Source: an uncultured Rubrobacteraceae bacterium
GTDB lineage: Bacteria > Actinomycetota > Rubrobacteria > Rubrobacterales > Rubrobacteraceae
Direction: 5' to 3'
DNA length: 28,810 bases
Assembly (NCBI GenBank): GCA_902806105.1
Contig: CADCVI010000143.1
Location: 1-28,810 of the forward strand
Part shown: positions 1 through 28,810 of the stretch, one piece after another
Position numbering within the stretch: position 1 is the first letter of the stretch
Layout: each line of letters starts with the position of its first letter
The notes under the pieces: model-generated
The model's input: only the letters and a program-made list of their open reading frames with translations
What the model was told of the DNA's origin: nothing
Databases searched by the model: none
Program-made: the position numbers and the translations under genes

Positions 1-2
1 CG

Positions 3-527
3 GGCTCGCCATACCTCCTGCTCAACCCCTGGACGAGCGCCAGGTCCCGCAACTACCCCACGGACCGCTTCGCCCTCGCCGCCCGCCGCGTCTCGGAGGA
101 GACGGGCTGGCCGGTGGTCGTGAGCGGGACGGGGGCGGACCGTGAACACGGGAGGGGCCTGCTCGGCCTCCTGGGAGAGCGGGGGGTAGACCTGATCGGT
201 CAGACCGACCTCTCCGGCCTCGCGGCACTCGTCGACGGGGCGAGCCTCCTGCTGACGAGCAACACCTCCACAATGCACATCGCCGACGCCCTCAAGACCC
301 CGCAGGTGGTGCTCTTCGCCGGAACGGAGCTGGAAGAGCAGTGGCGCCCGCGCCGTTCACCCCACCGCCTCCTCCGCCGCGAGACCTCGTGCAGCCCCTG
401 CTACGCCTTCACCTGCCCGTACAGCCAGGAGTGCCTGGACATCCCGCCGGGAGAGGTGGCCGAAGCCTGCCTCTCGCTGCTCTCCGAGGTCAAAGCACAC
501 GAGCACGACCGCCCTCACAAGCCTTGA
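3..527 (+). CDS. Glycosyltransferase family 9 (heptosyltransferase-like), C-terminal part
   Basis: The frame is open from the first bases of the window, so the start lies upstream; about 174 residues are visible. The visible part matches the C-terminal nucleotide-sugar-binding half of GT9 enzymes, which transfer heptose or related sugars to cell-envelope glycans. Supporting motifs are LLLNPW near the cut end, the segment TSNTSTMHIADALKTPQVVL with the Thr/His donor-site pattern, and the Cys cluster CSPCYAFTCPYSQECL common near the end of these proteins. Stop is TGA. It precedes a GT4 and a GT2 gene on the same strand, so it probably belongs to a surface-glycan locus. The sugar and acceptor cannot be told from sequence. 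Family call is firm; specificity is unknown. Confidence 0.85.
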   Translation, partial: GSPYLLLNPWTSARSRNYPTDRFALAARRVSEETGWPVVVSGTGADREHGRGLLGLLGERGVDLIGQTDLSGLAALVDGASLLLTSNTSTMHIADALKTPQVVLFAGTELEEQWRPRRSPHRLLRRETSCSPCYAFTCPYSQECLDIPPGEVAEACLSLLSEVKAHEHDRPHKP

Positions 528-892
528 GCACCAGCCGCAAGCGAACGGCGAGGAAGGGATGCCGCTCGCGGAGAGGCTTTCCGCGGTCCGGCTCGTCCGG
601 GACCGGAGAGCGGCTCCGGGCGCTGGAAGCGGGCAAACTCACCCGGATCCCCAGTGACTCGGGCGGCGCAGGCCTTCGTCTCCCCTCTTCCGGGTGCTCG
701 TAGGGTTGGCCAGAAGCTCTATCCCCTAAAAGCCGTTTCCCGGCAAGGACGAGCCGTCGATGAGGGAGGCTCGCGTCGGTGGGTCGATCGTTCGTCAACC
801 CGCCCCGGGGGCTGCGTCCGGGTAGTTCGTCGACAGAACGGGTACATGCCCGCCGACGGCGGAGACGGGAAGATGCGAGGGGGACGAGCGGC
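528..892. other. Gene-free stretch between glycosyltransferase genes
   Basis: About 365 bases with no convincing coding frame. A weak imperfect hairpin (585-591 with 597-604, one bulged base) could end the GT9 transcript. No clear promoter was recognised, although the next gene is likely to need one here. No tRNA-like or repeat structure was seen. Confidence 0.5.
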
Positions 893-2158
893 ATGACGCG
901 CGTGGCGATCGTAACGGGGACGTACCGTCCGGGGAGGGACGGCGTCGCCCACTACGTCCTGCGGCTCCGCGAGGCCCTCGCGGAGCGGGGCATCTCCTCC
1001 GTCGTCCTCACCACCAGGGAGGCGGCGCGCGAGGCGCGCGACGGCGAGGTCAGGGGCATCGTCGATGGATGGGGGCCACGGGACCTCCCGGCACTCGTCA
1101 GGGGTATCGGGGAGGCGGTGCGCGAGGGGGCCGACCTGGTCCACGTGCAGCACGCCGCGGGCACGTACGGCTTCAGGCGCGCCGTCTTCTTCCTGCCTCC
1201 ACTGATGCGCGCCGCCGGAATCCGCGTTCCCCTGGTCACCACGGTCCACGAGTACGCCTGGTGGGAGTGGGAGCCGCGCGGCGTGCCGCCGGCGCTCGTC
1301 GAGGCGGTGAAGGGCTGGGGGCAGCGCCGCGGCCTGTGGGACCGCGAGGACGGCTTCCTGCTCACCGGGAGCGACGGCCTCATCACGACCAACGCCCCGG
1401 CCGAGAACGCCATAAAGGAGAGGCTGCCCGGCCTCGCGGGGAAGCTCCGGCGAGTTCCCCTCGTCGCCAACGTGGGCGTTTCTCCCGTGGACAGGGAGGA
1501 GGCCAGGCGCGAGACGCGCTCGCGGTTCGGGTGGCCCCGGGACGCCGAGGTGGTCGCCTACTTCGGCTTCCTGCACCCCGTCAAGGGGATCGAGAACCTG
1601 CTCAAGGCGCACGCGCGTCTGCTGAGGGAGAGGCCAGGGGTACGGCTGCTCCTGATCGGGGGCGCCGAGAGCCTCGCGCTCCCCGGCAGAGAAGCGTCTT
1701 CCTACTTGAACGAGCTAGGGGAACTCGTCGCCGGTCTCGGGCTCGACGGCACGGTCGCGATGACGGGTTACGTACCGGAAGATGAGGCCTCGCGGCTGCT
1801 CTCGGGCTCCGACATCGGTGCGCTGCCGTTCAACCAGGGGGTGACCCTCAAGAGCGGCACGCTGCTCGCGCTCCTCGGGCACGGCCTGCCGACCGTAGTC
1901 ACCCGTTCGGACCCGCCCGAGCCAGACCTGCTGGACGGCGGAATCACCCGCACGGTCGAACGCCGAGACGTCCCCGGCATCGCCGCCGCGGTCTCCGGGC
2001 TCCTCGCCGACCCGGCGGAGCGTGCGGGTCTGGCCGCGAGGGGTCGCGCCTACGTCCGGGACCTCTCGTGGCCCGCCACCGCCGAAAGTCACGAGGGGGT
2101 CTACGAGATGGTTCTGAAGGACCGGGGTAAGGGGAGATCTCGCCCGTGGCGGCCGTAG
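893..2158 (+). CDS. Glycosyltransferase family 4 (GT-B fold)
   Basis: A 421-residue GT-B glycosyltransferase. It opens with the typical Rossmann strand MTRVAIVTGTYRPGRDGVA followed by the Gly-rich acceptor-side loop. The C-terminal half has the GT4 donor-binding layout: VVAYFGFLHPVKGIENLLKA (glycosyltransferase 1 domain start), a GYVPEDEASRLLSGSDIGALPF stretch, and the GTLLALLGHGLPTVVT region where GT4 enzymes hold the nucleotide. The frame is open further upstream, but ATG 893 gives the correct N-terminal strand and has a purine-rich GAGGGGGA ahead of it. The gene end overlaps the following GT2 start, indicating translational coupling. It is probably cytosolic and builds an envelope glycan with its neighbours. 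Donor and acceptor are unknown. Confidence 0.85.
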   Translation: MTRVAIVTGTYRPGRDGVAHYVLRLREALAERGISSVVLTTREAAREARDGEVRGIVDGWGPRDLPALVRGIGEAVREGADLVHVQHAAGTYGFRRAVFFLPPLMRAAGIRVPLVTTVHEYAWWEWEPRGVPPALVEAVKGWGQRRGLWDREDGFLLTGSDGLITTNAPAENAIKERLPGLAGKLRRVPLVANVGVSPVDREEARRETRSRFGWPRDAEVVAYFGFLHPVKGIENLLKAHARLLRERPGVRLLLIGGAESLALPGREASSYLNELGELVAGLGLDGTVAMTGYVPEDEASRLLSGSDIGALPFNQGVTLKSGTLLALLGHGLPTVVTRSDPPEPDLLDGGITRTVERRDVPGIAAAVSGLLADPAERAGLAARGRAYVRDLSWPATAESHEGVYEMVLKDRGKGRSRPWRP

Positions 2159-2994
2159 ACGTTCTCCTGCCGACCTACAACCGCCGGGAGTCGCTCCTGA
2201 CGACGCTCGCGGCGCTGGCGGGGCAGTCCTTCCCGGACCTCAGGGTCGTGGTGGCCGACCAGGGTACCGAGCCGGTCGCCGGCTCGCCCGTCGCGCGGGC
2301 GATGGAGCGCGTGATCCGGGCCCGCGGCGGCTCCGTCGAGTGGCACCACCGCACGCGGCTGAGGGGCATCGCCGAGCAGCGAGACTTCCTCTTGAAGCAG
2401 GCGACGGCCCCCCACGTCCTCTACCTCGACGACGACGTCCTGATGGAGCCCTGGGTCGTCGAACGCCTCGTCCGCGTCCTCGAAGCGGAGGGCTGCGGCT
2501 TTGTCGGGGCGTTCCCGACCGGCCTTACCTTCGTGGACGACGTCCGCCCCGAGCAGAACGTCGTCGAGCCGTGGGAGGGACCGGTACGGCCGGAGGCCGT
2601 GGACCCGGGGACCCCCGAGTGGGAGCGATGGAACCTCCACCGCGCGGCGAACATGTTCCACGCCGCCCGGGGGCTGCGTCCCGGAGAGGTCGTGCGCTAC
2701 AAGGTCGCCTGGGTCGCGGCCTGCGTACTCTACGACCGGGAGAAGCTACTGGAGGTCGGGGGGTTCTCGTTCTGGGAGAAGCTGCCGCGCTACCCGAGGG
2801 GCGAGGAGGTCCTGGTGCAGAACCTCCTCATGCGCCGCTACGGCGGCTGCGCCATCCTCCCCTCCGGCACCTACAGCACCCAGATCGAGACGACCGTCGC
2901 CGCCCCGGAGGAGGCCGAAGACGGCGACGCCCTCAAGCTGCTGCCCGAGATGGTGGAGCGGTACGCGCCCCGGGGCACGCCCCCCGTTACTTGA
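2146..2994 (+). CDS. Glycosyltransferase family 2 (GT-A fold)
   Basis: A 282-residue GT2 enzyme. The N-terminus VDVLLPTYNRRESLLTTL is the nucleotide-binding strand of the GT-A fold. The YLDDDVLMEP segment at about residues 90-99 carries the Asp motif that binds metal and sugar nucleotide. Later, the FWEKLPRYPRGEEVLVQNLL region plausibly supplies the acceptor-side acidic catalytic residues. The start is GTG 2146, inside the end of the GT4 gene, with GGGGAGA about 9 bases ahead, so the two are probably translated together. No membrane segments were seen, so it is likely soluble or peripheral. Its 3' end overlaps the convergent gene by 8 bases. Family is certain; substrate is not. Confidence 0.87.
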   Translation: MAAVDVLLPTYNRRESLLTTLAALAGQSFPDLRVVVADQGTEPVAGSPVARAMERVIRARGGSVEWHHRTRLRGIAEQRDFLLKQATAPHVLYLDDDVLMEPWVVERLVRVLEAEGCGFVGAFPTGLTFVDDVRPEQNVVEPWEGPVRPEAVDPGTPEWERWNLHRAANMFHAARGLRPGEVVRYKVAWVAACVLYDREKLLEVGGFSFWEKLPRYPRGEEVLVQNLLMRRYGGCAILPSGTYSTQIETTVAAPEEAEDGDALKLLPEMVERYAPRGTPPVT

Positions 2995-3307
2995 AGCGGT
3001 ACTGGCGGTACATCCCGGCGGACTCGTCCACGTCGGCGTTCGTGACGTGGGTACGACCGCGCGAGACGACCCGGTCCTCGATGCGCTTGCGGATAAAGCG
3101 GCGCATGAGGAAGGGGCTACGCTTGATCCTGCGGTCCGCCTCGGGGTCCCAGGTGATCTGCTGCTTCTCGGACAAGTCGGGCTCCTCTTCTTTGTAAAGC
3201 TCCTCCGCTATTCTACCGGGCCTGCGCGAACCGCGACCGTAACCGAACGAAGCACGCTCCCGACCCGCGCCGACGGCTTTTGGCGCGTTACGTGACGCCC
3301 GTAACAA
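2987..3307 (-). CDS. Small PCP_red-domain protein
   Basis: A 106-residue basic protein. Residues about 45-100 resemble the small C-terminal domain of the light-independent protochlorophyllide reductase B subunit (PCP_red family): a Trp followed by EADRRIKRSPFLMRRFIRKR, then IEDR and a TNADVDE segment matching the usual pattern of a Pro, a hydrophobic-Arg helix and a final VT-x-x-x-V helix. In that family the domain also occurs as a stand-alone protein in non-photosynthetic bacteria, with no known function. The N-terminal 40 residues are Arg/Gly-rich and look disordered. The only available upstream start is TTG 3307; no strong ribosome site is visible, so the start is uncertain. It is convergent with, and overlaps by 8 bases, the GT2 gene. 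Confidence 0.65.
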   Translation of the reverse strand: MLRASRNAPKAVGAGRERASFGYGRGSRRPGRIAEELYKEEEPDLSEKQQITWDPEADRRIKRSPFLMRRFIRKRIEDRVVSRGRTHVTNADVDESAGMYRQYRFK

Positions 3308-3327
3308 CGAGGGCGGGGAGGCGCCGC

Positions 3328-3333
3328 TAGAAT
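3328..3333 (+). promoter_or_regulatory. -10 box TAGAAT for leaderless ABC gene
   Basis: TAGAAT fits the actinobacterial TANNNT -10 pattern and lies 9 bases before the TTG start at 3343. The only purine-rich site (GGGGAGG, 3315-3321) lies upstream of the -10 box and would not be in the transcript. No convincing -35 element was seen. Confidence 0.4.
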
Positions 3334-3342
3334 GGGCTCACG

Positions 3343-4278
3343 TTGATAGAGGTCGAGAACATCACCCGTCGGTACAAGAGCAGCGGACGAGGCATCGAGG
3401 ATGTCAGTTTCGCCGTGGGGGCTGGCGAGGTCTTCGGGCTGATGGGGCCGAACGGCTCCGGGAAGAGCACGCTGTTGCGGGTGCTTTCTACGGCGATGGC
3501 GCCCGACTCGGGGACGTTTCGCGTGGATGGTGCGGACGGGCTCCGGGAGAAGCGAAAGGCGCGGGCGGCGATGGGTCTGATGGTCGACCGCCCGACGCAC
3601 TACGGCGACCTCTCCGGCTGGGCGAACGCCTACCTCTTCGCCCGGGCCTACGGGATGGAGGAGAAGGAGGCGAACGCTGCGCTCGCGGAGCTCTTCGACT
3701 ACTTCGGGCTCGCCGAATACAGGGACGATCGCGTCAAGACCTACTCCTACGGGATGGGGAAGAAGCTCGGGATCATCGAGGCGATGGCGCACGCCCCAAG
3801 GTTTTTGATCCTCGACGAACCCTCCCTCGGCCTCGATTACTCCTCGCAACTCGCCTACGAGAAGAAGATAAGGGACCTCGCCGCGAGCGGCGTCGCAATC
3901 CTCCTCGCAAGCAACCAGGTAGACGAGGTCGAGGCTTTGTGCGACCGCGTCGCCTTCCTGCACCGGGGCCGGCTTATCGAGGAGGGTACGCCCGAGGGGC
4001 TCATCTCTTCCATAGAAGGGATAAGGCGCATAGAGGCGACCCTTCGCAACCCCGTGGGCTACGCCCCTCTCGAAGAAGTAGACGGCGTCGGGCGCGTGAC
4101 GACGGAGGGGCGCAAGCTCGTCGTGCAGTGCGAGGACCGCGCCGGGATCGTCGCGGACGTGGTCGCGGGACTCGTTGGGGCCGGCGGGGACATAACGGAC
4201 CTCGCGGTGCGCCGGCCGTCGCTGGAGGACGTGTACGTAAAGCTGACCGGAGAGGCGCTCAAAGATGCTGAAGGTTAA
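3343..4278 (+). CDS. ABC-2 type transporter ATP-binding protein
   Basis: A 311-residue ABC ATPase. Walker A is GPNGSGKS (residues 35-42), the signature is the degenerate YSYGM (134-138), and Walker B is FLILDE (154-159). The H-loop position, normally Ser-His, reads SNQVDEVE, so the switch His appears to be Asn191. The last about 85 residues form an extension seen in drug and lipid exporter ATPases (DrrA/CcmA-like). The start is TTG 3343, giving the canonical IEVENITRRY opening. It overlaps the downstream permease by 14 bases, so the two form an exporter. Substrate is unknown; neighbouring envelope-glycan genes are only a weak hint. Confidence 0.88.
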   Translation: MIEVENITRRYKSSGRGIEDVSFAVGAGEVFGLMGPNGSGKSTLLRVLSTAMAPDSGTFRVDGADGLREKRKARAAMGLMVDRPTHYGDLSGWANAYLFARAYGMEEKEANAALAELFDYFGLAEYRDDRVKTYSYGMGKKLGIIEAMAHAPRFLILDEPSLGLDYSSQLAYEKKIRDLAASGVAILLASNQVDEVEALCDRVAFLHRGRLIEEGTPEGLISSIEGIRRIEATLRNPVGYAPLEEVDGVGRVTTEGRKLVVQCEDRAGIVADVVAGLVGAGGDITDLAVRRPSLEDVYVKLTGEALKDAEG

Positions 4279-4990
4279 CCCGCCCGATGCCTACTGGAAG
4301 AAGGACGTCGCCCTCTTCTTCGGCAAGAGGTTCGCGCTCGTCATAAAGATGCTCTACCCGATGGCGCTCATAGTTCCCGTCGCGGCCTCCGACATACCTG
4401 CCCAGTACGCCGCCGCCGTCATCGGGATCGTGGCGATCATGGCGGGCACGTTCGGGGCGGGCGAGAGCCTCACCATAGACCTGAACGACGGCATCCTGAT
4501 GCGCGTCGCGCTCACGCCGCTCTCACCGCACCGCATCGTCTTCGAGGTCCTCGCCGTCAACGCCGTCCTCGACTTCATCCAGCTTCTGCCGGCGCTCGCG
4601 CTGGTTTACATCTTCAACCCGGCGCCGCTCGTCTGGGTGCTCGCCGCGACCTTCGGGGTCTTCGCTACGCTCCTGACGGCGAACTGCATCGGGATCTTTA
4701 TAGCCAACTTCACCTCCTCGCCGGCCGACGTGCTGCTCTACGCGACGGCTATCCTGGCGCCCCTGATCTACCTCTCCGGCTTTTTCCGCAACCAGAACCC
4801 GACCGGCTGGCTGGAAACCCTCAGGGACTTCGTCCCATTCGCCTACATGAACGACGCCCTGAAGGCGGTCTTCGGCGTCGCCACCCGCACGGCGCCCCTG
4901 GAGGTCTTCGTCTACCCGGCCCTGATCTGCGCCGTCCTCGCCGCCGTCGTATGTCTCACGGCCCCGCGCCTCCTCACCGCCCGCTTCTAG
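4265..4990 (+). CDS. ABC-2 type transporter permease
   Basis: A 241-residue membrane protein with about six hydrophobic segments, the usual size and shape for an ABC-2 permease. After a short amphipathic N-terminus (DAYWKKDVALFFGKRFALV), hydrophobic stretches follow. The loop GESLTIDLNDGILMRVALTP matches the conserved region after TM2 in this family. Near the end PLIYLSGFFRNQNP and LRDFVPFAYMNDAL match the typical 'sG.f.p...lP..l......P..y..da' pattern. The ATG lies inside the end of the ATPase gene, so the two are co-translated. It probably forms a homodimeric export channel. Confidence 0.88.
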   Translation: MLKVNPPDAYWKKDVALFFGKRFALVIKMLYPMALIVPVAASDIPAQYAAAVIGIVAIMAGTFGAGESLTIDLNDGILMRVALTPLSPHRIVFEVLAVNAVLDFIQLLPALALVYIFNPAPLVWVLAATFGVFATLLTANCIGIFIANFTSSPADVLLYATAILAPLIYLSGFFRNQNPTGWLETLRDFVPFAYMNDALKAVFGVATRTAPLEVFVYPALICAVLAAVVCLTAPRLLTARF

Positions 4991-5074
4991 CCCGGGGCGA
5001 CGGTTCGACGGTTACGGTGGATGCCGGTGGGGTATTGTTGTGCTGGTGGGTAGGCGAACTGGGGACGGAATATC

Positions 5075-5284
5075 ATGCAAGGAGCAGAACGCATACAGGC
5101 CCTCGAAGAGGCCGTCAGACACCTTGAGTCCGCCAGGACCCAACACGATCGTATCGGCGATCTGGACTTCGACGACGCTCGGGTAGCCGGCCTCATCACG
5201 ACCGCCCTGAGCGCCGCGCGCGTCGCCCTCTCGGCAGCCTCGCAGCGCGAAAACCTCGTCGAGGACGGGACGCCCAACCGCTGA
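5075..5284 (+). CDS. Small hypothetical protein, helical
   Basis: A 69-residue protein with no recognised domain. It is predicted helical, with an acidic first half (QALEEAVRHLESARTQHDRI) that could form a short coiled coil, then an Ala-rich helix. GGGGACGG lies about 6-13 bases before the ATG and codon use is normal for the region, which favours a real gene. It sits alone between the ABC exporter and cstA on the same strand. Confidence 0.5.
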   Translation: MQGAERIQALEEAVRHLESARTQHDRIGDLDFDDARVAGLITTALSAARVALSAASQRENLVEDGTPNR

Positions 5285-5447
5285 CCGCAGGTCCGCCACC
5301 CTCCCGGGAACTCGTCCCGCTTCCGATGGGCGTATAACCTTCTCGCCGGCGTCTGGCCCCGCGCTTCCATAAGCTTCTGCCGATGCATCCGCTGTGCTAG
5401 GATGCGGGCGTTTTATCAGGCCTTTGGGAAGGGGTTCGAAGAAGCTT

Positions 5448-7601
5448 ATGGGTAACGGTTTGGGTAGGTGGGCCGTCTGGATCGTCGTCGCTATCGTCGG
5501 CGCCGTGTGTTGGGGAGTTCTAGCTCTTTCGAGGGGCGAGACCGTAAACGCCGCCTGGCTGCTCTTCGCGGCGCTCGCGTCCTACGCCATCGCGTACAGA
5601 TTCTACGCGCGGTTCATCCAGAAAAAGGTACTGGAGACTGACGACTCAAGGGCGACACCGGCCGAACGGCTGAACAACGGCAAGGACTTCGAGCCGACGG
5701 ACCGCAGGATCCTCTTCGGGCACCACTTTGCGGCGATCGCGGGGGCCGGGCCGCTCGTCGGGCCCGTCCTGGCGGCACAGCTCGGGTATCTGCCGGGGAC
5801 GATCTGGATCATCTTCGGCGTCATCCTCGCCGGGGCCGTGCAGGACATGACGACGCTGTTCTTCTCCATGCGCCGAAACGGCAAGACGCTCGGCCAGATG
5901 GCGCGTGAGGAGATAGGCCCCATCGGCGGCATCGCCGCGATCATAGCGGTGCTGTCGATCATGGTGATCCTGCTGGCCGTCCTGGCACTCGTCGTGGTGA
6001 ACGCCCTGGCCGAGTCGCCGTGGGGCGCGTTCTCCATCGCCATGACGCTCCCCATCGCGCTCTTCATGGGCGTCTACCTCAGGTTCATCAGGCCCGGCCG
6101 TATCCTGGAGGTCTCGCTCATCGGGGTCGTGCTGCTCCTCGGTGCGATCATCGGGGGCGGCTACATCTCCGAGGCCTCGGCCTACGCCGAAACCTGGACG
6201 TTCTCCAAGACCCAGATCGTGTGGGCACTCATCATCTACGGCTTCATAGCGTCGGTGCTGCCGGTCTGGCTCCTCCTCGCCCCGCGCGACTACCTCTCGA
6301 CGTTCATGAAGATAGGGACGATAGCCCTGCTCGCCATCGGCATCATGATCGTGCTCCCCGAGATACAGATGCCCCGCGCCACCCCGTTCGCCTTCAACGG
6401 CCTCGGGCCGGTGGTCGCGGGCCCGCTCTTCCCGTTCGTGTTCATAACCATCGCCTGTGGGGCCCTCTCGGGCTTCCACGCCCTCGTCGCCTCCGGAACG
6501 ACGCCGAAGCTCATCCAGAAGGAGTCGCAGGTCCGGCTCATCGGGTACGGGGCGATGCTCATGGAGTCCTTCGTCGCCATCATGGCGCTCATCGCCGCGA
6601 CGGCGCTCGACCCGGGCGTGTACTTCGCGATGAACGCCCCCGCCGGCGTGGTCGGTGACACGGTCCAGTCCGCGTCGCAGGCCGTCACGGGCCTCGGCTT
6701 CTCGGTCTCGCCGGAGGTCTTGCAGGGCACGGCGACCGCGGTCGGGGAGGAGACCATCGTCGGGAGGACCGGCGGGGCTCCGACGCTCGCGGTCGGGATG
6801 AGCGAGATCTTCGCGGGGGTAACGTCGTTCATCGGGCTCTCAGGGCTCCAGGCGTTCTGGTACCACTTCGCCATCATGTTCGAGGCCCTGTTCATCCTGA
6901 CGACCGTCGACGCCGGGACGAGGGTCGGGCGGTTCATGATCCAGGACATGCTCGGCAACGTCTACCGTCCCCTCGGGCGCACCTCCTGGCTCCCCGGCAA
7001 CCTGCTCGCAAGCGGCCTCATCGTCGGGGCCTGGGGCTACTTTCTCTACGTCGGCGCGACCGACCCCCTGGGCGGCATCAACCAGCTCTTCCCGCTCTTC
7101 GGCATCGCCAACCAGCTTCTCGCGGCCGTCGCCCTGACCGTCGGCACCACCATCCTCATAAAGATGGGCAAGCTCAAGTACATCTGGGTGACGCTCCTGC
7201 CGCTCGCGTGGGACGCGGCGGTGACGCTCACGGCGAGCTGGTACAAGATCTTCTCGGACAACCCCAAGATAGGCTTCTTCGCCCAGAGGAGCGCCGCCCA
7301 GGAGTCCCTGGCCGCAGGAACGCCGTACGCCCCGGCCACGAGCCTGGAGCAGACGCAGCAGGTCATCGTCAACTCGACGGTGGACGGCGTCCTCTCCATC
7401 CTCTTCGCCGCCCTCATAATCATCATCATCGCCGACGCGATGCGCGTGTGGTTCGGCCTGATCCGTGGCAGAAAGCAGCCCGTCATGAGCGAGGCACCGT
7501 GGGAGGAGTCGCGCCTCGACGTCGACGGCAACTCCATCAACGGTCGCGAGCCTGTAGGCGCCGGTAGCGGCGGTCGTGGCGGATCGAGGAGTAATGAGTA
7601 G
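5448..7601 (+). CDS. cstA: Carbon starvation protein CstA (pyruvate/peptide transporter)
   Basis: A 717-residue polytopic membrane protein, the usual CstA length, with well over a dozen hydrophobic segments. The family imports pyruvate in enteric bacteria and has been linked to peptide uptake in carbon starvation. Family-typical stretches include FGHHFAAIAGAGPLVGPVLA near residue 90, GYLPGTIWIIFGVILAGAVQD, the long central FITIACGALSGFHALVASGT segment, and GTRVGRFMIQDMLG near residue 510. The frame could open at GTG 5394, but ATG 5448 starts just before the first transmembrane helix and has GGGAAGGGG upstream, so I chose it. The next gene starts 8 bases before its stop and is its usual partner, YbdD. 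Confidence 0.95.
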   Translation: MGNGLGRWAVWIVVAIVGAVCWGVLALSRGETVNAAWLLFAALASYAIAYRFYARFIQKKVLETDDSRATPAERLNNGKDFEPTDRRILFGHHFAAIAGAGPLVGPVLAAQLGYLPGTIWIIFGVILAGAVQDMTTLFFSMRRNGKTLGQMAREEIGPIGGIAAIIAVLSIMVILLAVLALVVVNALAESPWGAFSIAMTLPIALFMGVYLRFIRPGRILEVSLIGVVLLLGAIIGGGYISEASAYAETWTFSKTQIVWALIIYGFIASVLPVWLLLAPRDYLSTFMKIGTIALLAIGIMIVLPEIQMPRATPFAFNGLGPVVAGPLFPFVFITIACGALSGFHALVASGTTPKLIQKESQVRLIGYGAMLMESFVAIMALIAATALDPGVYFAMNAPAGVVGDTVQSASQAVTGLGFSVSPEVLQGTATAVGEETIVGRTGGAPTLAVGMSEIFAGVTSFIGLSGLQAFWYHFAIMFEALFILTTVDAGTRVGRFMIQDMLGNVYRPLGRTSWLPGNLLASGLIVGAWGYFLYVGATDPLGGINQLFPLFGIANQLLAAVALTVGTTILIKMGKLKYIWVTLLPLAWDAAVTLTASWYKIFSDNPKIGFFAQRSAAQESLAAGTPYAPATSLEQTQQVIVNSTVDGVLSILFAALIIIIIADAMRVWFGLIRGRKQPVMSEAPWEESRLDVDGNSINGREPVGAGSGGRGGSRSNE

Positions 7602-7791
7602 GGGGACGCTAACGGCCCCCCTGCGCTACGCCTGGGGCTACCTCAAGGAGATCTCCGGGGAGAACGCCTACGACAACTACGTCGCGTTCCACAACAGGAC
7701 GCACGGGGACAAGCCACCGATGCAGCGCGGCGAGTTCTACCGCTGGCGCCAGGACGAGAAGTACAACAACCCCGGCAGCCGCTGTCCCTGA
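7594..7791 (+). CDS. ybdD: YbdD/YjiX family small protein, CstA partner
   Basis: A 65-residue protein of the YbdD/YjiX family, nearly always encoded just after cstA and proposed to be an accessory subunit of the transporter. Diagnostic residues are YDNYVAFHNRTHGDKPPM, then EFYRWRQDEKY and the C-terminal SRCP, matching the family pattern of Y..Y..H....HP..P.....F.R.R...RY....RC. ATG 7594 overlaps the cstA stop region and has GAGGAG just upstream; a start further upstream is less likely. It is followed by two hairpins that probably end the transcript. Confidence 0.9.
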   Translation: MSRGTLTAPLRYAWGYLKEISGENAYDNYVAFHNRTHGDKPPMQRGEFYRWRQDEKYNNPGSRCP

Positions 7792-7804
7792 TAGCGCCGT
7801 AGGG

Positions 7805-7822
7805 GCGGCCCGGTCGGGCCGC
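7805..7822 (+). terminator. GC-rich hairpin after ybdD
   Basis: GCGGCCC (7805-7811) pairs with GGGCCGC (7816-7822) around a GGTC loop, 13 bases after the ybdD stop. There is no long T tract. It is probably a transcription terminator or 3' stabiliser. Confidence 0.5.
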
Positions 7823-7834
7823 AAGGTAGAAAGA

Positions 7835-7875
7835 TAGAAGGGGGAGGGGCGAACATAACGCTCCTCCCCCTTCTA
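7835..7875. terminator. 17-bp hairpin, probable terminator
   Basis: The segment 7835-7851 pairs with 7859-7875 (13 perfect pairs, one G-T wobble, 3 more pairs) around the loop AACATAA. It stands between ybdD and the promoter of the next gene, ending two bases before that gene's -35 hexamer. It has no T tract, as is usual for actinobacterial terminators, and being symmetrical it could act in both directions. Confidence 0.65.
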
Positions 7876-7877
7876 CG

Positions 7878-7906
7878 TTGGCGCCCGGGCTGCCCTTCGT
7901 TATACT
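7878..7906 (+). promoter_or_regulatory. Promoter of the Uma2 gene, leaderless
   Basis: TTGGCG (7878-7883), a 17-base spacer, then TATACT (7901-7906). The ATG follows after 6 bases, so transcription should start at or within a base of the start codon. No ribosome-binding site is present. It is the best-formed promoter in the window. Confidence 0.75.
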
Positions 7907-7912
7907 CGCTTC

Positions 7913-8467
7913 ATGTCACAGCCCGCACGACCACACGGACTGCCCACGGTCGAGGAGTACCTGGAGATGGAGGAGACCGCCTCCGTGCGCCACGAGTATG
8001 TCGGCGGCATGGTCTACGCGCAGGCGGGGGCCACCAGGGAACACGTCTTGATCGCAGGCAACATCTTTGCTGGGCTGTGGAACGCCTCGCGTGGAGGGAT
8101 GTGTCGCGTCTACCAGAACGACATGAAGCTGAGGGTCGCCGACGACGTCTTCTACTACCCGGACGTTATGGTGGTGTGTCAGCCTCCGGGCGAGAGCCGC
8201 GTTTTTGAGACTTCTCCTTGCCTCATCGTCGAGGTAGCTTCACCCTCGACGGAGTCTATCGACCGCCGCGAAAAAATGCTGGCGTACAGGAAGATTCCAA
8301 CCCTTCGGGCGTACCTGATCGTCGCCCAGGACGAGCGCCGCGTCGAGAGGCACTGGCGTGAGGAGAGCGGTGAGTGGCGCCAGGGAGAAGCCGTGGGCAA
8401 TGGTTTCGTTCCCATACCCTGCCCCGAGACGAAGCTGACCCTGGACGAGGTCTACGAGGGCCTGTAG
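7913..8467 (+). CDS. Uma2 family endonuclease (DUF820, PD-(D/E)XK fold)
   Basis: A 184-residue Uma2-family protein. The N-terminus PTVEEYLEMEE..SVRHEYVGGMVY is the family opening. PD-(D/E)XK-type residues follow: YYPDVMVV (Asp84), LIVEVASPSTE (Glu107), and DRREKMLAYRKIPTLRAYLIV, with a conserved Lys (121) and Tyr (125). The family is widespread and often multicopy in cyanobacteria and actinobacteria; its substrate is mostly unknown. Its own leaderless promoter and the terminator ahead of it indicate a single-gene unit. Its stop codon abuts the stop of the convergent sucrase/ferredoxin gene with no bases between. Confidence 0.9.
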   Translation: MSQPARPHGLPTVEEYLEMEETASVRHEYVGGMVYAQAGATREHVLIAGNIFAGLWNASRGGMCRVYQNDMKLRVADDVFYYPDVMVVCQPPGESRVFETSPCLIVEVASPSTESIDRREKMLAYRKIPTLRAYLIVAQDERRVERHWREESGEWRQGEAVGNGFVPIPCPETKLTLDEVYEGL

Positions 8468-9487
8468 TCAGGGACTGGCGACCTTCTCCAGCCCGACGAC
8501 GCGGTATTGAGGAGCTTCTTCCAGCGGATCGGTCCCCGAGCTTGGCAGCGTCATCACCGCGCCTGTTGCCTCGACCGTCGCCTCGTAGGCGCCGAAGTTC
8601 TCGCCGTCGGGGCTCCCGTAGCCGATGCGGACCCTCGTTTGCTTCCCCTCATCGTCAGCCCACAAAATCCGGCCTTCTCGCAGGTATCCGGTCCATTCCC
8701 AGCCCTCGCGGGCCAGGATCTCCCGCTCTACAAGCTGCTCGAACGGGCCGCCGAGCCCGGCCCAGCCCCGGCAGAGGCGGCGGAGGTCAGAGGCATCGCC
8801 CTGGCGCAGCACCAGGTTCTCGAGGTGTTCGGGTTCGAGGTGTCCCCAGTAGCGTCCCTCGGGGAGATCCAGGAGCGTCGGGGCGAAGCGGTGCCCGCCC
8901 AGGTGGCTCGACCGCCAGACCCGTAGCTTTCCCGGATCCGCGTGCTCGCGCCGCAACATCTCGTAGATCGGATATCCGAACTTGCCGCAGCAGACGTCGC
9001 GCCCGCCGTGGGTGCAAACCAGCAGATCCCGGATGTGGGACGTGTCTTCGGCGTAGCTCTCGAAAAGTGAGAGAGCTTCCGGCCGCGCGAGGGCCTCGAC
9101 AAGCGGCACGACCTCGCCGTCGGGTACCGACCACTCCCTTTTCGCGTACGAGGCGAACGGTCCTTCGGGCCTGCTAATGTACAGCACCCTCGTATGCCCC
9201 TCCCGCGAATACTCGGGGTCGGGCAGCAAGGCGGTAAGCTTCCCGACGACGCGGGCGGGGAGCCTGCCCAGCGCCTCCCGAAGCCCCTCGGGGAAGCGCC
9301 CGGAAGCGGCGACGTCCGCCGTCCAGGGCGGCGCTACCTCCAGGATAAGGTAGCCGGTGAAGGATGATCCGGAGCCGCCGGGATCTTCCCCGCTCGCCTT
9401 CGACACCAACGAGCACAGCCGCCTCCCGGCGGCGTCCTCGTCCTGAACAGGGCTTACCCCGTCTGCTGGTTCAACGTTGGGCATCAT
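8468..9487 (-). CDS. Sucrase/ferredoxin-like family protein, thioredoxin-like [2Fe-2S]
   Basis: A 339-residue member of the sucrase/ferredoxin-like family, which has a thioredoxin-like [2Fe-2S] ferredoxin fold. The key segment is LLVCTHGGRDVCCGKFG (Cys158, Cys166, Cys167), followed by WRSSHLGGHRFAPTLLDLPEG, the His/Gly-rich motif conserved in the family. The frame is open upstream, but two adjacent ATGs (9487, 9484) have GGAGGT 8 bases ahead and fix the start. It lies 40 bases after the FhuF-like gene on the same strand, so it is probably the last gene of the siderophore-uptake run. I infer that it may pass electrons for iron release, or use the imported iron. The historical 'sucrase' name should not be taken literally. 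Confidence 0.85.
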   Translation of the reverse strand: MMPNVEPADGVSPVQDEDAAGRRLCSLVSKASGEDPGGSGSSFTGYLILEVAPPWTADVAASGRFPEGLREALGRLPARVVGKLTALLPDPEYSREGHTRVLYISRPEGPFASYAKREWSVPDGEVVPLVEALARPEALSLFESYAEDTSHIRDLLVCTHGGRDVCCGKFGYPIYEMLRREHADPGKLRVWRSSHLGGHRFAPTLLDLPEGRYWGHLEPEHLENLVLRQGDASDLRRLCRGWAGLGGPFEQLVEREILAREGWEWTGYLREGRILWADDEGKQTRVRIGYGSPDGENFGAYEATVEATGAVMTLPSSGTDPLEEAPQYRVVGLEKVASP

Positions 9488-9527
9488 CTCGACCTCCGAT
9501 GTCTCGCCTCGTCTCGCATGCCGGACC

Positions 9528-10382
9528 TCAACGCTCGGGCACCGGGTGGCGGAGACGTTCCCGTTTCGGGATGCGCGGGCAGGTGGGGCAGACCTCGCCG
9601 CTGATCTTGTAGTACAGGCAGCAGGCGTTGCGGGTCCGCGTCCATTCGCTGACCCCATCTTGCTCCAGCACGAAGAAGTTCGTCTTGCCGGGGAGGTGCG
9701 GGGAGCCATCCAGCGCCCGTTCCGCGAAATCGCGCGCCTCGCCATCCCGGCCGAGCGCGGAGCCCGCCCACGTGAATGCCTCCGCGAGGATGTCCGCCGA
9801 GACGCCCCACAGGGCCCGTTCCGCCCGGCGGACGCCGTAACGGCGGAGCGCGGAGAACAGCCCCGGCAGGTGTCCTCTGGCGAGCCCCTCCCCCACCAGT
9901 TCCAGCATCTCTCCCTCACCGGCCAGGACGGTTGCGCCTGAGCTCGCTGCACCGGGATCGCCCTCCAGCACGGCGAAGCGGTGCCCGAAGGCGAGCCCGG
10001 CGGCGGCGCCCCGTTCGTCGAAGCTCAGGGCCACGTTCTCCGGTCCCAGGTCCGGCAGCCGGCGTTCGGTCAGGAGGGCGGCGACCGAGGGGACGAGGAT
10101 CCTCCACAGGTAGCCGCGGAGGAAGAGCGTGCCAGCGACCGCCCGGTCTCCGGTAGCATACTGCCGGCTCACGAGCCGCAGTAGCTCTCCGAGATGCTCC
10201 TCGTTTGTGCCCGTTAGGTCGGCGGCAGTGGTCCATCCCGGCTCACTCGGAACACCGGGTCGGGCGGAGAGGTTCAAGCCTCCGGCATCGAGGGCCGACA
10301 GGCGTCGCAGGGTCTCCGCGAAGGGCGATGCTTCCACCGCCGGTGGTCCCGCCGGTGCGCGCGGCATCTGGCGGGGCATCAT
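9528..10382 (-). CDS. FhuF-like siderophore-iron reductase, [2Fe-2S] C-terminus
   Basis: A 284-residue protein with an FhuF-type C-terminus: Cys254-Cys255, Cys265 and Cys268 (CC-x9-C-x2-C, against CC-x10-C-x2-C in E. coli FhuF), which would bind one [2Fe-2S] cluster. Upstream segments such as LFLRGYLWRILVPSVAALLTE and ENVALSFDERGAA fit the IucA/FhuF-type ferric reductase body. FhuF releases iron from imported ferric siderophores in the cytosol. Its ATG overlaps the TGA of the upstream receptor gene (ATGATGA), a sign of coupled translation; a second ATG follows at 10379. The operon of permeases, ATPase and receptor agrees with this role. Confidence 0.85.
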   Translation of the reverse strand: MMPRQMPRAPAGPPAVEASPFAETLRRLSALDAGGLNLSARPGVPSEPGWTTAADLTGTNEEHLGELLRLVSRQYATGDRAVAGTLFLRGYLWRILVPSVAALLTERRLPDLGPENVALSFDERGAAAGLAFGHRFAVLEGDPGAASSGATVLAGEGEMLELVGEGLARGHLPGLFSALRRYGVRRAERALWGVSADILAEAFTWAGSALGRDGEARDFAERALDGSPHLPGKTNFFVLEQDGVSEWTRTRNACCLYYKISGEVCPTCPRIPKRERLRHPVPER

Positions 10383-11509
10383 TCGGCGGAGGCCGCGTCG
10401 GTGGCCGGATCTCCGTCGACGGCCGCGGCAAGCTGCGGCACCAGCTCGTCGAGCAGGAACGGCAGGCTCAGCACCGTGCTGAACGAGAGCGCGCCGGCGA
10501 GGGGCTCGGAGAACTCCAGGAAGAGGTCTCGCCCCTCGCGCGCGGCACCGAGTTGTGCGTACACGGGCTCCCCCTCCAGCGCCTCGCGCTCGGCCGGCGA
10601 GTTGACGATCCAGATCAGGACGTCGGCGTCGACCAGGCTCAACTGCTCGCCGCTGATCGTGGCGAAGAAGGAATCGCCGGCGAGCTCGGCGACCTCGGCG
10701 GGCAGCTTGAAGCCGAGGGATTCGAGGAAGCGCCCCCGGACGTCCTGGGGGCCGTAGGGGTAGTAGTTTCCCCCCTCGCCGGTCAGGGCGACCGCCCCGG
10801 ATGCGCCGTCGAACTCCGGATGCTCTTCGCGGACCCGGGCAAGCCGCCCCTCGACCTCGGAGACCAGTTCGTTCGCCCGCTCCTCCTGGCCGAGCGCGCG
10901 CCCGATAATCCGCGTCTGGTCCTGCCACGGGACGCCGAAGTCTACGTACTCGCCCGGCTGGGCGACCGTCGGGGCGATCTCCGACAGCTTGGCGTACTCG
11001 TCTTCGGTCATCCCCGAGGACGTCCCGATGATCAGGTCCGGCTCCAGGGCCGCGACCTGCTCGAAGTTGATCTCCGTCGAGGGCAGGACCTCCGGCTCGG
11101 CCTCTTCGAGCTCGTCCCGCGCCCAGGGCCAGACCGCGCCGGGTTGATCCCCGAACCAGTCGCGCACCGCGACGGGGGTGATCCCCAGCGCGAGCACGGC
11201 ATCCTGGTCGGTGTAACCAACCGTGACGATCCTCTTCGCCGAGCCCGGAACCTCGGTGCTGCCGTACTTGTGTTCTATGGTGCGCGGCTCGCCGGACGCG
11301 GTCTCGCCGCTTCCTCCTCCTGCCTGACCACCGCTTCCGCACCCGGTCAGACCGAGCAGCAAGAAGCTTCCGGCCCCGATCAGCACCTCCCGCCGGCTCG
11401 GGCGAGACGAGATGATGCCCCGTATTGGCCCCGGTCGTACACCGCCGCGCGCCTCGTGCGTAGCGGCAAGTATCTCCTCGGAAGATGGTTTGTTTGCGAA
11501 CGGAATCAA
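10379..11509 (-). CDS. Iron-siderophore ABC transporter substrate-binding lipoprotein (Tat-type signal)
   Basis: A 376-residue FepB/FhuD-type receptor. Residues 38-57 hold a signal peptide with a twin Arg (SRREVLIGAGSFLLLGL) and a lipobox LTGC with Cys57 as lipidation site, so it is probably Tat-exported and membrane-anchored. The mature part shows the periplasmic-binding hallmarks KRIVTVGYTDQDAVLALGITPVAV and FEQVAALEPDLIIGTS. The start is TTG 11509, with AAGGAAG about 5 bases ahead; there is no other usable start before the signal, so the N-terminal region before the twin Arg is long (about 38 residues). It follows the ATPase gene after a 150-base gap and overlaps the FhuF-like gene at its end. 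Confidence 0.88.
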   Translation of the reverse strand: MIPFANKPSSEEILAATHEARGGVRPGPIRGIISSRPSRREVLIGAGSFLLLGLTGCGSGGQAGGGSGETASGEPRTIEHKYGSTEVPGSAKRIVTVGYTDQDAVLALGITPVAVRDWFGDQPGAVWPWARDELEEAEPEVLPSTEINFEQVAALEPDLIIGTSSGMTEDEYAKLSEIAPTVAQPGEYVDFGVPWQDQTRIIGRALGQEERANELVSEVEGRLARVREEHPEFDGASGAVALTGEGGNYYPYGPQDVRGRFLESLGFKLPAEVAELAGDSFFATISGEQLSLVDADVLIWIVNSPAEREALEGEPVYAQLGAAREGRDLFLEFSEPLAGALSFSTVLSLPFLLDELVPQLAAAVDGDPATDAASAE

Positions 11510-11659
11510 TCCGCTTCCTTTCTACGGTCCCTGCTCGGGATCGGTGGCGTTGTTCGTGCCCCTACGGGAGGAGCACGGGAAATGTTTGCGTCGCCGGACA
11601 CGACCGGATGTTCTCGCCCCGGTGTCTCGCGCTCGGTGGTTGGAGAGGAGGGTGCCTTC

Positions 11660-12544
11660 TCACGATGCGTCCGCCTCCAGCTCGTCCTTGGGCCGCGCCC
11701 CGTCGTTCGCGGGGAGCAGACCGTACGGGATGCACAGCGGGATTCCGGTGCGCGGGTCGGGGACGACGTCGGCCTCGATGGAGAAGACCTCCCTGAGCAG
11801 CCCGGGGGTCACCACCTCCCGGGGCGGCCCCGCGGCGAAGACGTGTCCGCGGGAGAGGGCGATCACGTGGTCAGAGAAGCGGGTGGCGTTGTTGAGGTCG
11901 TGGAGGACCATGAGTATGGTGCGCCCCTCCTCACGGTTGAGCCGTTCGAGAAGCTGAAGTACCTCCAGCTGGTGGGCCATGTCCAGAAAGGTCGTCGGCT
12001 CGTCGAGGAGCAGGGTCTCTGTCTCCTGGGCAAGGGCCATCGAGATCCAGGCGCGCTGCCGCTGCCCGCCGGAGAGCGTGTCCAGGGGGCGGTCCGCCAG
12101 CTCCAGAACACCGGTCGTCTTCAGGGCGTTCTCGACCGCCCGTTCGTCCTCCCCGGACCACTGCCTCATCCAGCTCTGGTGCGGGTAGCGCCCTTGAGCG
12201 GTCAGCTCGCGGACGGTGAGGCCCTCCGGGGCGGTCGGGTCCTGCGGCAGGATGCCGAGCCTCCTCGCAACCTCGCGGGTCGGGAGGGCGGAGATCGCGT
12301 CCCCGTCCAGGTAGATCGCGCCGCCACGGGGCTTCAGCAGTCGGGCGAGGGAACGCAGCAGGGTCGACTTCCCGCAGCCGTTGGGGCCGACGACGGAGGT
12401 GACCTTTCCGGCAGGGATGTCCAAGCCGAGCCCCTTCACGACCGTGGTCGCGTCGTAGCCGAGGGTGAGATCCTCGGCTACGATCTTGCTCTCGCCGGAC
12501 GATCTCTCCGGACCGACTGCGACCTGCCATGGTGCTTTACGCAT
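11660..12544 (-). CDS. Iron-siderophore ABC transporter ATP-binding protein
   Basis: A 294-residue FecE/FepC-type ATPase. Walker A is GPNGCGKS (53-60), the Q-loop is [14 protein letters not shown] (Gln101), the signature is LSGGQ (157-161), Walker B is LLLDE (178-182), and the H-loop is VLHDLNNA (His215). [10 protein letters not shown] in the middle is typical of siderophore and cobalamin ATPases. ATG 12544 has AGGAG 7 bases ahead and lies 8 bases inside the upstream permease gene. It powers uptake through the two permeases encoded just upstream. Confidence 0.93.
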
Positions 12545-13592
12545 TGCGGCTCCTGTACAAGAGGTAGAGAAAGTAGGGGGCGCCGATGACGGCGGTGACG
12601 ATGCCGCAGGGGATCTCGGCCGGGGCGAAGACGATGCGGCCCAGGCCGTCCGCGAGCACCACGAACATCCCGCCGGTGACGGCGGCCGTCGGGAGAAGGG
12701 CGCCGTGGGACGGTCCGACAAGCTGGCGGGCTGCGTGTGGGGCCATGAGCCCGACGAAGCCTATTGCCCCGGCAGTGGCGACCGAGGAGGCAGCCAGCGC
12801 GACGCTCGTGAGGACGAGCAGGCCGCGCTCGAGCTCGACGCGAACGCCGAGGCCCCGTGCGACGTCGTCGCCGAGGTTCAGGGCGTTGAGGTGGCGGGAT
12901 CTCAGGAAGGCCAGCGGCACGAAGATCGCCATCCAGGGCAGGAGCGGCAGCAGCTGCTCCCAGGAGCGGCCGTAGACGCTGCCCGCCAGCCAGATCAGGG
13001 CCTGCGTCACCTGCTGGATCTCGCCGAAGGTGATCATCATGGTGGTGAGCGAAGTCGCGATGGCCGCGATCCCGACCCCGATAAGCACGAGGCGGATGGA
13101 GGATGAGCTCCCCCGCCACGCCAGGGCGTAGAGCAGCAGCGAGACGACCAGCGCCCCGGCGAAGGCCGCGGGGGGCAGAAACGCCGCCGGGACCGAGGGC
13201 AGCGCTACTATCAGGGTCACGGCCGCGAGCGCGGCTCCGGCGTTGATCCCGACGATGTCGGGCGCGGCCAGGGGGTTGCGCGTCAGCCCCTGAAGAATAG
13301 CGCCGGAGATCGCCAGACCGGCCCCGACCGCGAAGGCTACCAGCGCCCTCGGCAGCCGAAGCGTGTTGACTATAAAAGAGTTGCCGCCGTCCGCGGTCTC
13401 CATCCCGACCACGGTCTTCGCCACGTCGAGCGGGCCGATAGGATACTCGCCGTACCCCACGTTCGCGACGATGCCGGCGAGCGCGACCAGCCCGAGCACG
13501 GAAACTACCACCACCGCTCGCAGGTCTATCCTGAGGGAAGCGCCGCGGACGCGGAACGCGGCCCTACCTCCTTCTCGCAGCCCCCTCATCAT
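12537..13592 (-). CDS. FecCD-family siderophore ABC transporter permease
   Basis: A 351-residue FecCD-type permease with about ten hydrophobic segments. Family landmarks are [42 protein letters not shown], the [16 protein letters not shown]-like ATPase-contact loop, [19 protein letters not shown], and the C-terminal [21 protein letters not shown] 13592 overlaps the TGA of the first permease (ATGATGA). It forms a heterodimeric channel with that partner. The charged N-terminal 20 residues ([10 protein letters not shown]) are cytoplasmic. Confidence 0.93.
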
Positions 13593-14611
13593 CGCTTCAC
13601 GCTCCGGCGGGCGAGATAGATAAAGAACGGCGCGCCGACGAGCGCCGTCACGACGCCGAGGGGTAGCTCCTGGGGCCTGAGGACCAGCCGGGCGGCGACG
13701 TCCGCCGAGACGAGCAGCACGGCCCCGAGCAGCGCCGAGTACGGCAGGATCCAGCGGTAATCCACCCCCACGAAGAAGCGCGCGACGTGCGGCACCACGA
13801 GCCCGACGAATCCGATCGGCCCCGCCACGGCGACCGCGCTCCCGGCCAGCAGCACGACGGCGACGGCGGAGGCCCCCTTGACCCACGCGATCCTCTGGCC
13901 GAGCCCCCGGGCGACGTCCTCGCCGAGGCTCAGGGCCGTGATCGGCCGGCTCAGGGCGAACGCCAGGAGCAGCCCCACGGAGATGTACGGCAGGACCTGA
14001 AGGAGCAGGGTCAGATCCCTCCCGGCGACCGAGCCCGCGAGCCAGAACCGGATCTCGTCGAGGGTGCGCTGGTTGAGGATCAGCATCGCCGTCGTGAGCG
14101 AGGAGATCAAACCGCCCCCGCCCAGAAAGATACCGCCGAGCGCCGCCCCCGCCAGCGTGAGCTTCATGGGCGTCATCCCGCCCCTCCCGAGGGAACCCAG
14201 ATAGTAAACGAGCACCGCGGTCAGGCCCGCTCCGAGGAACGCGAAGAGCGCGTAAACGCTCAACGACGAGACCCCGAACAGGGACACGGAAGCCACCACC
14301 GCGAAAGCCGCCCCGGCCTCGATCCCGAGTATCCCCGGATCGGCCAGAGGATTGCGCGTCAGCCCCTGGATGATCGCGCCGGCCACCGCCAGAGAAGCCC
14401 CGACGAGGGCCGCGATCACCGCCCTCGGCACGCGCAAGGTGCGGATGATCAGATCCTCCTCCCCCCCGTCGTAGTCCACAAACGCAGAAACCACCTCCCA
14501 CGTCCCGATCTGAGCCGCCCCGAACCGCACGCTCGCCAGCACGGAAAGAACGAGCACACAAGCCCCAACCATCAGCCCGAAGAGCAACGCGGACCGCGAG
14601 CGCAGGTTCAA
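13589..14611 (-). CDS. FecCD-family siderophore ABC transporter permease, first gene of operon
   Basis: A 340-residue FecCD-type permease with about nine or ten membrane segments. Landmarks are [53 protein letters not shown] (ATPase contact loop), [19 protein letters not shown] and [19 protein letters not shown]. The likely start is TTG 14611, preceded by a G-rich run; no ATG lies before the first helix. It is first in the minus-strand iron operon, and an iron-responsive promoter with a Fur-type box lies 73-101 bases upstream. Its stop overlaps the start of the second permease. Confidence 0.92.
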
Positions 14612-14683
14612 CGCCGCCCCCCCGGCACAGGACCTGGATCACACCCCGCTTGACCTTCCCACAAGAGAGCCCTATGTTGTCCC

Positions 14684-14712
14684 ACGTTATTGATATTGAT
14701 TATCAGTAGCAA
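14684..14712 (-). promoter_or_regulatory. Promoter of the iron-uptake operon
   Basis: Read on the minus strand: TTGCTA (14712-14707) as -35, a 17-base spacer, and TAACGT (14689-14684) as -10 (TANNNT). The Fur-type box fills the spacer, so a bound repressor would block polymerase directly. This gives a leader of about 65-70 bases before the TTG start at 14611. Confidence 0.55.
14691..14705. promoter_or_regulatory. Fur-type 7-1-7 operator
   Basis: TGATATTGATTATCA matches the 7-1-7 Fur/PerR-family consensus TGATAATNATTATCA at all but one defined position, and stands out as an AT-rich island in very GC-rich DNA. It sits in the spacer of the promoter for the siderophore-uptake genes, the expected place for iron-dependent repression. 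PerR and Zur boxes are related in pattern, but the gene content argues for Fur. Confidence 0.75.
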
Positions 14713-14759
14713 CACGATCGCCACGATACAGGACGGCACGAAGCAAAGCAACGACTCGG

Positions 14760-15083
14760 ATGGGAGGCATGTTCGGTGAAGAAGAGATGGGGGGCCGGAG
14801 CGGCGGGGTCGTCCGTTCGGGACGTCTGCGGCTCCGGAGGAAGCGGGTGAACGAACTTGGCACGCACGGGTGGGGACGCAGGCGCATGGAGGAGCGCGCC
14901 GACGAGATCTCTTGCCACCTGAAGATGGGCGAGGCGTGCGGTTGGAGAAGCGGGCTGCCCGAGGACCGGGGGCTCGAAGAAGGTCTGCTGGACGAGTTGG
15001 ACGAGATAGAAGGCGCCCTCTCGGTCGGGAACATGGATGCTAGCGTGACCCGGTCGTCCGGGTCCGGTCGGAGGAGAAGATGA
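14760..15083 (+). CDS. Possible small protein ahead of the second siderophore receptor
   Basis: A 107-codon frame with no recognised domain. In its favour: its TGA overlaps the ATG of the receptor gene (ATGA), third codon positions are mostly G/C, and the second half (ERADEISCHLK and LEEGLLDELDEIEGALS) has ordinary protein-like composition. Against it: no good ribosome site near ATG 14760, a low-complexity Gly/Arg N-terminus, and no known family. A shorter version from the ATG at 14886 is possible. If it is not a gene, 14612-15079 is a long untranslated region whose only clear content is the Fur box. Confidence 0.25.
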   Translation: MGGMFGEEEMGGRSGGVVRSGRLRLRRKRVNELGTHGWGRRRMEERADEISCHLKMGEACGWRSGLPEDRGLEEGLLDELDEIEGALSVGNMDASVTRSSGSGRRRR

Positions 15084-16063
15084 GGATAAAGGGTTACTTA
15101 CCTGTGTTTGGCGCGCTGCTGGCGTCTCTGATGTTCGCGGCGTCTTGTGGCGGCGGAGCAGGCGGGGGCGGAGGAGAAACAGGGTCTGCGGGGGCGAAGA
15201 TCAAGCACGCCATGGGCGAGACGGCGGTCCCCGAACGCGCCGAGCGCGTGGTGGTGCTCGACACCGGCGAGCTCGACAGCGCGATGACGCTCGGGGTGAC
15301 GCCGGTGGGCGCGGTCGAGGCCGTCGAGGGGGCCGGATACCCGGCCTACCTGGAGGGAACCGAGGACATAGAGAACGTCGGCACCATCGAGCAGCCCAAC
15401 CTGGAGGCGATCGCGGCGCTCGAGCCCGACCTCATCCTCTCAAGCAAGCTCCGCCACGAGGCGATCTACGACCAGCTCTCCGGGATCGCCCCTACGGTCT
15501 TCACCGAGAGCACGGGCGTCACCTGGAAGGAGAACTTCGACGTCCATGCCAGGGCGCTCGGTAGAACCGAGGTGGCGGAGACCGCAAAACAGGAATACGG
15601 GGCGAACGTCGACGAGTTCAAGAGTTCTATCGGCCAGACGCCCCCGGAGGTTTCGGTGGTGCGCTTCCTGGCCGGGGACACTCGCATCTACCAGAAGGCG
15701 TCGTTTATCGGGACGGTGCTCGAGGACGCGGGCCTGCCCCGTCCCCCCTCGCAGGACGTTGACGACTTCGCGATAACGAACGCCAGCGCCGAGCTTATCC
15801 CGGAGATGGGCGGGGACGTCGTCTTCGTGACCACCTACGGCCCGGAAGAGGATTCGACGAAAGAGCAGATCACCTCCGACCCCCTGTGGCAGCAACTGGA
15901 GGCCGTCCAGCAGGACAGGGTCTACGAGGTCCCCGACGACCTTTGGATGCTCGGGATCGGCTACACCGCCGCCAACGGCGTCCTGGACGACCTGACGGAG
16001 TCCCTGATCGAGGGTGCCCCTTCCGGCGGGACCACCGCACAGACCATGGAGAGCACCAACTAG
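15080..16063 (+). CDS. Iron-siderophore ABC transporter substrate-binding lipoprotein (Sec-type signal)
   Basis: A 327-residue FhuD/FepB-type receptor with a classical lipoprotein signal: basic MRIKGYL, a hydrophobic core, then FAASC with Cys23 as lipidation site and a Gly-rich linker. The mature part has ERVVVLDTGELDSAMTLGVTPVGA and LEAIAALEPDLILSSKLRHE, the usual binding-protein segments. GGAGGAG lies just before the ATG. Unlike the receptor on the other strand it has no twin Arg, so the locus encodes two receptors sharing one permease/ATPase set, perhaps for two ferric siderophores. It is followed by a strong hairpin. Confidence 0.9.
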   Translation: MRIKGYLPVFGALLASLMFAASCGGGAGGGGGETGSAGAKIKHAMGETAVPERAERVVVLDTGELDSAMTLGVTPVGAVEAVEGAGYPAYLEGTEDIENVGTIEQPNLEAIAALEPDLILSSKLRHEAIYDQLSGIAPTVFTESTGVTWKENFDVHARALGRTEVAETAKQEYGANVDEFKSSIGQTPPEVSVVRFLAGDTRIYQKASFIGTVLEDAGLPRPPSQDVDDFAITNASAELIPEMGGDVVFVTTYGPEEDSTKEQITSDPLWQQLEAVQQDRVYEVPDDLWMLGIGYTAANGVLDDLTESLIEGAPSGGTTAQTMESTN

Positions 16064-16120
16064 GAGCGCTTGGCCGGTCCGCAAGACGCAAGGTCCTGCC
16101 GCAACGCATCACGTGGAACG

Positions 16121-16154
16121 AGCGGCCCCCGGATCGCGAGATCCGGGGGCCGCT
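16121..16154 (+). terminator. Perfect 15-bp hairpin with GCGA tetraloop
   Basis: AGCGGCCCCCGGATC (16121-16135) pairs fully with 16140-16154 around a GNRA-type loop GCGA, 57 bases after the receptor stop. There is no T tract. It is a likely terminator for the plus-strand receptor gene. Confidence 0.7.
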
Positions 16155-16239
16155 GCGAGAAGCCCCGGAACACAAGAAAAACTCTGTCTCTCACACAGAT
16201 GAGAGGAATGGGAGAACCGGTCCACCGACTACCTGGCTC

Positions 16240-16274
16240 AGGATGGCGAAGCCGCGCCTCTCCTTCGCCATCCT
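16240..16274. terminator. 12-bp hairpin between convergent genes
   Basis: AGGATGGCGAAG (16240-16251) pairs perfectly with CTTCGCCATCCT (16263-16274) around an 11-base loop. It lies between the plus-strand receptor and the minus-strand DsbA-family gene ending at 16337, so it probably terminates the latter and may act both ways. Confidence 0.6.
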
Positions 16275-16336
16275 CGTCGCAGCCCGAGCCCTGTCCCTCC
16301 CGAAGTTACCGTGGCCGATTGCTGTACGTTTTTCGG

Positions 16337-16975
16337 CTATTTTCTAGTGAGGGCGCGCTCGACGGCAGCCTCGATGCGTCCGCCGTAGGGCTGGGCGCCG
16401 GTTATGACCTCGGCCTCGGAGAGCTCGGCCCCGGCGGGCGTGACGAACATCGTCGGGACGCTGCTCACGCCGAGCTTGCGCGAGAGCTCCTCGTCGGCGA
16501 GCACCTTCTCCGTGTAGCGGTCCTCCGCGAGCGCGGTGCGTAGCTCGTCGAGGTCGAGGCCGACGGGGGCGGCGACGTCGAGGATTACCTCCACGTCTCC
16601 TATGTCCCGGCCGTCCTCGAAGAAGGCCCTGAAGAGGGCGGTGTGCATCTCATCGTAGAGGCCCCGTTCGCGGGCGAACTCGGCGGCCTCGAGCGCCTTG
16701 CGGCTCCTCGGCTGGACGGGCGGGAGGCGGAGCTTCATGCCCAGAGCCTCGGCCATCGGGTAGACGGAGGCGTTCCAGACGCGGTGGAGGTACTCGCCGT
16801 CAGGGTCGAGGGTCGGGATGGGATCGGGCCTCAACTCGTAGGCCCGCCAGTCCACCTCGACCCTGTCGCCGTACTCCTCCTTCACGCGCGCGAGGTCCGG
16901 CTCCTCCAGATAGCAGAACGGGCAAACGTAGTCGCTGAATACCGTGATCCTGGCTCGCTTCTCGCTGTTCTCCAT
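16337..16975 (-). CDS. DsbA family oxidoreductase (FrnE-like)
   Basis: A 212-residue thioredoxin-fold protein of the DsbA/FrnE group. The active site is CPFC (residues 18-21) in ITVFSDYVCPFCYLEEP, followed by the helical insertion. The cis-Pro loop GVSSVPTMFV and the C-terminal ITGAQPYGGRIEAAVERAL are family hallmarks. There is no signal peptide, so it is cytosolic, as in FrnE, which is a cytosolic disulfide isomerase linked to oxidative-stress tolerance in Deinococcus. ATG 16975 has GGGAG 6 bases ahead and is preferred over an in-frame start 27 bases upstream. It follows the OsmC-family gene, separated by a hairpin. Confidence 0.88.
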   Translation of the reverse strand: MENSEKRARITVFSDYVCPFCYLEEPDLARVKEEYGDRVEVDWRAYELRPDPIPTLDPDGEYLHRVWNASVYPMAEALGMKLRLPPVQPRSRKALEAAEFARERGLYDEMHTALFRAFFEDGRDIGDVEVILDVAAPVGLDLDELRTALAEDRYTEKVLADEELSRKLGVSSVPTMFVTPAGAELSEAEVITGAQPYGGRIEAAVERALTRK

Positions 16976-17010
16976 GAGATCTCCCGAAGACGTCTCTTGC
17001 ACGACGACGA

Positions 17011-17033
17011 GCCCCCGGTTCGAATTCGGGGGC
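17011..17033 (-). terminator. Hairpin between the OsmC and DsbA-family genes
   Basis: GCCCCCG (17011-17017) pairs with CGGGGGC (17027-17033) around a 9-base loop that itself contains TTCGAA. It lies in the 95-base gap after the OsmC stop, a likely terminator or attenuator. Confidence 0.5.
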
Positions 17034-17070
17034 CCGTGCTGGGGAAGATTCTACCGTCTCCCCGGGGGTC

Positions 17071-17535
17071 TTAGGCGGGGGTGAAGTCGAGCTCGCTCGT
17101 GATCTCGATGCTGCCCTTCAGGGACCGGGCGACGGGGCAGGAGTCGGCGTAGACGCCGAGCACGCGCTCTACCTTCTCCCTGTCGTCCTCGCTGGCGGTG
17201 AGGCGGAAGACCTGCTTGATCCTCTTTATCACCAGCACCTTCCCCTCGGCCTCGACCTCGCCCGTCGCATCTGCGTCCAGGCTCTTGATCTCCACTTGAC
17301 GCGCTCCCAGCGCGCCGGCAAAAGTGCCGAGCAGTCAGCCGCCGGTGGCGGCGACGACGTAGTCGAGCGTGGAGGCGTGCGGCTCCTCCGCCCCCGGCTC
17401 GACGCCGTAGTGCTCGGCGACCTCGCTGTGGACGCCGAAGAGCACCGGCTCCTCCTCCCCCGGTACGTAGGCCCGGCGGACCTTGCCCGCCACCGGCTCC
17501 AGCTTCACCTTCGAGACGTACTTCACTTCTGTCAA
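17071..17535 (-). CDS. OsmC-family peroxiredoxin-like protein with in-frame TGA: candidate selenoprotein
   Basis: Read through one TGA (17337-17335), the frame gives a continuous 154-residue OsmC/YhfA-type protein. Residues 1-66 (MTEVKYVSKV ... DYVVAATGG) are the N-terminal half; the next residues LLGTFAGALGAR continue the central helix; the rest ends in ADSCPVARSLKGSIEITSEL, with the second conserved Cys at 133. The TGA is residue 67, exactly where OsmC proteins carry the peroxidatic Cys (family pattern '..a.GC......'), and the 66-residue distance to Cys133 is the family spacing. A hairpin suited to selenocysteine insertion follows the TGA. OsmC proteins reduce organic hydroperoxides using thiols. 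The start is TTG 17535 with AGGAGGA 5 bases ahead, 12 bases after the aldo/keto reductase stop, so the two are one operon. Alternatives are a nonsense mutation or a sequencing error. Confidence 0.8.
17298..17316 (-). promoter_or_regulatory. Putative bacterial SECIS hairpin
   Basis: On the coding (minus) strand GGCGCGC (17316-17310) pairs with GCGCGTC (17304-17298), 7 pairs including one G-U, around the loop UGGGA (17309-17305). The loop begins 26 bases after the UGA. Known rules for bacterial SECIS elements, as I recall them, ask for a small apical loop with a G in the first two positions, about 16-37 bases from UGA; all are met. Confidence 0.6.
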
Positions 17536-17547
17536 AACGTTCCTCCT

Positions 17548-18537
<990 letters not shown>

Positions 18538-18606
18538 GGCACCCTCCCCACGTCGCCGAACGATCCCGGCAAGTCTACATAACTTTCGGAGATCCTCAGC
18601 CCGAGG

Positions 18607-18960
18607 CTAGCGGGTCGTCTCCTCCGGGAGGCGCCCCATCACGGCGCGCAGGCCGAAGTCGCCGGGGAGGTTGGAGACGAACCGGCGGAAGCCGAACGTC
18701 CTTCTCACGTCGAGAACGACCCTGCGGCCAGCGAGGTGCGGGAAGATCGCCCGCGCCGCGTAGACGGGCTCCTCACCCTTGAGCCGGACGAGGCCCCTAC
18801 GCTTTCGAGCACCGTCCTCCCTCATGGCGTAGAGGCTCGCCTCACCCGCGCCCGCGCAACACATGGCCAGACGGAGCCAGTCGAGGACGAGGGCCTCGCC
18901 GGGGCGCAGGGCGTCACGCGCCGACGGGGTGAGGCTGATATCGAACTCGTACTCTTTCAT
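18607..18960 (-). CDS. Hypothetical protein with CC motif, leaderless
   Basis: A 117-residue protein I do not recognise. It starts KEYEFDISLTPSARDALRPG, followed by DWLRLAMCCAGAGEASLYAM with a vicinal Cys pair near residues 34-35, and an Arg-rich C-terminal half (AGRRVVLDVRRTFGFRRF). No signal peptide or membrane segment is seen. ATG 18960 lacks a ribosome site but has TACGAT 6 bases ahead, the leaderless arrangement. It precedes the aldo/keto reductase by 70 bases on the same strand and may belong to that redox group. The Cys pair could bind metal or form a disulfide; this is only a guess. Confidence 0.6.
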   Translation of the reverse strand: MKEYEFDISLTPSARDALRPGEALVLDWLRLAMCCAGAGEASLYAMREDGARKRRGLVRLKGEEPVYAARAIFPHLAGRRVVLDVRRTFGFRRFVSNLPGDFGLRAVMGRLPEETTR

Positions 18961-19384
18961 ACCATCATCGTACCAGACGAGCCGGGCGCCCCGGACAAAG
19001 CCGTAAGCACTCCCCGCAAACCCACGCTTCCGTTGGACGACGCCAGGACTATGGACTAGCCCGGTGCGGGAACCGGCGATCCAGGGCGACCTGCCATACA
19101 TGGAACGTGGGGTGCAGAGTGCTTCGGCGCGGCGCCTGACGTCACGCCTGGTTCGGCGGGCTGTTCCGGGATCTTGCTCGCGTACCGCAGCCCCCTCGGG
19201 CAGAGAACGACGGCGTCTCCGCCTGGGGCCAGATTCCTGCGACGCAAGGTCATCTCGCTGCTGCCAATTCGGAGAACGAAAAGCATACCGATGGGATGAC
19301 GTTCGCCGGTTGGCCGCGACTTACAGTTCCATCGTCGGTAAGCAACGGTGGGTAGTCCACCAACACGAGAAGGAGGTTGGGAAC
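18961..19384. other. Gene-free region ahead of the peptide operon
   Basis: Apart from the leaderless promoter at its left edge and a short inverted repeat GGTGG/CCACC (around 19348-19362) close to the ribosome site of the next gene, no coding frame or clear promoter was recognised. It must contain the promoter of the plus-strand operon that starts at 19385, probably with a leader. Confidence 0.45.
18967..18972 (-). promoter_or_regulatory. -10 box TACGAT for leaderless gene
   Basis: TACGAT on the minus strand fits TANNNT and ends 6 bases before the ATG at 18960. No good -35 hexamer was found at 16-18 bases. Confidence 0.4.
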
Positions 19385-19687
19385 ATGACGGCAATAGCGG
19401 CGCATCGCTCGACGGAGGGCGTTCTTTCGGGGGTTACGGGCCCGATGATCGACCTGGAAGCGGCCATCGCGGACGCGGATCTCGGGGGCCTGATCCCGGC
19501 CTCCTACGAGGCTCCCGCTGCGGAGCTCGACCACGTCGAGTACGAGAACGAGCCGTACCTCTGGTACGTGCTCTTCGCTGTCCTCTACGCCACCGCGCTG
19601 GCGTACGCGGCCTACTGCACGTACAAGGGCGGCTCTCCGGTCATCAGCCTGACCTGGCGCGGGTTCAAGATGGCCTGCTACAGGTAA
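19385..19687 (+). CDS. Small TM protein, candidate precursor peptide of the PqqD-M50/ABC system
   Basis: A 100-residue protein with no recognised family. Residues 1-57 are soluble and acidic (IDLEAAIADADLGG; AELDHVEYENEPY). Residues 58-78 form one transmembrane helix (LWYVLFAVLYATALAYAAYC). The tail 79-100 is short and basic, with GGSPVISLTWRGFKMACYR and Cys at 78 and 98. ATG 19385 has a strong AGGAGG 8 bases ahead, stronger than most genes here. It is followed by an attenuator-like hairpin and then an ABC exporter and a recognition-domain/protease fusion, the layout of a ribosomally made peptide with its processing genes. I infer that it is the substrate, the first half acting as leader and the membrane helix or tail as product. 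It could instead be a small transporter subunit. Confidence 0.7.
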   Translation: MTAIAAHRSTEGVLSGVTGPMIDLEAAIADADLGGLIPASYEAPAAELDHVEYENEPYLWYVLFAVLYATALAYAAYCTYKGGSPVISLTWRGFKMACYR

Positions 19688-19703
19688 CCAGCTAAAGGTC
19701 CCA

Positions 19704-19741
19704 TCTCCGGCGGTCCTCGTTTATACGGGGGCCGCCGGAGA
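19704..19741 (+). terminator. 17-bp hairpin between precursor and exporter genes, likely attenuator
   Basis: The arm 19704-19720 pairs with 19725-19741: ten perfect pairs (TCTCCGGCGG with CCGCCGGAGA), then seven including two G-T wobbles, around the loop TTAT. It starts 17 bases after the precursor stop and ends before the AGGAGG of the ATPase gene. Partial termination here would give more precursor than exporter, a common arrangement in peptide operons. Confidence 0.7.
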
Positions 19742-19761
19742 CGACCGAAAGGAGGAACGAG

Positions 19762-20535
19762 TTGCCCGAAGGACTTCGGCTGGATCGCGTCACGAAACAC
19801 TACGGCGAGAAGACCGTCGTGAGCGAGCTCTCCCTGGCCCTGGAGACCGGCACGGTCGCGGGGCTGGTGGGCCCCAACGGTTGCGGCAAGACCACCACCC
19901 TCAGCATGATCTCCGGGATCAGGGAGGCCGACGGGGGCAGGGTCCTCATCTCGGGCCACGACATCACAGAGGCTCCGGTAGAAGCGAAGCGCAACCTCGC
20001 GCTGGTGCCGGACGAGCCGGCGGGCTTCGAACGGCTCACGGTTCTCGAATACCTGGATCTCTACCGCAGCCTCCACAAGCAGCCTCGCGACCGCTACGAC
20101 GGGCGAGCCAGGCTCGTGCTGGAGGCGTTCGGGCTCACGAAGCACCAGGACAGCGGCCTCGGTGAGCTGTCCCACGGGACCCGCCGCAAGGTAGCCACGA
20201 CGGCCGCCTGCGCCGTTGGCGCACCCTTGCTCATGATAGACGAGCCCACGGTGGGGCTGGACCCCGAGAGCGTCGTCGTCCTTCGCAGCCTCGTAAAAAA
20301 CGCGAGCCGGTCGGGGTCAGCCGTTCTACTAGCTACCCAGGATCTCGCTTTCGCCGAGCGGGTCTGCGATCACCTGTTCCTTATAGATGAGGGTCGTCTG
20401 CTGGCAAGCGGGACCCCCACGCAACTCCTCGAACGCTACGGGGTGGGCAGCGTCGAGGAAGTGTTCCTGTCGGCAACCGGTATCGGAAGGCGGATCGATG
20501 ACTTCGAGCGCGGTCTGGAAGCTCTCTCTCGCTAA
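19762..20535 (+). CDS. ABC transporter ATP-binding protein of the peptide system
   Basis: A 257-residue ABC-2 type ATPase. Walker A is GPNGCGKT (37-44), the signature is the variant LSHGT (136-140), and Walker B is LLMIDE (156-161). The H-loop reads LLATQDLAFAE, so the usual His is Gln193. The start is TTG 19762 with AGGAGG 6 bases ahead. It overlaps the permease gene by 38 bases and probably drives export of the matured small peptide or confers self-protection. Size and motifs are otherwise standard. Confidence 0.88.
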   Translation: MPEGLRLDRVTKHYGEKTVVSELSLALETGTVAGLVGPNGCGKTTTLSMISGIREADGGRVLISGHDITEAPVEAKRNLALVPDEPAGFERLTVLEYLDLYRSLHKQPRDRYDGRARLVLEAFGLTKHQDSGLGELSHGTRRKVATTAACAVGAPLLMIDEPTVGLDPESVVVLRSLVKNASRSGSAVLLATQDLAFAERVCDHLFLIDEGRLLASGTPTQLLERYGVGSVEEVFLSATGIGRRIDDFERGLEALSR

Positions 20536-21955
20536 GGGGAGGTGCCTTGCGCGCCCGTTGCGGGCCCTGGCGCTCACCAATCCCGTGCTGGCCGTCCTCG
20601 CCGTCCTCGCCGTCGCCGCGATCGTCGGCGGCGTAACCTGGGTCGGCGTCCGCAACGCTCCGGCCATGGCGGCTGCCGCCTCCACGGACGGCGGCTTCAC
20701 GGCGTTCATGATGACCTCCGTGGTGGTAACGACGATGGTCGTCTTCGCCGCCGTGAGCCTCACGGTCCAGCACATGTCCACGGCCGGTGAATCACTCGAC
20801 GCTCAGGTCCGCTCCACGCCGCTAACGCGGCTCGAACTGTTCCTCGGTACCGTCGGCCTACCTCTCTCGGCGTTCTGCCTCGTCCTCACGGCCTTCAGCC
20901 TGCTCACCTTCGCGCCCCTGGTCCAGGCCTCGGGTGCGTCCCCGTTCGCGCTGCTGTGTCTCGTGCTCGCGGGCGCGGGGGTCTTCTACGCTGCGGGAAC
21001 GGCTGGCGAGGTTCTGGCGCGCCTGACCTCCGGGCAGCCAGCGGCGCTACTGGCGCTCCTTCCGCCGATCGCGGCCTGGATGGGCGCGAGCGCCCTGTGC
21101 GGCGGCATCTCCCCCTTCGGCATCACGCGGCCGATGAGCCGTTCGATCCTGGGCCTGCAGATCGAGACGCTCTCGGGCCTGGTGATCGGTTCGCTGCTGT
21201 TCTTCATCGTCTCCTTCGCGACCTGGATCGCCCTGGCGACGTTTCGTGTGCCGGAGCAACGGACCTTCTCCTATCCGGGCCAAAGCTTGAGCTCCCCGAA
21301 CTCAGGGAGCGGCGCCACGGCGCTGGTGGCCCTGAAGCTCCTCGTGAGGGAACGCAAGCTTCAGAGGCATGTGGCGCTTGTCTTCGTCGCCTCCGGCGTG
21401 CTCTCCGTCTCCACAGCGGCCCTGTTCCCGAACCTTCCGGCCCTGGCGATCTCGGGAGGCTCGCTCACGGCCGCGCTGGGCATCGCGATAGTGCCCCTCA
21501 CGACACCGGGCATGAACGGGGACGCGGCATGGTTCTGGCGCTCCGCGCCCATATCCGCCGTGTCCTACGCAAGCGGGGTCTTTCTCGCGGGCCTCTGCGG
21601 AGGGATGCTGGCGATCCTTCTCCCCGGAGCCGCCGTACTCACGCCGCTGCTGTGGCTCGAAGGCGCCGGGGGCCTGGGCACCCTGTACGTGATGGTCCCC
21701 GTCATCCTGCTGCTGGCCGTGGGCTCCGGCTTCCTGGTCCCCTGCAAGCTGCGGAACACCTACGAGCAGATACTCTCCTACGCAACCCTGGGAGCCCTGC
21801 TCGTCGGCGTCTATGTTGCTGCCTCATGGTCGATGCCCAAGCTCGTCCTGCTCGGCGTGCCTCAATCGTTATTCGGGGCGGGGCTCGTCCTCACGACCGC
21901 CGTTCTCGGCCTCGCGATAGCCGTGCTGACGGAGAGCTACAGGAGGAGGGCATGA
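20498..21955 (+). CDS. ABC-2 type permease of the peptide system
   Basis: A 485-residue membrane protein with roughly twelve hydrophobic segments, about twice a simple ABC-2 permease, so it may be a fused pair of half-channels. Recognisable membrane stretches include ALTNPVLAVLAVLAVAAIVG, MTSVVVTTMVVFAAVSL, LLALLPPIAAWMGASALCGG and a final GAGLVLTTAVLGLAIAVL. ATG 20498 has GGAAGG 6 bases ahead and overlaps the ATPase; a later TTG at 20558 is a weaker alternative. Its TGA overlaps the ATG of the protease gene. No sequence family beyond a general exporter permease is evident to me; function is assigned from topology and operon position. Confidence 0.75.
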   Translation: MTSSAVWKLSLAKGRCLARPLRALALTNPVLAVLAVLAVAAIVGGVTWVGVRNAPAMAAAASTDGGFTAFMMTSVVVTTMVVFAAVSLTVQHMSTAGESLDAQVRSTPLTRLELFLGTVGLPLSAFCLVLTAFSLLTFAPLVQASGASPFALLCLVLAGAGVFYAAGTAGEVLARLTSGQPAALLALLPPIAAWMGASALCGGISPFGITRPMSRSILGLQIETLSGLVIGSLLFFIVSFATWIALATFRVPEQRTFSYPGQSLSSPNSGSGATALVALKLLVRERKLQRHVALVFVASGVLSVSTAALFPNLPALAISGGSLTAALGIAIVPLTTPGMNGDAAWFWRSAPISAVSYASGVFLAGLCGGMLAILLPGAAVLTPLLWLEGAGGLGTLYVMVPVILLLAVGSGFLVPCKLRNTYEQILSYATLGALLVGVYVAASWSMPKLVLLGVPQSLFGAGLVLTTAVLGLAIAVLTESYRRRA

Positions 21956-22818
21956 TCTTCCGGGAGGGAATACCGACCTTCCCCGCGGGCGTCGTGCTCA
22001 GGGGAGATCACCTCCTCGACACCGTGACGGGTGAGAGGGCGCCCCTCAACGATACCGGGCGTTTCATGCTCTCCCTCGTGGACGGCCGGCGCACGGTCGG
22101 GGAGATCGCCGCCGGAACCTCGCGCCGTTACGGCGTCGCCACCGAGCGCGCGACGGATGACTTTCTACAGCTCGCCGCCCGGCTGAACGAGAAGTATCTG
22201 CTGAACGTCGAGGTCGGGCTCAGGCGGCTCTTCATGCTCCTGCCGAGAATACTCTGGGTCCTGATCGTCGGGCTGCGCTCTGGCTGCGTCAACGCGCCCT
22301 GGAACCCACAGCGGCTGGAGATCGACGGCGGGAGCAGGCTGGCCTGCTCCCTCGGCATCGCCCGAAGGCTCGGCCCTCGCTCGCTGTTCGTCGGCCTGGC
22401 CGCGACCCTTCCGATGTGGGTGCTTACGCCGATCACCCCGCTGTCGCTCTGGACCGTCCTCGCCGTCACGCTGGCGACCTCGGTCGGCCTCCTCGTACAC
22501 GAGGCGGCACACGTCTTGGCGCTGTTGCCCGTGCCCTCCTTCCTGGGGATACGCGGCCTCTCGGTCGCGGTCCAGCACCGTCGAGTCCCGCCACGGCGAG
22601 GCCTCCTGGTCGCCGTCGCGGGACCGGTGGTCAGCGGGGGCCTTGGCCTGCTCATCCTCCTGGCGAGCAGCCTCCTGGGATCGAGTTTCCTGGCGTTCCT
22701 GGGAATAGTGCTGCTCATCAACATGCTCGGCGTGACCGTCGTCGCAGCAGACGGGCGCAACGCCCTGCGCCACCTATCCTTTGCCCTCGAACCGAACACG
22801 GAAAGGAGTGCGGCATGA
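21952..22818 (+). CDS. PqqD-like domain fused to M50-type intramembrane metalloprotease
   Basis: A 288-residue protein in two parts. Residues about 17-88 look like a PqqD-type peptide-recognition domain: LDTVTGERAPLNDTGRFML, then DGRRTVGEIAAGTSRRYGV and DDFLQLAARLNEKYLL. Residues about 92-275 are a membrane metalloprotease of the M50/site-2 type: VHEAAH (zinc motif His183-Glu184-His187) in a hydrophobic segment, AGP (223-225), and INMLGV..AADGRN with Asn257 and Asp267-Gly268, the position of the third zinc ligand. The fusion suggests that the N-terminus captures the leader of the small TM protein and the membrane part cuts its helix. Similar protease/ABC pairs occur in epipeptide (Yyd-type) operons. 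Its ATG overlaps the permease stop and its stop overlaps the next ATG. Confidence 0.82.
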   Translation: MIFREGIPTFPAGVVLRGDHLLDTVTGERAPLNDTGRFMLSLVDGRRTVGEIAAGTSRRYGVATERATDDFLQLAARLNEKYLLNVEVGLRRLFMLLPRILWVLIVGLRSGCVNAPWNPQRLEIDGGSRLACSLGIARRLGPRSLFVGLAATLPMWVLTPITPLSLWTVLAVTLATSVGLLVHEAAHVLALLPVPSFLGIRGLSVAVQHRRVPPRRGLLVAVAGPVVSGGLGLLILLASSLLGSSFLAFLGIVLLINMLGVTVVAADGRNALRHLSFALEPNTERSAA

Positions 22819-23096
22819 TAAAGGTAGCCGCCATCTCGTTCGTCACCTGTTTCTTCGCCATCCTGGTAGTCCTCGCGGGATCCGCCCTGGCGGTCTCCGT
22901 GCTCGCGGACGCGCAAGGCTGGAACTCGTTCAGCCTGGGACAGGGCCCCTTCAAGGTCCTGGAGTTCGAACGCAACGCAAGGGGCACCGAGACGCTCTTC
23001 GGAGCCGGTATCGTAACGCTCGCAGCAGCGGCGGGGGCCCTGAACGCGGGCGTTGCCCTGTGGCTCAGGGGCGCGCTGCTCAGCAAGCAGCACTAA
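22815..23096 (+). CDS. Small two-TM membrane protein, possible immunity or accessory protein
   Basis: A 93-residue protein with two transmembrane helices (about residues 4-31 and 62-86) joined by a loop, WNSFSLGQGPFKVLEFERN. I do not recognise the family. AAAGGAG lies 7 bases ahead of the ATG, which overlaps the stop of the protease gene (ATGA), so it is the last gene of a tightly coupled operon. Small two-TM proteins at this place in peptide operons often give producer self-protection; that is inference. It might also be a subunit of the exporter. Confidence 0.75.
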   Translation: MIKVAAISFVTCFFAILVVLAGSALAVSVLADAQGWNSFSLGQGPFKVLEFERNARGTETLFGAGIVTLAAAAGALNAGVALWLRGALLSKQH

Positions 23097-23302
23097 GAAT
23101 ATGCAACTACCCCGGCTACCGGGCGAGTACGCCGCTCCCCCGGTGGCCGGACCGGTTGCGAGCACGCGGGAGTCGCCAATGGTAGCGCGGCCCGTGTGGC
23201 TGGCAGCACAATGGTCGTGGGTAGAGGTGTAGGTGGGGGGTAACCTATTGGCTGTGCCCCGATCTAAGGTTGAGGACAGGCGTAGTCGATCAGAAGGAGA
23301 GA

Positions 23303-24265
23303 ATGGTGAAGGCCAGCATGAGCAAGATGTTCGAGGGTGAAGGCGTGAAGCATTCCTCACCCCGGGACGGCCTCGCTCTCGTTGAAACGCACGGTCTCAC
23401 CAAGCGCTACGGGCGCATAAACGCCGTGAAAGATCTCAGCCTGACCATCCGGCGCGGCGAGGTATACGGGTTTCTGGGTCCCAACGGTGCCGGAAAAACG
23501 ACCACCCTCAGGATGCTGCTCGGTCTCATACGACCGACCTCCGGTACCGCGAAGGTACTGGGCGAGAAGCCCGGGGCCCCGGCCGGTCTGTCCGGTATCG
23601 GGGCGCTGGTCGAGTCGCCCGCCTTCTACCCCTACCTCTCCGGCAAGGATAACCTGCGCGTCATGGCAAGATACTCCGGGGTGCCGTACTGGCGGGTGGA
23701 CGATGCGCTCAACACGGTGGAGCTCTCTGGCAGGGCGAAGGACAAGTTCAAGAAGTACTCCCTCGGGATGAAGCAGCGCCTCGGGGTGGCGGCCGCCCTT
23801 CTGAAAGACCCGGACCTCCTGATCCTGGACGAGCCGACCAACGGCCTCGACCCCAAGGGGATGGCGGACATGCGAGCCCTGATCCGCACCCTCGGTCGCG
23901 GCGAGCGTACCGTGCTCCTCTCGAGCCACCTGCTCGGCGAGATCGAGCAGATCTGCGACCGCGTCGGGGTGATCCGCAAGGGCAGGCTCGTCGCCGAGGG
24001 GACGGTCGCGGAGCTCCGTGGCAGGGCGGGCCTGCTCGTGCGCGCCGAACCTCTCGAGGAGGCCAGGTACATAGCGGCACGTCTGGCGGGCGTGGAGGAG
24101 GCGGTGGTGACGGACGGGATGCTGAGGCTGACCATCGACGCGCGGCGGGCGGCGGAGGTCAACGCCAAGCTCGTGAGCGCGGGGGTGCGCGTGAGCGAGC
24201 TGCGCGTCGCTGAACAGTCGCTAGAAGAGGTGTTCCTGGAGCTTACCGAAGGGGAGACGGTCTGA
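23303..24265 (+). CDS. ABC-2 type ATPase (BcrA/bacitracin-resistance-like)
   Basis: A 320-residue ATPase of the BcrA/NatA group. Walker A is GPNGAGKT in VYGFLGPNGAGKTTTLRMLL, the signature region is KKYSLGMKQRLGVA, Walker B is LLILDEPTNGLDP, and the H-loop is normal (LLSSHLLGEIEQICD). A C-terminal extension of about 80 residues follows, ending SLEEVFLELTEG. ATG 23303 has AAGGAGA very close ahead; the ATGs at 23318 and 23327 and GTG at 23345 are alternatives, all before the core domain. It overlaps the permease gene by one base. It sits 206 bases after the peptide operon on the same strand, so it could provide export of, or resistance to, the peptide. Confidence 0.9.
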   Translation: MVKASMSKMFEGEGVKHSSPRDGLALVETHGLTKRYGRINAVKDLSLTIRRGEVYGFLGPNGAGKTTTLRMLLGLIRPTSGTAKVLGEKPGAPAGLSGIGALVESPAFYPYLSGKDNLRVMARYSGVPYWRVDDALNTVELSGRAKDKFKKYSLGMKQRLGVAAALLKDPDLLILDEPTNGLDPKGMADMRALIRTLGRGERTVLLSSHLLGEIEQICDRVGVIRKGRLVAEGTVAELRGRAGLLVRAEPLEEARYIAARLAGVEEAVVTDGMLRLTIDARRAAEVNAKLVSAGVRVSELRVAEQSLEEVFLELTEGETV

Positions 24266-25107
24266 TGGGTGCGAGCTTCTCGGCAGAGCTTATCAAGCTG
24301 GGCAAGCGCCCGGCTACCTGGGTGCTCGCCCTGATCTGGCTCGCCCTCGTAGTCCTCTTCGGGTACGTGCTGACGTACGTCGTCTTCGCGGACATGCCGC
24401 AGGAGGCCATGCCGCCGGGGGCTGACCAGGATGCGTTCCTCAGGGTGTTGTTCCCGGAGAACGTGCTCTCCAACGTGCTCACCGGCTTCTCCAGCACCGG
24501 AGGGGGGCCAGTGGCCCTTATCCTGGGGGCGCTAGCGGTAGGCGGGGAGTACGGCTGGGGGACCCTGAAGACGACCCTCACCCAGCGCCCGGGCAGGACC
24601 GGCGTCCTCCTCGGCAAGGTCCTGATGCTCGGCCTGGCCCTCGTCGGGTTCGTGCTGCTGGCCTTCGCCGCCGGCGCGGCGACCAGCCTGGTGATCGCCC
24701 GTATCGAGGACGTCAATGTTGCTTGGCCGCCCGTGGGCGAAATCCTGCGCGCGTTCGGGGCCGGGTTCCTGATCCTGGCTGCCTGGACGGCCGTCGGAGC
24801 GGCGCTTGCCGTCCTGTTTCGCGCCACGCCGTTCGCCATCGGCCTCGGCCTCGTCTACGCGCTCCTCCTTGAGGGCCTGGCCGGGACCTTGCTGGCCGCG
24901 AACAGGGACTACGACGCGTTCCGCAAGTTCCTGCTGAACGAGAACTCCAACGCCCTGATCGGCTCCTTCGGCTCCGCCTCCCCCGAGGGTTTCGGGACGC
25001 CGGAATCCATCGTGGACCCGACGCGCGCCGTCCTGACGCTCTCGGCCTATACCGTCGCCTTCGTCGTACTGGCCGCCCTGCTGCTACGCGGGCGAGACGT
25101 CACGTAA
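24265..25107 (+). CDS. ABC-2 type permease, partner of BcrA-like ATPase
   Basis: A 280-residue membrane protein with about six helices. The start ASFSAELIKLGKRPATWVLALIWL is typical of ABC-2 permeases of the BcrB/NatB kind, with a basic amphipathic stretch before TM1. A large loop (residues about 46-70, DMPQEAMPPGADQDAF) follows TM1, and GGEYGWGTLKTTLTQRPGR is the conserved 'e...gt......p.sR' segment. The start codon shares a base with the ATPase stop (TGATG). With the ATPase it forms a complete exporter. Confidence 0.9.
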   Translation: MGASFSAELIKLGKRPATWVLALIWLALVVLFGYVLTYVVFADMPQEAMPPGADQDAFLRVLFPENVLSNVLTGFSSTGGGPVALILGALAVGGEYGWGTLKTTLTQRPGRTGVLLGKVLMLGLALVGFVLLAFAAGAATSLVIARIEDVNVAWPPVGEILRAFGAGFLILAAWTAVGAALAVLFRATPFAIGLGLVYALLLEGLAGTLLAANRDYDAFRKFLLNENSNALIGSFGSASPEGFGTPESIVDPTRAVLTLSAYTVAFVVLAALLLRGRDVT

Positions 25108-25374
25108 GGGGCGAAGAGCCGCACGGGCTTCTCGGACAGACTTCGTACCACCCCGCAACCGCGACGGCGCTCACGCGACGCATGGCGTGAGCCCGGGGAC
25201 GTCGAACCGCACGCCTCCAGACTCGCACCCGTCTCCAACCAGACCGGATCTTCGCCGGTGGTTCGCTCGGCATCGTGTTCGAGGTTCCGGGCGGGGCGCC
25301 CGTACGCTACGAGGCGAACGGACGCGGGCCTGTAGGGTAGAAGGAGAGCAGGGGCTCGTCCCCCGGGATGACCT

Positions 25375-25713
25375 TCAGGGGTTGGGGCTACCGGCGACGA
25401 CGTTCAGGACCACCACGCCTGCCAGGATCAGGCCGATACCGGCCAGGTGCGTCAGCCCCAGCGCCTCACGCCAGATCAGGACCCCTATGAGCACGGACCC
25501 TACCGTGCCGAGCCCCGACCAGATGGCATAGGCGATCCCGAGGGGGAGCTGTTTGAGGCACAACGACAGGAAGTAGAACGCCGCACAGTACCCAAGCACC
25601 GCCACCACAGATGGCCCGATCCGGCTGAAACCCTCGGAGGCCTTGAGGCCCGCAGTTCCGATCACCTCTCCAGCGATGGCCAGCATCAGCAAGAGCAAAG
25701 CAACGGGATTCAT
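25375..25713 (-). CDS. Small multidrug resistance (SMR) family transporter
   Basis: A 112-residue four-helix membrane protein of the SMR family (EmrE/QacE). Glu16 in LAIAGEVIGTAGLKASEGF is the essential proton/substrate-binding carboxylate; ASEGFSR, the long second helix, GIAYAIWSGLGTVGSVLIG and WREALGLTHLAGIGLILAGV are family landmarks. These proteins export cationic drugs or guanidinium in exchange for protons. ATG 25713 has GGAGGT about 8 bases upstream. Which SMR subtype (drug, guanidinium or lipid) cannot be decided here. It stands alone, 87 bases downstream of the NAD synthetase end. Confidence 0.92.
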   Translation of the reverse strand: MNPVALLLLMLAIAGEVIGTAGLKASEGFSRIGPSVVAVLGYCAAFYFLSLCLKQLPLGIAYAIWSGLGTVGSVLIGVLIWREALGLTHLAGIGLILAGVVVLNVVAGSPNP

Positions 25714-25800
25714 CCGGGAGACCTCCGAGGTGGCGCGAGCAAGAGGACCCTAGTGTACAGGCGCTTATCCGGACGAACCGGGACCGTCCGGCGGAGAACC

Positions 25801-27540
25801 CTACTCGCCCCGGCGCTCGCGGTAGCGGTTGGTGATCGGCATGCGACGGTCGCGGCCGAAGGAGCGGGAGGTCACCTTTATGCCGGTCGGGGCCTGGCGG
25901 CGCTTGTACTCGGCGGCGTCCACGAGCTTGACGACGCGTCTCACGTCCTCCTCGTCGAAGCCACTCGCCACGATCTCGCCTATCCCCTTGTCTTCCTCGA
26001 TGTAGGCCTGAAGGATCGGGTCCAGAACCTCATACGGCGGGAGGGAGTCGACGTCGCGCTGGTCTTCGCGGAGCTCGGCGGAGGGCTCCTTCTGGAGGAC
26101 GGAATCGGGGATCACCTCACGGCCTTCTATCTCGTTTATGTGCTGGCACACGCGGTAAACGAGGGTCTTTGGGACGTCTCGGATGACGGCGAAGCCCCCG
26201 GCCATGTCCCCGTACAGCGTCGAGTAGCCCACGCTCATCTCGCTCTTGTTACCGGTGGACAAAACGATCCAACCAAACTTGTTGGAGAGCGCCATGAGGA
26301 TGTTCCCCCGGATGCGCGACTGAAGGTTCTCCTCCGTGACGTCCTCGGGCAGCCCCCTGAAAGCACCTTCGAGCATCGCCCCGTACGCGTCGAAGGCCGG
26401 CCCGATGGGGACGACCTGGGTGTCGACGCCGAGGTTCTTGGCGAGCGCCGCAGCGTCGGTGTTGCTCAGCTCGGTGGTGTAGCGGCTAGGCATGAGGACG
26501 CCGGTGACGTTCTCAGGACCCAGGGCCTTCGCGGCGACGTAAGCGGCGAGCGAGGAGTCGATGCCACCGGAGAGGCCGAGGACCGCCCGCGAGAAACCGT
26601 TCTTTCGAAAGTAGTCCCCGAGCCCGTGTACGAGAGCTTCGAGCGCCTCCCCCTCCTCCGGGAGCGTGGGCTCCACCCGCGGCTCGCCGTGGTGTTCGAG
26701 GCGGGAGACGACCCTCGCACCGTCCTTACGCGCCGGCACCTCGACGATGACGGGCACCTGGTCCGGGTTCTCCTTGCGGGGCCTCGGGTCGTGCAGGCGG
26801 TGGAAGAGGGCCTCTTCGGGATGAAGGTCGACGAGGAGCAGGTCCTCCTCGAACTGCTTCGCCCGGGCGATCACGTTGCCACCCGGGTCCAGGACGGCCG
26901 AGCGGCCGTCGAAGACGAGCTCGTCCTGGCCGCCCACGAGGTTGCAGAAGACCACGTAGCAGCCGTAGTCCGACGCCCGGACGCTCAACATCCTCTCGCG
27001 GGAGTCGCCCTTGAGCCGGTGGTACGGGGAGGCGGAGATGTTCAGGAGGACGGTCGCCCCCCCGAGGGCCTGCTCGCGCGCGGGGCCGCCCGGGTACCAG
27101 ATGTCCTCGCAGACGCTCACCCCGACAAGCGAACCGTCCAACCTCACCACCGGGGCGCCCTCGCCCTCGCGGAAATAGCGGTTCTCGTCGAAGACGCCGT
27201 AGTTTGGCAGGTAACGCTTGTGGTAACGGTGCAGGATCTCCCCGCCCGAGACGATGGCGCAGCCGTTGTACAGATCTCCGTCGAGGTCCACGAACCCGAC
27301 AGCAGCAGCTACTCCTTCGGGGACCCTGCGGGAGAAATCGTGGAGGGCCTCGAGGTTCTCCTCGATAAAGCTGGGGCGGAGTAGCAGGTCCTCCGGCGGA
27401 TACCCGGTCATCGTAAGCTCCGGAAAGGCCACGAGGTCCGCGCCCTCTTCTACCGCCCTTCCCAGTGCGTCGGTCGCCCTCTCCACGTTGCCCCAAACGT
27501 CGCCCACCACGGTGTTGATCTGCGCCAGCGCGATTCTCAT
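25801..27540 (-). CDS. nadE: Glutamine-dependent NAD+ synthetase
   Basis: A 579-residue two-domain enzyme making NAD+ from deamido-NAD+, ATP and glutamine. The N-terminal nitrilase-like glutaminase has Glu41 in FPELTMTGYPPEDLLLRPSF, Lys108 in YHKRYLPNYGVFDE and Cys144 in VGVSVCEDIWYPGG. The synthetase half has the P-loop LSGGIDSS (323-330), and later MPSRYTTELSNTDA, STGNKSEMSVGYSTLYGDM and DSVLQKEPSAELREDQRD. The ATG at 27540 gives the conserved RIALAQINTVVGD opening; a start 27 bases further upstream would only add a short tail. There is no ribosome site but a TATCAT 7 bases ahead, so it is probably leaderless. Confidence 0.96.
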   Translation of the reverse strand: MRIALAQINTVVGDVWGNVERATDALGRAVEEGADLVAFPELTMTGYPPEDLLLRPSFIEENLEALHDFSRRVPEGVAAAVGFVDLDGDLYNGCAIVSGGEILHRYHKRYLPNYGVFDENRYFREGEGAPVVRLDGSLVGVSVCEDIWYPGGPAREQALGGATVLLNISASPYHRLKGDSRERMLSVRASDYGCYVVFCNLVGGQDELVFDGRSAVLDPGGNVIARAKQFEEDLLLVDLHPEEALFHRLHDPRPRKENPDQVPVIVEVPARKDGARVVSRLEHHGEPRVEPTLPEEGEALEALVHGLGDYFRKNGFSRAVLGLSGGIDSSLAAYVAAKALGPENVTGVLMPSRYTTELSNTDAAALAKNLGVDTQVVPIGPAFDAYGAMLEGAFRGLPEDVTEENLQSRIRGNILMALSNKFGWIVLSTGNKSEMSVGYSTLYGDMAGGFAVIRDVPKTLVYRVCQHINEIEGREVIPDSVLQKEPSAELREDQRDVDSLPPYEVLDPILQAYIEEDKGIGEIVASGFDEEDVRRVVKLVDAAEYKRRQAPTGIKVTSRSFGRDRRMPITNRYRERRGE

Positions 27541-27547
27541 ACGGACA

Positions 27548-27553
27548 ATGATA
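27548..27553 (-). promoter_or_regulatory. -10 box TATCAT of nadE, leaderless
   Basis: TATCAT on the minus strand ends 7 bases before the nadE ATG. No Shine-Dalgarno sequence intervenes. The -35 element is not obvious. Confidence 0.45.
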
Positions 27554-27616
27554 ACCCTGACGGGCATCCGAGGACACCCTCCGCGTGGCCCCGTCTGTGC
27601 CCGCTACCACCTGGGG

Positions 27617-27622
27617 TAGAAT
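27617..27622 (+). promoter_or_regulatory. -10 box TAGAAT of the alanine-rich gene, leaderless
   Basis: TAGAAT ends 7 bases before GTG 27630. With the nadE box 64 bases away on the other strand it makes a compact divergent promoter region. Confidence 0.45.
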
Positions 27623-27629
27623 GCGTCGC

Positions 27630-28130
27630 GTGACCGCGAGGGAGGAGAGAGAAGCAGCGACGCCGGGTCAAGGAGCGGCGCCCCTGCACGCGGCCGCGCT
27701 CGCCGCCGGTCTGCTCGCGGGGGCGTGGCATCCAGGTCCCGAACCCCCGTCCCGGCGTGCTAGCGTAACCCGGGACTTAGCGCTCGGCCTCCGGGTGGAT
27801 CTAGAGAAGCTCGCCGGGCCGCACGATGTCAACCCTTCCCTGAACGCTACCGTGGAGGGAGCGCTCAGGTCGGCGGACGTCGCAAGCCTGGCCGCCGCGT
27901 CCCTGGCCGATCTCCCCGAGGCGAACGCCCGCGGAGCGGCCGCCGCCGCGCATCTCGCCGCCGGAGCCGCGCGGGCCCTGTGCGCCCTGATCGGCGAAGC
28001 AGGAGCGGGAGGACGCGCGGGGTACGCTTCGAAGGATGCCCGCAGCGCAGCGTGGCGCGCAGGACTCGCCGCCCGCCAGGCAGACGAGGCCCTGGAAGAC
28101 TTGCGAGGCGTTATCGTGCGAGAGGCCTGA
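27630..28130 (+). CDS. Alanine-rich helical hypothetical protein
   Basis: A 166-residue protein, very rich in Ala, that I do not recognise. It looks all-helical: AAALAAGLLAGAW early, RSADVASLAAASLADLPEA, AAAHLAAGAARALCALIGEA, and a final EALEDLRGVIVREA. No signal peptide; the hydrophobic stretches are broken by charges, so it is more likely a soluble helical bundle than a membrane protein. The start is taken as GTG 27630 because of the -10 box 7 bases ahead; an ATG at 27621 is possible. The gene is divergent from nadE. Codon use matches the surroundings. Confidence 0.6.
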   Translation: MTAREEREAATPGQGAAPLHAAALAAGLLAGAWHPGPEPPSRRASVTRDLALGLRVDLEKLAGPHDVNPSLNATVEGALRSADVASLAAASLADLPEANARGAAAAAHLAAGAARALCALIGEAGAGGRAGYASKDARSAAWRAGLAARQADEALEDLRGVIVREA

Positions 28131-28318
28131 GACACCCAGCAGAGCCCCAAGGCCGAACGCGAGATACCGACCGTCACGCCATGTACGGTTGGAAGGTTCC
28201 GTGTACCCGGGCGGGAGCGGCCAGTAGGTGCCCCGGCACGCTCATCCGGTTGGCGAAGGAATCTTTCTAACTATGTCGCAGCCCACGCCGAACATGGGCC
28301 CATCCAGGAGAGGACGCG

Positions 28319-28810
28319 TCAACCCTTGCGCGGTCCGTCGGGGAAGGTATCTCCCGCCCCTTCTCCGTTGAGGACCTTTCTGGCGGCCCGGACGATGCGC
28401 ATCAGGTAGCGTTCTCCTCCGGGGACGAAGTGCTCGATCCTCGTCTTCGACGCTCTCCTCTCACCGTCTACCCACTCCTCCAAGGGTACGTCTTTGCCCT
28501 CGCAGAGCCCTTCCACGTCGTCGAGCCGGAGACGGGCCACGGAGGCCACCTCCTCTTCCTGGAGCCGGAGATCCGATGGTGTGAGCCGCCTGACGAGCAG
28601 GAAGACGTCCTGGAACTCCCTGTCCATACCGACGGGTATCTCCAGCTCGTTCCTGCGCGTCCCGAGGGGCGTTACCTCGTCGGCCCCCACCAGGAGCCCA
28701 AGCTCCTCTTCGAGCTCCCGCAGCCCGTCGAGCCCGCTCTCCCCGGCCATGAGGTGCCCGGCGGCGGTCACGTCCAGCTTGTTCGGCCAGGTCTCCTTGC
28801 CTGAGGCACG
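28319..28810 (-). CDS. Nudix hydrolase, N-terminus outside window
   Basis: The frame runs off the right end, so the first residues are missing; about 163 residues are visible. It begins RASGKETWPNKLDVTAAGHLMAGES and runs into the Nudix box, GHLMAGESGLDGLRELEEELGL, matching G-x5-E-x7-RE-x2-EE-x-G closely with a one-residue difference in spacing. The WPNKLD..AAGHL opening is typical of the YfcD/isopentenyl-diphosphate-isomerase-like Nudix group. Substrate is unknown; this group hydrolyses or isomerises nucleoside or prenyl diphosphates. A GTG start at 28771 would remove conserved residues and is unlikely. Confidence 0.85.
   Translation of the reverse strand, partial: RASGKETWPNKLDVTAAGHLMAGESGLDGLRELEEELGLLVGADEVTPLGTRRNELEIPVGMDREFQDVFLLVRRLTPSDLRLQEEEVASVARLRLDDVEGLCEGKDVPLEEWVDGERRASKTRIEHFVPGGERYLMRIVRAARKVLNGEGAGDTFPDGPRKG

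Follow-up and report, generated by a model that had tools for sequence, protein, structure and literature searches.

An OsmC-family gene in the DNA of an uncultured Rubrobacteraceae bacterium very probably encodes a selenoprotein, as judged from sequence, with selenocysteine (Sec) placed at an in-frame TGA codon. The gene lies in contig CADCVI010000143.1, in a stretch of 28,810 nt that was analysed as a whole and is referred to here as the window. We consider with good confidence that it belongs to a distinct OsmC subfamily that is mostly unannotated and mostly Sec-containing. This group, characterized by the motif U[LM]xGT, is probably a second OsmC selenoprotein subfamily, widespread in Rubrobacteria, Chloroflexota, Gemmatimonadetes, other Actinomycetota and further phyla. 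It would be nearly always a Sec protein, a kept selenoenzyme rather than an occasional Cys-to-Sec switch, and hidden by annotation as an 87-aa fragment or as a protein with Trp at the site. The Sec reading had been put forward in an initial annotation made from the letters of the window; it is supported by the conservation of the TGA in relatives, by a SECIS-like hairpin whose codons are frozen at synonymous sites, and by the Sec machinery of most closely related genomes. The gene adds a selenoprotein group to Rubrobacter, which is described as highly radiation-resistant (PMC8146576) and in which an antioxidant based on selenium would merit attention, and likewise to Chloroflexota and other phyla.

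The reading frame and its neighbourhood

The OsmC frame runs on the minus strand from a TTG at 17535 to a TAA at 17071 and comprises 66 codons, the TGA and 87 more codons (Table 1). The initial annotation had given exactly the interval 17071..17535, with the strand unstated, and its proposal that two pieces join in one frame across a single TGA to give a full OsmC protein holds. The readthrough translation of 154 codons matches the Pfam OsmC family (PF02566) with 52.9 bits against a gathering cut-off of 27.5, and the AlphaFold2 model of the window protein shows an OsmC fold with a mean pLDDT of 95.8. The frame also bears out the proposed active site, in which TGA codon 67 takes the position of the first active-site Cys and the sole Cys codon of the frame, codon 133, follows 66 residues later. 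When the window was scanned for in-frame TGAs that bridge two coding-like stretches, each of at least 40 codons and with coding-like GC at third positions, two places were found, namely the OsmC gene and a place antisense to the frame of an ABC-transporter permease. For the OsmC gene, the aligned loci described below exclude a TGA that arose by chance.

Table 1. Features of the OsmC locus in the window (positions 1 to 28,810)
Feature	Position	Strand	Remarks
Aldo/keto reductase gene	17548..18537	-	Pfam PF00248, 272 bits; 12 nt between its end and the OsmC start
AGGAGG, likely ribosome-binding site	17542..17547	-	6 nt ahead of the TTG
OsmC-family gene, read as a selenoprotein CDS	17071..17535	-	TTG start, 154 codons, Sec at codon 67, TAA stop
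In-frame TGA, codon 67, taken as selenocysteine	17335..17337	-	TGA in 80/80 relatives at the same column
SECIS-like hairpin, 8 bp stem, loop GGG	17298..17316	-	Loop starts 26 nt after the TGA; synonymous constraint at codons +1 to +3 and +7 to +12
Cys133, presumed resolving residue	17137..17139	-	Cys followed by Pro/Phe 66-72 residues past the Sec codon in 81/81 rows
DsbA-like thioredoxin-fold gene, downstream ORF	16337..17002	-	Pfam PF01323, 103 bits; true start may be internal

The aldo/keto reductase gene and the OsmC gene are probably on the same transcript, and a search of the coding strand from 16950 to 18700 revealed nothing resembling a terminator. A GC-rich inverted repeat (CCCCCG...CGGGGG) without a T run lies at 16976-17070, between the OsmC gene and the DsbA-like gene. 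The OsmC and DsbA proteins of the window are 90% and 93% identical, respectively, to those of a Rubrobacter metagenome-assembled genome (MAG; L001), which places the window in Rubrobacter or a near relative of it. In the first 15 loci from relatives, several of them cut short by contig ends, the aldo/keto reductase gene is directly upstream in three (L001, L002 and L004) and at most 2.5 kb upstream in six more, and a DsbA-like gene is directly downstream in five. The minus-strand cluster of the three genes (16337-18537) recurs whole or in part in Rubrobacter-type loci, and these recurring neighbours suggest a redox cluster in Rubrobacter. One contig titled as an Acidobacteria MAG (L010) has OsmC, DsbA and FecB-like genes matching those of the window at 71%, 80% and 75%; it is probably a misbinned Rubrobacter contig.

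Conservation of the TGA codon and of the nucleotides behind it

Relatives were sought in genomes by a contig scan using six search patterns that left out the Sec position itself; 99 were found and 80 kept, and the TGA count covers these 80. At identities of 42-90%, the aligned codon is TGA in all 80, while the downstream protein stays conserved. The initial annotation had proposed to look for the same TGA in related strains and had held that a sense codon other than Cys would speak against Sec; none of the 80 loci has another sense codon, and Cys at this site appears only in relatives at or below 57% identity among the 120 database matches listed. The record titles of the relatives include Rubrobacter, Chloroflexi, Dehalococcoidia, Caldilineaceae, Gemmatimonadetes, Acidimicrobiia, Solirubrobacteraceae, Geobacteraceae and Poribacteria. 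The majority are MAGs, and one named strain, Qaidamihabitans albus YIM S01255, is among them.

The same picture was obtained from genomes sampled by lineage. In the class Rubrobacteria, 27 of 39 genomes are carriers, and 26 of the 27 have the TGA: 25 show a long match with one TGA, G070 has the gene in three pieces, and G071 has a fragment that is missing the site. In Chloroflexota there are 17 carriers in 251 genomes drawn, all with TGA; in Actinomycetota there are 45 in 396, with TGA in 40, including every match above 158 bits, and the other five have stop-free matches only, all of 157.7 bits or less. These samples overlap: many of the 80 loci come from genomes in the Rubrobacteria set, and many genomes of that set were drawn again with the Actinomycetota.

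The TGA might instead be a nonsense mutation of TGC or TGT, in a pseudogene or through a sequencing error. TGA is indeed one base away from either codon, and G070 shows that a frame-broken copy exists in Rubrobacteria, but a mutation of this kind is already refuted by the conservation of the TGA and of the protein behind it, and 79 of the 81 genes (the window gene and its relatives) are free of other internal stops; we give it practically no credence. The two exceptions, L020 (5758-6204) and L061 (6001-6459), each have a second in-frame TGA past the Sec codon, which is either an error or a second recoded site. In G070 (contig C1, 3821617-3822031), one of the three matched pieces carries the TGA, and the gene has been broken by decay or by sequencing errors. 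G072 has a degenerate second copy with TGA, TAA and TAG (contig C346, 3342-3796) besides a TGA-only copy elsewhere in the genome.

The hairpin of the window, GGCGCGCU-GGG-AGCGCGUC, with 8 bp and -11.8 kcal/mol, fits the published bSECIS model as described in PMC13188914 (stem of 4-16 bp, loop of 3-9 nt having G in the first two, spacing 16-37 nt, energy at most -7.5 kcal/mol). A scan with this model passes 60/81 genes, whereas 567/8,727 codon positions taken as controls from these genes pass, and in 52 of the 81 the loop is at exactly the place it has in the window. The scan fails 21 genes, 20 of them with a different hairpin form. Another hairpin form, marked by GCC CTT codons, is present in 20 genes; among its 17 distinct sequences the pair 23-35 forms in only 53%, and covariation is therefore not claimed.

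The codons behind the TGA are also unusually constant at synonymous positions. In the Rubrobacter-type set of 16 genes, synonymous identity reaches 1.0 at +1, +3, +7, +8, +9 and +11 (expected 0.37-0.38), 0.85 at +10 and 0.88 at +12, and returns to about expectation at +13 to +16; the expectation ignores kinship, so it is the contrast with neighbouring codons that counts. In 15 of the 16, codon +10 is the rare GCA or GGA (9% and 8% of their families), and codon +12 is CGT, with a usage of 15%, likewise in 15. The 65 other genes have a synonymous identity of 0.52-0.65 at +7, +8, +9, +11 and +12 versus 0.25-0.32 expected. In the Rubrobacter set, identity is also raised outside the hairpin, at -17, -14, -7, -2, -1, +5, +6, +17, +19 and +21.

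Folding energy gives a weak signal: relative to synonymous shuffles, the mean z is -0.76 and -0.90 after the TGA and -0.07 to -0.87 elsewhere, and in the window, z is -1.00 against dinucleotide shuffles, 33 of 200 of which are at least as stable. It fails to single out the SECIS region clearly because the GC-rich background folds anyway; the hairpin scan and the codon conservation do single it out. In a test of the longest stem against synonymous shuffles, the window reaches 8 pairs, matched by 4.6% of shuffles, and the 81 genes average 6.6 versus 5.2, with several genes no better than their shuffles. The stem varies so little that it shows few compensatory changes. A search of the window against Rfam at gathering scores gave no match.

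These frozen codons bear on a further reading, in which the TGA is a true stop and translation reinitiates at a downstream start codon to yield two products. Public records that give the downstream 87 aa alone, such as P0113 of Rubrobacter indicoceani, are compatible with it. However, neither half would retain both active-site residues, the break would fall, according to the structural model, within the central helix of one domain, and codons frozen past a stop would serve no purpose; we regard two products as very improbable.

Selenocysteine machinery and database records

The genes for Sec synthesis and insertion are common in genomes that carry the OsmC gene. Matches over the cut-off were found for selB in 42 of 50 carrier genomes versus 2 of 14 controls, for selA in 40 versus 1, and for selD in 46 versus 2, and the SelD match has an in-frame TGA of its own in 41 of the 50. 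For tRNA-Sec, 42 of the 50 pass the cut-off, 39 of them with at least 62 bits; the weakest matches (47-49 bits) may be other tRNAs, and 5 of the 14 control genomes also pass. Among the 27 Rubrobacteria carriers, selB was seen in 20, tRNA-Sec in 20, selA in 23 and at least one of the three in 24; in the remaining G004, G006 and G009, none of the three was seen, and a SelD with TGA is present. In Chloroflexota, selB was not seen in 2 of the 17 carriers. The association of the OsmC gene with selB is uninformative because selB is common anyway (carriers versus non-carriers, 20/27 versus 9/12 in Rubrobacteria and 15/17 versus 179/234 in Chloroflexota).

From these relatives we infer that the organism of the window has the Sec machinery and inserts Sec. 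The genome of a relative at 89% identity (G002) has selA, selB, selD and tRNA-Sec, and in that of a relative at 90% (G001), an assembly of many short contigs, selA alone was seen. In G057 and G066 all matches lie on one long contig; the OsmC gene is present, and selA, selB and tRNA-Sec are side by side. Qaidamihabitans albus (L069, genome G046) has selB, selA, tRNA-Sec and selD within 3.5 kb on one contig; as a named isolate that carries both the gene and the whole Sec machinery, it makes the claim directly testable. For Rubrobacter xylanophilus, five selenoproteins have been listed (PMC1794560), with OsmC unnamed in the main text of that paper, and a tRNA-Sec has been reported (PMC5330540). 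SelD and the other Rubrobacter selenoproteins share genomes and TGA decoding with the OsmC protein, but they are different proteins.

A protein database search gave 214 matches, and among the 120 listed, to which the counts refer, the residue at the site is W in 96, Cys in 14, Gly in one and Ala in one, and eight end or start there. The initial annotation had expected automatic annotation to cut the gene, and these eight do stop or begin at the site; the R. indicoceani record, which starts past the TGA and is 87 aa long, is the downstream part alone. The simplest account of the W rows is a TGA translated under a table in which it means Trp. Together, the 8 cut and the 96 Trp entries among the 120 matches suggest that standard pipelines still hide conserved selenoproteins.

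Taken at face value, the 96 W entries would favour a TGA decoded as another residue, such as Trp in code 4, whether by reassignment or by near-cognate suppression. But the W rows are known as protein only, and in all 80 relatives read at the DNA level the codon is TGA, so that the W looks like TGA rendered as Trp in translation. Cys occupies the site in more distant relatives (the 14 rows above), and the carriers mostly have Sec machinery, including the TGA-containing SelD. There is only a very slight chance that Trp or a similar residue, rather than Sec, is inserted.

Predicted role and relation to known OsmC proteins

If the codon is read as proposed, the bSECIS hairpin just past the UGA would recruit SelB with Sec-tRNA, and the ribosome would insert Sec as residue 67, midway along the central helix of the OsmC fold. 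Sec67 would then most likely attack and reduce a peroxide or a related oxidant; in general, Sec raises reactivity. Cys133 would subsequently form a selenenylsulfide with Sec67, and a dithiol donor (a lipoylated protein, thioredoxin or the neighbouring DsbA-like protein) could restore Sec67. The peroxidase chemistry and the reductant are less sure than the insertion of Sec.

The chances of the predicted peroxidase activity are about even. Ohr enzymes have a catalytic triad of an attacking Cys, an Arg and a Glu, plus a second Cys, and in XfOhr Glu51 precedes Cys61 by ten residues (PMC5962072). In the present alignment, position -10 is Leu in 78 and Ile in 3 of the 81 rows. The group accordingly differs from the Ohr/OsmC lipoyl-dependent peroxidases, which have Cys and the catalytic Glu, in having Sec and Leu/Ile. 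The YhfA subfamily (COG1765), to which we liken it by description only, likewise has two redox residues and no catalytic Glu, but the window group has Sec. According to PMC8945050, YhfA proteins lack the Arg and Glu and are uncharacterised. Because of this description and of the Leu/Ile at the Glu position in 81/81 rows, a peroxidase role is only modestly favoured over others, and the same two points favour a selenoprotein that is not a peroxidase but a YhfA-type thiol/selenol protein with another substrate, to which we assign slightly less than an even chance. Against such a protein, both redox residues are kept, Asp is invariant one place on (position -9, 81/81 rows), and an Arg is at +12. 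Several conserved Arg are at most candidates for the catalytic Arg that Ohr/OsmC peroxidases have near the active site.

The initial annotation had mentioned OsmC-like selenoproteins from sequence surveys. These exist, with the motif UxxT: three sequences were counted in the Sargasso Sea survey (PMC1088965) and five in GOS (PMC2398784), and two reviews have a single entry apiece (PMC9312934 and PMC13188914, the main text of the latter naming OsmC once), but they belong to another subfamily. They share with the window protein the OsmC domain and Sec at the first active-site Cys. In U[LM]xGT, Gly is at +3 and Thr at +4 in 81/81 rows, and the Thr of UxxT would be three after the Sec. The NCBIfam family NF041052 (OsmC_like_Se), which from its name and motif appears to be the family of the Sargasso and GOS surveys, matches the window protein with 35 bits, below its curated cut-off of 95 bits; 26 of 50 rows of A1 match it at E <= 0.001, none better than the window protein (E 1.2e-8). 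Literature searches of freely accessible main texts found no paper on the U[LM]xGT group.

In a FastTree phylogeny of 81 Sec, 14 Cys and 3 outgroup rows, two Cys rows are basal, nine form a clade of their own, and three fall singly among the Sec rows with weak to moderate support. The carrier genome G049 has, on another contig, a TGA-bearing match to NF041052 of 111 bits, with GF-U-LLT versus GG-U-LLGT in the window protein; the two proteins match each other weakly (E 0.001 over 27 residues; profile probability 30%). G045 and G049 have seven and six matches to the NF041052 profile, respectively, and probably hold several OsmC paralogues.
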